A DNA stretch of 64,000 nt. Source: Geothermobacter ehrlichii. Lineage in GTDB: Bacteria > Desulfobacterota > Desulfuromonadia > Desulfuromonadales > Geothermobacteraceae. The position numbers and the translations under genes were made by a program. This document shows positions 1 to 64,000 of the stretch, piece after piece; positions within the stretch are counted from its first letter, which is position 1; each line of letters starts with the position of its first letter. The stretch spans positions 1 through 64,000 of the forward strand of contig NZ_VNIB01000013.1 in NCBI RefSeq assembly GCF_008124615.1. Reading direction: 5' to 3'. The notes beneath the pieces are model-generated. The model did no database searches, was not told the origin of the DNA, and saw nothing but the letters and a program-made list of their open reading frames with translations.

Positions 1-238
1 GTGACCGGTGGTCACGATCAAAGGCGAGAAAGGCTAAATCTCTCGCGCGGGAGTCGTTTTTTCAATTGACCGGTGTCTTTTTAATGGGTGACCCCTATTT
101 TGCAAACACAAAATCAAGAGGACGGAAAATATAGGCGTACTTCTCGAAAAACGAAATCTGAAACGTCGGTGGTTAACACAAGCTCGCGTCGCCACCTCTT
201 ATCATGTACCGTTAGCTTACAAATAATGAGAGAAGCAA
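1..238. other. Left-edge non-coding stretch
   Basis: No convincing gene is visible. The window opens with a perfect inverted repeat, GTGACC-GGT-GGTCAC at 1-15, and the sequence becomes AT-rich from about 60 onward, unlike the GC-rich DNA after 560. It leads into the small AT-rich gene at 239. A boundary of horizontally acquired DNA is possible, but no integrase, recognisable attachment site or convincing integron attC site is visible. Confidence 0.5.
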
Positions 239-535
239 ATGGAACTGATTGACAAAATACTAGAACTAGAAATTGAAGAATCTAAAAAAAAGGAACTATT
301 GAAAATCGCACAAAACTACGAGAAAAAATCTGGTTTTTTCGCTGGAATTTTAGCATTAATTCTATTAGGAATAATAGCAGCAGGAGGCTTCTGGTTCGCT
401 AAATTTCACCAGTTTTCATATACTTTAAAACCCTTGGAATCGGAAATAGTCCTGGCAGAAAAGACATGGTGGGGACTTTTTGAGCACGAGCAAATTTTCA
501 CCTGTAATGGAGACAAAATAATCCAGAAAAAGTAG
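239..535 (+). CDS. Small hypothetical single-pass membrane protein
   Basis: The gene encodes 98 residues that I do not recognise. Residues 1-30 are a charged, helix-prone Glu/Lys-rich segment (LEIEESKKKELLK). A strong hydrophobic helix follows at about 33-54 (FFAGILALILLGIIAAGGFW), then a short soluble tail ending in KKIIQKK-like basic residues (actual end KIIQKK). That suggests a single-pass inner-membrane protein. Codon use is strikingly AT-rich compared with the ribosomal genes 200 bp downstream, which hints at recent transfer. There is an AGAGAAG-type ribosome-binding sequence just before the ATG. No function can be assigned. Confidence 0.55.
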   Translation: MELIDKILELEIEESKKKELLKIAQNYEKKSGFFAGILALILLGIIAAGGFWFAKFHQFSYTLKPLESEIVLAEKTWWGLFEHEQIFTCNGDKIIQKK

Positions 536-647
536 CAAACCACATGGGTCGAGCGAAAAAAACTGACCCAGCCTGAAGGCGGGTAGTTGCCACCGGCCCC
601 CCGCTTTCAGGCCCCGCCCACCCCCTCCCCGAATCCCGGATTTTCTC

Positions 648-677
648 TTGACAGCCCCCCGGCAGGGGCAATATAGT
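648..677 (+). promoter_or_regulatory. Sigma-70 promoter of rplU-rpmA
   Basis: A consensus -35 box TTGACA (648-653) is followed after 18 bp by TATAGT (672-677). Transcription would start near 684, leaving a leader of about 48 nt before the rplU ATG at 732. It is the best match to a housekeeping promoter in the window and fits a highly expressed ribosomal-protein operon. Confidence 0.75.
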
Positions 678-731
678 GCGTTGTTCCGGGTGAATACCGG
701 ACCAGACCCAGACGAGAGCGAGGTGAGTTGG

Positions 732-1040
732 ATGTACGCGGTGATCAAGACCGGAGGCAAGCAATACAAAGTTTCCGAAGGCGACCTGCTGAAGGTCGAA
801 AAACTGGAAGGCGCGGTGGGTGACACCATCGAGCTGAGTGAAGTCCTCATGGTCGGCGGAGAAGAGGTCAAGATCGGAACACCTCTATTGCCTGGCGCGA
901 AAGTGAAGGCGCAAATCGTCGAACAGGGCAAGGGCAAGAAGATCCTTGTCTTCAAGTCGAAGCGGCGCAAGAACTATCGCAAGAAGTACGGGCACCGCCA
1001 ACCCATCACACGCCTGAAAATCACGGGCATCGAAGCTTAA
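732..1040 (+). CDS. rplU: 50S ribosomal protein L21
   Basis: The gene encodes 102 residues, the usual L21 length. It begins [14 protein letters not shown], the diagnostic L21 N-terminus, and the C-terminal [15 protein letters not shown] block is the rRNA-binding signature. A longer reading frame runs upstream to 648, but the start at 732 is chosen because homology starts there and a GAGGTGAG ribosome-binding site lies just before it. L21 binds 23S rRNA in the large subunit. It is followed 12 bp later by rpmA, the conserved partner gene. Confidence 0.97.
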
Positions 1041-1052
1041 GGAGAAAAACCC

Positions 1053-1307
1053 ATGGCACACAAAAAAGCGGGTGGCAGCTCCAAAAACGGTCGCGACAGC
1101 ATTGGCAAGCGCCTCGGTGTCAAGCGCTTCGGTGGCCAGAAGGTCAGCGCCGGCTCGATTCTTGTGCGTCAGCGCGGCACCACCATCCATCCCGGCAACA
1201 ACGTCGGCTGCGGCAAGGACTACACCCTGTACGCCCTGGTCGATGGCGTGGTGAAATTCGAGCGCTACGGCAAGACCCGCAAGAAGGTCAGCGTCTACGC
1301 CGACTGA
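1053..1307 (+). CDS. rpmA: 50S ribosomal protein L27
   Basis: The gene encodes 84 residues, full length for L27. It starts [16 protein letters not shown], the N-terminal tail that reaches toward the peptidyl-transferase centre, and contains the conserved [10 protein letters not shown] motif. It is preceded by AAGGAG and forms an operon with rplU. A strong hairpin terminator lies about 20 bp after the stop codon. The absence of extra residues before the MAHKK motif means no cleavable N-terminal extension of the Firmicutes type. Confidence 0.97.
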
Positions 1308-1329
1308 GTTGCACCCATGACAGCAGACA

Positions 1330-1368
1330 CCAAAAGCCCGAGGTTCGTCGAACTTCGGGCTTTTGGTT
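1330..1368 (+). terminator. Rho-independent terminator after rpmA
   Basis: A 16-bp stem (CAAAAGCCCGAGGTTC pairing with GAACTTCGGGCTTTTG, one G-U pair) has a 3-nt loop and is followed by TTTA. It separates the ribosomal operon from obgE. Confidence 0.85.
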
Positions 1369-1383
1369 TAAAAAGGCAGGCAC

Positions 1384-2474
<1,091 letters not shown>

Positions 2475-2532
2475 CAACGGGCGGCCACCGCAAGTAGAGT
2501 TTGTTTTTCCATAAAAACCGGACAGTTAGAAT

Positions 2533-3679
2533 ATGCGCAAAGACATTCTCGCATCCGTCCGCCGCCTGGTCATCAAGATCGGAAGCGGCGTCATCTCCAC
2601 CGACCAGGGGCTGGACGCGGCCCGCATCGCGGCCATCTGCGAGGATGTCGACACCCTGCTGCGCCGGGGATACGAAATCATCCTGGTTTCCTCCGGCGCC
2701 GTCGCCGCCGGCAAAAAGGAGCTGGGCATCGACGGCCGGCCGCCGAGCATCCCGCTGCGCCAGGCGGCAGCCGCCATCGGCCAGAGCCGGCTGATGCGCG
2801 CCTACAAGGAGCAGTTGCGGCCGCGCGGACATCTGGTGGCCCAGGTTCTGCTCACCCGCGATGACCTGAACAACCGGCGACGCTACCTCAACGCCCGCAA
2901 CACCCTGATGACCCTGCTGGAACATCGGGTGATCCCGATCATCAACGAAAACGACACCGTCGTCGTCGAGGAGCTGCGCTTCGGCGACAACGACAATCTC
3001 TCGGCAATGACCGCCAACCTGGTCGAGGCCAACCTGCTGGTCATCCTCTCGGACGTCGACGGCCTGTACGACCGCGATCCGGGCAGGCATCCGGACGCCC
3101 GCCTGCTGCACGAGGTCGAGAGGATCACTCCCGAGATCGAGGCAATGGCCGGCGAATCAGCCTCGAAACTGGGAACCGGCGGCATGGTCACCAAACTGAA
3201 GGCGGCACAGCGGGCCAGCCTCTGCGGCGCGGCGACCGTCATTCTCAACGGCAAAAAAACGGGACAGCTCCTGCGCCTGTTCGCCGGCGAGCCGGTCGGC
3301 ACCCTTTTCCGGCCGGCCCCCGGAAAGATGGCCGCCCGCAAGCACTGGATCGCCTTCACCAAGAAACCGCAGGGGAGCCTGCGCCTCGACGAGGGCGCCG
3401 CCCGGGCGCTGACCGCCCAGGGCAAGAGCCTGCTGCCGACCGGCATCATCGGCATGGAAGGGCGCTTCGAGCGCGGCGACGCCGTCCGTATCTGCGACCG
3501 GCAGGGCCGGGAGCTGGCGCGCGGCATCGTCAACTACGCCCACGACGAGCTGGCCCGTATCATGGGCCGCAAGACTTTCGATATCGAGGCCGTTCTCGGC
3601 TACAAATATGGAGATGAAATCGTGCACCGGGACGACCTGGTCCTCGACCGGGACCGTACCCGCGCCATGGAGGAGAGCG

Positions 3680-3693
<14 letters not shown>
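2533..3693 (+). CDS. proB: Glutamate 5-kinase
   Basis: The gene encodes 386 residues catalysing ATP-dependent phosphorylation of glutamate, the first step of proline synthesis. The amino-acid kinase domain occupies about 1-265 ([10 protein letters not shown] nucleotide loop; [32 protein letters not shown]). A PUA domain follows at about 280-370, giving the long two-domain ProB form. It lies 58 bp after obgE and its 3' end overlaps the start of proA by 14 bp, so the two enzymes are translationally coupled. Confidence 0.96.
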
Positions 3694-4936
<1,243 letters not shown>

Positions 4937-4946
4937 CGGAGGCGCG

Positions 4947-5591
4947 ATGAAGACCGGCATCCTCGGCGGCACCTTCAATCCCATCCATCTGGCCCATCTG
5001 CGGATCGCCGAGGAGGTGCGGGAAGCCTGCGGCCTGGACCGGGTCCTCTTTCTCGTCGCGGACACGCCGCCGCACAAGCGGATCGCGGCCAGGGTCCCCT
5101 TCGCCACCCGCCTCGCCATGGTCGAGGTGGCGATCGCCGATCACCCGGCCTTCGCCGCCTGCGCCATCGAGCGTGAGCACCCCGGCCCCAACTACACGGT
5201 CGACACCCTGCAACGGCTGCACGAGCTCTACCCGCAGGACGAGTTCTACTTCATCATCGGTTTCGATTCCTTCCGCGACCTTCCGTCCTGGAAGGATTAC
5301 GCCCGGATTCCCGAACTGACCAACCTGGTGGTCGCCCATCGCCCCGGCGCCGAGGCGACCGAGCCCATGCAGCTGCTGCCCGTTGCAGTGCAAAAACAGT
5401 TCTGTTATAGTTGCTCACCCGAAAAATGGCGCCATCGGAGCGGAAACTGGCTGATTTTTCTCCAGGAAACCCGCCTCGACATTTCGTCGACCGCGATCCG
5501 GCGGCTGGTGGCCGAACGACGTTCCATCCGCTACCTGGTCCCCGATCCGGTCGTCGACCTGATCGAGAGGGAACAGCTCTATCGGATTTGA
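4947..5591 (+). CDS. nadD: Nicotinate-nucleotide adenylyltransferase
   Basis: The gene encodes 214 residues that transfer AMP to nicotinate mononucleotide in NAD synthesis. The nucleotidyltransferase signature is GGTFNPIHLAHL at 7-18, and the second signature, ISSTAIRRL, is near residue 180. The gene sits in the conserved proA-nadD-rsfS-rlmH order and overlaps the region where rsfS translation starts. Confidence 0.95.
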   Translation: MKTGILGGTFNPIHLAHLRIAEEVREACGLDRVLFLVADTPPHKRIAARVPFATRLAMVEVAIADHPAFAACAIEREHPGPNYTVDTLQRLHELYPQDEFYFIIGFDSFRDLPSWKDYARIPELTNLVVAHRPGAEATEPMQLLPVAVQKQFCYSCSPEKWRHRSGNWLIFLQETRLDISSTAIRRLVAERRSIRYLVPDPVVDLIEREQLYRI

Positions 5592-5605
5592 GAAAGGACT
5601 GGCAT

Positions 5606-5968
5606 TTGCAACCGAAAGATCGGGCCCTGCTGTGCGCCGGCCTGGCGCTCGACAAGAAAGCACTCGACCTGAAGATTCTCGAAGTCGCCGGCATCTCCTC
5701 CCTGACCGACTACCTCGTCATCGCCTCCGGCACCTCCGACCGGCACGTCCAGGCGGTGGCGGAGAACATCCGTCTGGAAATGAAACACCGGCACCAGTGC
5801 AGCCCGCTGGCGGTGGAAGGCATGGACGAGGGCCGCTGGGTCCTCATCGACTACGGCGACGTCATGGTGCACGTCTTTCAGCCCCAGGTGCGTGAATTCT
5901 ACGACCTGGAGGGGCTGTGGAGCGAGGCGAGTGAAATCCCGCAGCCGGCAGCGGAGACCGTCGGGTGA
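5606..5968 (+). CDS. rsfS: Ribosomal silencing factor RsfS
   Basis: The gene encodes 120 residues if translation starts at TTG 5606, chosen because an AAAGGA ribosome-binding site lies about 8 nt upstream and the product then begins MQPKDRALLCAGLALDKK. TTG 5588, overlapping the nadD stop codon, is the alternative. RsfS binds L14 and blocks subunit joining under starvation. The core motif TDYLVIASGTSDRHVQA and the closing WVLIDYGDVMVHVFQ are both present. A 4-bp overlap couples it to rlmH. Confidence 0.92.
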   Translation: MQPKDRALLCAGLALDKKALDLKILEVAGISSLTDYLVIASGTSDRHVQAVAENIRLEMKHRHQCSPLAVEGMDEGRWVLIDYGDVMVHVFQPQVREFYDLEGLWSEASEIPQPAAETVG

Positions 5969-6438
5969 AGATCCGCCTGATCTGCGTCGGCAGGCTTTCT
6001 TTGTCCTTCATCAGGGACGGCGCCGCCGAATACCGGAAGCGGCTGCAGCGCTACCTGCCGGTGGAGATCATCGAACTGAAGGAAGAGAAGAGCGGCGGCA
6101 AGACACTGCCCGACACGATCAGAAGCCGCGAAGGGCGGGCGATTCTCGACCAGGTCCGCCGGCCGGGCAGACTGTGGGCGCTGGACGAGAAGGGACAACA
6201 GACCGACTCGGCGGGGTTGGCCCGCCTGATCGAGCAGGAGATGACCGCCGGCAGCCGCTACCTGAACGTCGTCATCGGCGGCGCCTGGGGTCTGAGTGCG
6301 GAGGTCACCGGCAGCGCCGACAGGGTTCTCTCCCTCTCCCGGCTGACCTTCACCCACCAGATGGCACGGCTGATCGCCCTCGAACAGCTCTACCGGGGGC
6401 TGACCATTATCCGCAACGAACCTTACCATAACGCCTGA
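5965..6438 (+). CDS. rlmH: 23S rRNA (pseudouridine1915-N3)-methyltransferase
   Basis: The gene encodes 157 residues, normal for this SPOUT-class enzyme that methylates pseudouridine 1915 on assembled ribosomes. It starts with GTG inside the rsfS stop region (GTGA overlap). Motifs: KIRLICVGRL at the N-terminus, VVIGGAWGL (SAM-binding knot loop) and LTFTHQMARLIALEQLYRG with the conserved C-terminal YHN. Confidence 0.94.
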   Translation: MKIRLICVGRLSLSFIRDGAAEYRKRLQRYLPVEIIELKEEKSGGKTLPDTIRSREGRAILDQVRRPGRLWALDEKGQQTDSAGLARLIEQEMTAGSRYLNVVIGGAWGLSAEVTGSADRVLSLSRLTFTHQMARLIALEQLYRGLTIIRNEPYHNA

Positions 6439-6456
6439 AAGGGGGCAGGAGGGGTC

Positions 6457-6810
6457 ATGAACCAGGAAGAACTCGAAACAGCTCGCAAGACCCTTCTGGA
6501 GATGCGCCGGCAGGTTCTCCAGGAGACACAGGAATCGCTCAACACTTACCGCGAACTCGGCCAGGAAAACCTGCCGGACATCAGCGACGTCTCGGCCAAC
6601 GCCGCCAACCGCAACGTCCTGCTCAACCTGAGCGAAAACCTGCGGCAAAAGCTGCGGGACATTGATACCGCCCTGGAAAAGATCGACAACGGCGAATACG
6701 GCATCTGCGCCCGCTGCGAGGAAGAGATCAGCCCCCAGCGCATGAAGGTCCGCCCCTTCTCCCGCTACTGCATCGAGTGCAAGACGGACATCGAAAAATT
6801 CGGCGAATAG
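6457..6810 (+). CDS. DksA/TraR-family zinc-finger protein
   Basis: The gene encodes 117 residues with a long N-terminal coiled coil (about 1-80) and a C-terminal four-cysteine zinc finger (CARC ... CIEC). Such proteins enter the RNA polymerase secondary channel. At the coiled-coil tip the canonical DxxDxA of DksA reads DISDVSA, so the two acidic residues are kept but the spacing to Ala differs. A second family member with a canonical tip is at 47119, so this one is probably the divergent paralogue. It has a strong GGAGGGG ribosome-binding site. Confidence 0.85.
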   Translation: MNQEELETARKTLLEMRRQVLQETQESLNTYRELGQENLPDISDVSANAANRNVLLNLSENLRQKLRDIDTALEKIDNGEYGICARCEEEISPQRMKVRPFSRYCIECKTDIEKFGE

Positions 6811-6854
6811 GTTACAATGAATAGCCAGTGGACTACAGGCCTCGGGAGCACGCC

Positions 6855-8213
6855 ATGACGATTCTCGGATTTCTCTTGCTGATCATCCTCTTTCTCTCCT
6901 TCTTCATCTACTGCAGCTGGCTCAACCCGGAGGACATCACCCTCTACTACTGGCCCGACCACAGCATCACCTTCTCGCCGGCCCTGCTCATCCTCGGCTT
7001 TGTTCTCGTCGGCCTGGTCATCGGCTACGGCGCCCACATCTACAGCCTCATCACCCACCAGCTCAAGCACTGGCGCCGCGATCGCAACGAAAAGAAGGCC
7101 AAGGAAATCGAAACCATCTACCGGGAAGGGGTCAGCCGGCTGCTGTCCGGCGACCTGAAGAAGGCCCGCACCCTGCTGCAAAAGGCCCTGGACCGCGATC
7201 CGAAACGGGTCGACACCCTGATCGCCATGGCCAACCTCGAGCTGCAGGACGGCCAGGGCGAGGCGGCGATCAAGCTGCTCAGCCAGGCCTGGCAGATCGA
7301 CCCGAAAAACCTCGAACCGCTGTTCAAGCTCGCCAGCACCCACGAAGAGATGGGCAACATCGACCAGGCCCGCGCCGCCTACCAGGAAATCCTGGCGCTG
7401 GAGGCCGGCAACCGCAAGGCGCTCCGCTCCCTGCGCAGCCTGGCCATGAAGGAAGGCAACTGGGAAGAGGCCCTCGAGCTGCAGAAGCGGGTGATCAAGG
7501 TCGCCCAGGGCAGCAGCCGGCTGGACGAGGAGAAGAAGCTGCTGTCCCGGCTGCGCTACGAAGTCGCCCGCGGCCGGCTCGAGGCCGGCAAGGCCGACGA
7601 GGCGCTGGGCGCCTTCCAGGAACTGGTCAAGGAGCAGCCCGATTTCGTTCCCGCCCGCGTCTCCCTCGGTGATGCGCAGCTCGCCCTGAACCGCAGCGAC
7701 GAGGCGGTGCAGACCTGGCAGGAAGGCTACAGAAAACTGGGACGCGGCGTCTTCCTCTCCCGGCTCGAGGACCATTTCATGGGCGTCGAGGATCCCGCCA
7801 GCCTGCTGGCCTTCTACCGCGCGGAGGTTGAAAAGCAGCCGGATGACATGATGCTGCGCCTCTTTTTCGGCAAGTTCTGCCTGCGGCTGGAGATGGTCGA
7901 CGAAGCGATCGAACAGCTCCAGACGGTCGAAAACGCCGGCGTCGAATCGAGCCAGCTCAACTTCCTGCTCGGCGAGGCCTATCGGCGCCGCGACCGCCTG
8001 CCGGAGGCGATCGAGGAATACCAGCGCGCCCTCGGCACCAACAAGCACCTGCGGCTCGGCTACGTCTGCGACAATTGCGGCACCCCGTCGGAGGAGTGGC
8101 ACAGCCGCTGCGACAGCTGCAGCACCTGGGGCAGCCTGAGTCTCATCAACCGTCAGCTCTTCCGTGACGCCCGCCCACTGGAAGTGCGGGAGATTCACCA
8201 CGGGGAAAGATAG
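6855..8213 (+). CDS. lapB: LapA-LapB fusion: membrane-anchored TPR protein with rubredoxin-like zinc knuckle
   Basis: The gene encodes 452 residues from ATG 6855, which has GGGAG 8 nt upstream. Residues 1-75 contain two hydrophobic helices around a WLNPEDITLYYWP segment, resembling the LapA/DUF1049 domain. About 80-395 are tetratricopeptide repeats. The last 50 residues hold CDNCG...CDSC, the rubredoxin-type metal knuckle of LapB (YciM). In Escherichia coli, LapA and LapB are separate proteins that control LpxC turnover and lipopolysaccharide synthesis; here they look joined. Role inferred from the family. Confidence 0.8.
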   Translation: MTILGFLLLIILFLSFFIYCSWLNPEDITLYYWPDHSITFSPALLILGFVLVGLVIGYGAHIYSLITHQLKHWRRDRNEKKAKEIETIYREGVSRLLSGDLKKARTLLQKALDRDPKRVDTLIAMANLELQDGQGEAAIKLLSQAWQIDPKNLEPLFKLASTHEEMGNIDQARAAYQEILALEAGNRKALRSLRSLAMKEGNWEEALELQKRVIKVAQGSSRLDEEKKLLSRLRYEVARGRLEAGKADEALGAFQELVKEQPDFVPARVSLGDAQLALNRSDEAVQTWQEGYRKLGRGVFLSRLEDHFMGVEDPASLLAFYRAEVEKQPDDMMLRLFFGKFCLRLEMVDEAIEQLQTVENAGVESSQLNFLLGEAYRRRDRLPEAIEEYQRALGTNKHLRLGYVCDNCGTPSEEWHSRCDSCSTWGSLSLINRQLFRDARPLEVREIHHGER

Positions 8214-8219
8214 CCAGAC

Positions 8220-9773
8220 ATGAAAGACAACCCGCGCAAGCCCCTGGCCCTGATCATCCTCGATGGCTGGGGCCAGGCCGAATGTACCGACACCAACGCC
8301 GTCTGCCAGGCGAAAACCCCGGTGCTCGACCGCCTGTTCAGCCAATATCCCCACACCCTGCTCGGAGCGTCGGGAGAGGACGTCGGTCTTCCCGCCGGCC
8401 AGATGGGCAATTCGGAGGTCGGCCATCTCAACATCGGCGCCGGCCGCATCGTCTACCAGGACCTGACCCGCATCAGCAAGGCCATCGCCGACGGCGACTT
8501 CTTCCGCAACCCGGTTCTTTGCCGGGCGATGGACGCCATCCGCGAAAGCGGCGGCAGGCTGCACCTGTTCGGCCTGCTTTCCGACGGCGGCGTCCATTCC
8601 CACAACAGCCACCTGTACGCCCTAGTGCGCATGGCCCGTGATCACGGGATCGGCGACATCTGCATCCACGCCTTCATGGACGGTCGCGACACGCCGCCCA
8701 AAAGCGGCGCCGGCTACCTGGAACAGCTGGAAGCCGAACTGCAGCGGCTCGGCACCGGCCGGATAGCCACAGTGATCGGCCGCTACTTCGCCATGGACCG
8801 GGACAACCGCTGGGACCGCATCGAAAAGGCCTGGCGCGCCCTGACCCGGGGCGAGGGCGAAGCGGCCACCGACAGCGCGCAGGCGATCGCAAGCGCCTAC
8901 GCCGCCGGTCAGACCGACGAATTCGTCGAGCCGCGCGTCATTCAGGCCGACGGCCTCGCCGTCGGCCCGGTCCGCTCCGGCGACGGCGTCATCTTTTTCA
9001 ACTTTCGCGCCGACCGCGCCCGCGAACTGACCCGCGTTTTCAACGAACGTGAATTCTCCGGTTTCGACCGCGGCGAGGTGCCCGACCTGGCCGCCTGGGT
9101 CTGCCTGACCGAGTACGACGAGACCTTCGGCCTGCCCATTGCCTTTCCGCCGGAGAGCTACGCCGACATTCTCGGCGAGGTGCTGGCCCGGGCCGGCAAG
9201 ACCCAGCTGCGCATCGCCGAGACCGAAAAGTACGCTCACGTCACCTTCTTTTTCAACGGCGGCGGCGAGGAGCCCTTCCCCGGCGAAAAGCGGATTCTGA
9301 TCCCTTCGCCCCAGGAAGTGGCGACCTACGACCAGAAACCGGAAATGAGCGCCCGCGAAGTGACAAACACCGTGATCCGGGAGATCGAAAGCGGCGCCCA
9401 CGACGTCATCGTGCTCAACTTCGCCAATCCCGACATGGTCGGCCACACCGGGGTCATGGAAGCCGCCGTCAGGGCGATGGAAACCGTGGACGACTGCCTG
9501 GGGAAGGTGGTCGAGGCGGTGCTGGCCGCCGGCGGCGAGCTGCTGATCACCGCCGACCATGGCAACTGCGAAAAGATGGTCGACGAACAGGGACGGCCGC
9601 ACACGGCGCATACCGACAACCCGGTGGCCCTGCTGCTGGTCAGTGACAGATTGCGGCAGGCCCGGCTCAAAAACGGCATCCTGGCCGATATCGCGCCGAC
9701 CATGCTCGACCTGCTCGGACTGGAAAAACCGGCGGCCATGAGCGGACAGAGCCTGCTGCAAAAAACGCCCTGA
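8220..9773 (+). CDS. gpmI: 2,3-bisphosphoglycerate-independent phosphoglycerate mutase
   Basis: The gene encodes 517 residues of the manganese-dependent glycolytic mutase. The alkaline-phosphatase-like metal site is visible: LIILDGWG near the N-terminus, [14 protein letters not shown] with the phospho-accepting serine near residue 63, [11 protein letters not shown], and the late metal motifs [12 protein letters not shown] and TADHGNCE and AHT. The gene begins 7 bp after lapB and precedes comF. Confidence 0.96.
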
Positions 9774-9801
9774 CGGCGGGCGGCGCCAAACCGGAGGGGA
9801 G

Positions 9802-10581
9802 ATGAGATTTCACGGCCGGGACATCTGGAAAGAACTGTGTCATGCCGGCCGCCTGTTGCTGCCGCCGGTCTGTCCCGCCTGCGCCGGCCCGCTTGCCGGC
9901 GAGCAGACGTTCTGCGCCTCGTGCCTGACGGCGATCACGCCGCTGCCCAAAGCCCGCTGTCCCGTCTGCGCCCTTCCCTACCCTGCGACAGACGACATGC
10001 CCCACCTGTGCGGCGACTGCGCAAAACGGCGACCTCCCTTCGCCATCGTCCATGCCGCCGGACTCTACCAGGGGTTGTTGCGGGAACTGATTCACCGGCT
10101 CAAATATCACGCTGTTCCGTTGCTCGACCGTCCTCTGGCACGCCTTTTGGCACAGGCGCTGAGCCAGAACGGTGCCGGTTCCCCAGACCTCGTGCTCCCC
10201 GTCCCCCTGCACTACGAGCGGCTGAAAAAACGGACATTCAACCAGGCCCAGCTCATCGCCAGAGAACTGGCGCGAATTCTGCAAAGTTCCTTTTCCGACC
10301 GACTTCTCGTACGCCTAAGGCCGACGCCCCCGCAACAGAATCTGTCCGCAGAGCAGCGCCGCCGAAACCTGCGCGGCGCCTTCGGTGTCCAGGACCGCCT
10401 CGGCGGCCGACGGGTCCTGCTGGTCGACGATGTCATGACCACGGGAGCCACAGCCAGAACCTGCACCGAGGCACTGCTCGCCGCCGGCGCCGCCGAGGTC
10501 GAAATCGCCGTGGCGGGCCGGGCCGCCCGTTTCCTGCAGCCCGAATTCGTTCAGGCCGCATCCGTCCAAGTGAAGTCATGA
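9802..10581 (+). CDS. comF: ComF-family phosphoribosyltransferase-like protein
   Basis: The gene encodes 259 residues. The N-terminal zinc-binding part has the CPACAGP and CASC pairs plus CPVC and CGDC. The C-terminal type I phosphoribosyltransferase fold carries the PRPP loop VLLVDDVMTTGAT near residue 210. ComF is required for DNA uptake in some bacteria; in most it is of unknown biochemical activity. A GGAGGGGAG ribosome-binding site precedes the ATG. The stop codon overlaps the next gene (ATGA). Confidence 0.9.
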   Translation: MRFHGRDIWKELCHAGRLLLPPVCPACAGPLAGEQTFCASCLTAITPLPKARCPVCALPYPATDDMPHLCGDCAKRRPPFAIVHAAGLYQGLLRELIHRLKYHAVPLLDRPLARLLAQALSQNGAGSPDLVLPVPLHYERLKKRTFNQAQLIARELARILQSSFSDRLLVRLRPTPPQQNLSAEQRRRNLRGAFGVQDRLGGRRVLLVDDVMTTGATARTCTEALLAAGAAEVEIAVAGRAARFLQPEFVQAASVQVKS

Positions 10582-12059
10582 GCGCCATAACCAACAGCAG
10601 AAAACTGATCGATCTTCTCTCGCTGAAGACGACCCTCGACACCATCCCCAGCGCACTCTTTCTGGTCGACCGCAACCAGCACATCGTCTACTGGAACCGC
10701 GCCGCCGAGGATCTGACCGGCTATCCGGCGGCGGAAATCCTCGGAAGACACTGCTCCATCCTCGAGGGGATCGAATGCGGCCGCAACTGCGGCCTGTACG
10801 ATCCCGACATTCGCAAACCGATCCGCAACGCCATCTGCACCATCAAGACCAAAGAAGGCAAACCGCTGACCATCAGCAAGAACGTCGACTACCTGCGCCA
10901 CGAGGGAAAGATTGTCGGCGGCATCGAATCCTTCATCGACCTGAGCCGGCAGATACGGCTGGAACAGCGACTGCGCGCCCACGGCCGCAAGCTCGAGGAG
11001 GCGGTCGCCAGACGGACCCGCGAACTGGAAGAAGAGAAGAAACGCTTGAGCAACCTGCTCGAGGCAATGACCGATTTCGCCTACATCGTCACTCCCGACA
11101 ACCGCATCGAATACATGAATCCGGCCATGATCGCCTGTTTCGGTGACCAGACCGGCAAAATCTGCCATGAAGCTCTCTATGGTAAAAAACAACCCTGTGT
11201 CCACTGCCCCTCCGCCCAGATTCTGGCGGGAAAAGTAATGCGGGAAGAACGCTCCAACCCGCGAACCGGCAAAATCTATGAAATTCTGCACACTCCACTG
11301 CATGGCCCGAATGGCCCAGAACGAAAGCTGGCCGTCTGTCGGGACATCACCGAACGCAAGGAAGCCGAAGAAGCCCTGCGACAGGCCAACGCCGAGCTGG
11401 CGTCCTTCGCCCACACCGTTTCCCACGACCTTCGTACGCCGTTGACCCCGATCATCGGCTATGCCGAATTCCTTCAAATGGAATATGGCAACCAGCTCGA
11501 TGAACGCGCCCGGGAGATCCTGAGCGATATCGAACAACAGGGCTACAAGCTGCTGCGAATGATGGAGGACCTGCTCAGTCTGGCCCAGGTGGGCCGGTTG
11601 CCGAACCGGGAACAGGCCGCGCCGATCCGGCCACTGGTCGAAGAAACCCTGCTGGAGCTGAGCGAGACCATCGACGAAAAAGGGGTCCGCATCGACCTCG
11701 GTCCGCTACCGGAAACGGTGCTGCCGGAGACCCCTCTGCGCCAGGTGATCAGCAACCTTCTGCGCAACGCCCTGGCTCACGGCTGCCCTCCGGGCGGCAG
11801 GATCGTCCTCGGCGGCGACCGGGCGGGAAGCTGTGTCCGCCTGTGGGTACGCGACTACGGCCGGGGGCTGCCGGACAGTGAAAAGGAAAGGATCTTCCGT
11901 CCCTTCACCCGCGGCGACAGGCCGCAGGGATCGGGAACCGGCATCGGCCTGGCCATCGTCGAGAAGATCGCCCGCCTCTATCACGGCCGGGTTCGGGTCG
12001 AGGATACGCCCGGCGGCGGCGCCACCTTCGTCATCGAGCTGAACGAAACCACCGGCTGA
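10578..12059 (+). CDS. PAS-domain sensor histidine kinase
   Basis: The gene encodes 493 residues without membrane segments, so a cytosolic kinase. A first PAS domain (about 15-125) contains CSILEGIECGRNCGLYD, and a second (about 160-260) contains HEALYGKKQPCVHCPS; both are cysteine-rich, which suggests metal, heme or redox sensing. A coiled coil links them. The kinase core has the H box SHDLRTPLTP with His283, the N box NLLRNALAHG, and G boxes DYGRGLPDSE and GTGIGLAIV. The start overlaps comF by 4 bp. No response regulator is adjacent; it converges on the hydrogenase operon. Its target is unknown. Confidence 0.88.
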   Translation: MSAITNSRKLIDLLSLKTTLDTIPSALFLVDRNQHIVYWNRAAEDLTGYPAAEILGRHCSILEGIECGRNCGLYDPDIRKPIRNAICTIKTKEGKPLTISKNVDYLRHEGKIVGGIESFIDLSRQIRLEQRLRAHGRKLEEAVARRTRELEEEKKRLSNLLEAMTDFAYIVTPDNRIEYMNPAMIACFGDQTGKICHEALYGKKQPCVHCPSAQILAGKVMREERSNPRTGKIYEILHTPLHGPNGPERKLAVCRDITERKEAEEALRQANAELASFAHTVSHDLRTPLTPIIGYAEFLQMEYGNQLDERAREILSDIEQQGYKLLRMMEDLLSLAQVGRLPNREQAAPIRPLVEETLLELSETIDEKGVRIDLGPLPETVLPETPLRQVISNLLRNALAHGCPPGGRIVLGGDRAGSCVRLWVRDYGRGLPDSEKERIFRPFTRGDRPQGSGTGIGLAIVEKIARLYHGRVRVEDTPGGGATFVIELNETTG

Positions 12060-12078
12060 CCACCGCACACCCCTCTCT

Positions 12079-12537
12079 TCATTCCGTCGCCAGCCTGGAG
12101 ACGATCATCGCCGCCGCCCGCTTAACGCCTCTGGCGACCGCCGGACTCAGGGCCAGCCCGGGTTCGACCCGTTGCGGCTGAACAGCGAGCAGCAGCAACT
12201 CGTACGGCCACTCGCCGAGCTCCCTGGCCAGGGCCAGCACCGGAGCCAGATCGCCGTGAGCATCGAACGCCTCGCCGCCGGCCGGCGCCTCCAGCCCGAG
12301 ATCGATCCAGCGGCAACTCCCCGCAGTCATCCCCATGTCGACGGCGTCGACCAGCCAGACCCGGCGGTACCCCCGCCAGAAATCGAGCAGGCTCAGCCCG
12401 CACAGGCCACCGTCCTCGACCGTCACCCCGGCCGGCAGCGGCCTCTGCCGCAACCGTTCGATGACGGCCGGCCCAACGCCGTCATCGCCCATGAGAAGGT
12501 TGCCGATGCCGAGAATGAGCAGGTCAGGCGAAGTCAA
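12079..12537 (-). CDS. NiFe-hydrogenase maturation endopeptidase for the cytosolic enzyme
   Basis: The gene encodes 152 residues of the HyaD/HycI family, which removes the C-terminal peptide of the large subunit after nickel insertion. It starts LLILGIGNLLMGDDGVGPA, the family signature with the nickel-recognising acidic residue, and includes VDAVDMG. It is the last gene of the four-gene operon and overlaps the large-subunit gene by 14 bp, which points to that subunit as its substrate. Confidence 0.9.
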   Translation of the reverse strand: MTSPDLLILGIGNLLMGDDGVGPAVIERLRQRPLPAGVTVEDGGLCGLSLLDFWRGYRRVWLVDAVDMGMTAGSCRWIDLGLEAPAGGEAFDAHGDLAPVLALARELGEWPYELLLLAVQPQRVEPGLALSPAVARGVKRAAAMIVSRLATE

Positions 12538-13801
12538 TGGTCAACAGGTGGGTCGAGCAGCTGATGCAGGGATCGTAGGCCCGGATCAGCTGCTCGCACT
12601 GACGGGTCAGCTCTTCCCGGCCGGTCTCCAGCAGTTCGGGGACCCGGGCGCGAAGATCGGCCTCGATGTTCGCCAGGTTCTGCGCCGTGGGAATCAGGCA
12701 GTCGGCCTGTTCGATCCTCCCCTGGGCGTCATAGCTGTAGCTGTGAAAGAGCAGACCGCGCGGCGCCTCGATGACGGCAACCGCCCGGCCATGACGTTGC
12801 GGCGGCAGAGGTTCTTCGGCCTGCAATCCGGCCAGCAGCAGCTCGTCGATCAGGTGGATGGCCCGCTCCACTCCGTGGACCACCTCCACCAGCCGGGCGG
12901 CCAGAATGCGGTAGGGATTGGCCGTGTCCGGCGTCAACCCCAGAGCCTCGGCCACCTGCCGCGCCATCGGCGAGAGAAGGTCGAAATTGTTGCGCAGCCG
13001 GGCCAGCGGGCCGACCATGAAGCAGCGCCCCTGCAGGCGCGCGAACTTGGCCGTCGACCAGGGGACCAGGTACTCCTCCAGCACGTCACGATAATCCTCC
13101 ACCGCGCAGTCGACGCCGCCGCTCGAAACCAGCTGGCGGCCGAACAGCGGATAGTCGTCGCCGCCGCGCAGGGAGAAGCAGTCGGTATCGCGTTCGAAAT
13201 CCGGATAGTCGAGGCTGCCGAAAATCTCGACGCTCGCCTCCAGATCGGGCAGCACCCGGACCAGCCGCCGGCGCAGCTCCTGCAGGTCGGCGGCCTCGGG
13301 CAGACGGGCGAAACCGCCGACCACCGGCGTTACCGGATGCACCGGCCGGCCGCCGACCACCCGCAGGATGTCGTTGGCCAGCTTCTTCAGTTCGAGGGCA
13401 TGCTGCACCAGGGCGCGTTCCGTATGCACCAGCGGCAGAATGCTCGCCTCGCCGTAATAGTCGGGCAGCGCCATGAAGAAAAGCTGCACCAGATGACTCT
13501 GCAGGATCTCGCCAAAGGCCAGCAGGCGCCGCAGCGACTGCGTCTGTTCACTCACCTCGATCCCCAGAGCCTGCTCGGTGGCCTGCAGGGAAACCAGGGT
13601 ATGGGAATTGGAACAGATGCCGCAGATGCGGGCGGCGATGTGAGCGACATCGCTGTAGTGCCTTCCGGTGAGCATCGGCTCGAAAAAGCGCGGCGCCTCG
13701 ACGATCTCGAGCCTCAGCTCGCGCACCGTGCCGCGCACGCTGTCGATCACCAGGTTGGCATGACCCTCGATGCGGGCGAGATGATTGACGGCAATTTTCA
13801 T
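12524..13801 (-). CDS. Cytosolic NiFe hydrogenase, large (alpha) subunit, group 3-like
   Basis: The gene encodes 425 residues with the catalytic NiFe site. The N-terminal L1 motif is ARICGICSNSH (about 57-67) and the C-terminal L2 motif is DPCISCSTH, followed by the short LLTIDFA tail that the adjacent endopeptidase would remove after His. Length and motifs match NAD(P)-linked group 3b (sulfhydrogenase-type) alpha subunits, far shorter than the 520-residue membrane-bound enzyme at 20634. It overlaps its small subunit by 4 bp. The exact subgroup would need a tree. Confidence 0.9.
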   Translation of the reverse strand: MKIAVNHLARIEGHANLVIDSVRGTVRELRLEIVEAPRFFEPMLTGRHYSDVAHIAARICGICSNSHTLVSLQATEQALGIEVSEQTQSLRRLLAFGEILQSHLVQLFFMALPDYYGEASILPLVHTERALVQHALELKKLANDILRVVGGRPVHPVTPVVGGFARLPEAADLQELRRRLVRVLPDLEASVEIFGSLDYPDFERDTDCFSLRGGDDYPLFGRQLVSSGGVDCAVEDYRDVLEEYLVPWSTAKFARLQGRCFMVGPLARLRNNFDLLSPMARQVAEALGLTPDTANPYRILAARLVEVVHGVERAIHLIDELLLAGLQAEEPLPPQRHGRAVAVIEAPRGLLFHSYSYDAQGRIEQADCLIPTAQNLANIEADLRARVPELLETGREELTRQCEQLIRAYDPCISCSTHLLTIDFA

Positions 13802-14538
13802 TTCTTCGCCTCTCCGCCCAGGTTGTACAGCCGCAGCTCGTCGCGGATCTGCTCCTCGCTCAGTCCGTACTCCTCGAGAATCCGGTAATAGGGCCCGGAA
13901 CGGGGAGCGTCAACCATCCCCCGGCAGCCGCGGCACCGGTCACCCTCGGCGATGCAGTGGGCATTGCAGCCGGCCCGGGTGATCGGCCCGAGACAGATGA
14001 CGTCCCGCTCGAAGGTGCAGGGCAACTCGCGCAGCTTGCACTCGGCGCAGACGGCGAAGGTCGGCAGCTCCGGTGTACGGCCGATAAGCAGGGCCTGCAG
14101 CACTGTGAGGAATTCACCACCGTCGATGGGACAGCCGGGAACCCGACCGTCGACCGGAACAAAGGCTTCGAGCGGACGCGGCCGACCGGCGACCAGAAAC
14201 GCCTCCCCCTTGTCACCATACACCTCCCGCACCAGCTCCGCGACCGGCCGATCGCTCGTCAGGGCGTTGATCCCGGCGGTATCGGCGCAGGCGCCGAGGG
14301 CGATGAGCTGCCGGCTGCGCGCGCGGATGGCTCTGAGACGCTTCACATCCTCCGGCCGGCAGATGCTCCCCTCGACAAAGGCGATGTCCAGCTCTTCGCC
14401 GTGGGCGGAGCTGATCTCCCGGAATTCGACGATCTCCATCAGCTCGACCAGGTCGAGCAGTTCATTCTCCAGGTTGAGCACCGTCAGCTGGCAGCCTTCG
14501 CAGCTGGCGAAATCGAAGAATCCGACCCGTGGCTTCAT
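13798..14538 (-). CDS. Cytosolic NiFe hydrogenase, small (delta) subunit
   Basis: The gene encodes 246 residues from ATG 14538, where the family begins (MKPRVGFFDFASCEGCQL). There is no Tat signal, so the enzyme stays in the cytosol. Cysteines for the proximal cluster (CEGC near the N-terminus, GACAD, GCPIDGGEF) and further clusters (CAECKLRELPC, GCNAHC, CRGCRG) are visible. It couples electrons from the NiFe subunit to the diaphorase-type partner encoded upstream, with which it overlaps by 4 bp. Confidence 0.9.
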   Translation of the reverse strand: MKPRVGFFDFASCEGCQLTVLNLENELLDLVELMEIVEFREISSAHGEELDIAFVEGSICRPEDVKRLRAIRARSRQLIALGACADTAGINALTSDRPVAELVREVYGDKGEAFLVAGRPRPLEAFVPVDGRVPGCPIDGGEFLTVLQALLIGRTPELPTFAVCAECKLRELPCTFERDVICLGPITRAGCNAHCIAEGDRCRGCRGMVDAPRSGPYYRILEEYGLSEEQIRDELRLYNLGGEAKK

Positions 14539-16469
14539 CGCTCGATCGCCTCCCGCAGATGACGGATGCGACTGTAGGGGAAGATCGGACCGCACTGGCA
14601 GACGGTGATGTCGTTGATCTGGCATCGGCCGCACTTGCCGAGTCCGCACTTCATGTGCCGCTCGAGATTGAGGTAGACGCTGTCGGGGCTGAAACCGAGG
14701 CCGAACAGCAGCGGATTGACGTTGCGGTACATCACCGCCGGTCCGGAAACCGCCGCCACCGCACGGGCCGGAACGATGTCGAGATCGCGAAACAGGTGGG
14801 TGATGTCGCCGCCGGTCACCCCCCAGCGGGCGTTGAACTCCTGCACCGCGAACCGGCAGTCGAGTTCCTCCCCGAGATGCCAGCGCTTCAGATCGTCACG
14901 AAAGAGAAAGGCGTCGACGCTGCGCGAACCGTAGAGCAGCATCACCCGGCCGAAATCCTGCCGCCGCGCCAGGATGGTCAGCAGCAGGGAGCGCAGGGTG
15001 ACCAGGCCGATGCCGCCGGCCACCAGCAGTACGTCCCTGCCGACGAACTCGTCGACCGGAAAGCCGTTGCCGAAGGGACCGCGCACGCCGATGGCCGCCC
15101 CGACAGAGAGCCGGTGCAGGGCTCGGGTGAGATTCCCCTTGGCGCGCACCACCAGCTCGATTTCACGGTTTTCCGGGTCGGGAGCCGAGGCGATGGTCAG
15201 CGGCGCCTCACCGACGCCGAACACCGAAACCTGCAGAAAGGCACCGGGACGAAAATCGACCGCCTTGGGCAGCCGCAGCCGGAAGAGCTTCTCCCGCTCG
15301 GTCAGCTCCTCGACATGGACCAGTTCGGCCATCTGCGGCTGATACTCGACACCGGGAGCCGGCGTCAACTCCGCCGTCGCCTGCTCGGTGAAGAGACTGT
15401 TGAGCACGTCGGTATTGTCGATGCCGGCCAGGCATTCCCGGCTGCAGCGTCCGCAGCCGACGCAAGCCGTCCGCTGGTGCTTCTCCCACAGGTACTTGTA
15501 TTTGCGAAAGAACCGGTGCCGCTGGCGGTCGGTCTGGTCGGGCCTGAAATCGCTGCCGCCGGAAACGCGGGTGAACTGGTCGAACTGGCAGGAATCCCAG
15601 GTCCGCACCCGCTCGCCGCCCTTGAGATTGAGGTCGAGCCGGTCCTGGACGTTGAAGCAATAGCAGGTCGGGCAGAGCAGGTTGCAGGAGCCGCAGCCGA
15701 TACAGCGGTCGCCGATCTTCTTCCACACCGGATGGTCGTAGACCTCGCCGAGAACCGGCGCCAGCGATTCGACCGGAAACCGGATGCTGCGGCGACAGGC
15801 CTTGCTGGCCGGTGCCAGATGCGGATCGTCGACCGGCTGCAGCTCCGGCAGGTGTCGCCGCAGGAGCTGCTGGCCGCGCAGGGTGCCGACCCGGGCCAGG
15901 TAGCCGTCATCGACCCGGTGCAAAAAGAGGTCGAAACCGCTGTCGATGCGGTCGGTGCCGAGGCTGGTGCAGAAGCAGTAGTCGTCCGGTTCGCAGTCGA
16001 CGCCGATCAGCACCGTGGCCTGCCGCTTGGCCCGATAGGCGCTGTCCGCCTCCCCCTCGAACAGGCAGTCGTCGAGGATGCGCACTGCATGCAGATCACA
16101 GGGATGCATGCCGAAGATCACGCGCGGCATGGCGGCTTTTTCCGCCTCGAGCATGATCTTGCCGCCAAGGCGAAAGCGGAAGAGCTTCTCCCAGTTGGGA
16201 AAGAGGAATTTTTTCGGCGAATGGACCCGGGGCGGAAACTCCAGCGCCAGCTCGGCCGGGTCGGTAATGCGATCAAGGGTGTAGCGGCCGTTGCGGCAGC
16301 GGGCCCCCACCACCTCGTAGGCGCTGTTCAGCGAACGCACCAGACGATCGATGTCGGAGCGTGAGAGCCGGTACCAGGCAAGCGTCCCGGCCGGCGTTTC
16401 CGCCGGGCCGGGACGGGATCTGAGAGGTGTCGCGGCACGAGTTTCCAAGAAGAACCATTTCCTTCGCAA
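14535..16469 (-). CDS. Fused iron-sulfur (beta) and FAD/NAD(P)-binding (gamma) hydrogenase subunit
   Basis: The gene encodes 644 residues. Start is TTG 16469, chosen because AGGAG sits 8 nt upstream. Residues about 1-345 match HydB of sulfhydrogenases: GMHPCDLHAVRILDDC, CIGCGSCNLLCPTCYC and CVGCGRCSRECLAG, giving two 4Fe-4S sites. Residues about 375-644 match HydG, a ferredoxin-NADP reductase-like module: RPGAFLQVSVFG, IASAPDPE, GGIGLVTLRSLL, and a C-terminal 2Fe-2S motif CGLGKCGRCQ. In the classical enzyme these are two proteins. The fusion would pass electrons between NAD(P) and the hydrogenase. First gene of the operon. Confidence 0.88.
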   Translation of the reverse strand: MRRKWFFLETRAATPLRSRPGPAETPAGTLAWYRLSRSDIDRLVRSLNSAYEVVGARCRNGRYTLDRITDPAELALEFPPRVHSPKKFLFPNWEKLFRFRLGGKIMLEAEKAAMPRVIFGMHPCDLHAVRILDDCLFEGEADSAYRAKRQATVLIGVDCEPDDYCFCTSLGTDRIDSGFDLFLHRVDDGYLARVGTLRGQQLLRRHLPELQPVDDPHLAPASKACRRSIRFPVESLAPVLGEVYDHPVWKKIGDRCIGCGSCNLLCPTCYCFNVQDRLDLNLKGGERVRTWDSCQFDQFTRVSGGSDFRPDQTDRQRHRFFRKYKYLWEKHQRTACVGCGRCSRECLAGIDNTDVLNSLFTEQATAELTPAPGVEYQPQMAELVHVEELTEREKLFRLRLPKAVDFRPGAFLQVSVFGVGEAPLTIASAPDPENREIELVVRAKGNLTRALHRLSVGAAIGVRGPFGNGFPVDEFVGRDVLLVAGGIGLVTLRSLLLTILARRQDFGRVMLLYGSRSVDAFLFRDDLKRWHLGEELDCRFAVQEFNARWGVTGGDITHLFRDLDIVPARAVAAVSGPAVMYRNVNPLLFGLGFSPDSVYLNLERHMKCGLGKCGRCQINDITVCQCGPIFPYSRIRHLREAIER

Positions 16470-16601
16470 GAAAACAACTCCTCTCAGTCTACGTAAGGCC
16501 GCTTTCTCAGGTCAAGCGGGATGGACGAAACAGGGCGGAGAAAACCTTTATCACCCGCTCACTTCGTTCGCTCAGGATACCGAGCGAGGCCCAAACAATT
16601 C

Positions 16602-16715
16602 AACGCAGAAGCGGTGAGCGGCAGAGACGGAGAGAACCCCCTTTTAGATTCAGAAAAAACCAGAATCATTATGAGCTTTCTCCGCGTTCTCCCCCTCTCC
16701 GCGCCTTATGCGTTG
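16602..16715. repeat. Imperfect inverted repeat (CGCAGAGACGG family) between the two hydrogenase operons
   Basis: The left arm (16602-16635) contains AACGCAGAAGCGG and CAGAGACGGAGAGA. The right arm (16677-16715) contains CTCCGCGTTCTCC and ends TTATGCGTTG, an inverted imperfect copy. The rest of the 16470-16742 gap shows nothing coding. Related arms occur at 20047, 33358 and 41681. Confidence 0.6.
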
Positions 16716-16742
16716 AAGACTTTCCTGGTGGTCCTCCGTTTT

Positions 16743-17906
16743 TCAGTGTTCCTCTTCCAGAATCGGCAGGTAGTTCACCCCGATCTTGTAGAGCAGCACG
16801 CCGAAGGCGACGAAGGCCAGGGTGACCGCGATCTCGCCGACCGACGGGAAATAGCTCCACTCCGGCCCCATGTCCATGCCGACGAGAAAGACGTTGAAAC
16901 GGTTGGCCACCACCGCCAGGATCACCGACACCGAGCACCAGAAGAGCAGGGTCGGATTGTTCCTCACCCGCTTTCGCTTGAGCAGAAAGTAGGGAACGGC
17001 GAACAGGGCGAACTCGATCAGAAAGGCATTCCCCTGCACGCTGCCGTCAAAGGCGCCGGCCAGCACCCCGCGCCAGGCGAGATCACCGATGCGCAGCAGC
17101 AGGTAGGTGCCAAGAAACCAGGGGATGTAGCGGGCGATGCCGGACAGCAGTTCGGTCTCCGGCTTGCGGCCGAAGCACTTCGCCGCCAGGGTCCCCTCGA
17201 AAATGACCATCGGGATGCCGACACTGACCGCCGAGGTGAGAAAGAGCAGCGGCGACAGCGGCGTGTACCAGAGCGGGTGCAGCTTGTAGGGCGCGATCAG
17301 CATCATGGTACCGAGCGAAGACTGGTGCCCGAAAGAGAGCACCACCCCGGCAATGACGAAAAAGGCCATGGTCCTGCTGCAGAACCGGTCGAGCCGTTCC
17401 AGCAGCCAGAGAATCCAGGCGGGCAGCCGCCGGTCGCCCTTGAACTGCTCGATCACGTTCGGCAGGTTTTCGATCGCCAGCACCGTCAGGTAGAGCATGA
17501 CGCACCAGGCAACCTCGAACAGCACCGAAGTACCGTTCCAGTACACCAGGGCATGCCAGATGTTGTAGTACTTGCCGAGATCGAAGAACACCGCCAGGGC
17601 GACCAGAAAGTAGCCGATAAAGGCGGTCAGGATCGCCGGCCGCACCAGGGCGTGGTACTTCTCGCGGCCGAAGATCTCGACGATGGCGGCGGTGGTGAAG
17701 CCGCCGGCCGCCAGCGCCACCCCGCAGGCGACATCGAAGGCGATCCAGATGCCGAAGGGATAGCCGGGGTTGAGATTGGCCACCGAAGCAAAGCCGTGAA
17801 AGAAACGGAAATAGGCGAACAGAACCCCGCCGGCCATGAAAAAGAACAGCAGCGCAACGTTCAGGGTCCAGAATTTCTGATGCAAAGGCGCAGCCTTAGA
17901 GCTCAT
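16743..17906 (-). CDS. hybB: Hyb-type hydrogenase integral membrane subunit (NrfD/PsrC family)
   Basis: The gene encodes 387 residues from ATG 17906, preceded by GGAGG at 8 nt. Roughly ten hydrophobic helices fill the protein, with the family feature WHALVYWNGTSVLFEVAWC. HybB hands electrons from the hydrogenase iron-sulfur chain to menaquinone, in Escherichia coli hydrogenase 2 in an energy-linked manner. It overlaps hybA by 11 bp and is the last gene of the cluster. A short soluble tail ends LPILEEEH. Confidence 0.9.
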   Translation of the reverse strand: MSSKAAPLHQKFWTLNVALLFFFMAGGVLFAYFRFFHGFASVANLNPGYPFGIWIAFDVACGVALAAGGFTTAAIVEIFGREKYHALVRPAILTAFIGYFLVALAVFFDLGKYYNIWHALVYWNGTSVLFEVAWCVMLYLTVLAIENLPNVIEQFKGDRRLPAWILWLLERLDRFCSRTMAFFVIAGVVLSFGHQSSLGTMMLIAPYKLHPLWYTPLSPLLFLTSAVSVGIPMVIFEGTLAAKCFGRKPETELLSGIARYIPWFLGTYLLLRIGDLAWRGVLAGAFDGSVQGNAFLIEFALFAVPYFLLKRKRVRNNPTLLFWCSVSVILAVVANRFNVFLVGMDMGPEWSYFPSVGEIAVTLAFVAFGVLLYKIGVNYLPILEEEH

Positions 17907-18825
17907 CGTCGGCACCTCCTTTGCCGGCGTTCTTCTTCCGGCGCTGATTGTAGGCCATGATGCCGCCCAGAATGCTGTAGACGGCGATCGGCGGAATGAA
18001 GTACTGGAAGATCCGGTGCTGAATGCTCTCGGTCAGCCCCGATACCGGCCGGTAATCGAAATCGGGCAGCCCGAGCGCGGCGAAACCGACCTGCTTTTTG
18101 CTCAGATAGAAGACCCCGGTGCCGCCGACCTCGAATTCACCGTAGACATTCGGATCGTACAGCTCCGGCTGTCCGGCGATGCGCTGTTTGGCGATCTTGA
18201 GCAGATCGTTGCGCTTGCCGAAGGTGATCGCTCCGGCCGGGCAGGCCTCGGAACAGGCGGTCGGCTTCCCCTTCTGCAGCCGCTTTTCGTTGCAGAAGGT
18301 GCACTTGCGAATCGACGGGATCGCCTTCTGGTACTCGAACTGGGGAATGCTGTAGGGACAGGCGACCATGCAGTAGCGGCAGCCCATGCACCTGTCGGCG
18401 TCATAGCTCACCACGCCGTTCGGCTGTTTCTTCAGCGCGCCGACGATGCAGGCCGAGGCGCAGGCCGGATCGACGCAGTGCATGCACTGGCGCTTGACGA
18501 AGGTCGTTTCACCGCTTTGCGGATCGCGATGCAGCTTGATCACGGTGTAGGTCTTGTCCGACAGCCCCCGTGGCGAATCGTAGAGCGGCGCGCCGAACTG
18601 TTCGGCGTCCCCGAGCGTCGACTCCGGCGGCAGGCCGTTTTCCCGCTTGCAGGCCGCCTGGCAGGCCTTGCAGCCGATGCAGCGGGCCGAATCGTTGAGC
18701 ATGCCGACCCAGTTGGGATCGGGCTGCTGCGGACCACGGGCCATGGCGGGACCGGCGGCGCTGACCACCGCCGTGCCGCCCGCAGCCGCGCCTAGCTTGA
18801 GAAATTTTCTGCGGCTGATCTTCAT
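17896..18825 (-). CDS. hybA: Hyb-type hydrogenase 4Fe-4S ferredoxin subunit
   Basis: The gene encodes 309 residues. A Tat signal (SRRKFLKLG) at the N-terminus targets it to the periplasm. Sixteen cysteines in four clusters are visible: CIGCKACQAAC, CMHCVDPAC, CMGCRYCMVAC and CTFCNEKR...CSEAC. A C-terminal hydrophobic helix (YFIPPIAVYSILGGIMAY) anchors it. HybA relays electrons from the small subunit to HybB. It follows hybO by 4 nt. Confidence 0.92.
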   Translation of the reverse strand: MKISRRKFLKLGAAAGGTAVVSAAGPAMARGPQQPDPNWVGMLNDSARCIGCKACQAACKRENGLPPESTLGDAEQFGAPLYDSPRGLSDKTYTVIKLHRDPQSGETTFVKRQCMHCVDPACASACIVGALKKQPNGVVSYDADRCMGCRYCMVACPYSIPQFEYQKAIPSIRKCTFCNEKRLQKGKPTACSEACPAGAITFGKRNDLLKIAKQRIAGQPELYDPNVYGEFEVGGTGVFYLSKKQVGFAALGLPDFDYRPVSGLTESIQHRIFQYFIPPIAVYSILGGIMAYNQRRKKNAGKGGADDEL

Positions 18826-18829
18826 CCCC

Positions 18830-19930
18830 CTAGTCCTTTCTCTCGTCGTCCTGCGTCCGTTCTTTCTTTTTGCCCAGCACCTTCGCCCCCATCACGCCGC
18901 CGGCGATGCCGGCCAGGGCAGCATAACCCGGGGTCAGGTCGACCGGTTTCCGGCGGTCGGTGAAGATCGGCGGATAGGCAGCCGGCGGCGTCACCGTCTT
19001 CGGCGGCAGCGGCTGCCACATACTGTCGGCATAGGGATAGTCCGGTTCGGTGCACCCCTGGCAAGGATGACGGTTGTCGATGCACCAGCTGACGCCGCCG
19101 TTCCACTTCTTTTCCGGACAGTTCGACCTGGTGACCGGCCCTTTGCAGCCAAGCTTGTACAGGCAGCCCTCGTCGCCGAACTTCTGGGCGAACCGGCCCT
19201 GATCGAACTGGCCGCGCAGCGGGCAGTTGTCGTGAATCAGCTTGCGGTAGAACATGCGGGGCCGGCCGTCGGCATCAACCTCGATCGCCTTGGGCCCGCC
19301 GAGCAGCAACGCCGCCAGGGTGCCGACGAACCAGTCCGGATGCACGGCGCAGCCCGGCAGGTTGATGAGCGGCGTGGCGATCCCTTCCGCCTTGAGGAAT
19401 TCGGCCACGCCTTGGGCGCCGGAGGGATTCATGTTGGCCTTCGGCACGCCGCCGTAGGAAGCACAACTGCCGACGGCGATAATCGCCTTGGCCTTGGGAG
19501 CAAGACGCCGCAGATGCTCGACCGAAGTGACGCCGTGCCCTTGTCTCTCGCCGATTTCGCAGCAGCGTCCGTCAAAGCCGGTCAGCACCGCTCCCTCGAC
19601 CACCAGCAGAAACTGCCGCTGCTCGGCGGCATGCATAGCCTCCATGGCCAGTTCGCCCGAAGCGGCCATCACCGTCGGATGAAAAGCAAACCCGGTATGC
19701 TTGCCCGGCAGCACCTGGTCGAGCAGCACCTCCTCGATGCGCGGCGCCAGGCTGTTGAGCAGCGACACGCTGCAGCCGCTGCAGGCACCGGCGGCCAGCC
19801 AGATCACCGGCGTCTCCTGAACGGCCCCGGCAAAGGCCTTTTTCAACATCGGGTTATCGAAAACACCCAGCCCCAGGGCGGCGACCCCGGCGGCCGATGT
19901 CTTGAGAAAACTGCGTCTGGATACGGACAT
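18830..19930 (-). CDS. hybO: Membrane-bound NiFe hydrogenase, small subunit
   Basis: The gene encodes 366 residues from ATG 19930 (AAGGAGAG upstream). The N-terminus is a twin-arginine signal (SRRSFLKTSAAG). The proximal cluster site is WLAAGACSGCSVSLLN; distal and medial cluster ligands include NLPGCAVHPDW, CPLRGQFD, GCLYKLGCKGP and HPCQGCTEPD. A C-terminal hydrophobic segment (GYAALAGIAGGVMGAKVLG) with a charged KKKERTQDDERKD tail anchors it. This is the periplasm-facing uptake enzyme of group 1c type. An inverted repeat, not a gene, separates it from hybD. Confidence 0.93.
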   Translation of the reverse strand: MSVSRRSFLKTSAAGVAALGLGVFDNPMLKKAFAGAVQETPVIWLAAGACSGCSVSLLNSLAPRIEEVLLDQVLPGKHTGFAFHPTVMAASGELAMEAMHAAEQRQFLLVVEGAVLTGFDGRCCEIGERQGHGVTSVEHLRRLAPKAKAIIAVGSCASYGGVPKANMNPSGAQGVAEFLKAEGIATPLINLPGCAVHPDWFVGTLAALLLGGPKAIEVDADGRPRMFYRKLIHDNCPLRGQFDQGRFAQKFGDEGCLYKLGCKGPVTRSNCPEKKWNGGVSWCIDNRHPCQGCTEPDYPYADSMWQPLPPKTVTPPAAYPPIFTDRRKPVDLTPGYAALAGIAGGVMGAKVLGKKKERTQDDERKD

Positions 19931-20046
19931 AGGTCTCTCCTTGGGTAAAAAATTGAAAAAGAATCTTATTATCGAGTCGTTTGGTTGCGCCAGCCGCTCA
20001 CTGCAACACTCGAGACACCAGGGACTCAAGGAAAGCGAAAATCCTT

Positions 20047-20150
20047 AACGCGGAGACGCCGAGAAACAGCTTCCATCTCCACGGACCCACTCTCCGTCTC
20101 TGCGTTGAAAACGCCGTTGATTCTCTTCGTGTCCTTCGTGTCTTCGTGGT
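20047..20150. repeat. Imperfect inverted repeat inside the hyb cluster
   Basis: Left arm AACGCGGAGACGCCGAGAAA (20047-20066) and right arm CTCTCCGTCTCTGCGTTG (20090-20107) are inverted imperfect copies. A further repetitive tail follows (CTTCGTGTCCTTCGTGTC, ending near 20150). It lies in the 224-bp gap between hybD and hybO, so transcription across the cluster must pass through it. Confidence 0.65.
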
Positions 20151-20154
20151 CTCT

Positions 20155-20634
20155 TCACGCTGCTGCACAGCCCAGTTCTGCCAGCACCAGCCGAGCCGCC
20201 TTCGGCACCGCCGCCCGCACCGGGTCGGACAGGCCGATGGCCAGCCCGGTCCGCTCCGGCTCGCAGCCGATCACCACCGTCCTTTGCGGCCGGCAGTCGA
20301 CCAGCTCCCCCAACCTGAGAGTTTCGAGCAGGCCGACCTGATGCAGCGAGTCGAGCGGCAGGGCGCCGCTTTGCACCTGTTCCGGACCGAAGCGGTAGAG
20401 GCTGCCCGGCTGCTGTCCGCCGCGCACCGCGTCGAGCACCACCAGCAGTTCGCGCCGATCGAAAACCTGCATCAGATCGACAATGCTGGTGCCAGCATCG
20501 AACAGCTCCACCGTCTCCGGCAGCTCGACCTGCCGCAGATGCTCGAGAACGGCGAGACCGAAACCGTCGTCCTCGCGCAGCAGGTTGCCGACGGCCATCA
20601 CCAGCAGCGGCGCCCGGATGGCGGCGCAGTCCAT
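20155..20634 (-). CDS. hybD: Hydrogenase maturation endopeptidase HybD-like
   Basis: The gene encodes 159 residues from ATG 20634, which overlaps the large-subunit stop (TGATG). The family motif VMAVGNLLREDDGFG and the nickel-site segment DAGTSIVDLM are present. Adjacent placement indicates that it trims the HybC C-terminus. It is clearly distinct from the endopeptidase at 12079, so each hydrogenase has its own. Confidence 0.9.
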   Translation of the reverse strand: MDCAAIRAPLLVMAVGNLLREDDGFGLAVLEHLRQVELPETVELFDAGTSIVDLMQVFDRRELLVVLDAVRGGQQPGSLYRFGPEQVQSGALPLDSLHQVGLLETLRLGELVDCRPQRTVVIGCEPERTGLAIGLSDPVRAAVPKAARLVLAELGCAAA

Positions 20635-22196
20635 CACGCGCCTCCAACCAGGAAGCGGCCCAAATCTTCACCTTTGGGAGTCACCACATGAACGGCGCAG
20701 GAAAGGCAGGGATCGTAGGCGCGGACGATGCGCACAAGTTCGAAGGGATTGCGCTCATCCCGGACCCGGGTACCGATCAGCGACTGCTCGATGGGGCCGG
20801 GCTGCCCCTTGGCGTCCACGGGTCCGGCGTTCCAGGTAGTCGGCACCACCGCCTGGTAGTTGGTCACCTTCCCGTCCTCGACACGAATCCAGTGCCCGAG
20901 AGCGCCGCGCGGCGCCTCGTGCAGCCCCATGCCGCGGGCTGTGACATCGAGGTTGAAATCGGTGCAGGACGGCTGGCCCGGCTGCAGCTGCAAAACCCAC
21001 TGCTTCAGCTTTTCGGCGACCAGCTTGGTCTCGATGGCGCGGGCGGCGTGGCGGCCGAGGACAGAGAAGAGCGCTGCCGGCGTGGCCTTGAAATGTCCGA
21101 GCACGGCATCGACCTGCCGCTTGACCTCAGGATCGCCGGCGGCATAGGCGACGGCGATGCGGGCCAGGGGGCCGACCTCCATCACCTCGCCGGCGTAGCG
21201 CGGCGATTTGATCCAGCTGTAGGCTCCGGCCTTGTCCCGCTCGGGAACCGTCGTTCCATCGTAGGGATGGACGGGACCGGTCTCGCGGAACCAGCTGCTG
21301 GTGACCTCTTCGGTGATCTTCTCCGGGTCCATGCGGCGCAGTTTCAGATCGGCACCGACAATCCCCTGCGGCAGCCAGCGACGGCGGCGGGTCAGGTCGG
21401 GATCGCTGTCGAGATCGAAGACGCCGAAGCTCATCAGTTGCCGGCAGCCGGCACCGATGTCGAAATAGTCGCTGTAGCGCTCCGCCACCATCAGCACGTC
21501 GGGCAGATAGCAGCCGTTGATGAAATCGATCAGGCGTTCGATGCGCCAGAGAAAAGCGGCGATCTTGTCGATATCGGAACTGGCCGTCACCCCGCCCGCC
21601 ACGATCGACATGTTGTGCGGCATCTTGCCGCCGAAGATCGCCACCGCCTCGTGAGCTATGCGGCGCATGTTGAGCGCCTGCACATAGTGTTTGACCGCAG
21701 CGACGTTCTCCTTCTTGCTCAGCCGGTAATCGCCCTCGTAGCGGGGGACGAAGGGGCCAAGATGACCGCGGGCGATGAACTCCCGAACCCGGGCCAGATC
21801 GGGATCGCTGCCGCGGTAGTCGGCGACGGCGGTGACATCGACATAGTCGAGAGCCGCCAACTGGTAGAAATGCAGGATGTGCGACTGAACGAAGTTGGCC
21901 CCCTGGATCAGGTTGCGCAGAATGCGTCCGTTGTCGGTGATGGCGCCGCTGACCCCGTAAACTTCATCGAGGGCAAAAGCGGCGGTCAGTCCGTGCGAGG
22001 TCGGACAGACCCCGCAGATGCGCTGCATGATGCGGGCGGCATCCCGGGGATCGCGGCCGATCAGCACGTTCTCCAGCCCCCGGTACATCATGCCGGAGCT
22101 CTTCGCCTCCTTGACGACGCCGTTTTCGACCGTCGCCTCCACCTTCATGTGCCCCTCGACCCGCGTCAACGGGTCGATGACAATCTGACTTGCCAT
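20634..22196 (-). CDS. hybC: Membrane-bound NiFe hydrogenase, large subunit
   Basis: The gene encodes 520 residues from ATG 22196 (AGGAGAGAG upstream; family start MASQIVIDPLTRVEGH). L1 is RICGVCPTSH and L2 is DPCLSCAVH, followed by a 15-residue tail (VVTPKGEDLGRFLVGGA) removed on maturation. It has no signal of its own and is exported with the Tat-bearing small subunit. Here the large subunit and its protease come first in the cluster, before the small subunit, which is the reverse of the most familiar order. Confidence 0.95.
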   Translation of the reverse strand: MASQIVIDPLTRVEGHMKVEATVENGVVKEAKSSGMMYRGLENVLIGRDPRDAARIMQRICGVCPTSHGLTAAFALDEVYGVSGAITDNGRILRNLIQGANFVQSHILHFYQLAALDYVDVTAVADYRGSDPDLARVREFIARGHLGPFVPRYEGDYRLSKKENVAAVKHYVQALNMRRIAHEAVAIFGGKMPHNMSIVAGGVTASSDIDKIAAFLWRIERLIDFINGCYLPDVLMVAERYSDYFDIGAGCRQLMSFGVFDLDSDPDLTRRRRWLPQGIVGADLKLRRMDPEKITEEVTSSWFRETGPVHPYDGTTVPERDKAGAYSWIKSPRYAGEVMEVGPLARIAVAYAAGDPEVKRQVDAVLGHFKATPAALFSVLGRHAARAIETKLVAEKLKQWVLQLQPGQPSCTDFNLDVTARGMGLHEAPRGALGHWIRVEDGKVTNYQAVVPTTWNAGPVDAKGQPGPIEQSLIGTRVRDERNPFELVRIVRAYDPCLSCAVHVVTPKGEDLGRFLVGGA

Positions 22197-22354
22197 AAAC
22201 TCTCTCCTGACAGATTGGATTTTCCCCGGCCGCCACCCAGGCGGCGTCACGTCCGGGAAATGCGCTCATTGGCTGAAATCAAACCCATTCCTGCCCCGGT
22301 CCGGCCCGAGACGAACCGTCCCGGACCGGGTCGCGGAACCGGCGGTGCCAAATC

Positions 22355-22370
22355 GGCAAGGGACGTGCCG
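22355..22370 (-). promoter_or_regulatory. Sigma-54 promoter of the hyb operon
   Basis: On the minus strand the sequence is CGGCACGTCCCTTGCC. GG (22369-22368) and GC (22357-22356) are exactly 10 nt apart, and the match to TGGCACG-N4-TTGC is complete except for the first base. Transcription would start near 22344, giving a leader of about 150 nt before hybC. A palindrome about 118 bp upstream and an NtrC-type regulator gene next door support it. Confidence 0.75.
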
Positions 22371-22410
22371 TCATGAAGCTGTTTGACGAAAAGGAGAAGG
22401 GAATCGTGAC

Positions 22411-22496
22411 GTTGACGCGTCAACGGGAAATTCTGCGCCCCACCGTATACACATCGAATGAGACAAAATGCGCCATCGTGTATCATTTGGATACAC
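22411..22496 (-). promoter_or_regulatory. Palindromic activator sites upstream of the hyb promoter
   Basis: Two palindromes stand out. GTTGACGCGTCAAC at 22411-22424 is a perfect 14-mer. GTGTATC-ATTTG-GATACAC at 22478-22496 has perfect 7-bp arms, with a related half-site GTATACAC near 22445. The second is centred about 118 bp upstream of the sigma-54 -24 element, the usual distance for an enhancer bound by an NtrC-type activator. Which protein binds is inferred. Confidence 0.55.
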
Positions 22497-22735
22497 AAGG
22501 CGACACAGAATCAGGGACGGGAAGAAGAAAAAGACAGGCCTACGGGTGTGATGAATCACGCCCCTGCGGGTGCCTTACTCCGGCAACCTGTTTCGGCGGC
22601 CATGAAAACTCGGCTGTCGCCTCGGACATTCATGGCCTGTTTCGGGAAAAAGGCCGCCCCTGTTCAGTGGCTTCCGCGGGAAGGGAAAACCCATTTTTCA
22701 ACCTTTCCAGCAAAACCGTTCCAGGGTGGCTCAAA

Positions 22736-22830
22736 TGTCGTCAGATGCAAGGCGTCTTGCGAACTGAGAAGTGAAGCGTAGCGGCAGCTACGCAGCGACG
22801 AAGGACACAGGCAACGCAGCATATGGCGGC
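22736..22830. repeat. REP-like element, copy 1
   Basis: The segment reads from GTCAGATGCAAGG through the palindrome CGTAGCGGCAGCTACG to CAACGCAGCATATGGCGG. The same order of words (ATGCAAGG, GCGTAGCGGCAGCTACG, AACGCAGCA, GGCGG) recurs at 31875. It lies just after the 3' end of the response-regulator gene. No gene is supported between 22371 and 22855. Confidence 0.65.
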
Positions 22831-22855
22831 ATTTCAGCCGCCCTGCCGCCCAACT

Positions 22856-24211
22856 CTATTCCCTGACGATATTGAACTGCTTGATCTTCCGATCCAACGT
22901 CTTGCGGGAAATGCCGAGAATGGAGCTGGTCTTCAGCTTGTGGTAGCCGGTCTGGCGATAGACCTGTTCGATGTAGAGCCGTTCGACATCCTCGAGCGAC
23001 ATCTGCTCCTTGGGCAGGGCAAACTCGACCGGCGTCCCCTCCGACACCTTCACCGGCAGGTGTTCGGCATCTATGGTATCGCCATCGGCGAGGATGGTGG
23101 CCATCTCGATGACATTTGCCAGCTCCCTGACGTTGCCCGGCCAGTGGTAGCTGTTCAGCAGTGCCATCGCCTCGGAGGAGATGCGCTGCTCGCCGCGCGG
23201 CGAATACTTGCGGGCGAAATACTGCGCCAGCAGCGGAATGTCGTCGCGCCGCTCGCGCAGGGGCGGCACCCGGATGGTCACGACATTCAGGCGATAGAAG
23301 AGATCTTCGCGGAAGTTTCCCAGCCGCACCTCGGTTTCGAGATCCTTGTTGGTGGCGGCGATGAAGCGGACATCGGCCTTGCGCACCTTGGTCGAACCGA
23401 CCGGAATGAATTCCTTCTCCTGCAGCACGCGCAACAGTTTCGCCTGCAGGGCGGCGCTGATGTCGCCGATCTCGTCGAGAAAGAGCGTGCCGCCGTCAGC
23501 CTCCTCGACCAGCCCCCGATGATTGGCGACGGCGCCGGTGAAGGCCCCCTTGACGTGGCCGAAGAGCTGGCTTTCGAGCAGGGTGTCGGTCAGAGCGGCG
23601 CAGTTGATGGTGAGAAAGCGGTTTTCACAGCGCTGGCTGCTGTAGTGGATGGTCGAGGCAATCAGCTCCTTGCCGACGCCGCTCTCCCCCATGATCAGAA
23701 CGCTGGCGTCGCTCGGAGCCACCTTGCGGGCCAGCTCGAAGGCCCGACGGAAACCGGCGCTGGTGAAAACTACTTGGTCAGGATCAAAGCGGCGACGGAT
23801 TTCGGCCTTGAGGGACCGGTTCTCCGTCTCCAGCCGGTTGCGCTCGACGATCTTCTCCACCAGGTTGAAGAGTTCATCGGCAAAAAAGGGCTTGATCAGG
23901 TAATCGTGCGCCCCCTGCTTCATGGCCGCCACCGCGCCGCGCACGGTGGCGAAGGCGCTCATCATTACCACCGGCAGCCGCGGATGACTGATGCGCAGCC
24001 GGCGCAGCACTTCCATGCCGTCCATGCCGGGCATCTTGACGTCGAGCAGCACCAGGTCGGGCTGGGCGTCTCGCTCTTCCTGCAGCATCTTCAGCAGGGC
24101 GCCGCCGCCGTCGAAGGTATCGACCTGGTGCCCCCGCGTCTCCAGCATGTCACGCAGAAAGTCGCGGATTTCCTGTTCGTCGTCGCAGACCAGTATCCAG
24201 CCCTGTTGCAT
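22856..24211 (-). CDS. NtrC-family sigma-54-dependent response regulator
   Basis: The gene encodes 451 residues from ATG 24211 (GGGAGAGAAGG upstream). The receiver domain covers 1-120 with Asp57 as phosphorylation site (LVLLDVKMPG). The AAA+ domain follows (Walker A GESGVGKE, sigma-54 contact GAFTGA, Walker [13 protein letters not shown]-finger region). A Fis-type helix-turn-helix closes the protein (LKTSSILGISRKTLDRKIKQF). It is encoded directly upstream of the hyb promoter region, in the same orientation, so it is the best candidate hyb activator. No cognate kinase is adjacent. Confidence 0.92.
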   Translation of the reverse strand: MQQGWILVCDDEQEIRDFLRDMLETRGHQVDTFDGGGALLKMLQEERDAQPDLVLLDVKMPGMDGMEVLRRLRISHPRLPVVMMSAFATVRGAVAAMKQGAHDYLIKPFFADELFNLVEKIVERNRLETENRSLKAEIRRRFDPDQVVFTSAGFRRAFELARKVAPSDASVLIMGESGVGKELIASTIHYSSQRCENRFLTINCAALTDTLLESQLFGHVKGAFTGAVANHRGLVEEADGGTLFLDEIGDISAALQAKLLRVLQEKEFIPVGSTKVRKADVRFIAATNKDLETEVRLGNFREDLFYRLNVVTIRVPPLRERRDDIPLLAQYFARKYSPRGEQRISSEAMALLNSYHWPGNVRELANVIEMATILADGDTIDAEHLPVKVSEGTPVEFALPKEQMSLEDVERLYIEQVYRQTGYHKLKTSSILGISRKTLDRKIKQFNIVRE

Positions 24212-24523
24212 GCCTTCTCTCCCGTTCAAGGCTCGTTTGTCACCAACCCGAGTCCGTGGGTTCATGCTGGATGGAGAGCACACGTCATTGATGAGCCCAC
24301 GGATCCAAGTTTGAACCATAACAGATTCCGCCGATATGCGGCAACGCACCGATTCGGCGATAAAGACGGCTGCCGCAACAGCCGATTCTTTACTTGGGGG
24401 AGGCAAGCCCCTGCGGCACGCGCTGCAGCAAAAGACCACACGAAGGTTGTCGTGGCCAAAGAGAAAGATTTGCTGTATATAATTTGATAACTGCGCAATT
24501 CAGCGGAAAAACGGGAGTTCGGC
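24212..24523. other. Divergent intergenic region
   Basis: This 312-bp gap lies between the response-regulator gene (minus) and the membrane-protein gene (plus). A -10-like TATAAT at 24478-24483 could serve the plus-strand gene, but no good -35 is at the right distance. I see no RNA gene or repeat. Confidence 0.4.
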
Positions 24524-24991
24524 ATGTGGCAAAAAGCCCTGACCGTCATTTCAGGTGAACGCTACACGGCTCTGTTCGCGTTGAACATGGCCGGGCTCTA
24601 CCTGCTCCCCGGCCTGTTCGACGGCCGCCCCTGGCAACCAACCCCGATGCGTTTTTTCGTCTTTCTGGCCCTGTTCTACCTGATGGCGGTCCTGTTTCGC
24701 AGCTGCTACCGCTACCGGATCAGCTACCTGGCCGCCCTGCCGGACCGCATGGATCCTCCCTGGCTGTTCAGGCTGACCGTCTTCTGCATCGAATGGGTCA
24801 AGGCCGCCGCCGGCACTGTCCTGGTGATCTGGTGGGTCGGCGGCCTGCTCTTCATTCACGATTTCTTCGGCCAGCACTCCCTTGTCATCCCCTGGCTGGT
24901 CGGCCTGGCGCATTCCGGCCTGATCTACCTGCTGGCGCAACTCAACGTCAACCTGTTCGACCTGATCGCCAACGGCGCCACCCAGGACTGA
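24524..24991 (+). CDS. Hypothetical membrane protein
   Basis: The gene encodes 155 residues that I do not recognise. About four hydrophobic segments are visible (ALFALNMAGLYLLPGLF; FFVFLALFYLMAVLF; AAGTVLVIWWVGGLLF; VIPWLVGLAHSGLIYLLAQ). It is monocistronic: a perfect 17-bp hairpin terminator follows within 21 bp and the next gene is on the other strand. Codon use matches its neighbours. It might be an inner-membrane accessory of the adjacent redox genes, but nothing in the sequence shows that. Confidence 0.65.
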   Translation: MWQKALTVISGERYTALFALNMAGLYLLPGLFDGRPWQPTPMRFFVFLALFYLMAVLFRSCYRYRISYLAALPDRMDPPWLFRLTVFCIEWVKAAAGTVLVIWWVGGLLFIHDFFGQHSLVIPWLVGLAHSGLIYLLAQLNVNLFDLIANGATQD

Positions 24992-25011
24992 GGACAGACC
25001 ACAGCCCCCGA

Positions 25012-25049
25012 ACGAAAAACCGGGAGCCATCCGGCTCCCGGTTTTTCGT
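25012..25049. terminator. Bidirectional terminator
   Basis: Perfect 17-bp arms, ACGAAAAACCGGGAGCC and its complement, with loop ATCC. The stem contains A5 and T5 runs, so it can terminate both the plus-strand gene ending at 24991 and the minus-strand operon ending at 25084. Confidence 0.9.
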
Positions 25050-25050
25050 T

Positions 25051-25071
25051 TGGGACTTGAGTGCTGTCATG
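25051..25071. repeat. 21-bp direct repeat, distal copy
   Basis: TGGGACTTGAGTGCTGTCAT plus a following G is identical to 25247-25267, where the reverse strand encodes the start (MTALKSQ) of the 60-residue gene. The copy here lies just beyond that gene's stop codon and looks like the leftover start of a second copy. Confidence 0.8.
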
Positions 25072-25083
25072 CACAATCCGGCT

Positions 25084-25266
25084 TCAGCCGCCGAACTTCG
25101 CCCCGATCCAGGCCAGAATGGGCCAGGCGACCAGCACCAGGGTGCAGGTGGCAAACAGGGCCAGGATGATGGTCAGGGCGGCCAGCCAGATGTTGGCTAC
25201 CGGATTGCGCTCGACCTTGCCGATACCGGCTTCGTGACTCATGGTCTGGGACTTGAGTGCTGTCAT
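25084..25266 (-). CDS. Small single-pass membrane peptide of the redox operon
   Basis: The gene encodes 60 residues from ATG 25266 (GAGG 8 nt upstream); an internal ATG at residue 9 (MSHEAGIG) is an alternative start. Residues about 24-58 form one long hydrophobic helix or a tight hairpin (NIWLAALTIILALFATC). It is the last gene after the triheme cytochrome. A role as a small accessory subunit of the quinol complex is inferred only from position. Confidence 0.65.
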   Translation of the reverse strand: MTALKSQTMSHEAGIGKVERNPVANIWLAALTIILALFATCTLVLVAWPILAWIGAKFGG

Positions 25267-25343
25267 GGCTTTTACCTCTTCCTTTCCCGACCACCGGAAA
25301 CTGGTGGCCGATTTGGGGTGAATCGTTCCGCTCTCCGTCCTGT

Positions 25344-25727
25344 TCAATGCCCGTGTCCGGAGTCGTTGACCAGACCGAGGGCCCGCTTGTAGCCCTTGAC
25401 GCCTTCATGGCAGACGGCGCAGCGAGTCTCCGACGAAAAGGCGGTGTCGCCGTCATGGCAGGCCCCGCAGTAGTTGCCTTCCGCCAGGCTCGCCATGGTG
25501 AAATCTCCGTTCGCTTCCGCGACGCCGGCCTCGAAGGCGAACAGCCCCTCGTGGCAGGAATCGCACTCCAGACCCAGCTCCTCGACATGCAGGGCGTGAC
25601 TGAACAGAACCCCGGTCACCGGCTGTTTGAAGTGGATATCACCGCCATGGTCGGCCTCATCGGCAAGACAGGAACCGGCGAGCAGAAGAAACAGGCCGCA
25701 GGTCAGGCAGGTAATGAACAATCGCAT
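25344..25727 (-). CDS. Triheme periplasmic c-type cytochrome
   Basis: The gene encodes 127 residues with a Sec signal (MRLFITCLTCGLFLLLAGSCLADE). Three CxxCH heme sites are visible: CDSCH, CGACH and CAVCH, with histidines upstream (FSHALH, HGGDIH) as likely sixth ligands, like cytochrome c7 folds. It lies 32 bp after the ferredoxin gene. In Geobacter the Cbc4 complex (CbcS, CbcT, CbcU) joins a cytochrome, a ferredoxin and an NrfD protein; the same trio is here, so it probably takes electrons from menaquinol. Confidence 0.85.
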   Translation of the reverse strand: MRLFITCLTCGLFLLLAGSCLADEADHGGDIHFKQPVTGVLFSHALHVEELGLECDSCHEGLFAFEAGVAEANGDFTMASLAEGNYCGACHDGDTAFSSETRCAVCHEGVKGYKRALGLVNDSGHGH

Positions 25728-25759
25728 GGCTTGAACCTCCTCGAAGTCGCTCCGCCGCC

Positions 25760-26509
25760 TCAGCCGCGGGTGTAAAAGACATTGGGCTTGGTCCCGGCCT
25801 CGGGCCGCAGCACCCAGACCGTGCGCCCGATCTGGTGCACCGCCCGGTGCACCGGGTCGTCGTCACGGGAAAGGTCGCCGAAAATCCGGACCTCCGCCGG
25901 ACAGGCGGCGGCGCAGGCGGTCAGCCGCTCCCCTTTGCTCAGCCGCGATTCCCAGCAGAAATCGCACTTGTCGACCGCCATCTTCTCCTCGTTGAAATAG
26001 CGGGCATTGTAGGGACAGCCCATCTGGCAGGTAAGACAACCGATGCACTTCTTCGGGTTCATCATCACGATGCCGTTGCGCGGATCCTTGTAGGTCGCCT
26101 TGGTCGGACAGACCCGGGTGCATTGCGGCAGGTTGCAGTGGTTGCAGAGCACCGGGATGAACTCGCGCTGCTGCCCCTCGGCATCGGGAATATCCCGCTC
26201 GAGGATGTCGGTGCGATAGCCGTAACCCGGCACATGGTTGGTCTTGGCGCAGGCCTGCTTGCAGCGCTCGCAGTCGATGCAGCGATCCTGCCTGATCAGC
26301 ATCCCGTAATGTGGCTTGTAGGGATACCGGGCGAGAAACTCGCCGGTCGAGGCGTAGGTTCTGCGGACGTTGCTGGTCACCGCCAGGATGGTCCCGCCGG
26401 CGAAGACGCCGGTGATGGCGAGACCGAGTTTGAGAAAGTTGCGCCGCTCCCGGTCGGGAAGATTCTCGACGCCTTCGTTTTTCAGCTGGTCGAACTTCGG
26501 TGCAGTCAT
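25760..26509 (-). CDS. Tat-exported 4Fe-4S ferredoxin subunit (CbcT/HybA-like)
   Basis: The gene encodes 249 residues. A twin-arginine motif RRNFLKLG precedes a hydrophobic stretch. Four cluster motifs follow: CIDCERCKQAC, CNHCNLPQC...CP, CIGCLTCQMGC and CDFCWESR...CAAAC. It transfers electrons between the NrfD-like quinone protein encoded upstream and the cytochrome encoded downstream. Compared with HybA at 17896 it lacks a C-terminal anchor. Confidence 0.88.
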   Translation of the reverse strand: MTAPKFDQLKNEGVENLPDRERRNFLKLGLAITGVFAGGTILAVTSNVRRTYASTGEFLARYPYKPHYGMLIRQDRCIDCERCKQACAKTNHVPGYGYRTDILERDIPDAEGQQREFIPVLCNHCNLPQCTRVCPTKATYKDPRNGIVMMNPKKCIGCLTCQMGCPYNARYFNEEKMAVDKCDFCWESRLSKGERLTACAAACPAEVRIFGDLSRDDDPVHRAVHQIGRTVWVLRPEAGTKPNVFYTRG

Positions 26510-26541
26510 GATCGAATCTCCAAAATGCTGGGGTTGTCAGA

Positions 26542-27753
26542 TCAGTGAAGGTCGACTTTGTGCCCGTCGAAAATCTTCTCGCCGAGCAGGAAGAGAAAAC
26601 CGACCATGCCGAATCCGCCCAGGGTGATGACCAGTTCGTGCAGTGACGGCCGGTAGCTGAGCAGACCCTTGAACTCGTTGACCCCAAGGCCGTGGAAGAC
26701 CGGCACCACCTCGCCGACGATCACCAGGTCGTAGCGCATGATGAAAATGCCGAGAATCATCAGCCCGGAGGCGATCAGCAGCTGGCGCGGGCGGTTGCGG
26801 CCGGTCAGAAAGAGGACCAGTGGCAGCAGCAGCGCCAGGCCGACCTCGAACACCCAGAAATTGATCGCGTAGGGGCCGGTGAGCAGCGCCATGACCGCCT
26901 GGTACTTCCCTTCCGGCATGCCGGCGATGCCGGAAAGTATCTTCCAGACGGTGAAGAAGGCGATGACGCAGATCAGCAGGATGGCGAGCCGCCGCACCAT
27001 GTCCAGGGAACGAGCCATCGGCGCATCGAGCTGACGTCGGTTGACGCGGTAGGCGAGCAGGTGGAAGAAGATGATCACGGCGGTGCCGGTCATCATCGCC
27101 GAAGTGATGAAGTAGATCGGCATGTAGGGGCCGTGCCAGAATTCCCTGCCGTTGAGCAGACCGAAGACCGCTCCGAGGTTGCTGTGGGCGGCGATACCGG
27201 CCACGGCACCGAGAAAGCCGAACGTGACGGCGGTGCGGTGCCGGTCGATCAGCAGGCAGGCGAACTCGATGAACATGAACATGAGATAGACGCCGTAAAG
27301 CGTGCCCATCCACCAGATGTTCGAGGTCAGGTTGGGCGAGATGATGTTGTAGAGCATCATCTTGATCGGCACCTTGATTTCGGCGGAGATGACCAGGAAT
27401 CCGGCCAGGATGGTGACAATGGAAAGAAAGACCGAACGCTTGGCGATCGGCATGTAGTCACTGACACCGAAGACATGGCCGATGGCCGACACCAGGCAGA
27501 GCCCGGTCGAGGTAACGACAAAAAAGACGTAGGTCGATATCAGGATGCCCCAGGGAACTTCCCGGGAGACGCCGTAATAGATGTGGTGTCCCCCGACCGT
27601 GGCCTGCAGGCCGGCCACCGAACCGGCCAGCATGACCAGGGCACAGAGCAGCAGGGCCAGATAATAGGCGTTGCTGCCCGACTTGATGCGGCCAACGAGC
27701 AGGCTTTCCAGCTCGTTGAGCGTCATGCCGTTGACGATACTTCGCTGTGTCAT
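26542..27753 (-). CDS. NrfD-family quinol-interacting membrane subunit (CbcU-like)
   Basis: The gene encodes 403 residues with about ten membrane helices, for example AYYLALLLCALVMLAGSVAG and FIEFACLLIDRHR. NrfD proteins oxidise or reduce quinone at the periplasmic side of the inner membrane. It is followed by the ferredoxin (32-bp gap) and cytochrome genes and preceded 62 bp upstream by two NifX-like genes on the same strand. Assignment to the Cbc4 type rests on the gene trio, not on a sequence comparison. Confidence 0.85.
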   Translation of the reverse strand: MTQRSIVNGMTLNELESLLVGRIKSGSNAYYLALLLCALVMLAGSVAGLQATVGGHHIYYGVSREVPWGILISTYVFFVVTSTGLCLVSAIGHVFGVSDYMPIAKRSVFLSIVTILAGFLVISAEIKVPIKMMLYNIISPNLTSNIWWMGTLYGVYLMFMFIEFACLLIDRHRTAVTFGFLGAVAGIAAHSNLGAVFGLLNGREFWHGPYMPIYFITSAMMTGTAVIIFFHLLAYRVNRRQLDAPMARSLDMVRRLAILLICVIAFFTVWKILSGIAGMPEGKYQAVMALLTGPYAINFWVFEVGLALLLPLVLFLTGRNRPRQLLIASGLMILGIFIMRYDLVIVGEVVPVFHGLGVNEFKGLLSYRPSLHELVITLGGFGMVGFLFLLGEKIFDGHKVDLH

Positions 27754-27815
27754 GGTACGAATCCTTTCCTCCTGTGGTGTTTGTTGAGAGACCTGCCGGT
27801 CGTCGATCGGCTTCC

Positions 27816-28262
27816 TCAGATCTTTCTCGCTTCTCCCGGCTCGACTCTCATGGCCGGCGCAACCGTCTCCACCAGGTTTCGGCGCGCCTTGCCCATCAGG
27901 CAGTAAGGGCTGCCGACCTGGTTCGGCCCCGTCGCCGGGCGGTAGTCTCCGCGCTGCCAGGCCAGCAGGGCGCCGACCGCCGAACCACTGACCCCGAGGT
28001 AGACACAGATGCCGCGTTCGGCAAGTATCCGGAAAGCCTTGGGTCCGACCTCTCCCGTCAGAACGTGTGTCACCTCGAGATCGATCAGAATTCTCGCCGT
28101 CAGCTCGCCCGCCCCCTGCAGCGCCTTGCGGTTGTCACTGTTGTCCACGGCCAGCCAGCAATCCTCCTCAAGGCTGTAGATCAGCAGCCAGTACGCCCGT
28201 CCGAGCCGTTCGTCGATGGTGCAGTCCGGCGTTGGTCCGCAGCTGCTGAACGCCATCTTCAT
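27816..28262 (-). CDS. NifX/NifB-type Fe-Mo cofactor-binding domain protein
   Basis: The gene encodes 148 residues from ATG 28262, overlapping the preceding gene by 4 bp. It has the dinitrogenase iron-molybdenum cofactor biosynthesis fold: MKMAFSSCGPTPDCTIDERLGRA at the start and VLTGEVGPKAFRILAERGICVY in the middle. No nitrogenase genes are in the window. Relatives include orange-protein-type metal-cluster binders. Its partner may be the redox complex or the sigma-54 activator; neither is proven. Confidence 0.8.
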   Translation of the reverse strand: MKMAFSSCGPTPDCTIDERLGRAYWLLIYSLEEDCWLAVDNSDNRKALQGAGELTARILIDLEVTHVLTGEVGPKAFRILAERGICVYLGVSGSAVGALLAWQRGDYRPATGPNQVGSPYCLMGKARRNLVETVAPAMRVEPGEARKI

Positions 28263-28612
28263 GACCAGCTCCCCGAAAGCAACCAAGATGCCGCCGGGCG
28301 GGCGGAAGATGGCCCTTGCCGCAACCACTGTCCGAGAATCTGCAGCGGCTCCCCGGCCGGCGTCTGGCGGTGCCAGATGCCCCGCCGCTCCAGCTCGTCG
28401 AGCAGCCAGGGCGGCGAGTCGCCGGAGAAAAGGCCGTCAACCCGGTTGGCTGCCAACCAGTCGCCAAGGGACTGGTCCTGCGGATCGAAGGTCTGCAGCC
28501 GACAGGAAACGACCTGTCCGTCATCGGTGTCGACACAGGCGATGAAGAAGAGCCGCGCCAGGCCGTACAGCGGCAGCACAAGCCTGTGGTAGTAGGGAAA
28601 AGCGATTTTCAT
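28259..28612 (-). CDS. Divergent NifX-like small protein
   Basis: The gene encodes 117 residues from ATG 28612. It begins MKIAFPYYHRLVLPLYGLA and has the short alternating pattern of the NifX/NifB-like domain, with FDPQDQSLGDWLAANRVDGLF resembling the conserved second half. It lacks the GEVGPKA-like motif of its neighbour, replaced by FSGDSPPWLLDEL. It is the first gene of the probable six-gene operon and overlaps the next by 4 bp. Family assignment is moderate. Confidence 0.6.
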   Translation of the reverse strand: MKIAFPYYHRLVLPLYGLARLFFIACVDTDDGQVVSCRLQTFDPQDQSLGDWLAANRVDGLFSGDSPPWLLDELERRGIWHRQTPAGEPLQILGQWLRQGPSSARPAASWLLSGSWS

Positions 28613-28650
28613 GGGCGGTTCCTCCATCAAAATTGCACGCCCATCCCAAT

Positions 28651-28666
28651 TCCAAGAGCCGTGCCG
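28651..28666 (-). promoter_or_regulatory. Possible sigma-54 promoter of the NifX/Cbc-like operon
   Basis: The minus strand reads CGGCACGGCTCTTGGA. The -24 half (GGCACG) is perfect and spacing to the -12 half is right, but the invariant GC is GG. It lies about 40 bp before the first gene. The rest of the 28613-29041 gap is AT-rich and holds the GTTGCAAC cluster; no gene is seen. Confidence 0.4.
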
Positions 28667-28917
28667 AAACAATAAAAAGCACTAATTAACACAAAAAATC
28701 CATATAAAATCAGAGGGTTACAAATGTGAAGCTCTTCCTTGGGGCCAAAGCAAAAGCCGGCTTCCCGTTGCATCTGCAACGGCAAAACATTAGAACGCTT
28801 TATTGGTTTTCCGGGGAGAAAGATCGGTAAGGGACGGTCTGCACCTGGTAAGTATCGGAAAAACCGGGAGCAGGGTCAGAATCAAAACCCGTTCTAAAAA
28901 ATTAATGCATTATAATT

Positions 28918-28954
28918 GTTGCAACCAAATGAAATGTTGCAACAGCCTTGCAAC
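28918..28954. promoter_or_regulatory. Cluster of three TTGCAAC sites
   Basis: GTTGCAAC occurs at 28918-28925 and 28936-28943 and CTTGCAAC at 28947-28954. The 8-mer GTTGCAAC is itself a palindrome. Sites of this kind suit the Fis-type DNA-binding domain of NtrC-family activators, and such an activator is encoded immediately upstream (29042-30382). They are about 255-290 bp upstream of the possible sigma-54 promoter, so DNA looping would be needed. Confidence 0.5.
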
Positions 28955-29041
28955 ACCGGCGCCCACAGGCCTGGCCCAGCGGGAGTTGATATTGGCGACA
29001 AAAGGAATGGACGCGTCGCACATGGCGATCGCCGGCAACGC

Positions 29042-30382
29042 TCAGCAGGAGTGCAGAAGATTGTAACGCTTCATCCAGCGCCACAGGGTGGTACGATCAA
29101 CCCCGAGCTCATCCGCCGTCTTTCGGCGGTTGCCGTGGTTGCGCTGCAGAATACCGAGCAGACGGTCGCGGTCGGGCATTCTGCTCGAGCGCGCCAGAGG
29201 AGCCCGGCCGGCAAGCCGGACCTCGAATTCCCGCGGCAGATGTTCCGGCCCCAGTTCGCCGCTACGACCGAGAATCACCATCTGCTCGAGCAGGTTGAGC
29301 AGCTCGCGGACATTGCCCGGATAGTCGTAGTCGAGCAGCAGCTGCAGCACCGATGGGGCCAGACCGCGGATTTTCTTCCCGTACTGCAGATTCAGCCGGT
29401 CGAGGAAATAGTCGATGAGCAGGGGAATGTCCTCCGGGCGTTCCCGCAACGGCGGCAGGCAGAGCGAGACAACATTGATACGGAAATAGAGATCGCGCCG
29501 GAAGCTGCCCTCGTCGACCATCCGGGCGATGTTGCGGTGGGTGGCGGTAACGAACCTGACATCGGCCTTCTGCGGCTGCCGGGCCCCGAGAGGCTGATAT
29601 TCGCGGTTCTCCAGCACCCGCAGCAGCTTGACCTGCAGCGGCAGGGGCAGATCGCCGATTTCGTCGAGAAAGAGGGTGCCGCCCTCGGCCATCTCCAGTC
29701 GACCGGGTCGGTTTTCCACGGCACCGGTGTAGGCGCCTCGCCGGGAGCCGAAGATCTCCGACTCCAGCAGCTGTTCCGGCAGGGCGCCGCAGTTGACAGT
29801 CACCAACGGTTTGTCCCGACGCGGACTCAGATTGTGAATTGCCCGCGCCACCAGTTCCTTGCCGGTGCCGCTCTCCCCCTGGATCAGCACCGTAGCGTCG
29901 CTGGCGGCGATATCGGGAAGCACGTCAAAAAGACTGCGCATCTTGTCCGACCGGCTGAGCATTCCTTCAAAGGCGTAGCGGGTCCGGATATCCCGCTTCA
30001 TCTCACCGATGCCGGACAGGTCACGAACCGTTTCCACCGCGCCAACAATATTGCCATCGGCATCGCGCAGAACCGAGGCACTGATGGAGACAGGTATCTT
30101 GCGGCCGTTTTTGTGCCGTATGTCGAACTCCCGGTTGATCACCGGCCGGCCACTGGCCAGAGCCTCACGAACCGGGCAATAGGCACCGCAGGCGGTGCTG
30201 GAAAAAATGCTCCGGCAGGGCCGACCGAGTACTTCGTCGCGGCTGTAGCCGGTGATGGCCTCCGCAGCCCGGTTGAAGGAGGTGATACGCAGATCCCGAT
30301 CGACCGTGAATACACCATCGGCAAGGCTGTTGAGGACATCCTGGGACAGCCCGGCACGCGGCTGATCGGCTTGTTTAGACAT
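29042..30382 (-). CDS. PAS-domain sigma-54-dependent transcriptional activator
   Basis: The gene encodes 446 residues from ATG 30382 ([12 protein letters not shown]). The frame is open further upstream, but that part is antisense to hypA and the intergenic region. A PAS domain (about 14-120) includes [16 protein letters not shown], whose cysteines may hold a redox or metal sensor. The AAA+ domain follows: [14 protein letters not shown] (a Tyr variant of GAFTGA), [13 protein letters not shown]. The C-terminal Fis-like helix-turn-helix is [22 protein letters not shown]. No receiver domain is present, so it senses directly. Likely target: the operon at 28612. Confidence 0.9.
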
Positions 30383-30612
30383 CGTGCAGACCTCGTTGCA
30401 AGACAGGTTGAACCTGTTGCGAAAGCGGGCACCGCTGAACAAACTACAATTAAAATAAACAAACATTACAGCCGACGCAACCGAAATCGGCCCGGACAAC
30501 CGGCCCGACGCACACCATGAAAATCCGGCAAAAATCCATGCCTTGCAAAGGCCATTCTTATTCATTCGGTTTTTCCGATAAAAGCGTATACGCCTAGCCG
30601 GGCCGCGACGCC

Positions 30613-30642
30613 TTGATTTTTTCTCGCGGCTCCACTTATAGT
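30613..30642 (+). promoter_or_regulatory. Sigma-70-type promoter of hypA
   Basis: TTGATT (30613-30618), an 18-bp spacer, and TATAGT (30637-30642). Start of transcription would be near 30650, about 40 nt before the hypA GTG. It is divergent from the sigma-54 activator gene. Its hypAB output would therefore be independent of sigma-54, unlike hyb. Confidence 0.6.
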
Positions 30643-30688
30643 GGGATTTCCTCTCATCCGGGCAGTCCTTACGCAAGGCAGGTTTTCC

Positions 30689-31030
30689 GTGCACGAACTC
30701 GGCATCACCCAGAGCATCGTCGACATCGCGGAGCGGACCACCCGCAAACATGGCGGCGGTCGGGTGCGAAGCGTCACTGTCGAAATCGGCGAACTGTCCG
30801 GCGTCATTCCCGACGCCGTCGAATTCTGTTTTGAAGTCTGCAGCAAGGGGACGCTGCTCGAGGGCGCGCGACTGGTCATCGAAACCGTTCCCGGACAGGG
30901 TCGCTGCCCGCAGTGCCAAACGGAACAGGCCATCGACAACTACAGCTTCGCCTGCGAAAACTGCGGCGCTTTCGGTCTGGAGAGAGTGCGCGGAGAGGAA
31001 TTACGCATCAAGGAACTGGAGGTCGACTGA
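30689..31030 (+). CDS. hypA: Hydrogenase nickel-incorporation protein HypA
   Basis: The gene encodes 113 residues from GTG 30689. This start gives M-H-E-L, and His2 is the nickel ligand that defines the HypA N-terminus; longer in-frame starts would bury it. A zinc site of two Cys pairs (CPQC ... CENC) lies near residues 73-93. HypA delivers nickel to the hydrogenase large subunit with HypB, whose gene starts 2 nt after the hypA stop. Confidence 0.94.
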   Translation: MHELGITQSIVDIAERTTRKHGGGRVRSVTVEIGELSGVIPDAVEFCFEVCSKGTLLEGARLVIETVPGQGRCPQCQTEQAIDNYSFACENCGAFGLERVRGEELRIKELEVD

Positions 31031-31032
31031 CC

Positions 31033-31779
31033 ATGTGCATCGATTGCGGCTGCAGCGAACGGACCGGGCAGGCCCACCATCACCACGATCACGATCATGA
31101 CCATGACGGGCGAACCATCAGGGTCGAAGAGAACCTGCTGGCCAAGAACGACCGGCTGGCGGCAGCCAATCGGGTCCGTTTCACCAGGCACGGCCTGCTC
31201 ACCCTGAACCTGGTCAGCTCCCCCGGGTCGGGCAAGACCACCCTGCTCGAAACCACCCTGCGCGCCCTGAAGGACGAGCTGCGCTTCGCCGTTCTCGAAG
31301 GCGACCAGCAGACCAGCAACGATGCCGACCGCATCGCCGCCACCGGGGTGCCGGCGCATCAGATCAACACCGGCGCCGGCTGCCATCTCGACGCACACAT
31401 GGTCGCTCACGGCGTCGACCACTTCGATCTGGACAATCTCGACGTGTTGCTGATCGAGAACGTCGGCAACCTGGTCTGTCCCGCCTCCTTCGATCTCGGT
31501 GAAGACAGCAAGGTGACGGTCCTCTCCATCACCGAAGGCGAGGACAAGCCGCTGAAATACCCGCAGATGTTTCGCGCCGCCGCCATCGTCATCGTCAACA
31601 AGATCGACCTGCTGCCGCACCTCGACTTCGATCTCGACCAGTGTCGCCAGTTCATCCGCCAGGTCAACCCGCAGGCCCGCATCTTCGAGCTCTCCTGCAG
31701 ATCGGGCGCCGGGATGGACGCCTGGTACGACTGGCTGCGCGCCCAGGTGGCGGCGAAACGACAGCAGGCTCAGTCGTAG
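31033..31779 (+). CDS. hypB: Hydrogenase/urease nickel-incorporation GTPase HypB
   Basis: The gene encodes 248 residues from ATG 31033. The N-terminus has the high-affinity nickel motif (MCIDCGC) followed by a His/Asp-rich stretch (about 15-26) for metal storage. The SIMIBI-class GTPase has P-loop SSPGSGKTTLLE, the GDQQTSNDADRI switch, and NKIDLLPH. It dimerises on GTP and hands nickel to HypA. The 3' end runs into a REP-like repeat. Confidence 0.95.
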   Translation: MCIDCGCSERTGQAHHHHDHDHDHDGRTIRVEENLLAKNDRLAAANRVRFTRHGLLTLNLVSSPGSGKTTLLETTLRALKDELRFAVLEGDQQTSNDADRIAATGVPAHQINTGAGCHLDAHMVAHGVDHFDLDNLDVLLIENVGNLVCPASFDLGEDSKVTVLSITEGEDKPLKYPQMFRAAAIVIVNKIDLLPHLDFDLDQCRQFIRQVNPQARIFELSCRSGAGMDAWYDWLRAQVAAKRQQAQS

Positions 31780-31830
31780 CGGCAACCGCGTCGAGGTGTG
31801 AAAAAAGAGCGTAACACAGCAGGCGGGGCT
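31773..31830. repeat. REP-like element, copy 2 (partial)
   Basis: The copy begins at the hypB stop codon: GTAGCGGCAACCGCGTCGAG, then GAGCGTAACACAGCAGG and GGCGGGGCTTTTT. It matches the second half of copy 3 with substitutions in the central palindrome. The final run GGGGCTTTTT suggests it may also act in termination. Confidence 0.55.
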
Positions 31831-31874
31831 TTTTCATCGGCCGCCACCCAATCGTACAGGGGGGCGAGAAGGTT

Positions 31875-31964
31875 TCGCATGCAAGGCTTGCGAACGATGA
31901 GCCCGCAGGCGTAGCGGCAGCTACGTCGAGGAGCGAAGAGAGAGTGTAACGCAGCAGGCGGGGC
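31875..31964. repeat. REP-like element, copy 3
   Basis: The segment reads CGCATGCAAGGCTTGCGAAC, then GCGTAGCGGCAGCTACGTCG, then GTGTAACGCAGCAGGCGGGG. The same word order is in copy 1 at 22736. It fills the gap between hypB and hypC together with copy 2. Confidence 0.7.
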
Positions 31965-31990
31965 CTTATCGCCCCCCCACGGAGAAGACC

Positions 31991-32221
31991 ATGTGCCTAG
32001 GCGTCCCCATGCAAATCAAGAGCATCACCGACGGCGTCGCTGTCTGCGAAATCGACGGCGTACAGCGCGAAGCCTCTCTGATGATGCTCGACGAGGCGCA
32101 AGTCGGCGATTTTGTTCTCATTCACGCCGGTTTCGCCATCGAAAAGATCGACCCTGAAGAAGCGGAGCTGACCCTCAAGGCGCTGCGCGAAGCCCTTGAC
32201 ATGGGCTTGGAGCCGAAATGA
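31991..32221 (+). CDS. hypC: Hydrogenase maturation chaperone HypC
   Basis: The gene encodes 76 residues, the standard HypC length. The essential N-terminal MCLGVPMQI (Cys2 ligates the Fe(CN)2CO unit) is intact. HypC carries the iron moiety with HypD and holds the large-subunit precursor open. A GGAGAAG ribosome-binding site precedes it. It overlaps hypD by 4 bp (ATGA). Confidence 0.95.
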   Translation: MCLGVPMQIKSITDGVAVCEIDGVQREASLMMLDEAQVGDFVLIHAGFAIEKIDPEEAELTLKALREALDMGLEPK

Positions 32222-33321
32222 AAAGCCAGGATCTGACCACAGCCTATCGTGATCCGGCGGTCGCCCGCGCCCTGTTGCGGCAGATCGAGACGACGGTGCG
32301 CAACTACCGGAGGCAGATGACCCTGATGGAGGTCTGCGGCACCCACACCATGGCCATCTACCAGCACGGCATCCGCGCCCTGCTACCGGAGCAGATCCGC
32401 CTGATCTCCGGCCCCGGCTGTCCGGTCTGCGTCACCCCCGTCGATTACGTCGACCGGGCGGTCGCCCTGGCGCGCCGCCCCGGCACCATCATCACCACCT
32501 TCGGCGACATGGTGCGGGTTCCCGGCTCCTCCAGCAGCCTGCTGCGCGAACAGGCGGCGGGCGCCGACATCCGGATCGTCTACTCGCCGCTCGACGCCAT
32601 CGCCATCGCCGCCTGCAATCCGGGCAAGGAGGTGGTCTTTCTCGGCGTCGGCTTCGAAACCACCACGCCGACGGTGGCCGGCGCCGTTCTGGCGGCCGAA
32701 AAGCAGGGACTGACCAACTTCAGCGTCCTCGGCTCGCACAAGACCATGCCGGCCCCCATGATGGCCCTGACCAGCGACCCGGAACTGCAGGTCGACGGCT
32801 ATCTCTGCCCGGCGCACGTTTCGGCCATCATCGGTGCCGACGCCTATCGGCCGATCGTCGAGGCCTGCCGGGTGCCCTGTGTCGTCACCGGCTTCGAACC
32901 GCTGGACGTGCTGCGCGGCGTACTGATGCTGGCCAGACAGGTGGTCGAAGGCCGGGCGGAGGTCGAAAACGAATACTCCCGCGTGGTGCGGCCCGACGGC
33001 AACCCGAAGGCGCGGCAGATTCTTGAAACCGTCTTCGAGCCCTGCGATGCCCGCTGGCGCGGCATCGGCGTCATTCCCGGCAGCGGCCTGCGCATCCGCA
33101 ACAGCCATGCCGCCTTCAACGCCGAGCTCAAGCTGCCGGTCGAGGTCGAAGAGCCGGTGGAGCACAAGGGCTGCCTGTGCGGCGAAATCCTCAAAGGCAA
33201 GGTCCGCCCCGGCGACTGCCCCCTCTTCCGCAAGATCTGCACCCCCGAGGATCCGGTCGGCGCCTGCATGGTGTCGAGCGAGGGGACCTGCGCGGCGGAG
33301 TACAAGTACGGCAATATCTAA
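32218..33321 (+). CDS. hypD: Hydrogenase maturation protein HypD
   Basis: The gene encodes 367 residues. HypD is the scaffold on which the Fe(CN)2CO group is built. Diagnostic motifs are present: MEVCGTHTMAIYQHGIR, GPGCPVCVTP, GFETTTP, and the C-terminal 4Fe-4S ligands in CLCGEILKG...CPLF and GACMVSSEGTCAAEY. It is coupled to hypC. The 186-bp gap to hypE contains an inverted repeat. Confidence 0.96.
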   Translation: MKSQDLTTAYRDPAVARALLRQIETTVRNYRRQMTLMEVCGTHTMAIYQHGIRALLPEQIRLISGPGCPVCVTPVDYVDRAVALARRPGTIITTFGDMVRVPGSSSSLLREQAAGADIRIVYSPLDAIAIAACNPGKEVVFLGVGFETTTPTVAGAVLAAEKQGLTNFSVLGSHKTMPAPMMALTSDPELQVDGYLCPAHVSAIIGADAYRPIVEACRVPCVVTGFEPLDVLRGVLMLARQVVEGRAEVENEYSRVVRPDGNPKARQILETVFEPCDARWRGIGVIPGSGLRIRNSHAAFNAELKLPVEVEEPVEHKGCLCGEILKGKVRPGDCPLFRKICTPEDPVGACMVSSEGTCAAEYKYGNI

Positions 33322-33357
33322 TTGCCACCACAGAACCACAGCAGAACAGAAAATCTC

Positions 33358-33431
33358 GCACAGAGACACAGAGCCGCTCAGAAAACAGAATTGGACCTGA
33401 AATCAAAATATTTTCTCTGTGTCTCTGCGTC
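33358..33431. repeat. Imperfect inverted repeat between hypD and hypE
   Basis: Left arm GCACAGAGACACAGAGCC (33358-33375) and right arm TTTTCTCTGTGTCTCTGCGT (from 33411) are inverted near-copies flanking about 35 bp. It belongs with the repeats at 16602, 20047 and 41681. It sits inside what is otherwise a hypCDE operon. Confidence 0.65.
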
Positions 33432-33507
33432 TTGAGAAAGCGCCAGCGAGCGGGCACGAGCCGGATTCTCTCTGCGTCCAGTGGTGAATTGAACAGGTGA
33501 GACACCT

Positions 33508-34521
33508 ATGAACTCTGCCCTCATCCTTCTCGGCCATGGCAGCGGCGGCAAACTGAGCCACCAGCTGCTCGACGACATCATCATTCCCGCCCTCTCCGGC
33601 ATCGCTCCGGAAGAGCAGAACGACGCCGCCGTGTTGCCGGCGATCGACGGCGAACTCGCCTTCACCACCGACACCTACGTGGTCGATCCGATCTTCTTTC
33701 CCGGCGGCAATATCGGCGATCTGGCCATCAACGGCACGGTCAACGACCTGGCGATGGCCGGAGCTGTACCGGTGGCGATCAGCGTCGGCCTGATTCTCGA
33801 GGAAGGCCTTCCCGTAGCCGACCTGCAGCAGGTACTGGCATCGATGCGACAGGCCGCAGATACCGCCGGGGTGCGCATCGTCACCGGCGACACCAAGGTG
33901 GTGCCGCGCGGCAAGGGCGACAAGATCTTCATCAACACCGCCGGCATCGGCCGTATCCCTGCCGGCCGCAAGATATCCGGCTCCGCGGCCCGCCCCGACG
34001 ACAAGGTGCTGATCAACGGCCCGGTCGGCGATCATGGCATGGCTGTGATGGCCAGCCGCGAAGGGCTGGAGCTGACCGCCGACATTCGCAGTGACAGCAC
34101 CGCCCTCAACGGTCTGGTCGAAGACCTCTTCACCGCCTGCGGCGACAAACTGCACGTGCTGCGCGATCCGACCCGCGGCGGCGTCGCCACCACCCTGCGC
34201 GAGATCGCCGGCCAGTCCGGGGTTGACATCACCCTCGAGGAGCAGGCCATTCCGCTCAGCGAAGGGGTACGTGGTGCCTGCGCCATCCTCGGCCTCGACC
34301 CGCTGTTTGTCGCCAACGAAGGCAAGCTGCTGGCCCTGGTAGCCCCCGAAGCAGCGGAAGACGCTCTCGCGGCCATGCGCCGGCATCCCGCCGGCAGGCA
34401 GGCAACCATCATCGGCGAGGTGACCGCAGCCTCCAACGGTCGGGTGCTGATGCGCACTGGCATCGGCGGCTTGCGCGCCATCGAAATGCTCTCTGGCGAA
34501 CAATTGCCGCGTATCTGTTGA
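33508..34521 (+). CDS. hypE: Carbamoyl-dehydratase HypE
   Basis: The gene encodes 337 residues of the PurM-like HypE, which dehydrates a thiocarboxamide on its own C-terminal cysteine to make the cyanide ligands. The N-terminal ILLGHGSGG and the C-terminal PRIC tail ending in that cysteine are both present. An ATP site is indicated by NDAAVLP and TDTYVVDPIFFPGG. HypF, which makes the carbamoyl group, is not encoded in the window. Confidence 0.96.
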   Translation: MNSALILLGHGSGGKLSHQLLDDIIIPALSGIAPEEQNDAAVLPAIDGELAFTTDTYVVDPIFFPGGNIGDLAINGTVNDLAMAGAVPVAISVGLILEEGLPVADLQQVLASMRQAADTAGVRIVTGDTKVVPRGKGDKIFINTAGIGRIPAGRKISGSAARPDDKVLINGPVGDHGMAVMASREGLELTADIRSDSTALNGLVEDLFTACGDKLHVLRDPTRGGVATTLREIAGQSGVDITLEEQAIPLSEGVRGACAILGLDPLFVANEGKLLALVAPEAAEDALAAMRRHPAGRQATIIGEVTAASNGRVLMRTGIGGLRAIEMLSGEQLPRIC

Positions 34522-34596
34522 AAGCAGGTAAGCATGGCCGCACTTCTTCGGCTATACTGACTGAAGATTGTTTCAATTTTTCGTCATCCGTAACCG

Positions 34597-37482
34597 ATGT
34601 GGATCACCATGAGGCCGCGCCTGCTCTTCTTTGCCTGCCTGGCTCTGCTGTTGCCGGCCCTGGTCTGGGGCAAGACACCGGTCAGTATCGAACTGACCGC
34701 CGAAGAGCGCGCCTGGCTCGAACAGCACGGCCAATCGATCCGCGTCGGGGTCCTTCCCAACTACCCTCCCATCGAATTTCTTCAGGACGGCCGGCAAAGC
34801 GGCCTGACCGCCGACTACCTGCGGGCCATCGAAGAAGAGCTCGGCATCCGCTTTCGGCGCGTCGTTGCCCGCAACTGGGCCGAACTGCAGCAGATGGCCC
34901 TGGCGCATCGCATCGATATCATCGGCTCCATTCAGCAGACCCCGAAACGGGCGAAAAAGCTCCTCTTCACCCGCCCCTACGTACACCTGCCCAACGCCAT
35001 CATCACCCGCAGGGGGGCCAAAACGGGACTTCGGGAAAAGGATCTGGCCGGCTTGCGGGTGGCTGTTGTCCAGGACTACGCCAGCTGGGACTATCTGCGA
35101 ACCCATGCGCCAAATGCCACCCTGGTGGCCGTCGACAATGACCTCGACGGGCTCAAGCAGCTCGCCTTCGGTCAGGTCGACGCTTTTGTAACCGATCTTT
35201 CGGTCGCCAGCTGGCACATCGACAGACTCGGTCTGAGCAACCTGCAGGTCGGTGGCTCCACCAACTTCTACTGGGACTTCAGGTTCGGCGTGCGTAACGA
35301 CTGGCCGCTGCTGCACGCCATTCTGGACAAGGCCCTGGCCGGCATCTCCGATGACGCCCGGCAAGCCCTGCTGCACCGCTGGGTCGGTCTGGTGACAGCC
35401 AACAAACTGAGTGCCAAAGAACTGACTATCGCCGGCCTGGTACTAGGCCTCTTCATGCTGCTTATCATCGCCTTCTGGCTCTGGAACCGCCTGCTGCAGC
35501 GTCAGGTCGAACTGCAGACCGATGAACTCAGGAACGCCCTGCAGCGCGAACGCCGGATCGCCAACGAGCTGCGACGCAGCGAAGCACAGTTGCGCGAACT
35601 GACCGACAATCTGCCGCAAACCGTCTTCGAAATCGATACCCAGGGGATTATCACTTATGTCAACCGTTACTGCACGGAGTGGAGCGGCTATAGTCGCGAA
35701 CGGCTTATCGGCAGGTGCCTTCTGGAGTTTCTGCTGCCGGAAGACCGACCGGTCATGGAACGGCGCATCCGCATCCTGCTCGGTGAAGAGCCCGAAGAAC
35801 GAACCGACCTGGTCTACCGGATACAACTGGCCGACGGCCGCATCCGCAGCGTTCTCGGCTATGCCAGCCCCATTCTCAGCGGCGACAGAACAACCGGGCT
35901 ACGCGGCATTTTGGTCGACATCAACGAACGACTGTCGATGGAAATCTTTCTTGACGACCTGCTCAACGCCATCCCCGATCCGATCTTCGCCAAGGATCGC
36001 CAACACCGCTGGATCCGCCTCAACGACGCCTTTTGCGAACTGATCGGCAAGCCGCGGCGCGAGCTGCTCGGCAAGTCGGACTTCGATCTCTTTCCGGAAG
36101 AGGAAGCACGGGTTTTCTGGGAAAAGGACGATCTGGTCTTCACGACCGGAGAGACCAACCTGAACATCGAGCGAATCACGCCACCCGAAGGCAGCACGCG
36201 CATCCTGGCCACCCGCAAGAGCCTGATGCTCTCTCCCGACGGCGAACCGATCCTGGTCGGCGTCATCCGCGACATCACCGAACAGGAAGAGGCGGCCCGG
36301 CGCCTGGCCGAGAGCGAGCGCCGCTTCCGGCAGATCTTCGACGCCACCAGCGATGCCCTGTTCATCCACGACGCCGCCACCGGCGTCATCCTCGATGTCA
36401 ACAAGACCGCCGAAACCATGTACCGCGCCAGCCGGGACGAACTGCTTGCCAGCGATATCGGAAAACTCAGCTCGGGCACACCGCCGTTCGACCAGAAGGG
36501 AGCCCGGATGCGCATCGCCAACGCCCTGCTCAAGGGACACACGGTGTTCGAGTGGCACACCCGCCGGTTCGACGGCGAACTCTTCTGGGTCGAAGTCAGC
36601 CTGCGACCGGCAACCATCGACAACAGGCGGGTGATCATCGCCACCGTCCGGGACATCAGCCGGCGCAAGGAACTGGAAGAGATGATGCTGCAGGCGGAAA
36701 AGATGCTCACTATCGGTCATCTGGCCGCCGGCATCGCCCACGAGATCAACAATCCGCTGGCCGGTGTGCTGCAAAACCTGCAAGTTCTCGGCATGCGTCT
36801 CGACCAGCAACATCCGGGCAATCGGCAGGCCGCCGAACAGGCAGGTCTCGACCTAGAGGCTCTGTCCCGTTACAGTGAAGCAAGACAGATCCCCCTGCTG
36901 CTGGACAACGCCAACACCTCCGCCCAGCGCGCCCGCACCATCGTCGAAGACCTGCTCTCTTTCAGTCGCCGCCCAGCCGGCAAACTCGAACCGGTCGACA
37001 TGCACCAGATCATCGAATCGAGCCTGAAGCTGGCCGAAACCGAATTCAATACCGACCAGGGATACGATTTTCGCGCCATTCGGCTCGAAACCAGCCTCTG
37101 CACCCCACCGCCGCCGATCGTCGGTCTGGCTGACCAGCTGCAGCAGGCGTTGCTCAACCTGTTGCGCAATGCCGCCCAGGCCATGTTCCGGGCCGGCGTC
37201 CGCCGTCCCTGCATCCACATCGAACTGACCGACGAAGACGACCACGCTCTGCTGCGCCTGTCGGACAACGGTCCGGGGATGGACGAAGCGACCCGCAACC
37301 GCATTTTCGAGCCCTTCTTCACCACCCGCAGCGGGCAGGGCGGCACCGGCCTGGGGCTGGCCCTGGTTTCCTTCATCATCACCCAGAATCACGGGGGGAG
37401 CATCAACGTCCAGTCGACACCGGGACAGGGAACAACCTTCATCCTGCAGCTGCCGACAACCCGCAGCAAGGAGGCCTCATGA
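34597..37482 (+). CDS. Hybrid-type sensor histidine kinase with periplasmic substrate-binding and PAS domains
   Basis: The gene encodes 961 residues from ATG 34597; ATG 34609 (MRPRLLFFACLALLLPA) is equally plausible. Order: signal peptide, a solute-binding-protein family 3 domain (about 40-265, IRVGVLPNYPPIEF), one membrane helix (about 278-300), then three PAS domains (about 330-450, 455-570, 575-695), HisKA with His715 (GIAHEINNPLAG) and an HATPase domain (NLLRNAAQA, SDNGPGM, GGTGLGLALV). It resembles BvgS/EvgS sensors without their receiver modules. It overlaps the next gene, a single-domain response regulator, by 4 bp. The ligand is unknown. Confidence 0.9.
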   Translation: MWITMRPRLLFFACLALLLPALVWGKTPVSIELTAEERAWLEQHGQSIRVGVLPNYPPIEFLQDGRQSGLTADYLRAIEEELGIRFRRVVARNWAELQQMALAHRIDIIGSIQQTPKRAKKLLFTRPYVHLPNAIITRRGAKTGLREKDLAGLRVAVVQDYASWDYLRTHAPNATLVAVDNDLDGLKQLAFGQVDAFVTDLSVASWHIDRLGLSNLQVGGSTNFYWDFRFGVRNDWPLLHAILDKALAGISDDARQALLHRWVGLVTANKLSAKELTIAGLVLGLFMLLIIAFWLWNRLLQRQVELQTDELRNALQRERRIANELRRSEAQLRELTDNLPQTVFEIDTQGIITYVNRYCTEWSGYSRERLIGRCLLEFLLPEDRPVMERRIRILLGEEPEERTDLVYRIQLADGRIRSVLGYASPILSGDRTTGLRGILVDINERLSMEIFLDDLLNAIPDPIFAKDRQHRWIRLNDAFCELIGKPRRELLGKSDFDLFPEEEARVFWEKDDLVFTTGETNLNIERITPPEGSTRILATRKSLMLSPDGEPILVGVIRDITEQEEAARRLAESERRFRQIFDATSDALFIHDAATGVILDVNKTAETMYRASRDELLASDIGKLSSGTPPFDQKGARMRIANALLKGHTVFEWHTRRFDGELFWVEVSLRPATIDNRRVIIATVRDISRRKELEEMMLQAEKMLTIGHLAAGIAHEINNPLAGVLQNLQVLGMRLDQQHPGNRQAAEQAGLDLEALSRYSEARQIPLLLDNANTSAQRARTIVEDLLSFSRRPAGKLEPVDMHQIIESSLKLAETEFNTDQGYDFRAIRLETSLCTPPPPIVGLADQLQQALLNLLRNAAQAMFRAGVRRPCIHIELTDEDDHALLRLSDNGPGMDEATRNRIFEPFFTTRSGQGGTGLGLALVSFIITQNHGGSINVQSTPGQGTTFILQLPTTRSKEAS

Positions 37483-37862
37483 ACGAGCGACCGAAACGCA
37501 TTCTCGTGCTGGACGACGAGGAAGCCATCCGCCTGAGCCTCGAGATGTTTCTCGGCGATTTCAGCTGGCAGGTTCATACTGCCGCCGACACGGCGACCGC
37601 GCTGAAGCTTATCGAGCACAACTGCATCGACCTGGCCCTGGTCGATGTCCGTCTGGCCGGCGAAAGCGGCAACCGGTTCATTGTCGAGGCGCTGAAAATC
37701 CAGCCGAAACTGAAGGTGCTGATCCACACGGGTTCCATCGACTACGCCGTACCGCCCGAACTGCAGAAGCTCGGCATCGGCGAAGCCCAGGTCGTGCGGA
37801 AACCGCAACCGGACCTGATGCGGTTCCTGGCGCTGCTGGAAGCGCAGCTTGCCGGAAGCTGA
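37479..37862 (+). CDS. Single-domain response regulator
   Basis: The gene encodes 127 residues, receiver domain only. The acidic pocket (LDDEE), phospho-acceptor Asp56 (LALVDVRLAG), the conserved Thr (IHTGS) and Lys (VRKPQ) are all present. There is no output domain, so it probably relays phosphate to another protein or acts by protein contact. It is translationally coupled to the sensor kinase upstream. Confidence 0.9.
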   Translation: MNERPKRILVLDDEEAIRLSLEMFLGDFSWQVHTAADTATALKLIEHNCIDLALVDVRLAGESGNRFIVEALKIQPKLKVLIHTGSIDYAVPPELQKLGIGEAQVVRKPQPDLMRFLALLEAQLAGS

Positions 37863-38199
37863 ACGAACAAGGGAACGAGAGCGGAATCGACGGAGAGTAA
37901 TGAACCGTCAGCGAATATAACAATGGCCGACAGGCAAAAAAAGCGCGCCCAGCAGCAAGGCGGGACGCATGCAATGACAAATCAAAGCGCGGTGTCAGGA
38001 TCGGAAAATCCATCTCCAAAACGATGTTTGACAATTATCTACTCTTCCTGAAAATGGATGTCAACCCTTTTTTTACGCCATACGCATTTCCCCGAAAAAA
38101 TGATCTGTAAAACTGCATTCTACGGCCATCGACAGCTTCTGCCGATCGCGAAGGGAGTTCCACCTTTATCTTTGCCGGCAGGCTGCCGATAAGGTTGAC
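37863..38199. other. Intergenic region with no recognised feature
   Basis: This 337-bp gap precedes the GGDEF-like gene. A TTGACA at 38028-38033 could be a -35 box, but no good -10 lies 16-18 bp downstream. I see no hairpin with a U-run and no known riboswitch pattern. Confidence 0.4.
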
Positions 38200-39216
38200 A
38201 TGCCGACACTGACACCGACATGGACCGAAGCGGACCGAACGGCCGTCATCCTGAGTGACCGGGCGGCATCCCGCGACTACCTGTTGCGCCTGCTCGACTG
38301 CACGGGCATCTTTCATCAGATTCACTGCGCCGCCGACCTGAACGGCATCGAGGCCATTCTGGACGAGCATGCGGTCGACGCCCTCTTCTTCGACTGGCAG
38401 CCACCGGACCCGGAATCGATCGCCGAGCTGGCCGCCTGCCTCGACGAGCAGGACGACTGGCGCGACATCCCCCTGCTGGTCTTTACCGCCGAAACAAGCC
38501 GGGAAACCGCCATCTGCGCCTTTCTCAACGGTGCCAGCGACTGCCTCGGTTACAGCATTCCTGCCGCCGACCTGAGGGCACGGCTCTACCCGCACCTCAA
38601 TCGCAAACTGCGCATCGATTCCCTGCGTGAAGAGAACAACCAGCTGGCGCGCCTGGCCATCAGCGATCCTCTGACCGGCCTGTACAACAGAAACTATTTC
38701 GATGTCGCCCTGCAGTTTGAAACCGCCCGCTGTCAGCGCAACGGCAGCCTGCTTTCCCTGCTGGTCATCGTCATCGACCGCTTCAACTGGCTTCACGCCA
38801 ACTTCGGCTACAAGGCCGGCGACCGCGTTCTCGGCCTGGTCGGCGGCGTGATCGGCGACGTGGTGCGCCGCTCGGACATCCCCTGCCGCTTCAACCACCA
38901 GGATTTCGCCGTCATCATGCCGGAAACGACGGCCCCCGAAGCCTACGGGCTGGCCGAACGGATCAGGGACGAACTCAACCACCGCCAGCCGCGCCATCCC
39001 CTTGACCGGTTTTCCGTCACCCTGAGCATGGGCATCAGCAGCATCTCCGGCGCCGGCACCTTCGCGCCGGCGAACCTGATCGAAGAAGCCTACTGCGCCG
39101 TCGAAACCGGTCGCCGCTTCGGCGCCGGGCGTACCGAAATCTTCAGCCACAATCTGGAGATCTTCACCGAGGACGGCTTTCGCCTCGACCTGGAACATCC
39201 GCAGGGAAACGCCTGA
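38200..39216 (+). CDS. Receiver-GGDEF protein with a degenerate active site
   Basis: The gene encodes 338 residues. Residues about 10-135 resemble a receiver domain with FFDWQPPD at the phosphorylation site, but the conserved Lys is missing (CLGYSI). Residues about 160-320 are a GGDEF domain (DPLTGLYNRNYF, DRFNWLHANFGYKAGDRVL), yet the GGDEF signature itself reads NHQDF (CRFNHQDFAVIMPET). Cyclic-di-GMP synthesis is therefore unlikely; a sensing or scaffolding role is more plausible. It is a single gene. Confidence 0.85.
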   Translation: MPTLTPTWTEADRTAVILSDRAASRDYLLRLLDCTGIFHQIHCAADLNGIEAILDEHAVDALFFDWQPPDPESIAELAACLDEQDDWRDIPLLVFTAETSRETAICAFLNGASDCLGYSIPAADLRARLYPHLNRKLRIDSLREENNQLARLAISDPLTGLYNRNYFDVALQFETARCQRNGSLLSLLVIVIDRFNWLHANFGYKAGDRVLGLVGGVIGDVVRRSDIPCRFNHQDFAVIMPETTAPEAYGLAERIRDELNHRQPRHPLDRFSVTLSMGISSISGAGTFAPANLIEEAYCAVETGRRFGAGRTEIFSHNLEIFTEDGFRLDLEHPQGNA

Positions 39217-39315
39217 GGCAGACGGTCAAGAAAGGTCGCGAACAGCGGAAGATGCGACAAGACGCCGGCCGCAAAAGACGAACGCAGCTTCCAGATACGG
39301 GGAAGCTGGAGGCGA

Positions 39316-40395
39316 TCAGGTCATGAGGATCTTTTCGCGACGAATGAGAATCTCGAAAGCGAGCACCGTCTTGCGCACCAGCCGGTTCAGATCGGCCATC
39401 CGCTCCGCCAGGCTCTTTTCGCCGCCGTCAACATAGACAACATTGACCACACGGCCTCCGAGCTGCAGCGGCAGCAGCAGGGCAGCTGTCGGCGCCTGCC
39501 CTCCCAGGGCTTCGATCAGCTGTTCGTTCTCCCCCTTGACGGGTATGCCGCCCAGGTAGGGACTGTTCCCCTCGACCACGGTCCTGATCACCGACGGTTC
39601 GTTCAAAGAAATGCTGAGCTGGGAAAAGTCGTCCAACACCTTGCCCTCACCGACCGCCTTCCAGCCGTCGACGCGCTCGCCGCGACAGACCAGCAGGGCG
39701 GCGCGATCGAACTCCTGGCCGAGATAACCGAGCAGCACGTCGCCGATCTCGTCACGGGACGTCGCCTCGGCCAGGGATTGCGAAACCTGGTCGATGGAAT
39801 ACTGTCCGACCCGCTCCGAAAAATCCTCCTCCTCGAGGATGACCGCCTCTTCCAGCTCTTCCTCATCGATCTGTTCCTCATGCGCTTGCTGCTCGGCTTC
39901 CGCCTCGGCCGCCGTCCCCTTCCACTCGCCGATCCGGGCGATGATGGCCTGGTAGCGATCCTCGATCTCGTAGCCGTAGTAACGGTTGAGCGCCTGCAAC
40001 AGGCGCACCTCCGGCGCCACCAGGGGCTGGATGATGTAGTCGGTGATAAAGGCAATTTCGTCGATGGCGGCCAGATCGGCCGGATCGGCCATGGCCAAAC
40101 TGAGCCGTTTCTTTTCGCAGCGGATGGGAACAACCCTGTATTTCAGCGCCAGCCCCCTGGGAACCTTCTGGATGATCTCGGCGGGAATCTCCTGCAGCTG
40201 GTCGGGATGCACATAGGGGACAGAAAGCTTGCGGCTGAGAAACCGCGCCAGTGTCTCCTCCTCGACCATGCCCAGCTCGATCAGGCTGGTGCCGATCTTG
40301 CCGCCGTAGACCACCCGGTTGAGCAGCGCCTCGTCGAACTGCTCACGGGTGATCAGTTCCGCTTCCCGCAACATCTCCAGCAATGTCAGCGCCAT
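39316..40395 (-). CDS. Stand-alone MshEN (GspE N-terminal) domain protein
   Basis: The gene encodes 359 residues. Residues 1-150 match the GspE/MshE N-terminal domain (LLEMLREAELITREQFDEAL, LIELGMVEEETLARFLSRKLSVPYV), which binds cyclic-di-GMP in MshE. An acidic linker at about 165-195 (EEQIDEEELEEAVILEEEDF) leads to a GAF-like C-terminal part ending near the tip of the protein. No ATPase domain is present, so it is not a secretion ATPase. It may be a cyclic-di-GMP-responsive adaptor; that is inferred from the domain. Confidence 0.75.
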   Translation of the reverse strand: MALTLLEMLREAELITREQFDEALLNRVVYGGKIGTSLIELGMVEEETLARFLSRKLSVPYVHPDQLQEIPAEIIQKVPRGLALKYRVVPIRCEKKRLSLAMADPADLAAIDEIAFITDYIIQPLVAPEVRLLQALNRYYGYEIEDRYQAIIARIGEWKGTAAEAEAEQQAHEEQIDEEELEEAVILEEEDFSERVGQYSIDQVSQSLAEATSRDEIGDVLLGYLGQEFDRAALLVCRGERVDGWKAVGEGKVLDDFSQLSISLNEPSVIRTVVEGNSPYLGGIPVKGENEQLIEALGGQAPTAALLLPLQLGGRVVNVVYVDGGEKSLAERMADLNRLVRKTVLAFEILIRREKILMT

Positions 40396-40588
40396 GACTC
40401 CCTCCTGAAGCTAGCCTCGCCCGAAAAGGTTAGCCTGCTTCCAGAGGACTGCCAACCACAAAGTACGCCATCCAAAGAGAATCAACGCCGGCGCTTTTTG
40501 CTTGCCTGCCCGCCCCACAAGGGATATAACCACCCCAGATTGTGGTCTGCAAGACGAAGAACCCCACATGTAGTATCAAGGAGGCAGC

Positions 40589-40669
40589 ATGGAAAAGTGC
40601 AAAGCCTGCGGCAAGGCCTACACCGCCGCCTGTGCCCAGTGCATCCGGAAAAAGGATTCAAGACGCTGA
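40589..40669 (+). CDS. 26-residue zinc-ribbon microprotein
   Basis: An AAGGAGG ribosome-binding site (40579-40585) stands 4 nt before an ATG that opens MEKCKACGKAYTAACAQCIR and ends after 26 codons. Two CxxC pairs would bind one zinc ion. The frame overlaps the start of the methyltransferase gene. It may be a real microprotein, a leader peptide that couples translation, or the N-terminus of the methyltransferase joined by frameshifting at GGAAAAAGG (near 40646-40654). Confidence 0.5.
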   Translation: MEKCKACGKAYTAACAQCIRKKDSRR

Positions 40670-41640
40670 ACGCCCCCGGTTCCGACCGACAGGGAGAGCC
40701 GGGCGGTCAGCCGTCTCCCGCCTCCTGGCCGCCCGCACCCGAAACCCTGCTCCCCCTGCTCCGGCATCGCCTGCCGGCGACCGGCCCGGAAGCCCGCCGT
40801 CTCTGGCATGGCCGTGGCGGCACCGCTATCGACTGGTCCTGGCTGTCCATCGACTGGTACCCGCCGGTCCTGCACCTGATCGCCTACCGCGAGATTCCCG
40901 AAGCCTTCGCCCGACAGCTGGCCGATCTGCTCGATCCGCACCTGCAACCCCGACCGGCCACCGTCTATCTGCAGCGTCGGGATCTGTGCGATGCGCCGCA
41001 CCTGCTGCTGCAAGGCGAACATCCGGCCGCGCCGGTGGCCCGCGAGAACGGCCTGACCTTCCGGCTCGACTTCGGCCGTGGCCGCAATATCGGTTTCTTC
41101 CCCGACATGGCCGCCGGCCGGCGCTGGGTGCGGGAAAGAGCCGAAGGGAAGAGAATTCTCAACCTGTTCGCCTACACCTGCGCCTTCTCGGTCGCCGCTT
41201 TGGCCGGCGGCGCCGTCCAGGTGGTCAATCTGGACATGAACCGCAACGTTCTCGCCCGCGGCCGGGAAAATCACCTGCTGAACGGCATCGATCCGCGCCG
41301 TGCCGGCTTTCTCGCCCACGACCTGTTCAAGTCCTTCGGCAAGCTGCGCCGTCTCGGCCCCTTTGACCTGGTGATCGCCGACCCCCCCGACATTCAGGGA
41401 GCCAGTTTTCGCTCGGAACGGGACTGGCCGAAACTGTTGCGCAAGCTGCCGGAACTGCTCACCGCCAATGGCGAATTTCTCGCCTGCGTCAGCTCGCCGC
41501 GCCTGGGCCGCCGGTTTCTGCTCGAGATGATCAACCGTCACACTCCTTTTCTTCAGCTGCTCGAGAAACGGACCGCCGGTCCCGATTTTCCGGAACGGGA
41601 CCCGGACAAGGGGCTGCATCTGATGCTCTACACAAGGTAA
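40639..41640 (+). CDS. Class I SAM-dependent methyltransferase (RlmI/RlmK-like)
   Basis: The gene encodes 333 residues if translation starts at GTG 40639, the only standard start codon before the conserved part; the first 60 residues are poorly conserved in style. The SAM-binding core reads GRGRNIGFFPDMAAGRRWV, then LFAYTCAFSVAALAGGA and NLDMNRNVLARGRENHLLNG, and the catalytic motif is IADPPDIQ. This matches rRNA cytosine methyltransferases of the RlmI group but lacks the N-terminal PUA domain. The target is probably rRNA. Confidence 0.8.
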   Translation: MHPEKGFKTLNAPGSDRQGEPGGQPSPASWPPAPETLLPLLRHRLPATGPEARRLWHGRGGTAIDWSWLSIDWYPPVLHLIAYREIPEAFARQLADLLDPHLQPRPATVYLQRRDLCDAPHLLLQGEHPAAPVARENGLTFRLDFGRGRNIGFFPDMAAGRRWVRERAEGKRILNLFAYTCAFSVAALAGGAVQVVNLDMNRNVLARGRENHLLNGIDPRRAGFLAHDLFKSFGKLRRLGPFDLVIADPPDIQGASFRSERDWPKLLRKLPELLTANGEFLACVSSPRLGRRFLLEMINRHTPFLQLLEKRTAGPDFPERDPDKGLHLMLYTR

Positions 41641-41680
41641 GGGGCGAGAGGCGCAGCAACAAATATCAACCCGTAAGCTT

Positions 41681-41705
41681 TCTCTCCGTCTCTGCGTTAA
41701 AAACA
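41681..41705. repeat. Single arm of the CGCAGAGACGG repeat family
   Basis: TCTCTCCGTCTCTGCGTTAA matches the right arm of the repeat at 20090 almost exactly. No matching left arm is visible, so this is a truncated copy between two plus-strand genes. Confidence 0.55.
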
Positions 41706-41742
41706 CCTTTGGCCTGTTTGACCCTGAACCGGCAATTGACGG

Positions 41743-41770
41743 TTGCCTTTTCCGGCCGGAAAACTACAAT
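41743..41770 (+). promoter_or_regulatory. Promoter with palindromic operator
   Basis: TTGCCT (41743-41748), 16 bp, then TACAAT (41765-41770). The spacer is a perfect 16-bp palindrome, TTTTCCGGCCGGAAAA (41748-41763). A protein bound there would block RNA polymerase. It serves the aldolase-like gene and perhaps the formate dehydrogenase genes after it. Confidence 0.55.
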
Positions 41771-41802
41771 CATCGGAGATCCACTTTTCTGAAGGAGTCT
41801 TC

Positions 41803-42867
41803 ATGCAACACGTCCATCCCGATCCCGTTCTGAAAAACCAGTTCGCCAGCGACAACTACGCCCCGATCTGCCCCGAGGCCATGGACGCCATACTCCAGGT
41901 CAACAGCGGCTACGTCAACGCCTACGGCAACGACCCCTGGACCGCCCGCGCCTGCGACATGCTGCGTGACTTTTTCGCCACCGACTGCCAGATCTTCTTC
42001 GTCTTCAACGGCACCGCCGCCAACTCCCTGGCCCTGGCCTCCCTCTGCCAGAGCTACCACAGCATCGTCTGCCACGAACTGGCGCATATCGAAACCGACG
42101 AATGCGGGGCGCCGGAGTTCTTTTCCAACGGCACCAAGATCCTGCTGACCACCGGCAACGGCGGCAAGGTCGACCCGGCCCAGGTCGAGCACCTGGTCAC
42201 CCGTCGCAGCGACATCCACTATCCGAAGCCGAAAGTGCTCAGCCTGACCCAGTCCACCGAACTCGGCACCGTCTACACCCCGGACGAACTGCAGGTCCTG
42301 CGCGACTGCGCCGAGCGGCATGAGCTGCGCCTGCACATGGACGGCGCCCGTTTCGCCAACGCCCTGGCCAGCCTCGAGCTGTCGCCGGCCGAGCTGAGCT
42401 GGAAGGCGGGGGTCGACGTGCTGACCTTCGGCGGCACCAAGTGCGGCATGGCGGTCGGCGAGGCGGTGATCTTCTTCGACCGGGAACTGGCGGCCGAATT
42501 CGACTACCGCTGCAAGCAGGCCGGCCAGCTCGCCTCGAAGATGCGCTACCTCTCCGCCCCCTGGATCAGCCTGCTGCAGGACGGCGCCCTGCTGCGCCAC
42601 GCCCGCCACGCCAACGCCATGGCCAGACTGCTTGCCAATGAGCTGCAGAAACTGCCCGGGGTCGAGGTGGCCCATCCGGTCGAGGCGAACGCGGTCTTCG
42701 TCCGTCTGCCACAGGAGGTGATCGACACCCTGCGGGCCGAAGGCTGGTATTTCTACACCTTCATCGGTACCGGCGAAGCACGACTGATGTGCTCCTGGCA
42801 CACCAGCGAAGAGGATGTCGGCCAGCTGGTCGCCGCGGTCCGAGCCGCCCTGCCAAAGACGGGATGA
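41803..42867 (+). CDS. Low-specificity L-threonine aldolase-like PLP enzyme
   Basis: The gene encodes 354 residues from ATG 41803 (GAAGGAG upstream; MQHVHPDPVLKNQFASDNY). It is a fold-type I PLP enzyme of the beta-eliminating lyase/threonine-aldolase family: FVFNGTAANSLAL, HELAHIETDECGAPE, HMDGARFANAL and the lysine motif LTFGGTKCGMAVGE. Likely reaction: threonine or allo-threonine to glycine and acetaldehyde. Only 13 bp separate it from the formate dehydrogenase cluster, with which it may share a transcript. Confidence 0.85.
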   Translation: MQHVHPDPVLKNQFASDNYAPICPEAMDAILQVNSGYVNAYGNDPWTARACDMLRDFFATDCQIFFVFNGTAANSLALASLCQSYHSIVCHELAHIETDECGAPEFFSNGTKILLTTGNGGKVDPAQVEHLVTRRSDIHYPKPKVLSLTQSTELGTVYTPDELQVLRDCAERHELRLHMDGARFANALASLELSPAELSWKAGVDVLTFGGTKCGMAVGEAVIFFDRELAAEFDYRCKQAGQLASKMRYLSAPWISLLQDGALLRHARHANAMARLLANELQKLPGVEVAHPVEANAVFVRLPQEVIDTLRAEGWYFYTFIGTGEARLMCSWHTSEEDVGQLVAAVRAALPKTG

Positions 42868-42880
42868 CCATGGAAAAGCG

Positions 42881-43717
42881 ATGACCGCTCCCGCCTCGCT
42901 CTACGCCCCCCGGCCCTGCCGGCTGCTGACCGTCTCCGGGCTGACCCCGCAGGAGAAGCTGTTCCGGCTGCAGCTGGTGGACGGCTCCTCCCTGGGACAC
43001 CAGCCGGGGCAGTTCATCCAGCTGTCGATTCCCGGTCTGACCGAGGCGCCGATCTCGGTCGCCAACTCGCCGACCCGCGGCACCGTTTTCGAACTGGCAG
43101 TGCGCCGGGCCGGCCGACTCACCGGCGCCCTGCACAAGCTTGCCCCCGGCGCCCTGATTGGCATCCGCGGCCCCTTCGGCCGCCCCTTCCAGCTCGACGC
43201 CCTGCGCGGCAAGCAATTGCTGCTGATCGCCGGCGGCTGCGGCCTGGCTCCGCTGCGCTCCCTGATCCAGTACTGCCAGGACCGGCCGGAGGAGTTCGCC
43301 GCGGTGCACATCCTCTACGGCGCCCGTTCTCCCGCCGATCTGCTGTTCAAGGACGATCTGGCCGCCTGGCAGCGCAGCGAGCGACTCGACTGCCGCTACA
43401 CCGTCGACCGGATTCCGGCCGACTCCTGCTACGATGGCGAAACCGGGCTGCTGCCCCGGCTGCTGTCACAGCTCGAACTCGATCCGGCCAACTGCAGCGC
43501 GGTGCTGGTCGGTCCGCCGCCGATGTACCGTCCGGTGATCGCCGAGTTGCGCCGGCTCGGGTTGAGCGGCGAACGCCGGATCATGCTCTCCCTCGAACGG
43601 CAGATGCGCTGCGGGGTCGGCAAGTGCGGCCACTGCAGCATCGAACACCTCACCTGCTGCAGCGATGGTCCGGTCTTCTGGCTGGAGGAGGTGGAAGCGT
43701 TGCGAGGCGCCCTGTGA
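42881..43717 (+). CDS. FAD/NAD(P)-binding oxidoreductase subunit (HydG-like) of formate dehydrogenase
   Basis: The gene encodes 278 residues from ATG 42881. It resembles the gamma subunit of sulfhydrogenases and dihydroorotate dehydrogenase B electron-transfer subunits: QPGQFIQLSIPG and ISVANSPTRG (flavin site), IAGGCGLAPLRSLIQYC and ILYGARSPADLLF (NAD(P) site), and a C-terminal 2Fe-2S motif CGVGKCGHCSIE. The fused protein at 14535 has the same module. Its stop overlaps the GTG of the FDH gene, which ties it to that enzyme. Confidence 0.85.
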   Translation: MTAPASLYAPRPCRLLTVSGLTPQEKLFRLQLVDGSSLGHQPGQFIQLSIPGLTEAPISVANSPTRGTVFELAVRRAGRLTGALHKLAPGALIGIRGPFGRPFQLDALRGKQLLLIAGGCGLAPLRSLIQYCQDRPEEFAAVHILYGARSPADLLFKDDLAAWQRSERLDCRYTVDRIPADSCYDGETGLLPRLLSQLELDPANCSAVLVGPPPMYRPVIAELRRLGLSGERRIMLSLERQMRCGVGKCGHCSIEHLTCCSDGPVFWLEEVEALRGAL

Positions 43718-45744
43718 AGGCCACCCTGACCACCTGCCCCTACTGCGGCACCGGCTGCAATCTTTACCTGCTCGGCGACGAGCGGGGACAGCTGTACGGC
43801 GTCGAACCGGTCGCCGGCCATCCGGTCAGCCGCGGCCAACTCTGCCTCAAGGGCTGGAACGCCCACGCCTTCGTCGCCCACCCGGAGCGGCTGACCCACC
43901 CGCTGCTGCGCCGGCAGGGAAAGCTGCGCCCTTGTGACTGGGAAACCGCCCTCGATCTGGTCCATTGCCGCCTGGCCGCCATCGCCGAACGGCACGGTCC
44001 CGACAGCCTGATGTTCCTCGCCTCGGCCAAGGCCAGCAACGAGGAGAACTACCTGCTGATGAAGCTGGCCCGGGCCGGCTTCGGTACCAACAACGTCGAT
44101 CACTGCGCCCGGCTCTGCCATTCCTCGACCGTTTTCGGCCTGGCGGAGACCCTCGGCTCGGGAGCGATGACCAACAGCCTGAACTGCTTCGAACGGACCG
44201 ACCTGGTGCTGGTGATCGGCTCCAACACCACCGAACAGCATCCGCTGATCGGCAGCCGGATCCTCCAGGCCCGGCAGCGGGGCGCGGGACTGATCGTGAT
44301 CGACGGCCGGACCATCCGCCTGGCCCGGCATGCCGACCTGCACCTGCGGCCGCAGAACGGCACCGACGTCGCTCTGCTCTGCGGCATGATGCGGCAGATC
44401 CTCGCCGACGGCCTGGAGGACCGCGCTTTCATCGCCGCCCGCTGCGAAAACTTCGCCGCCTTCGAAGCCTCGCTGCGGGACTACACCCCGGAGCGGGTCG
44501 CGGCCATCACCGGCGTGCCGGCCCAGCAACTGGTCGACGCCGCACGCCGCTTCGCCTGCGCGGATAAGGCGATGATCGTCTTCGCCATGGGCATCACCCA
44601 ACACAGCCACGGGGTCGACAATGTCCGGGCGCTCTCCAACCTCGCCCTGCTGACCGGCAACATCGGCCGGCCGGGCACCGGCCTCAATCCCCTGCGCGGC
44701 CAGAACAATGTCCAGGGAGCCTGCGACATGGGCGCCCTGCCCGACGTCTACAGCGGCTACCAGAAGGTGAGCGACCCGGCGGCGCGGGAGAAATTCTCCG
44801 CCGCCTGGGGCGTGCCCCTGCCGGATCGGCCCGGCCTGATGGCGACCCACGCCATGGAAGCCGCCGCGGCCGGCAGAGTGCGCGGCATGCTGATCATGGG
44901 GGAGAATCCGCTCCTCTCCGAGGCGAATCAGGGCCTGGTCCGTCAGGCACTGCAGAAGCTGGAGTTTCTCGCCGTCATCGACATCTTCCCCACCGAAACC
45001 GCGCAGCTGGCCGACGTGGTGCTGCCGGCCGCCTGCTACGCCGAACGGGACGGCAGCTTCACCTCCACCGAGCGCCGGGTCCAGCGCGGCCGCCAGGCGA
45101 TCGCCCCGCCGGGAGAGGCCCGGGCCGACTGGCAGATTCTCTGCGCGCTGCTGGGGCGCTGCGGCGTGCCGGCCGGCTATGCCGGTCCGGGGGAGATCAT
45201 GGCGGAGATCGCCGCGCTGACCCCGAGCTACGCCGGCATCAGCTACCCCCGGCTGGAAGGGACCGGCCTGCAATGGCCCTGCCCGGATGCTGAACATCCC
45301 GGTACTCCGATCCTGCACGTCGGGCGCTGCAGCCGCGGCAAGGCCCGCTTCAGTCCGGTCGCCTACCGACCAGCGGTCGAGACGCCGGACGCCGACTATC
45401 CATTCCTGCTCAATACCGGACGCACCGGGGTGCACTGGCACACCGGCAGCATGACCCGCCGCAGCCACCTGCTCGACCGCGAAGAACGCGAGCCCTACGT
45501 CGAAATCCATCCGGCCGACGCCGCCCGCTATCAGCTTGAGGAACGCCGGCCGGTCCGCATCAGCAGCCGCCGCGGCAGCATCGAAGCGCGGACCAGAATC
45601 ACCGATCGGGTTCCCGCCGGGCAGCTGTTCATCCCCTTCCATTTCGTCGAAGGAGCCGCCAACGCCCTGACCAACAACGCCCTCGACCCGGAATCGGGCA
45701 TCCCCGAATTCAAGGTCTGCGCCGTGAGGCTTCAGCCATGCTGA
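43714..45744 (+). CDS. Molybdopterin formate dehydrogenase, catalytic subunit (Cys type)
   Basis: The gene encodes 676 residues from GTG 43714. The N-terminal 4Fe-4S site is C8, C11, C15 and C44 (TCPYCGTGCN ... GQLCLKG), with Lys46 for electron relay. The active site DHCARLCHSST puts Cys135-His136 where formate dehydrogenases carry Sec/Cys-His, so no selenium is needed. MGD-binding motifs include MGENPLLSEA, ERRVQRG and the C-terminal LLNTGRTGVHWHTGSMTRR. No Tat signal: cytosolic. It is sandwiched between HydG-like and HydB-like genes, so it probably exchanges electrons with NAD(P). Confidence 0.9.
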   Translation: MKATLTTCPYCGTGCNLYLLGDERGQLYGVEPVAGHPVSRGQLCLKGWNAHAFVAHPERLTHPLLRRQGKLRPCDWETALDLVHCRLAAIAERHGPDSLMFLASAKASNEENYLLMKLARAGFGTNNVDHCARLCHSSTVFGLAETLGSGAMTNSLNCFERTDLVLVIGSNTTEQHPLIGSRILQARQRGAGLIVIDGRTIRLARHADLHLRPQNGTDVALLCGMMRQILADGLEDRAFIAARCENFAAFEASLRDYTPERVAAITGVPAQQLVDAARRFACADKAMIVFAMGITQHSHGVDNVRALSNLALLTGNIGRPGTGLNPLRGQNNVQGACDMGALPDVYSGYQKVSDPAAREKFSAAWGVPLPDRPGLMATHAMEAAAAGRVRGMLIMGENPLLSEANQGLVRQALQKLEFLAVIDIFPTETAQLADVVLPAACYAERDGSFTSTERRVQRGRQAIAPPGEARADWQILCALLGRCGVPAGYAGPGEIMAEIAALTPSYAGISYPRLEGTGLQWPCPDAEHPGTPILHVGRCSRGKARFSPVAYRPAVETPDADYPFLLNTGRTGVHWHTGSMTRRSHLLDREEREPYVEIHPADAARYQLEERRPVRISSRRGSIEARTRITDRVPAGQLFIPFHFVEGAANALTNNALDPESGIPEFKVCAVRLQPC

Positions 45745-46724
45745 AACGGCTGGAAGAGAAGGATTTTCTCTGCCTGCTGGAGCGGATCGCCGAGCGCTGG
45801 CAGCTGCTGGTGCCGCAGCGGATGAGCGACGGCAGCCGGCTGCTGCTGCCCTGGCAGGGCGGGCTGCCTGTGCTGGCCGGCCCGCCACTGCAGCGCAAGC
45901 CGACGGAAGTTTTCTTCCCCCAACTCGAGCTGCTCCTGGAACTGGACGATGCTGGCGGCGTGGCGCTGCCCAACCCGCCGGAGAAGCCTCCGGCCCTGCT
46001 CGGCCTCGACCACCTTGATCTGGCCGGCATCGCCTTTCTCGACCGCTTCTTCCTCAGCCCCCCCACCGACGACGCCTACCTGCGCCGCCGCCGGGGGGCC
46101 CTGCTGGTCGGGGTAAGCGGCCTGGCCGGCGCGCAGGGGGAGACACTGCCCCCACTGGAAGGGGAGTGCGACCTGGAGCTGATCCTCGCTCCGGACGGCC
46201 TGCTCGCCCACCCACACACGGCGCGCGGAACGGAGCTGCTGGAAGGATTTGCCGAGGCCGCGCCGGACAAGCTGGCCGCCCTCGACCGGAACGCCACCGA
46301 ACTGTTGCCCGAGATCCTGCTTAAGGCTGCCCGGCTGCTGCAGGAAGAACGGGTTCCGGAAGACTTCTGGGAAGAGATCGCCGCCCGCTGCATCGCCTGC
46401 GGCGGCTGCAACTTCGCCTGCCCCACCTGCAGCTGCTTCGGCGTCCAGGACCGGACCTTCGGCAAGCGGACCGAGCGCAGCCGACTCTGGGATTCCTGCC
46501 AGCTCGACGCCTTCATGCGCGAAGCCAGCGGCCACAATCCCCTGGGCACCGAAACCCTGCGCACCCGCCGTCGCATCTATCACAAGCTGGTCGCCGACCC
46601 GCTGCGCTGGGGCGAGCCCGGCTGTGTCGCCTGCGGTCGCTGCGACCGCGCCTGCCCGACCGGCATCGGCATGTTCGCCCTGTGCGAGGAGCTGGTGCGC
46701 ACCTGCGACCGGCACGGCTCCTGA
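45738..46724 (+). CDS. Iron-sulfur (HydB-like) subunit of formate dehydrogenase
   Basis: The gene encodes 328 residues, overlapping the FDH gene by 7 bp. The C-terminal half contains two ferredoxin motifs, CIACGGCNFACPTCSC and CVACGRCDRACPTG, with the WDSCQLDAF segment between them. The same order is found in the N-terminal half of the fused hydrogenase protein at 14535. The N-terminal 200 residues are more divergent. It would bridge FDH and the flavin subunit. Confidence 0.85.
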   Translation: MLKRLEEKDFLCLLERIAERWQLLVPQRMSDGSRLLLPWQGGLPVLAGPPLQRKPTEVFFPQLELLLELDDAGGVALPNPPEKPPALLGLDHLDLAGIAFLDRFFLSPPTDDAYLRRRRGALLVGVSGLAGAQGETLPPLEGECDLELILAPDGLLAHPHTARGTELLEGFAEAAPDKLAALDRNATELLPEILLKAARLLQEERVPEDFWEEIAARCIACGGCNFACPTCSCFGVQDRTFGKRTERSRLWDSCQLDAFMREASGHNPLGTETLRTRRRIYHKLVADPLRWGEPGCVACGRCDRACPTGIGMFALCEELVRTCDRHGS

Positions 46725-46735
46725 AGTTGAAAAAA

Positions 46736-46798
46736 AAGGCCGACCCGGATATCCTCCGGACCGGCCGTCTTTTCTTTGGTGGAGCTGAGCGGGATCGC
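46736..46798 (-). pseudogene. Remnant of tRNA-Ala 3' end with terminator
   Basis: This stretch is an imperfect direct copy of 46930-46995. It holds AAAAAAGGCCGACCCGG, a matching stem, and GGTGGAGCTGAGCGGGATCG, the complement of the tRNA-Ala 3' end (CCA, acceptor strand, T arm up to CGATCC). After that the similarity to the tRNA stops. It is a truncated tRNA copy about 195 bp away from the intact gene. Confidence 0.7.
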
Positions 46799-46929
46799 CT
46801 GCTACGGGGCAGACGTCCTGTCCGCCCCTGCGCAGCCCCCCCTCCGCTCGCTGTCGCGGCCATCCCTGGCCGCTTTTCGTCCACTGGACGCGCTCGCTCC
46901 GCTTCGATCCCGCCGGATATGGTGCGATC

Positions 46930-46968
46930 AAAAAAAGGCCGACCCGGGTTTCTCCGGATCGGCCTTGA
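46930..46968 (-). terminator. Rho-independent terminator after tRNA-Ala
   Basis: On the minus strand AAGGCCGATCCGG-AGAAA-CCCGGGTCGGCCTT forms a GC-rich stem followed by a T-run (complement of AAAAAA at 46930). It lies directly after the tRNA 3' end. A second, similar hairpin is at 46736. Confidence 0.8.
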
Positions 46969-46974
46969 ATTTAT

Positions 46975-47050
46975 TGGTGGAGCTGAGCGGGATCGAACCG
47001 CCGACCTACGCGTTGCGAACGCGTCGCTCTCCCAGCTGAGCTACAGCCCC
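46975..47050 (-). tRNA. tRNA-Ala (anticodon CGC)
   Basis: The minus strand gives a 76-nt tRNA beginning GGGGCTGTAGCTCAGCTGGG and ending with an encoded CCA. The acceptor stem GGGGCTG/CAGCTCC, the D arm, the TTC T-loop (GGTTCGATCC) and an anticodon stem ACGCG/CGCGT with loop TTCGCAA are all visible. The anticodon CGC reads GCG alanine codons. Confidence 0.93.
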
Positions 47051-47118
47051 GAAAAGCGTTGCTACCTTACCCAAAGGGGATTTTCCTGTCAACAGGGCAA
47101 AGCGGCCAGGACACCGCC

Positions 47119-47475
47119 TCAGCCGATCTTTTCCTGGCGCTCCTGCTCAGTCTTGCACTCAATGCAGAGGGTGGCGACCGGCCGCGCCTTCAGCCGTCCT
47201 TCGCCGATCTCCTCGCCACAGCTTTCGCAAAGTCCGAATTCGCCGCTGTCGATACGCTCCAGGGCCTCACGGATCTTGTTGGCCAGCTTGCGCTCCCGGT
47301 CACGGATGCGCAACTCGAAATTCCGGTCCGATTCCAGCGAGGCCCGGTCGGTCGGATCAGGAAAGTTTTCCTTCTCGTCCGTCATTTCGGCCACGGTTTC
47401 GCCGGCATTGCGCAGAATCTCGTCCAGCTGCCCCTGCAACAACTGCCGGAATTCTTCGAGTTTTTCAGGTTCCAT
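47119..47475 (-). CDS. dksA: RNA polymerase-binding transcription factor DksA
   Basis: The gene encodes 118 residues with a coiled coil (about 1-85) and a zinc finger (CESC ... CIEC). The coiled-coil tip has the canonical DPTDRAS (DxxDxA) that works with ppGpp at the polymerase secondary channel. Compare the paralogue at 6457, whose tip deviates. It lies 68 bp from tRNA-Ala on the same strand. A GGGAGCC precedes the start at 47475. Confidence 0.9.
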   Translation of the reverse strand: MEPEKLEEFRQLLQGQLDEILRNAGETVAEMTDEKENFPDPTDRASLESDRNFELRIRDRERKLANKIREALERIDSGEFGLCESCGEEIGEGRLKARPVATLCIECKTEQERQEKIG

Positions 47476-47550
47476 GGGGAGCCTCCGTGGTTGGACTGTA
47501 ATAAGTCAAATTACTTGAAATACCATCCCAAGTCAATTCCGCCGGCCGAT

Positions 47551-48063
47551 TCAGCCCAGCAGCATGTGCCACAGGATATAGAGCAGGGCGACAACGCCGA
47601 ACCACAGGGGAAAAACCCCGGCCATGACCGAATCCTGCCGCTCGAGCAGCCGCTTCGCCTCGGGACTGACTACCGACTCCGGCAACCTGTCGGCAAGGGC
47701 CCGCACCAGGCCGGTGAAGTCGCCGTAACTGTTGGACAGGATGGCGAAATCCTCGCCGGCGCAGAGGGTCACGAAAGCGCGTCCCCGCACCGCGACCGCC
47801 TCCAGCGAGGTGAGCTCGTCCCAGCGGAAGTACTTCTCGTCGAAGACACGCACCACCCGGACACCTTCCTCGTCCAGCACCACCCGACGCCGCAGGCTGG
47901 CAAGCAGGACCAGCAGCACCGGCAACAGGATGCCGGCGACCAGCAGGATCTTCAGCACGGCCTCGCCGCGGATCACGCTGAGGATCAGCAGCCCGAGGAG
48001 CAGAACCAGCAGCAGTCCCAGGGGGAGCAATGTCTTCCAGCCGATACGGTAACAGGCACTCAT
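47551..48063 (-). CDS. Hypothetical membrane protein with a PH-like middle domain
   Basis: The gene encodes 170 residues from ATG 48063, overlapping moaC by 4 bp. Two hydrophobic helices open it ([19 protein letters not shown] and [20 protein letters not shown]). A soluble part follows ([24 protein letters not shown]), reminiscent of bacterial PH domains, and a third helix ends it ([21 protein letters not shown]). No known function. Coupling to moaC may only reflect operon packing. Confidence 0.7.
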
Positions 48064-48548
48064 CCGTTCTCCTCCCGCACCCAGGAACCGCTCCTGCCGC
48101 CGTGCTTCTCGAGCAGGCGCACCTGGCCGACAACCATGCTCCGGTCGATCGCCTTGCACATATCGTAGATGGTCAGGCCGGCGACCGAGACGGCCGTCAG
48201 GGCCTCCATCTCGACGCCGGTCCGGGCGGTGACCTTGACGGTGGCACGGATCTCGACCCGGCCCTCGTCGGGATGCGGCGTGAAATCGACACTGACCGAG
48301 GTCAGCAGCAGCGGATGGCAGAGCGGGATCAGGCTGCCGGTCTGCTTGGCGGCCATGATGCCGGCGGTGCGGGCGATACCGAAAACATCCCCCTTCTCGA
48401 TGCTCCGGTCGAGAATCCGGTTCAGAGTCGCCGGTCGCATCCGCACCTCGCCGCCGGCGACAGCCACCCGCTCGGTGACCGGCTTGCCGCCGACATCGAC
48501 CATCACCGCCCGGCCTTCGCTGTCGAAATGGGTCAGCTTATCGCTCAT
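48060..48548 (-). CDS. moaC: Cyclic pyranopterin monophosphate synthase
   Basis: The gene encodes 162 residues, standard MoaC length. It acts with MoaA in the first step of molybdenum-cofactor synthesis. Signature motifs: [34 protein letters not shown] and [23 protein letters not shown]. MoaA is encoded separately at 55363. The formate dehydrogenase at 43714 needs this cofactor. Confidence 0.95.
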
Positions 48549-48573
48549 AATTGCTCTCCGGATAAAATCCTGT

Positions 48574-49069
48574 AAAACCGGCGGGACGCGCCCCGCCAGG
48601 CGCCTTACTTTTTCAGCGCAAAAAAGTAAGCAAAAACGCTGGTTTTATAGCAGCCGCAAAGGCCAGTGACTCATTTTACCAAACCGACCGAACTGGTCAG
48701 CCCCTGCTTCGTGGCGACAAAAAATCATCGTTCCCGGGCTCGCTGCGCTCACACGGGCCAGACGGTTCCGAGCGGTGCAGAGCGAACCGTTCTTTCTGGC
48801 AACAACCTTTTCTGTCGAGGCTGCGGCAGTGCAACCTGGCCCAGCGAGCGGCCTGCCGCTCGCTGGGAAAATTTTTCTGTTGGCGCAAAGCATCGTCGTT
48901 CTGGACGGAAACGCAAGGGTTACGTCCCACCGAACTCTCGCGACAGCAATGCCCGCCGCAGGCGAAGCTTTTTCTGCTTACTCTTTGGAGCGCCAAAGAG
49001 TAAGGCGTCGTCCGGGGGGCGCAACCCCGGATTGATGGCTATCGACCAAAGGTCGAAAAAATCAAAAGC
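48574..49069. repeat. 496-bp structured non-coding repeat, unit A
   Basis: The unit opens AAAACCGGCGGGACGCGCC and holds at least three perfect or near-perfect hairpins: 48604-48630 (CTTACTTTTT ... AAAAAGTAAG), 48840-48867 (CCCAGCGAGCGG, loop CCTG, CCGCTCGCTGGG) and 48977-49004 (CTTACTCTTTGG, loop AGCG, CCAAAGAGTAAG). A direct tandem copy follows at 49070. Frames on both strands are conserved only at the nucleotide level; no protein is supported. The 1-kb gap between moaC and radA is filled by units A and B. Confidence 0.85.
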
Positions 49070-49566
49070 AAAACCGGCGGGACGCGCCCCGCCGGGCGCC
49101 TTACTTTTTTCAGCGCGAAAAAAGTAAGCAAAAACGCTTTGTTTTATTGCTGTCGCGGCTGCCTGTGCCTCTTTTCTACCATCCCGACAAACAGACCGAA
49201 AGTTCTTCGTGGCAGCAGAAAAACGTCGTTCCCGGGCTCGCTACGCTCGCACGGGCCAAACGGTTCCGAGCTGCCCCATGTGTACCGCTTGTCCCGCCAA
49301 CAGCCGTTCCCGTCGAGGTTGCGGCAGGTCGACCTGGCCCATCGAGCGGCCTGCCGCTCGTTGGGGAGGCCTTTTCCGCTGGCTCGAAGGGCTGTCGTCC
49401 CAGGTTGATACGACATTCTTACGCCCCACCGAGCCTTCGCGACAGTAATGCCCGCCGCAGGCGCAAGGCCCTTTTCTGCGTCCTCTTTTGGGCCAGCAAA
49501 AGAGGACGGCGCCGTCCGGGGGCGCAACCCCGGATGCACCTCTATCGCCCGAAGATCTAAACATTC
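49070..49566. repeat. 497-bp structured non-coding repeat, unit B
   Basis: The unit starts with the same AAAACCGGCGGGACGCGCC word 496 bp after unit A, and AAAACCGGC recurs at its right border (49567). Hairpins are 49100-49128 (CTTACTTTTTTC, loop AGCGC, GAAAAAAGTAAG) and 49479-49508 (CGTCCTCTTTTG, 6-nt loop, CAAAAGAGGACG). The central GTTCCCGGGCTCGCTACGCT is shared with unit A at the same offset (156 against 158). Mid-unit sequence has drifted, so the duplication is not recent. Confidence 0.85.
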
Positions 49567-49603
49567 AAAACCGGCAGACCACAACCAGCAGCTTTTTCAG
49601 CTC

Positions 49604-50971
49604 TCATTCGAAAACATCATCCAGCATCTGCGCGACACTTTTCACCCCGACCAGCTCCAGCCCCTCGGGCGCCTCCAGATTCTTCAGATTTCCCGCCGGC
49701 AGAAAACAGCGGTCGAACCCGAGCCGAGACGCCTCCTTGACCCGCAGTTCGGGGCGGGAGACGGCCCGTACCTCGCCGGCCAGGCCGATCTCCCCGAAGA
49801 CAATGGTGCGCGACGGAATCGGTCTGTTCAGATGACTCGAAGCCAGGGCCGCCGCCACACCGAGATCGACCGCCGGCTCGTCCAGGCGCACCCCGCCGGC
49901 GACATTGAGAAAGATGTCCTGTGCCAGAAGCGACAGGCCGACCTTCTTCTCCAGCACGGCCCCGAGCAGAGCCACCCGGTTGTGATCGAAACCGATGGTG
50001 GTGCGGCGGGGCGTACCGAAGCTGGTCGGCGACACCAGCGCCTGCAGCTCGACCAGAATCGGACGGCTGCCTTCCAGCGAGGGGACGACGGCGCTGCCGG
50101 CGACCCCCTCCGGCCGTTCGGCGAGGAAGAGTTCCGACGGATTGGGCACCTCGACCAAGCCGCTTTCGCGCATCTCGAAAACACCGATTTCGTTGGTCGA
50201 GCCGAAACGGTTCTTCACCGCCCTCAGAATGCGGTAGGGATGGCCGGCATCCCCCTCGAAGTAGAGGACCGTGTCAACCATGTGTTCGAGCATCCGCGGT
50301 CCGGCAATGGCGCCGTCCTTGGTGACGTGGCCGACGATGAAGGTCGGTATGCCGTCCCCCTTGGCGACCTGCATCAGTCGCCCGGCGCATTCGCGCACCT
50401 GGCTGACGCTGCCGGGAGCCGACTCCAGGGCGGCGGTGAAAATGGTCTGGATCGAGTCGACGACCAGAAAGGCGGGATCGAGCTGCCGGATGTGCTCGAG
50501 AATCGCTTCCAGCGCGGTTTCGGCCAGCAGCAGCAACTGTCCGGCCGCCACTCCCAGCCGCTCGGCGCGCAACTTGACCTGGCGGGCCGACTCCTCGGCG
50601 GTGACGTAGAGAGCCGCGCCATGCCCGGCCAGACGGCCGAGAGCCTGCAGCAGCAGGGTCGACTTGCCGATGCCGGGGTCACCGCCGATCAGGGTCAGCG
50701 ATCCGGGGACCACCCCGCCGCCCAGCACCCGGTCGAACTCGCCGATGCCGACCTGCAGGCGGTCCTCCTCGCGGGCGTTGACCTCGCTCAACCACTGCGG
50801 CACACTCGCTGTGCCGGCGGCCACGCCGCTGCGCCTGCCGGGCGCCGGCTGCACGGTCTCTTCGACCAGACTGTTCCACTGGCCGCAGTCGGGACAGCGC
50901 CCAAGCCACTTGGGACTCTGGTAACCGCACTGCTGGCAGGAAAAGATGGTTTTCGCTTTCTTGTTCGCCAA
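49604..50971 (-). CDS. radA: DNA repair protein RadA (Sms)
   Basis: The gene encodes 455 residues from TTG 50971 (GGGAG 8 nt upstream; longer frames exist but lack support). The N-terminal zinc finger CQQC ... CPDC is followed by a RecA-like ATPase (GGDPGIGKSTLLLQ), the KNRFGSTNEIGVFEM RadA motif and a Lon-like C-terminal domain. RadA promotes branch migration in recombination. Note the 3' end is only 37 bp from repeat unit B. Confidence 0.95.
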   Translation of the reverse strand: MANKKAKTIFSCQQCGYQSPKWLGRCPDCGQWNSLVEETVQPAPGRRSGVAAGTASVPQWLSEVNAREEDRLQVGIGEFDRVLGGGVVPGSLTLIGGDPGIGKSTLLLQALGRLAGHGAALYVTAEESARQVKLRAERLGVAAGQLLLLAETALEAILEHIRQLDPAFLVVDSIQTIFTAALESAPGSVSQVRECAGRLMQVAKGDGIPTFIVGHVTKDGAIAGPRMLEHMVDTVLYFEGDAGHPYRILRAVKNRFGSTNEIGVFEMRESGLVEVPNPSELFLAERPEGVAGSAVVPSLEGSRPILVELQALVSPTSFGTPRRTTIGFDHNRVALLGAVLEKKVGLSLLAQDIFLNVAGGVRLDEPAVDLGVAAALASSHLNRPIPSRTIVFGEIGLAGEVRAVSRPELRVKEASRLGFDRCFLPAGNLKNLEAPEGLELVGVKSVAQMLDDVFE

Positions 50972-51047
50972 ATGAGGCACTCCCGCTGGAAATAGGGCAT
51001 TGTAGGAACCGGGGCCGGCGGGTGTCAACAAAAGTACGGTACAGAGC

Positions 51048-51077
51048 TTGCCGCCGGAGCCGTTTTTTCATTATGAT
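51048..51077 (+). promoter_or_regulatory. Sigma-70-type promoter of larA operon
   Basis: TTGCCG (51048-51053), 18 bp, TATGAT (51072-51077). It lies 27 bp before the larA start codon, giving a leader of roughly 20 nt with AGGTAAG as ribosome-binding site. Confidence 0.5.
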
Positions 51078-51103
51078 GGAAAAGTCAACTTCCCAGGTAA
51101 GAT

Positions 51104-52399
51104 ATGACCGAATTCGAATTGAAATACGGCACCGACACGATAACGGCCAGCATTCCCGGCGCCGAGCTGCTGTGCGCCCGCCCCTTCGTCGCCCCGGCCG
51201 CGGAAGCGACACTGATCTGCTCCGCCCTGGACGCTCCCATCGGCACCCCGCCCATCGAAACCATCGTCCGCCCGCATGAAACGGTCGCCATCGTCACCTC
51301 GGACATCACCCGCTACACCGGCAGTGAAATCTACCTGCCGCAGCTGGTGGAACGGCTGAACAGGGCCGGTATCACCGACGACGCCATCACCATCGTCATC
51401 GCCCTGGGGATTCACCGCCGGCAGACGGAGGCCGAACACCGGAAAATCCTCGGCCCGCTGTTCGGCCGTATCCGGATCGTCGACCACGACTGCGACGACT
51501 CGGAACAGCTGGTCGAACTGGGCGAGGTCGACGGTATTCCGGTGGTCATCAACCGTACGGTGGTCGAAGCCGACCGGGTGATCGTCACCGGCACCATCGG
51601 CGTCCACTATTTCGCCGGTTTCGGCGGCGGCCGCAAGGGACTGGTGCCCGGCGTCGCGGCCCGCGAGACCTGCATGGCCACCCATTTCCGGGTGTTCAAC
51701 CCGCCCGGGGTCGGCGGCAAGCATCCGCTGGCGGCGCCGGCGATACTCGACGGCAACCCGGTGCACGCGGCGATTCTCGAGGCGGCACGGCTGGTCGAGC
51801 CCGATTTTCTGCTCAACACCGTGCTCACTGCGGACAAGCGCATCGCCGGCGTCTTCTGCGGCGACCTGGAACAGGCCCACCTGGCCGGCTGCGAGCTGGC
51901 CCTGCGGCTCTACACCGCGCCGGTGACCGAACCGGCCGATCTGGCGGTGATCTCCTGCGGCGGGGCACCGAAGGACATCAACTTCATCCAGGCCCACAAG
52001 GCCCTCGACTACGGCGTGCGGGCGCTGCGGCCGGGCGGCACCGCGATCCTGCTGGCCGCATGTCCCGACGGTTTCGGCCATCCGACCTTTTTCGACTGGT
52101 TCCGCTACCAGGATCTGGCCGAATTCGAAACGGCCCTGCGCGCCGGCTACCAGATCAACGGTCAGACCGCCCACGCCACCCTCGACAAGGCCCGCCGCTT
52201 CCGGATCATCCTGATCAGCGGCTTTTCCGCCGAGCAGACCGCCGCCATGGGGATGGAAAAGGCCGAAAACCTTGACGCCGCCCTGCAAATGGCCTATCAA
52301 GAACTGCCCGAAAATCCACGCACCCTGGTCATTCCCGAAGGCGGGACGGTGCTGCCGATACTGCAGGAGCCAGGATTCAGAATTCAGGAGTCAGAATAA
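51104..52399 (+). CDS. larA: Nickel-pincer lactate racemase LarA family
   Basis: The gene encodes 431 residues. Ligand positions match the Lactobacillus enzyme in spacing: His104 (LGIHRRQ), His168 and Lys178 (GVHYFAGFGGGRKG, the lysine that carries the nickel-pincer nucleotide), His194 (ATHFRVF). LarA interconverts lactate enantiomers or related 2-hydroxyacids. It is followed by a D-2-hydroxyacid dehydrogenase pair, so it may feed L- or D-lactate into that route. The last 10 residues (GFRIQESE) are encoded by a repeat. Confidence 0.85.
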   Translation: MTEFELKYGTDTITASIPGAELLCARPFVAPAAEATLICSALDAPIGTPPIETIVRPHETVAIVTSDITRYTGSEIYLPQLVERLNRAGITDDAITIVIALGIHRRQTEAEHRKILGPLFGRIRIVDHDCDDSEQLVELGEVDGIPVVINRTVVEADRVIVTGTIGVHYFAGFGGGRKGLVPGVAARETCMATHFRVFNPPGVGGKHPLAAPAILDGNPVHAAILEAARLVEPDFLLNTVLTADKRIAGVFCGDLEQAHLAGCELALRLYTAPVTEPADLAVISCGGAPKDINFIQAHKALDYGVRALRPGGTAILLAACPDGFGHPTFFDWFRYQDLAEFETALRAGYQINGQTAHATLDKARRFRIILISGFSAEQTAAMGMEKAENLDAALQMAYQELPENPRTLVIPEGGTVLPILQEPGFRIQESE

Positions 52400-52437
52400 A
52401 ATGCCTTTCTCTCCCGGAACCTGACTCCTGAATACCA
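52366..52437. repeat. Inverted repeat overlapping the larA stop codon
   Basis: TTCAGGAGTCAG (52383-52394) and CTGACTCCTGAA (52421-52432) are perfect 12-bp inverted arms. Additional copies of the motif (AGGAGCCAGGATTCAGAATT) precede the left arm. The left part supplies the last codons and stop of larA. Confidence 0.7.
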
Positions 52438-52449
52438 AAGGAAAACACC

Positions 52450-53829
52450 ATGCTCGACCAACGCATTATCCGCGACCTGCAGGCGACGCTCGGAGCGGAG
52501 CATGTCGCCACCGACAAGGCCGATCTCATCTGCTACTCCTACGATGCCACCCAGCAGCAGTACCTGCCCGACGTGGTGGTCTTTCCAGCCAGTGCCGAAG
52601 AGGTGGCGCTGGTGATGAAGATCGCCAACGCCGAACGGATACCCGTCTTTCCGCGCGGCGCCGGCAGCGGCTTCACCGGCGGCTCGCTGCCGACCAGGGG
52701 CGGCATCGTCCTGTCCACCGAACGGATGAACCGGATCGTCGAGATCGACACCGAAAACCTGGTGGCGACGGTGGAACCGGGCGTGGTCACCGAACAGTTC
52801 CAGAAAGAGGTGGAAAAACTCGGCCTGTTCTATCCGCCTGATCCGGCCTCACTCAAATTCTCCACCCTCGGCGGCAATGTTGCCGAATGCGCCGGCGGGC
52901 CGCGTTGCGTCAAATACGGCGTCACCAAGGACTTCGTCATCGGCCTGCAGGTGGTCACCCCGACCGGGGATATCATCACCACTGGCGGCCCGACCATGAA
53001 GGGTGTGGTCGGGTATGATCTGACCAAGCTGCTGTGCGGTTCGGAAGGCACCCTCGGCATCATCACCCGCATAGTCCTCAAGCTGCTGCCGCTGCCGGAA
53101 GCGAAGAAGACCATGCTGGTGCTGTTCGACTCGATCGACGGCGCAGCCAAGGCGGTGTCGACCATCATCAGCAACAAGATCATCCCCACCACCCTCGAAT
53201 TCATGGACGGCCGGACCATCGACTGCGTCCGTCAGGCGACCGATCTCGAGGTGCCGGACAACGCCCGCGCGGTGCTGATCATCGAGGTCGACGGCGACCG
53301 GGAATTTCTCGCCAAGCAGGTGCAGAAGATTCAGCAGCTGATCCAGCCGCTCGGAGTGGTCGAGACCCGCACCGCCGAGACACCGGAAGAGAGCGAGGCG
53401 CTGTGGCAGATCCGCCGCTCGGTGTCCGCCTCGCTGCGCAAGGTCAATCCGGACAAGTTCAACGAGGACATCTGCGTACCCCGCTCCAAGGTGCCGGAGA
53501 TGATCCGCAAGGTCGATGCCATCGCCGAGAAGTACAACATCCCGATCGTCAACTTCGGCCACGCCGGCGACGGCAACATCCACGTCAACATCATGATCGA
53601 CCGCAAGGTTCCGGGCGAACTGGAACGGGCCCACAAGGCGATCGAGGAAGTATTCAGGGGCGCCCTGGAGCTGGGCGGCACCATGAGCGGCGAACACGGC
53701 GTCGGCATCGCCAAGGCGCCCTATATCCCGCTGGAGATCACGCCGGAGGCGGCCGCCTACATGAAGGCCATCAAGAAGGCCCTCGACCCGAACAATATTC
53801 TCAATCCGGGGAAGATTTTTCTGGATTGA
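52450..53829 (+). CDS. FAD-linked D-lactate/glycolate-type dehydrogenase
   Basis: The gene encodes 459 residues of the GlcD/DLD family. The FAD-binding type 4 domain covers about 30-215 (PRGAGSGFTGGSLPTRGG, GGNVAECAGGPRCVKYGVT), followed by the FAD-linked oxidase C-terminal domain with NFGHAGDGNIHVN and GEHGVGIAK. It oxidises a 2-hydroxyacid and passes electrons to the iron-sulfur partner encoded next. With larA upstream, lactate is the likely substrate. Confidence 0.9.
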   Translation: MLDQRIIRDLQATLGAEHVATDKADLICYSYDATQQQYLPDVVVFPASAEEVALVMKIANAERIPVFPRGAGSGFTGGSLPTRGGIVLSTERMNRIVEIDTENLVATVEPGVVTEQFQKEVEKLGLFYPPDPASLKFSTLGGNVAECAGGPRCVKYGVTKDFVIGLQVVTPTGDIITTGGPTMKGVVGYDLTKLLCGSEGTLGIITRIVLKLLPLPEAKKTMLVLFDSIDGAAKAVSTIISNKIIPTTLEFMDGRTIDCVRQATDLEVPDNARAVLIIEVDGDREFLAKQVQKIQQLIQPLGVVETRTAETPEESEALWQIRRSVSASLRKVNPDKFNEDICVPRSKVPEMIRKVDAIAEKYNIPIVNFGHAGDGNIHVNIMIDRKVPGELERAHKAIEEVFRGALELGGTMSGEHGVGIAKAPYIPLEITPEAAAYMKAIKKALDPNNILNPGKIFLD

Positions 53830-53832
53830 AAC

Positions 53833-53901
53833 AGTGACGAGGGACAAGGGACGAGGAACAAAAGACTCAACCTCGTCACTCGTCCCCCGTCACCCGTCAC
53901 T
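53833..53901. repeat. Imperfect inverted repeat between the dehydrogenase genes
   Basis: AGTGACGAGGGACAAGGGAC near 53833 and CCTCGTCACTCGTCCCCCGT near 53871 are inverted, internally repetitive arms (words GACGAGG, GGGAC, GTCAC). It occupies almost all of the 85-bp gap. Confidence 0.65.
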
Positions 53902-53914
53902 GGATTTATCCACA

Positions 53915-55180
53915 ATGGCCAAGCTGAAAAACCTCGAAGACTACCGCGACGCCATCGAGCAGTGCGTCAAGTGCGGCGCCTGCCGGGCGCACTGCCCGGT
54001 GTTCGGCGCCGAGCGACGCGAAGGACGGGTGGCACGTGGCAAGGTGGCGCTGTCGAAAGCGGTGCTCGACGGCGAGATCGGTCTGGAAGCGAAGGTGCTC
54101 GAAGACCTCTCCCAATGCTTGCTGTGCGGCTCCTGCTGTGCCGGCTGCCCGAACAAGGTGCCGACCGAAGAGATCGTCGCCGCCGCCCGACGCCGTATCG
54201 CCGAGCAGCAGGGGCTTTCCACCTTCGGCAAGGGCGTGGCCGCCGTTCTCGGCCGGCCGAAGCTGATGAACGCCCTGGCCAAGACCGGCGGCGCTCTCTC
54301 GTCCCTGCTGTTCAGGAAACTGCCGGAAAACAGCGGCCTGCGGCTGCGTTTTCCCCTCCCCTATCTCGAAAGCGGCCGTACCCTGCCGCCCTTGAGCGCC
54401 CGCCCCTTCCGCGAGCGCCATCCGGAACGGATCGCGGGGGAAGCGAGCCAGCCGACCGTCGCCTTCTTCACCGGCTGCGGAATCAATTACATGTATCCCG
54501 AGATCGGTGAAGCCTTCCTCAAGGCGCTCAGGTTTCTCGGAGTGACCGTCATCATCCCCGCCGACCAGGCCTGCTGCGGCCTGCCGGCAGTTTCGGCCGG
54601 AGCCGGGGAGGTGGTGGAGAAGCTGGCCGAACAGAACCTGGCCGCATTGAGCCGCGAGCCGGTCGATTTCGTCCTGACCGCCTGCGCCTCGTGCAACGCC
54701 GGTCTCGGGAAGATCTACGCCGAGATGGGCGAACCCTTTGAAAAGCTGGCAGAAAAAACCCGGGACATCTTCGTCTTTCTGGTCGAGATGGGCCTGCCGG
54801 AAAAACTGGCCGAACTCCCCTCACGCGGGGTGAAGACCCGGGTCACCTACCACGACCCCTGCCACCTGCGCACCCGCGGCATCACCGCCGAACCCCGGGC
54901 CATTCTCAGGGCCCTGCCGCAGGTCGAATTCGTCGAGATGGAAAATGCCGGCACCTGCTGCGGCCTCGGCGGCACCTACTCGGTCTACCACTACGAGAAC
55001 AGCAGGAAGATCGGCGCGAAGAAGGCCGGCCACATCGAAGAAAGCGGTGCCGAACTGGTCGCCACCGACTGCCCCGGCTGCATCATGCAGCTGCAGGATG
55101 CGATCAACCACGCCGGCGGCAGACAGCGGGCGGTGCATATCCTGGAATTGTTGCGGGAGGCGCTGCCGGAGGAGAAGTGA
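53915..55180 (+). CDS. Heterodisulfide-reductase-like Fe-S subunit of the dehydrogenase (GlcF/LutA type)
   Basis: The gene encodes 421 residues from ATG 53915; the in-frame stretch upstream is the repeat and unlikely to be translated. Two ferredoxin motifs open it (CVKCGACRAHCPVFG; CLLCGSCCAGCPN), followed by two CCG domains (CCGLPAVSAGAG and CCGLGGTYSVYHYEN). It accepts electrons from the FAD subunit and passes them to the quinone pool. A strong terminator follows 127 bp downstream. Confidence 0.9.
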   Translation: MAKLKNLEDYRDAIEQCVKCGACRAHCPVFGAERREGRVARGKVALSKAVLDGEIGLEAKVLEDLSQCLLCGSCCAGCPNKVPTEEIVAAARRRIAEQQGLSTFGKGVAAVLGRPKLMNALAKTGGALSSLLFRKLPENSGLRLRFPLPYLESGRTLPPLSARPFRERHPERIAGEASQPTVAFFTGCGINYMYPEIGEAFLKALRFLGVTVIIPADQACCGLPAVSAGAGEVVEKLAEQNLAALSREPVDFVLTACASCNAGLGKIYAEMGEPFEKLAEKTRDIFVFLVEMGLPEKLAELPSRGVKTRVTYHDPCHLRTRGITAEPRAILRALPQVEFVEMENAGTCCGLGGTYSVYHYENSRKIGAKKAGHIEESGAELVATDCPGCIMQLQDAINHAGGRQRAVHILELLREALPEEK

Positions 55181-55306
55181 AAACGAGACAGGTAAATCCA
55201 CTACGAAGGAACGAAGATAAAATCGGAAGGCAGGACCGAAGGTTCAGATTGCGCTTTGCCCCTGCTTCGTGTTCTTAGTGACTTCGCGGTTCGATTTTTC
55301 CATACA

Positions 55307-55337
55307 AAAGGGAGCAGTTTAAAAAGCTGCTCCCTTT
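55307..55337. terminator. Bidirectional terminator
   Basis: AAAGGGAGCAG and CTGCTCCCTTT flank a 9-nt AT-rich loop, with A- and T-rich tails on both sides. It lies between the convergent lactate operon and moaA. The preceding 55199-55290 contains CTTCGTGTTCTTAGTGACTT and related words like the tail of the repeat at 20120. Confidence 0.85.
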
Positions 55338-55362
55338 CTTCATCTGATCGACAGAAAATTGC

Positions 55363-56370
55363 CTAGCCGCCGATCTGCCCCATGCGACGCTGACCGGTGC
55401 CGACACTGGAATCTTCGAGATGATGGCGATCCGGTTTGACATGGGCCGCCCGGCGGAAGATGGCGGCCAGCTCCTCGTCGCTGGCGCCGGCACGGATTGC
55501 GGCGCGCAGGTCGATCTCCTCGCCGGAGAAGAGGCAGGGGCGGATCCTGCCGTCGGACGTCACCCGCAGCCGGTTGCACTCGCCGCAGAAATGACTGGAC
55601 ACCGCCGGTATCACCCCCAGCCCGCCGGGCGCGCCGGCATAGCGGTAGAGACGGGCCGGACCGGCCGGCCCCGTCCTCGGTTCCTCTACCAGGGGAGCGA
55701 CCCTCTCGAGAGCGGCCATGATCCGCTCCACCGGCACCCGCCGCTCCGGTGCGTATTCCAGATCGCCGCTGACCGGCATGAATTCGATGAAACGGACGTT
55801 CCAGGGGTGTGCCAGGGTCAGCCGGGCGAACTCCTCGATCTCGTCCTCGTTGACGCCGGCGATGGGAACCATGTTGATCTTCACCGGCCCCAGCCCGGCC
55901 CGATCGGCGGCGGCAATGCCGGCCAGCACCCGTTCCAGGCCGTCACGGCGGGTGATGTCGCGGAAACGGTCGGCACGCAGGGTGTCGAGACTGACATTGA
56001 CCCGGCTCATTCCCGCCGTTCCCAGCTCCTCCGCCAGCTCCGCCAGGCGCAGTCCGTTGGTGGTCAGCGTTATTTCCGGCTTCTGCGGCAACGCCGCCAG
56101 GTCACGGATGAAGCCGACCACGCCCTTGCGCACCAGCGGTTCGCCGCCGGTCACCCGAATCTTGCGCACTCCCAGTCCGCAGGCCACCCGAGCGATGCGC
56201 AGCAGTTCCTCGTAGCGCAGCACCGCATCGTGGCCAAGGGATGCAACCCCTTCCTCGGGCATGCAGTAGCGACAACGCAGATTGCAGCGATCGGTAATCG
56301 ACAGCCGCAGATAGTCGAGATGACGACCGAAGCGGTCGGCGAGCGATACAGGTGTCGGGTCTTCAGTCAT
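55363..56370 (-). CDS. moaA: GTP 3',8-cyclase
   Basis: The gene encodes 335 residues of the radical SAM enzyme for molybdenum-cofactor synthesis. The radical-SAM cluster is CNLRCRYC near residue 34. A second 4Fe-4S site is in FCGECNRLRVTSDGRIRPC. The C-terminus ends in GG, as required for activity. It is a single gene between the terminator and the protease. Confidence 0.95.
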   Translation of the reverse strand: MTEDPTPVSLADRFGRHLDYLRLSITDRCNLRCRYCMPEEGVASLGHDAVLRYEELLRIARVACGLGVRKIRVTGGEPLVRKGVVGFIRDLAALPQKPEITLTTNGLRLAELAEELGTAGMSRVNVSLDTLRADRFRDITRRDGLERVLAGIAAADRAGLGPVKINMVPIAGVNEDEIEEFARLTLAHPWNVRFIEFMPVSGDLEYAPERRVPVERIMAALERVAPLVEEPRTGPAGPARLYRYAGAPGGLGVIPAVSSHFCGECNRLRVTSDGRIRPCLFSGEEIDLRAAIRAGASDEELAAIFRRAAHVKPDRHHLEDSSVGTGQRRMGQIGG

Positions 56371-56418
56371 GGCGATGGACTTTCAGCCAAGCAAAATGCG
56401 GACCACATCAAGCATACC

Positions 56419-58275
56419 TCACTGCGTGGTGAAAGAATAGACCGGACTCTCGCTCGCCAGGTCGCCACGGGCCGTCCTGGCCTGGACCTTCCAGTAATAG
56501 GTGGTCGCCGGAGTCAGGCCGGTGACATCCAGCTGGCGGACATCAGGATCAGTGACAGGAGCTGAAGAGCCGCCCCCGCCGCCGCCACAGGACAGAAGCG
56601 TCAGAACGACCAGCAGCAGCAAGCCGATTGCCACGCTCCGGTTTCGGTGCCGCCAGAACAATCCCGGCGGCAACAGCACCGCCAGCAGAAAAAGCGGCAC
56701 CGGAGAAACAGCAGAATCCGCCGATGCCCGTGTCACCTGGACCGGCACCGCCCCGGAAAAACCGGGATCGGTACTCAGCCAGACGCTGTTGGTCACAGCC
56801 GCACCGAGCGGGTCCGGCGACTGCCGCCAGCTCAGGGTCAGGTCAACCGCCAGCCCGCTGTCCTGATCGGCCGGAGCGATCAGCTCCGGCGCCGGCGGCA
56901 GCAGGTACTGGTAGGCCGCCAGGGCATCGACCAGGCCGTAACCGTAGTCGTTGTCAGGACCGGCATCACCGAGATCCTTCGCCGTCGTTTTCAGCACCGT
57001 CTCCATCTGCACCGACGGCGTCTGCGGAAACCCCTCCAGAAGCAGCGCCATGATGCCGCTGACATGTGGCGTGGAGAAGGACGTGCCGCTGGCGACGGCG
57101 TATCCCCCACCCGGCTGGGCGATGGTAATCGACTCTCCCGGCGCCACCAGTTCGGGAAAAACCTCGTCCGGCGCGTCACAGGGCGAAGGTCCACGGGAGC
57201 TGAACAGGGAAACGGTTTGTGTTACTCCCACGGAACCGACGGCAAAATTGTTGGGATTGTTGGCCGGGCTGATGCTGGTACTGGCCGACGGTCCGATATT
57301 GCCGGCGGCGAAAGCGACCAGAATGCCGGCGTCCTTCAACTGCTGGACGGCACTCTCGAAATCCGTCACGCAAACACCGGGCAGGGTTTCGAATCCCCAG
57401 GAACCGTTGACCACATCCGGCGCGTCGTCGGTGGCGGGGTCGTTGTCCGGGTCGAGCACCCACTGCAGGGCGCCTAGAATACGACTGTTGGTGGTCCAGC
57501 CGTCGTCCCGCCAGATCTTGGCCGCGATCCACTGCGCACCGGGTGCCACGCCAAGGGACTGGCCGACGATCAGGCTGGCGACGCCGGTACCGTGACCATC
57601 AATGTCGCAGGGCTGGGTCGCCTCCAGGTCGCAGGCGCCGCAATTCGTCGGATCGGCCGTGCAGTCGGCAACGAAGGGATTGTACCAGTCGCCGGCATTG
57701 CCTCGCCAGCTGCCGGCGGTAAACTCCGGGTGCCCCAGATCGACGCCGGTATCGAGCACGGCCACCACCTTGCCCTGGCCGCTCAGCCCAAAAACCTGAT
57801 CGACACCAATCGACGTCAGGTTCCAGCTGCTGGATGTCACCGTCGCCATCGGCTGCACCGGCTCGGCAGCCAGCAGCAAGGGCGTGTCATAACGAATGCT
57901 CTCCACTTCCGGCAACGCGGCCAGGGCCTCGATCTCGGCCGCGGTCAATTCGAGCGCCAGACCGTTGATGATCCACAACTCCCGGTAGCGCCGCCGCCAG
58001 TCCTGCAGCAGACGGCGTACGGACCGCTGCCGCTCTTCGCTTGCCAGCCGCAACGCCCGCACGACCGCCAGGCGCCGCTGGCCGGTCGTCAGGTCAGCCG
58101 GCAGCGGCGGCCGGGGAGACTGTTTCATCTGCACAATGACCGGGATTCTCTCCTCCGGCGCCGACAGAGCCAGCCTGTCGGCAAGAGAAGGGCCGATGCC
58201 GGTACACCAGCCGGAAAACGGAACCAGCAGACCTGCCAGCAGCAGAACGACGCCCAGACACGATCTCGACAACAT
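56419..58275 (-). CDS. Secreted subtilisin-like serine protease with fibronectin-like tail and internal membrane segments
   Basis: The gene encodes 618 residues from ATG 58275, which places a signal peptide (MLSRSCLGVVLLLAGLLVPF) at the N-terminus. An inhibitor I9-like propeptide covers about 42-135. The S8 catalytic domain has Asp175 (VVAVLDTGVDLGHPEF), His228 (DIDGHGTGVA), Asn326 and Ser399 (ASGTSFSTPH). Residues about 460-618 form a fibronectin type III-like domain that is interrupted at about 523-573 by two hydrophobic helices and LSCGGGGGGSS, a lipobox-like stretch. That insertion is unusual. It lies 10 bp after a lipoprotein gene. Confidence 0.85.
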   Translation of the reverse strand: MLSRSCLGVVLLLAGLLVPFSGWCTGIGPSLADRLALSAPEERIPVIVQMKQSPRPPLPADLTTGQRRLAVVRALRLASEERQRSVRRLLQDWRRRYRELWIINGLALELTAAEIEALAALPEVESIRYDTPLLLAAEPVQPMATVTSSSWNLTSIGVDQVFGLSGQGKVVAVLDTGVDLGHPEFTAGSWRGNAGDWYNPFVADCTADPTNCGACDLEATQPCDIDGHGTGVASLIVGQSLGVAPGAQWIAAKIWRDDGWTTNSRILGALQWVLDPDNDPATDDAPDVVNGSWGFETLPGVCVTDFESAVQQLKDAGILVAFAAGNIGPSASTSISPANNPNNFAVGSVGVTQTVSLFSSRGPSPCDAPDEVFPELVAPGESITIAQPGGGYAVASGTSFSTPHVSGIMALLLEGFPQTPSVQMETVLKTTAKDLGDAGPDNDYGYGLVDALAAYQYLLPPAPELIAPADQDSGLAVDLTLSWRQSPDPLGAAVTNSVWLSTDPGFSGAVPVQVTRASADSAVSPVPLFLLAVLLPPGLFWRHRNRSVAIGLLLLVVLTLLSCGGGGGGSSAPVTDPDVRQLDVTGLTPATTYYWKVQARTARGDLASESPVYSFTTQ

Positions 58276-58285
58276 CACCAACCCG

Positions 58286-58765
58286 CTATTGCACAACCAG
58301 ATTCTCAAACCGGTACTTCCCGACCACGATCGTCACCCGATCGCCCCGCTTCACCAGACCACCCGGATTGGCGAAGAGCATGAAGTAGCTGCGATCCGGG
58401 TAATGGGATCGCGGCTTCTGTCGCAGGGACCCGACCTTGGCCGGGGCCGGGATCCCCAGATAGGCACCGGTTCGCTGATGTATCAGGTAGGGGAAAAACT
58501 TCTTGCTGGCCAGCGGACGGGATTTTTCACTGTCATAGACATAATAGCGGAAATCGAGCATATACCCGGCAGCTGCCAGCCGCACCGTTTCCACCCGGAC
58601 ACCGAGAGCCTTTTCCGCTTCGGAAAGCTCCTGTGCAGCTTCCACTGATTGTACAGTTTCCTCGGTTTGCACAGCTTTCAGCCGATCAGTCCGGGTTGCC
58701 GACGGGCGTTGTGCACAGGCGCCAGTCAGTGACAGCAACAGAATCAGACACCAGATCTTTCGCAT
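58286..58765 (-). CDS. Hypothetical lipoprotein
   Basis: The gene encodes 159 residues from ATG 58765 (MRKIWCLILLLSLTGACAQ). The lipobox puts Cys17 as the acylated residue. The mature part has a coiled-coil-prone segment (about 30-60) and a beta-rich C-terminal part (YMLDFRYYVYDSEKSRPL ... GDRVTIVVGKYRFENLVVQ). I do not recognise the family. It precedes the protease by 10 bp and may help it. Confidence 0.75.
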   Translation of the reverse strand: MRKIWCLILLLSLTGACAQRPSATRTDRLKAVQTEETVQSVEAAQELSEAEKALGVRVETVRLAAAGYMLDFRYYVYDSEKSRPLASKKFFPYLIHQRTGAYLGIPAPAKVGSLRQKPRSHYPDRSYFMLFANPGGLVKRGDRVTIVVGKYRFENLVVQ

Positions 58766-58787
58766 CGTTATCTCCGGGCAAAGGAAT

Positions 58788-58808
58788 GGGGCGGGTAGAG
58801 CCCGCCCC
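58788..58808 (-). terminator. GC-rich hairpin after the multicopper-oxidase-like genes
   Basis: GGGGCGGG (58788-58795), loop TAGAG, CCCGCCCC. It separates the minus-strand secreted-protein genes from the lipoprotein. A clear U-run is lacking, so the terminator call is moderate. Confidence 0.5.
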
Positions 58809-58855
58809 AAATCATATCAGCTTTTGTCTGAGCCGCCCAGTTTCGAAAGCGGCGC

Positions 58856-60811
58856 TCAGTTGTAATTGAGAAAGCCGTCCGGCTGGTCACCATCAATCAG
58901 GTTGCCGTTGGTGTCGTAGAGGCGCACCCGCACCGAGGTGTCGGTCTTGGGGATAACCACGGTCGGTATCCCCGACCAGGTGTAGGACCCGGGGTTGCCA
59001 TTCAGGGTGACAATATCGACCCAAGGCTTGCCGACCCGCTTGCGATACTGCAGCTTGACGGCTCCGACCTTGGTGGTGGTATGGGTCGACCAGACGAAGT
59101 CGATCGAACCACCGCCGACCAGGGTGTCGCCCGGCTTTGGCGTGAGCAGTTTGACCACCTTAATGATCATTGGCTGATTATTGACATCACTCGCGATCAG
59201 TGTGGTCTTGCTGGCGTCGTAGACATCGACCCTGATGCGCGCCTGGGTGGCCTTGGCTGGCAAATCTGGAATCAGCCAGGCAACATGGCTGTCGGTGACC
59301 TTGCGGGTGATACGCTTCCAGGTTGCACCGTTGTTGGTGGAGTAGAGGTAGCGGTAATAGACGGCATTGGCCGGAGCACCGACGTGAATGACGGTTCCGT
59401 CACCTGCGGTCAGCTTGATTCCGGCAGTATTGTGGGTCATTACCTTGACCTTAGTGAACTGCTTGAAGATGGCACTAACATCGGTTGCCACAGCATTGCT
59501 CAGGGTAACGACACAGTCGTCAAAGCCGCTGCAGGCACCGGACCAGCCCTTGAAGGCGGATCCCGGCACGGCCTGGGCAGTCAGGCGGATCATGGTACCG
59601 TCGACGTAGCTGGCACTGCAGGCGGTCTGCCCCACCGGGCAGTCGAAACCGCCGGGCATACTGGCGACCTTGACGGTGCCATCACCCAGAGTGCCAGTGG
59701 GGGCAGGCACCTTGGTGACATTGAGGATCGCATCCTCGGTTCCAAACCCAAGATAGACCAGCTGGCCGCCCGATTTGGCCCCACCGCCTTTCCAGGCCAG
59801 ATTCAGCCTGCGGTCGTAGACAGCAATATAGCCGGACGCCGGAGCTGTGAAGGTGGCATCAACGGTCTTGCCCGCCGGCAGGTCGACAGAATATTCGGAG
59901 CGGGCATAAGGATAGCCGAAACCGTCTTCGGCCTGCTGGGCAAGGTAGCCAGCCCCCTGCACCGTCGGCACGACATTGTCGAGACCGGCGTTGAGCAGCC
60001 GCAGCAAAACAGTCTGGCCAGCGATGGCGGCAATGTTCATTGGCGCCCGTGAAGGTGCGTAGGGCTGGCCGTTGATCAGATAGTAGTCGGGCTCGTAATC
60101 GATGGTGCTGGTCATGGCGCCGCCGGGACCATAGTTGCCGCCGGCCACGGCTTCGTGGGTTTCCACGTCGAATTCGCTGAACAGCAGGACCTGGTCGGCG
60201 TCATAGGTGACAGTCCGGGCATCATTACCGATACCGGCGTAGGCCGTCCCCGGAGTGGATTCATAGATCAGTGCCCCGTAAAGCCCCATCTGCACCTGAA
60301 CCTGAGGATGGGTACCGCTCTCGTAGAGAAAAGTACCATTGCGTGGCGCAGGCCAGGTATAGGTAGCCGACGTTCCCGGATCAACTTCCTTGACGAAGGA
60401 TCTGGCCCGGCTGGTCACGTCGGCCGGTCGAAACTGCTGGTTTTTGGCAACCACGTTACCACTGGCATCGATCCATGTCGGTGTCACGTCGGCAGCATCC
60501 GGCACAAGCCCGGGAATCATGATCGATACCGGAACCGCCAGGGTGTTGGTCAGGATGATGGACAGGGTACCACCGGCGTTGTCGCGAATTTCCGGCCCCG
60601 GCACGGAAACCGGATTGTCACAGACACCACCGGTCGCTCCTCCCTGGGCAAACCCCCAGACGGAGATGACCTTGCCATCGGGCATGGTGACCGTACCCTC
60701 GCCAGCACAGAGGCTGAAGCTTCCTGCCAAAGCCGCCACCGGCAGAGCCATAACAGTCCCGATCAGAAGTGCGGCCAGCCTGAAGGTGAAGGAAATCCTG
60801 CTCTTTCTCAT
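58856..60811 (-). CDS. Secreted multicopper-oxidase-like protein with no copper ligands left
   Basis: The gene encodes 651 residues from ATG 60811 (AGGAGG upstream). Signal peptide to about residue 30 (AALLIGTVMALPVAALAG). Two cupredoxin-like domains follow (ISVWGFAQGG; GTFLYESGTHPQVQVQMGLYGALI; VLLRLLNAG). Where its paralogues have HxH or HCH copper motifs this protein has none. The C-terminal 250 residues add a PKPGDTL/GGSIDFVW module shared with the protein at 63476. Probably structural or extracellular matrix-like, by inference. Confidence 0.75.
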   Translation of the reverse strand: MRKSRISFTFRLAALLIGTVMALPVAALAGSFSLCAGEGTVTMPDGKVISVWGFAQGGATGGVCDNPVSVPGPEIRDNAGGTLSIILTNTLAVPVSIMIPGLVPDAADVTPTWIDASGNVVAKNQQFRPADVTSRARSFVKEVDPGTSATYTWPAPRNGTFLYESGTHPQVQVQMGLYGALIYESTPGTAYAGIGNDARTVTYDADQVLLFSEFDVETHEAVAGGNYGPGGAMTSTIDYEPDYYLINGQPYAPSRAPMNIAAIAGQTVLLRLLNAGLDNVVPTVQGAGYLAQQAEDGFGYPYARSEYSVDLPAGKTVDATFTAPASGYIAVYDRRLNLAWKGGGAKSGGQLVYLGFGTEDAILNVTKVPAPTGTLGDGTVKVASMPGGFDCPVGQTACSASYVDGTMIRLTAQAVPGSAFKGWSGACSGFDDCVVTLSNAVATDVSAIFKQFTKVKVMTHNTAGIKLTAGDGTVIHVGAPANAVYYRYLYSTNNGATWKRITRKVTDSHVAWLIPDLPAKATQARIRVDVYDASKTTLIASDVNNQPMIIKVVKLLTPKPGDTLVGGGSIDFVWSTHTTTKVGAVKLQYRKRVGKPWVDIVTLNGNPGSYTWSGIPTVVIPKTDTSVRVRLYDTNGNLIDGDQPDGFLNYN

Positions 60812-60821
60812 GGCAACCTCC

Positions 60822-62189
60822 TCAGGGTGCTGGCTCATTTTCGTAATGAGGGATAAAAACCCCCGGATGCTCCACGATCATCATGGTCAGCATTCCGCCG
60901 GGAAAGATATCGTTGTTGGTCAGCTCCTTTTCGTTGTGGGAATGCCACATGTAGAAGTAGCCGCCAAAGGCGTTGAAGCCACCTTCACCCGGTGGTAGCG
61001 CTCCCATGGCACCAAGATAGGGGCTGCCGCTGAAGAACTGGCCGAAGGTCAGGTCGAGCTGGTCGGGCATGGTCACCGGGAAAGGCAGGCCATGGTCCGC
61101 CGGATCTTCGTTCGGTTCCGCGGCAACACTGTCAAAAATGCCGTTGCCGTTGTGATCGACATCTTCGCTGTTTGGAAAATTCCCCGTCGGCGGGTTGTCA
61201 ATATCCTGCTGGTGGCCGTAGATATCCCAGCCCATGCCGGCCCCCGTCCAGGTAAAAATGCCGTCAGCCGTCTTGCCGGGAACCACCGTCTGGGTAAAGT
61301 CGGACCAGCCCAGCTCGGTGGTTCCGTTCAACAGACGTTTTCCGTCCTTGGCAATCACCAGATAGTTGTTGCCGTGGGTATGGAAGGGATGCAGGTCACG
61401 ACCGGCGCCGATCATGCGGATCAGCACCCGGTCTCCGGGATGCATGCGCGCCAGGGCATCGAAGGGTTGGGCCGGCAACCATGGAGCATTGGCCGGTGCC
61501 AGCGTATCCGGGCCGGTACGCCCGTTGATGAACCAGTAGGCCGGCTTGAAATTGGTCGTGTCAACCTCGAACAACTTGTTGAACTCGTAGAGTTCATGAA
61601 ACCGCGGATCCATGTCGGTCAGCAGAAAGAGGTACTCGTAGTCGTAGGCGCTGCCGGCATCGCCGTAGGCGGTGTAGGTCGCGGGATTGGCCTCATTGAA
61701 ACCGGACGGACGGATGATCAGGGCCCCGAGGAGCCCCATTTCCACCTGGAAATCGACGTGGGTACCGCTGTAATAGGTGAAAGTCCCGGGGGCGCTGGAT
61801 ACGAACGTATAGGTGACGCTGCCACCGGGAGGAGCCTCCCGGGTCAGAGTTCCGGGAATCCCGCCGCTGGCCGTCACATCCTGACCGGGAAAGACGATGG
61901 AAACCGGTTCCGGCAGCTGGTTGGTCAGGTTCACGGTTATGGTGGCGCCTTCATTGACAATCAGGGTCGGGCCGGGATACTGCATCGGCCGGCTGTCGAG
62001 GGCGAAGCCCCACATGGGGATGCTGCCGCCATCACCGGTCGTGATGTGGCCATGCTTCGCCGTCAGGTTGAAAGTCGTTCCCCTGTCACCGGAGATGAAG
62101 GCCGATGCCGAACCAACCCCTGTCAGAATCATGAGCAGAACCGGCACCAGAATCCGGAACGGAGATCTTCGGATCGTTCTTTTCATCAT
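60822..62189 (-). CDS. Secreted multicopper-oxidase-like protein lacking the type-1 copper cysteine
   Basis: The gene encodes 455 residues from ATG 62189 (GGGAGGAG just upstream; ATG 62186 is better spaced). Signal peptide to about residue 30. The C-terminal cupredoxin domain keeps the type 2/3-like cluster LHPFHTHG (His267, 270, 272), but the final motif is MWHSHNEKELTNND with Ser417 in place of the type-1 Cys. The N-terminal domain has YYSGTH where its neighbour has YHCHVEATEH. An acidic DVDHNGNGIFD loop may bind calcium. OmpB/OmpC-like proteins of Geobacter are relatives by recall. Confidence 0.8.
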   Translation of the reverse strand: MMKRTIRRSPFRILVPVLLMILTGVGSASAFISGDRGTTFNLTAKHGHITTGDGGSIPMWGFALDSRPMQYPGPTLIVNEGATITVNLTNQLPEPVSIVFPGQDVTASGGIPGTLTREAPPGGSVTYTFVSSAPGTFTYYSGTHVDFQVEMGLLGALIIRPSGFNEANPATYTAYGDAGSAYDYEYLFLLTDMDPRFHELYEFNKLFEVDTTNFKPAYWFINGRTGPDTLAPANAPWLPAQPFDALARMHPGDRVLIRMIGAGRDLHPFHTHGNNYLVIAKDGKRLLNGTTELGWSDFTQTVVPGKTADGIFTWTGAGMGWDIYGHQQDIDNPPTGNFPNSEDVDHNGNGIFDSVAAEPNEDPADHGLPFPVTMPDQLDLTFGQFFSGSPYLGAMGALPPGEGGFNAFGGYFYMWHSHNEKELTNNDIFPGGMLTMMIVEHPGVFIPHYENEPAP

Positions 62190-62204
62190 GCTCCTCCCGT
62201 CTCT

Positions 62205-63431
62205 CTAGAGCCCTGTCTGCACCCGGATTTCGGTCATCATCCCTCCGTAATCCTCGGTGTCGTTACTCAGATGGTTGAGATTGGTCGTGTAGAGAAAATA
62301 GGTCCCTTCGGGGATGCCGGTCGTGTCGACCAGAACGTCAACCGTCTCTCCTCCTCCCAGGGTAACGGACGTGGTCTGGTAGAAAATATTCACACCCGTC
62401 GGAACGCCTCCCCCCTTGAAAACGCGGGCTCCTTTGCCGACGACCTTCATCGGAATCCCGGTCGTCGCCAGGGTATGGAAAGACGTTGTCGACAGGCTGG
62501 AAAAACGGATCAGGATCGTATCTCCGGGAACCGCCTCGATCAGGGAAGGTATGTCCTGGGCGTCATATCCGAGTTCGTTGGCGATATTGCCGGAATTGAT
62601 GGTGTCCGGATAACCCCGCCCGTTGAGCATGGGAAAGGTGTCTTTCATGTCGGCGAAGGGCAGAGGCTGCACCGAAATATGCTGCTCGTGGAAGCGGGGA
62701 TCGAAGGCTTGGATCTGGATCGGATAGTCCCGTCTGAGGGTAAACTGGGTGTCGGCGTCGTTGTAGACGTAATTGGCACCCATGGACGGGGTGACGTAGA
62801 GGTTGCCCAACATGCCCATCTGCATGTGCTCGGTCGCCTCGACATGACAGTGATAGACGAAGGTTCCCGCCTCGACCGCATGGTAGAAATAGGTGAGACT
62901 CGATCCCATGTTGATGGAAATGGAGTTGTCGGGCACACCATCGAAAATGGCCGAGGCATTGGGGAAGCCATGCCAGTGAACCGTATGGGGATCGAACAGG
63001 TCGGGCCGCATCATCATGCCGACGTTGGTCAGGGTCAGGTAGACGTAATCCCCCTGCTTGAACTTCAGGGTCGGGGCCGGCCAGTTGGCGGCCAGCACGC
63101 CACCACCACCATCCCAGGTATTCATGACCTGGTCATCGGACAGACCGGTGACGTTGTGAAAACCAAAGATGTACATCGAGGTATCGGCGACATCGGCCAT
63201 GGTGGAAAAACCGTCACCAGCGACAAGGTGGAGACAGACCTGGTTGCTGTAAAGGGGATTGGAGATCTCTCCATCATCCGCCCTGAGCAGCCCGTCACCA
63301 TTGATATCACTGTCACTTGCGGGGTCGTACCCCGGGCACTGGAAGTAAACCTTGGCCGTGACAGGGGCGGCAAATGCCAGCACCAGCCATGTCACCAGCA
63401 GCATCAGAAGGTACCTGCATCTCGTGCGCAT
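62205..63431 (-). CDS. Secreted multicopper oxidase-like protein with an intact first domain
   Basis: The gene encodes 408 residues from ATG 63431, chosen for the AGGAGAAGGG just upstream; an upstream ATG at 63479 overlaps the preceding gene but lacks such a site. Signal peptide to about residue 27. The first cupredoxin domain carries His152/His154 (TVHWHGF) and YHCHVEATEHMQMG (His194, Cys195, His196, His202), the expected type-1 and type-2/3 ligands. An EF-hand/dockerin-like DINGDGLLRADD sits at 42-53. The second domain has lost its HCH motif (LYTTNLNH). Confidence 0.8.
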   Translation of the reverse strand: MRTRCRYLLMLLVTWLVLAFAAPVTAKVYFQCPGYDPASDSDINGDGLLRADDGEISNPLYSNQVCLHLVAGDGFSTMADVADTSMYIFGFHNVTGLSDDQVMNTWDGGGGVLAANWPAPTLKFKQGDYVYLTLTNVGMMMRPDLFDPHTVHWHGFPNASAIFDGVPDNSISINMGSSLTYFYHAVEAGTFVYHCHVEATEHMQMGMLGNLYVTPSMGANYVYNDADTQFTLRRDYPIQIQAFDPRFHEQHISVQPLPFADMKDTFPMLNGRGYPDTINSGNIANELGYDAQDIPSLIEAVPGDTILIRFSSLSTTSFHTLATTGIPMKVVGKGARVFKGGGVPTGVNIFYQTTSVTLGGGETVDVLVDTTGIPEGTYFLYTTNLNHLSNDTEDYGGMMTEIRVQTGL

Positions 63432-63475
63432 CGTCCCTTCTCCTTTCCCTTCTATAGCGACACTCCGTTTCTTGT

Positions 63476-64000
63476 TCATGGGGCCACCGCCTGCAGAATG
63501 ACGCCGCTATCGCTCTTGTCGCGGGCGAGCAGGACGCCGTTGCTGTCGTAGGCACTGACACGCACCCGCAGATCGTTCTTGGGCTTCAGCACTGAGATAA
63601 TCGGATCCCAGGTCACACTGCCCGGATCGGTACCGGCAAGGCCACTCAGGATGGCTATCGTCTGCCACGACAGGTCTGCTTTCTTACGGTAGGCAACAAC
63701 AATATGATCGAAACTGGCAGGATCATACGACTGCCAGCTGATGGTGGTGCTGCCTCCCGACAGCAGGGTTTCACCCCCGTTGGGTGAGAGCAACCTGATC
63801 ACCTCGATGGTAAAGGGAGCATCGGAAAAGTCGACACCCACCTTCGGTCCGTTGACCCCCGCTTCGCCACGTACCTTCACCAGCACATTCCTCTGTCTGA
63901 GAATGGTGGTCGGCACCGTCCAATCAAGACAAGGCCCGCTCGCGGTCAGGCTGATGGTGTTCCAGCTCTGGCCGCCGTCAAGGGAATATTTAACCTTGAA
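63476..64000 (-). CDS. Secreted protein with repeated Ig-like modules, partial
   Basis: The reading frame is open to the right edge of the window, so the N-terminus is missing. Visible are the end of one module (YSLDGGQSWNTISL ... DWTVPTT) and one whole module (RLLSPNGGETLLSGGSTTISW ... VTWDPIISVLKPKNDLRVRV). The same module type ends the protein at 58856 (KLLTPKPGDTLVGGGSIDFVW). It is the upstream neighbour of the copper-protein genes and probably part of one secreted assembly. The complete gene lies beyond 64000. Confidence 0.75.
   Translation of the reverse strand, partial: FKVKYSLDGGQSWNTISLTASGPCLDWTVPTTILRQRNVLVKVRGEAGVNGPKVGVDFSDAPFTIEVIRLLSPNGGETLLSGGSTTISWQSYDPASFDHIVVAYRKKADLSWQTIAILSGLAGTDPGSVTWDPIISVLKPKNDLRVRVSAYDSNGVLLARDKSDSGVILQAVAP

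Follow-up and report, generated by a model that had tools for sequence, protein, structure and literature searches.

A mosaic repeat with structured, covarying ends between moaC and radA of Geothermobacter ehrlichii suggests an uncharacterised type of repeat that moves and recombines

The DNA analysed here (the window) is a stretch of 64,000 nucleotides from Geothermobacter ehrlichii in which a repeat array separates two minus-strand genes, with the 5′ end of moaC on one side and the 3′ end of radA on the other. The array is internal to its contig and comprises two tandem units, W1 and W2 (Table 1), delimited by the sequence AAAACCGGC, which recurs once more after W2. The first-pass annotation had placed two such units of about 496 bp between these genes, and both the boundaries and the location have been confirmed. 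It had also called the units diverged and closed by 12-bp inverted repeats: they are indeed only ~77% identical, but they really differ in their combinations of discrete block alleles (see below), and three of the end hairpins named B have 12-bp stems, while the left one of W1 has a stem of just 10 bp. Two matches to the CTTACTTT..AAAGTAAG pattern are present in the window, whereas 100 dinucleotide shuffles yield 0.00. The sequence AAAACCGG was seen at the unit junctions while checking for a target-site duplication. Elsewhere in the window, a 66-nt direct repeat (74%) at 46732-46797 and 46930-46995 covers the 3′ end of a tRNA-Ala gene (46975-47050, minus strand), a tRNA 3′-end duplication such as is left by an old integration event.

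Table 1. Features of the moaC–radA array (positions in the window)
Feature	Position	Strand	Basis
Unit 1 (W1), 496 bp, non-coding	48574..49069	+	
Unit 2 (W2), 497 bp, ~77% identical to W1	49070..49566	+	
Start of a further unit after W2, 9 bases (AAAACCGGC)	49567-49575		
End module E, W1 left end	48577..48647	+	profile HMM and covariance model
End module E, W1 right end (inverted)	48959..49033	-	
End module E, W2 left end	49072..49146	+	profile HMM and covariance model
End module E, W2 right end (inverted)	49462..49535	-	profile HMM and covariance model
Hairpin A, W1 left end, GGCGGG-[ACGCGC]-CCCGCC	48580..48597	+	sequence; A-stem covariation in relatives
Predicted pseudoknot 1, W1 left end: loop GCGC 48588-48591 with GCGC 48600-48603	48588..48603	+	X-X′ covariation and fixed columns
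X-X′ pair of W1 pseudoknot 1	C48591-G48600		
Hairpin B, W1 left end, perfect 10-bp stem (12 bp in the W2 counterpart)	48604..48630	+	
Predicted pseudoknot 2, W1 left end: CAGCG 48614-48618 with CGCTG 48637-48641	48614..48641	+	5-base run
CAAAAA spanned by W1 pseudoknot 2	48631-48636		
Central conserved hairpin of W1, CCCAGCGAGCGGC/GCCGCTCGCTGGG, perfect 13-bp stem; V2 before, V3 after	48840..48867	.	
Hairpin B, W1 right end, CTTACTCTTTGG allele, perfect 12-bp stem	48977..49004	-	
Hairpin B, W2 left end, perfect 12-bp stem	49100..49128	+	
Hairpin B, W2 right end, CGTCCTCTTTTG allele, both arms compensated, perfect 12-bp stem	49479..49508	-	

The same repeat is found elsewhere in the G. ehrlichii genome (G000; 33 contigs, 3.24 Mb), which holds about 25 full or partial copies of 74-80% identity. 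They are mostly arranged head-to-tail, with 2-5 units per array and a period of ~500 bp, at about 10 intergenic places on contigs C3, C4, C7, C13, C15, and C17; contigs C7 and C15 terminate within arrays, which makes some of the lengths minimum values. As the first-pass annotation had proposed, no protein frame is conserved. The units are judged non-coding because 181 of the 214 indels that distinguish W1 from other copies have lengths not divisible by 3, every open reading frame of the arrays fails a codon-position filter which the genes next to them pass, and a Pfam search of the units gave no match; a protein-coding repeat is thereby ruled out. Stop codons are depleted over the six frames of W1, W2, and the other units of this genome (0.68 of the shuffled expectation), which yields long spurious open reading frames, but stop-codon avoidance as a general feature was rejected, the ratio being 1.08 in Pelovirga and the G. 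ehrlichii copies being non-independent. No known RNA family was recognised either: the Rfam search that the first-pass annotation had called for came back with no match above the gathering score (best 20.8 bits, E 0.2, against a gathering score of 45).

Each unit carries two copies of an end module, E, facing inward. In order, E consists of hairpin A, a few bases, X′CGC(C), hairpin B, CAAAAA or CAGAAA, and a short stretch. Hairpin A has a GC stem, 6-8 bp long in Desulfuromonadales, and a loop TYGCGX, or more fully (T/A)(C/T)GCGX, while hairpin B is AT-rich, with a stem of 10-14 bp that reads CTTACTTTTT..AAAAAGTAAG or is a compensated variant. Covariation was assessed in sets of 38-61 diverse copies of E, and no permutation attains the observed values. 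The A stems are compensated (GCGGGG/CCCCGC, GGCGGG/CCCGCC, GTCGGG/CCCGAC, GTGGGC/GCCCAC, GTGAGG/CCTCAC, CAGGGG/CCCCTG). X and X′ are Watson–Crick partners (C-G, T-A, or G-C) in 34 of 38 copies, a count that none of 10000 shuffles reaches (15.0 ± 2.8 after shuffling), so that pairing of the A loop with the bases immediately 3′ of A is feasible. For stem B together with the fixed part of pseudoknot 1, 97.8% of cells are paired (42-57% in slid controls); stem B and pseudoknot 1 show 29 double-change cells, against 6.8 shuffled, and a covariation score of 0.186 against 0.055 (0/500), with all slid controls lower. Pseudoknot 2 would join the B loop to the bases after CAAAAA (AAGCTGG/CCAGCTT and GCCA/TGGC are examples, CAGCG/CGCTG being that of the window), and in 61 diverse ends the mean perfect run is 4.21, against 2.87 ± 0.10 with partners permuted (0/2000). 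These shuffles ignore relatedness, which makes the z-scores optimistic, yet the changes recur in distant phyla. Judged by its covarying loop-to-downstream pairings, E would thus contain two predicted pseudoknots.

The compensatory-change test that the first-pass annotation had proposed therefore bears out its view that selection acts on structure: stems covary, arms are compensated, and the two loop-to-downstream pairings covary as well. Its suggestion of a structured RNA fares less well. According to this explanation, E would be a double-pseudoknotted RNA motif, transcribed from the arrays and regulating neighbouring genes or acting in trans. The covariation and the H-type pseudoknot geometry with an A-rich linker are what such a motif would display, and short RNAs have been suggested to arise from intergenic multicopy sequences in this clade (PMC2700814). 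However, E lies in both directions in every unit, the interiors are mosaic, and Rfam offers no counterpart. Wobble pairs also speak against RNA, amounting to less than 1% of stem cells and favoured on neither strand: among 1962 stem cells there are 7 G.T wobbles and 12 A.C mismatches, and at the X-X′ position TG is found 15 times and CA 14 times. RNA selected on one strand normally favours G.U. Since G.T is no commoner than A.C, folding at the DNA level is the likelier substrate, and the loop-to-downstream pairing needs both partners single-stranded. The data thus favour, though not decisively, E folding as single-stranded DNA rather than as RNA, and we regard the RNA explanation as unlikely.

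The interiors of the units are mosaics shuffled from interchangeable blocks. In an alignment of 21 units, conservation peaks at the ends and in three inner blocks and is lowest in between, E being the best conserved portion of the unit. Each variable block exists as 7-10 discrete alleles, with 92-96% identity within an allele and 55-68% between alleles. Allele linkage is strong between the two halves of a block (mutual information, p<0.0005) but almost absent between blocks on either side of a conserved hairpin (p 0.01-0.9), and four-gamete violations are found between blocks. The right-end hairpin has two alleles with compensation on both arms; in the chimeric units C15a2 and C15b3 its arms are mismatched, which would be expected if recombination took no account of structure.

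Units have also been gained and lost, as follows from the presence or absence of elements and from differences in unit number between the sister species G003 and G004. G004 has one element (G004:C2, ~45.3 kb) that is missing in G003, and two further loci differ by about one unit. At the radA–moaC locus, both genomes have a related element next to a second, ~140-bp repeat; in G004 that E is missing because the ~125 bp between two CCGGCGGG repeats are absent, and in G001 and G002 no E is found at this locus. When G003 is compared with G004, the junctions are not clean and no unambiguous empty site with a target duplication is found, and some differences of this type look like recombination or deletion between direct repeats. 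The ~140-bp repeat of G003 and G004 is itself dispersed, has inverted ends (GGCGGCCGATA...GATGCAAGGCG), and often directly adjoins E elements and the ends of interspecies unit differences; its ends were not found paired in the G. ehrlichii window. Another palindromic repeat (GTAGAGACGTGCCGTCGGCACGTCTC...) occupies the moaC–radA intergenic region of G002, and the site seems to be prone to repeats.

Such observations also suit a substrate for recombination or site-specific exchange, in which a recombinase would recognise E or the inner hairpins, in a dRS3/NIME- or attC-like manner, and the arrays would reshuffle their neighbours, for example sugar-nucleotide genes. Linkage breaks at the conserved hairpins, units come and go, and several arrays are placed between genes of this kind. 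In G. ehrlichii, sugar-nucleotide genes (a fcl-like epimerase, manC, gmd, an epimerase, and a galE-like gene) alternate with the arrays on C7 and C15, and in G004 one array was found, by reading, between epimerase and UDP-sugar dehydrogenase genes; with ten arrays, this association is suggestive only. In Neisseria, too, repeat arrays adjoin surface genes (PMC3898611). On the other hand, the arrays are few, no recombinase was identified, the dRS3 motif is absent, and ordinary homologous recombination accounts for the mosaic, so that a dedicated substrate of this kind appears improbable.

Copies are by no means absent from other genomes. When the search of Desulfuromonadales suggested by the first-pass annotation was performed with BLAST, 30 of 39 relatives matched, and beyond G. 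ehrlichii only the ~65-bp unit ends do so. For five genomes of the order, the full covariance model gives counts of 19-85 E modules each, and the units of Pelovirga likewise form tandem arrays. The highest number belongs to G034 (85 modules in 3.1 Mb), many of whose contigs end inside them; in the 20 loci read there, E is nearly identical and the interiors are just 75-88% identical, which suggests that E has recently spread or been strongly homogenised. In G. ehrlichii, the copies are old and diverged, and therefore movement there may have ceased. Among the sampled genomes of the phylum outside the order, no E was detected at E<=1e-4 with strict filters. An exact GCGCCTTACTTTTT..AAAAAGTAAGCAAAAA scan of one genome per species nevertheless gave 68 stretches, in Desulfuromonadales, Pseudomonas, Stutzerimonas, Rhodocyclales, and a Pasteurellaceae, as well as in Oscillospiraceae, other Clostridia, Alistipes, Amoebophilus (Bacteroidota being among the phyla), and others. 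Loops and flanks of these stretches are species-specific, and there are frequently several copies per genome. The list consists of exact matches in draft genomes, and single matches in Patescibacteria and Latescibacterota MAGs, possibly contamination, are not relied on. A looser hairpin pattern occurs 1-15 times in each of ten of the genomes with such stretches (0 in the backwards control). Inverted, inward-facing E...E pairs, 298-676 bp apart, were recognised in many scanned genomes across phyla with a profile built mainly from left ends, plus the ends of G. ehrlichii; the partner ends in Malonomonas, Stutzerimonas, Oscillospiraceae, and Azonexus were outside its training set. The part common to other phyla is chiefly hairpin B with its flanks.

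The conservation of the B arms and of CAAAAA across phyla, along with the intergenic placement, could mean that E is a site for a conserved host protein that binds DNA or cruciforms (in a nucleoid, gyrase, or terminator role) and that recombination has spread this site passively. Such a site could also explain the patchiness of E across phyla, which counts against a mobile element. However, the same patchiness sits poorly with a conserved host function (absent from the sampled genomes of the phylum outside the order and from some close relatives, it occurs in 9 of 59 Pseudomonadaceae), and loop-to-downstream complementarity is superfluous for duplex binding; we consider this explanation very unlikely. 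Scarcely credible is the idea of neutral junk in which template-switch (quasi-palindrome) repair preserves perfect hairpins: the stems are perfect without wobble and are mismatched where mosaic breakpoints hit them (C15a2, C15b3), but the 4-7 bp pseudoknot pairings covary and the B sequence itself is kept across phyla.

A gene that could mobilise the repeat was sought in several ways. The G. ehrlichii genome has 7 Y1_Tnp matches; E was found within ~1.5 kb of a Y1_Tnp at none of 33 loci (eight genomes, 96 kb), with the positive controls recovered, and so the earlier claim that no transposase accompanies the array holds within the range tested. Over 58 genomes, Y1 and hairpin counts are uncorrelated (rho 0.13, p 0.31), and three genomes with the hairpin have no Y1 at all; a RAYT/TIRYT link was rejected on both grounds. 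Plasmid and phage records gave 0 matches, as did IMG/VR with the exact pattern, and a phage or plasmid origin was likewise discarded. Among the loci read (the 20 loci of G034 included), which are a part of each genome, there is neither an autonomous copy of greater length in which E modules enclose a gene nor a parent IS sharing E ends.

Among known systems, the repeat resembles NIMEs in its mosaic arrays and REPINs in its inverted structured ends, and it fails the defining tests of both. NIMEs (Neisserial intergenic mosaic elements, composed of RS blocks and dRS3) also form intergenic arrays of variable blocks between short conserved inverted repeats, as is found here, and their blocks are thought to recombine and often lie near surface genes (PMC3898611). 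However, the dRS3 repeat ATTCCC(N8)GGGAAT is absent from the window at <=1 mismatch, and the present repeat has ~500-bp units, defined ends E, a cross-phylum hairpin core, and pseudoknot pairings. With REPINs/BIMEs and RAYT-mobilised REPs, it shares two inverted hairpin modules around a variable core, a dispersed intergenic distribution, and, likely, recognition as single-stranded DNA; in contrast to them, its units of 0.3-0.7 kb exceed typical REPINs, and no RAYT is flanked by E. Alignments inspected by eye reveal no unpaired GTAG tag at the hairpin feet, which read ..ACCGG and CGCC-CTTAC..GTAAG-CAAAA, and a CGTC/GTCG string near the right ends varies with pseudoknot 1 and is no constant tag. 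Nor was any GTTRRRY, one half of the RYYYAAC/GTTRRRY core of integron attC sites, noticed where units adjoin. Di Nocera et al. 2013 (PMC3733652) describe TIRtrons/TIRYTs, repeat families with inverted, sometimes double-palindromic ends that accompany Y1 transposases; none of the 33 loci has a Y1 gene between E ends, yet TIRtron ends may match those of the present repeat. Like MITEs, the repeat has terminal inverted repeats without coding capacity and is dispersed, and one MITE, Chunjie, has been reported from a related host, Geobacter uraniireducens (PMC10969869); however, MITE ends usually match a parent IS and are accompanied by target duplications, neither of which was found here, Chunjie being compared by description only. 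Intergenic multicopy sequences, some with inverted-repeat ends, have been catalogued in G. metallireducens and P. carbinolicus (PMC2700814, PMC3543383), and they probably include relatives of this repeat; the passages found on them in the main text mention no E, mosaicism, or pseudoknots. A literature text search for the hairpin sequence returned no relevant paper, and no report was found in which the ends have covarying pseudoknots or in which a hairpin core is common to Desulfuromonadales, Pseudomonadaceae, Rhodocyclales, Firmicutes, and Bacteroidota.

Of the possibilities named by the first-pass annotation, "non-autonomous mobile element or recombination substrate" agrees best with the data: copies are dispersed, ends are inverted, interiors are mosaic, and units are gained and lost. 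We give somewhat better than even chances to a non-autonomous, REPIN/NIME-like interspersed mosaic element with ends structured as single-stranded DNA, mobilised in trans and reshuffled by recombination. For its mobilising step, we infer that E would be exposed as folded single-stranded DNA at replication or repair, and that an enzyme supplied in trans would read the folded E and copy or move the unit; by analogy one may guess at a nuclease of the HUH/Y1 type. Head-to-tail arrays could then result from unequal crossing-over and from units inserting into or next to an end already present, while RecA-type recombination or gene conversion between conserved hairpin blocks would swap the variable blocks among arrays. 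A bolder proposal, which we hold to be conceivable but rather doubtful, is that E serves for recognition at the ends of a mobile repeat of an undescribed class, structured as single-stranded DNA, with two adjacent pseudoknotted hairpins and a range of several phyla, and moved by an enzyme so far connected with no repeat.

Many bacteria have dispersed hairpin repeats, and the mobiliser is known for few of these. The present family suggests an uncharacterised type of repeat that moves and recombines, in which the covarying pairings of E define exact, testable mutants and the mosaic arrays are a natural record of recombination. If the arrays do prefer sugar-nucleotide genes, surface-polysaccharide variation may be shaped by them too.
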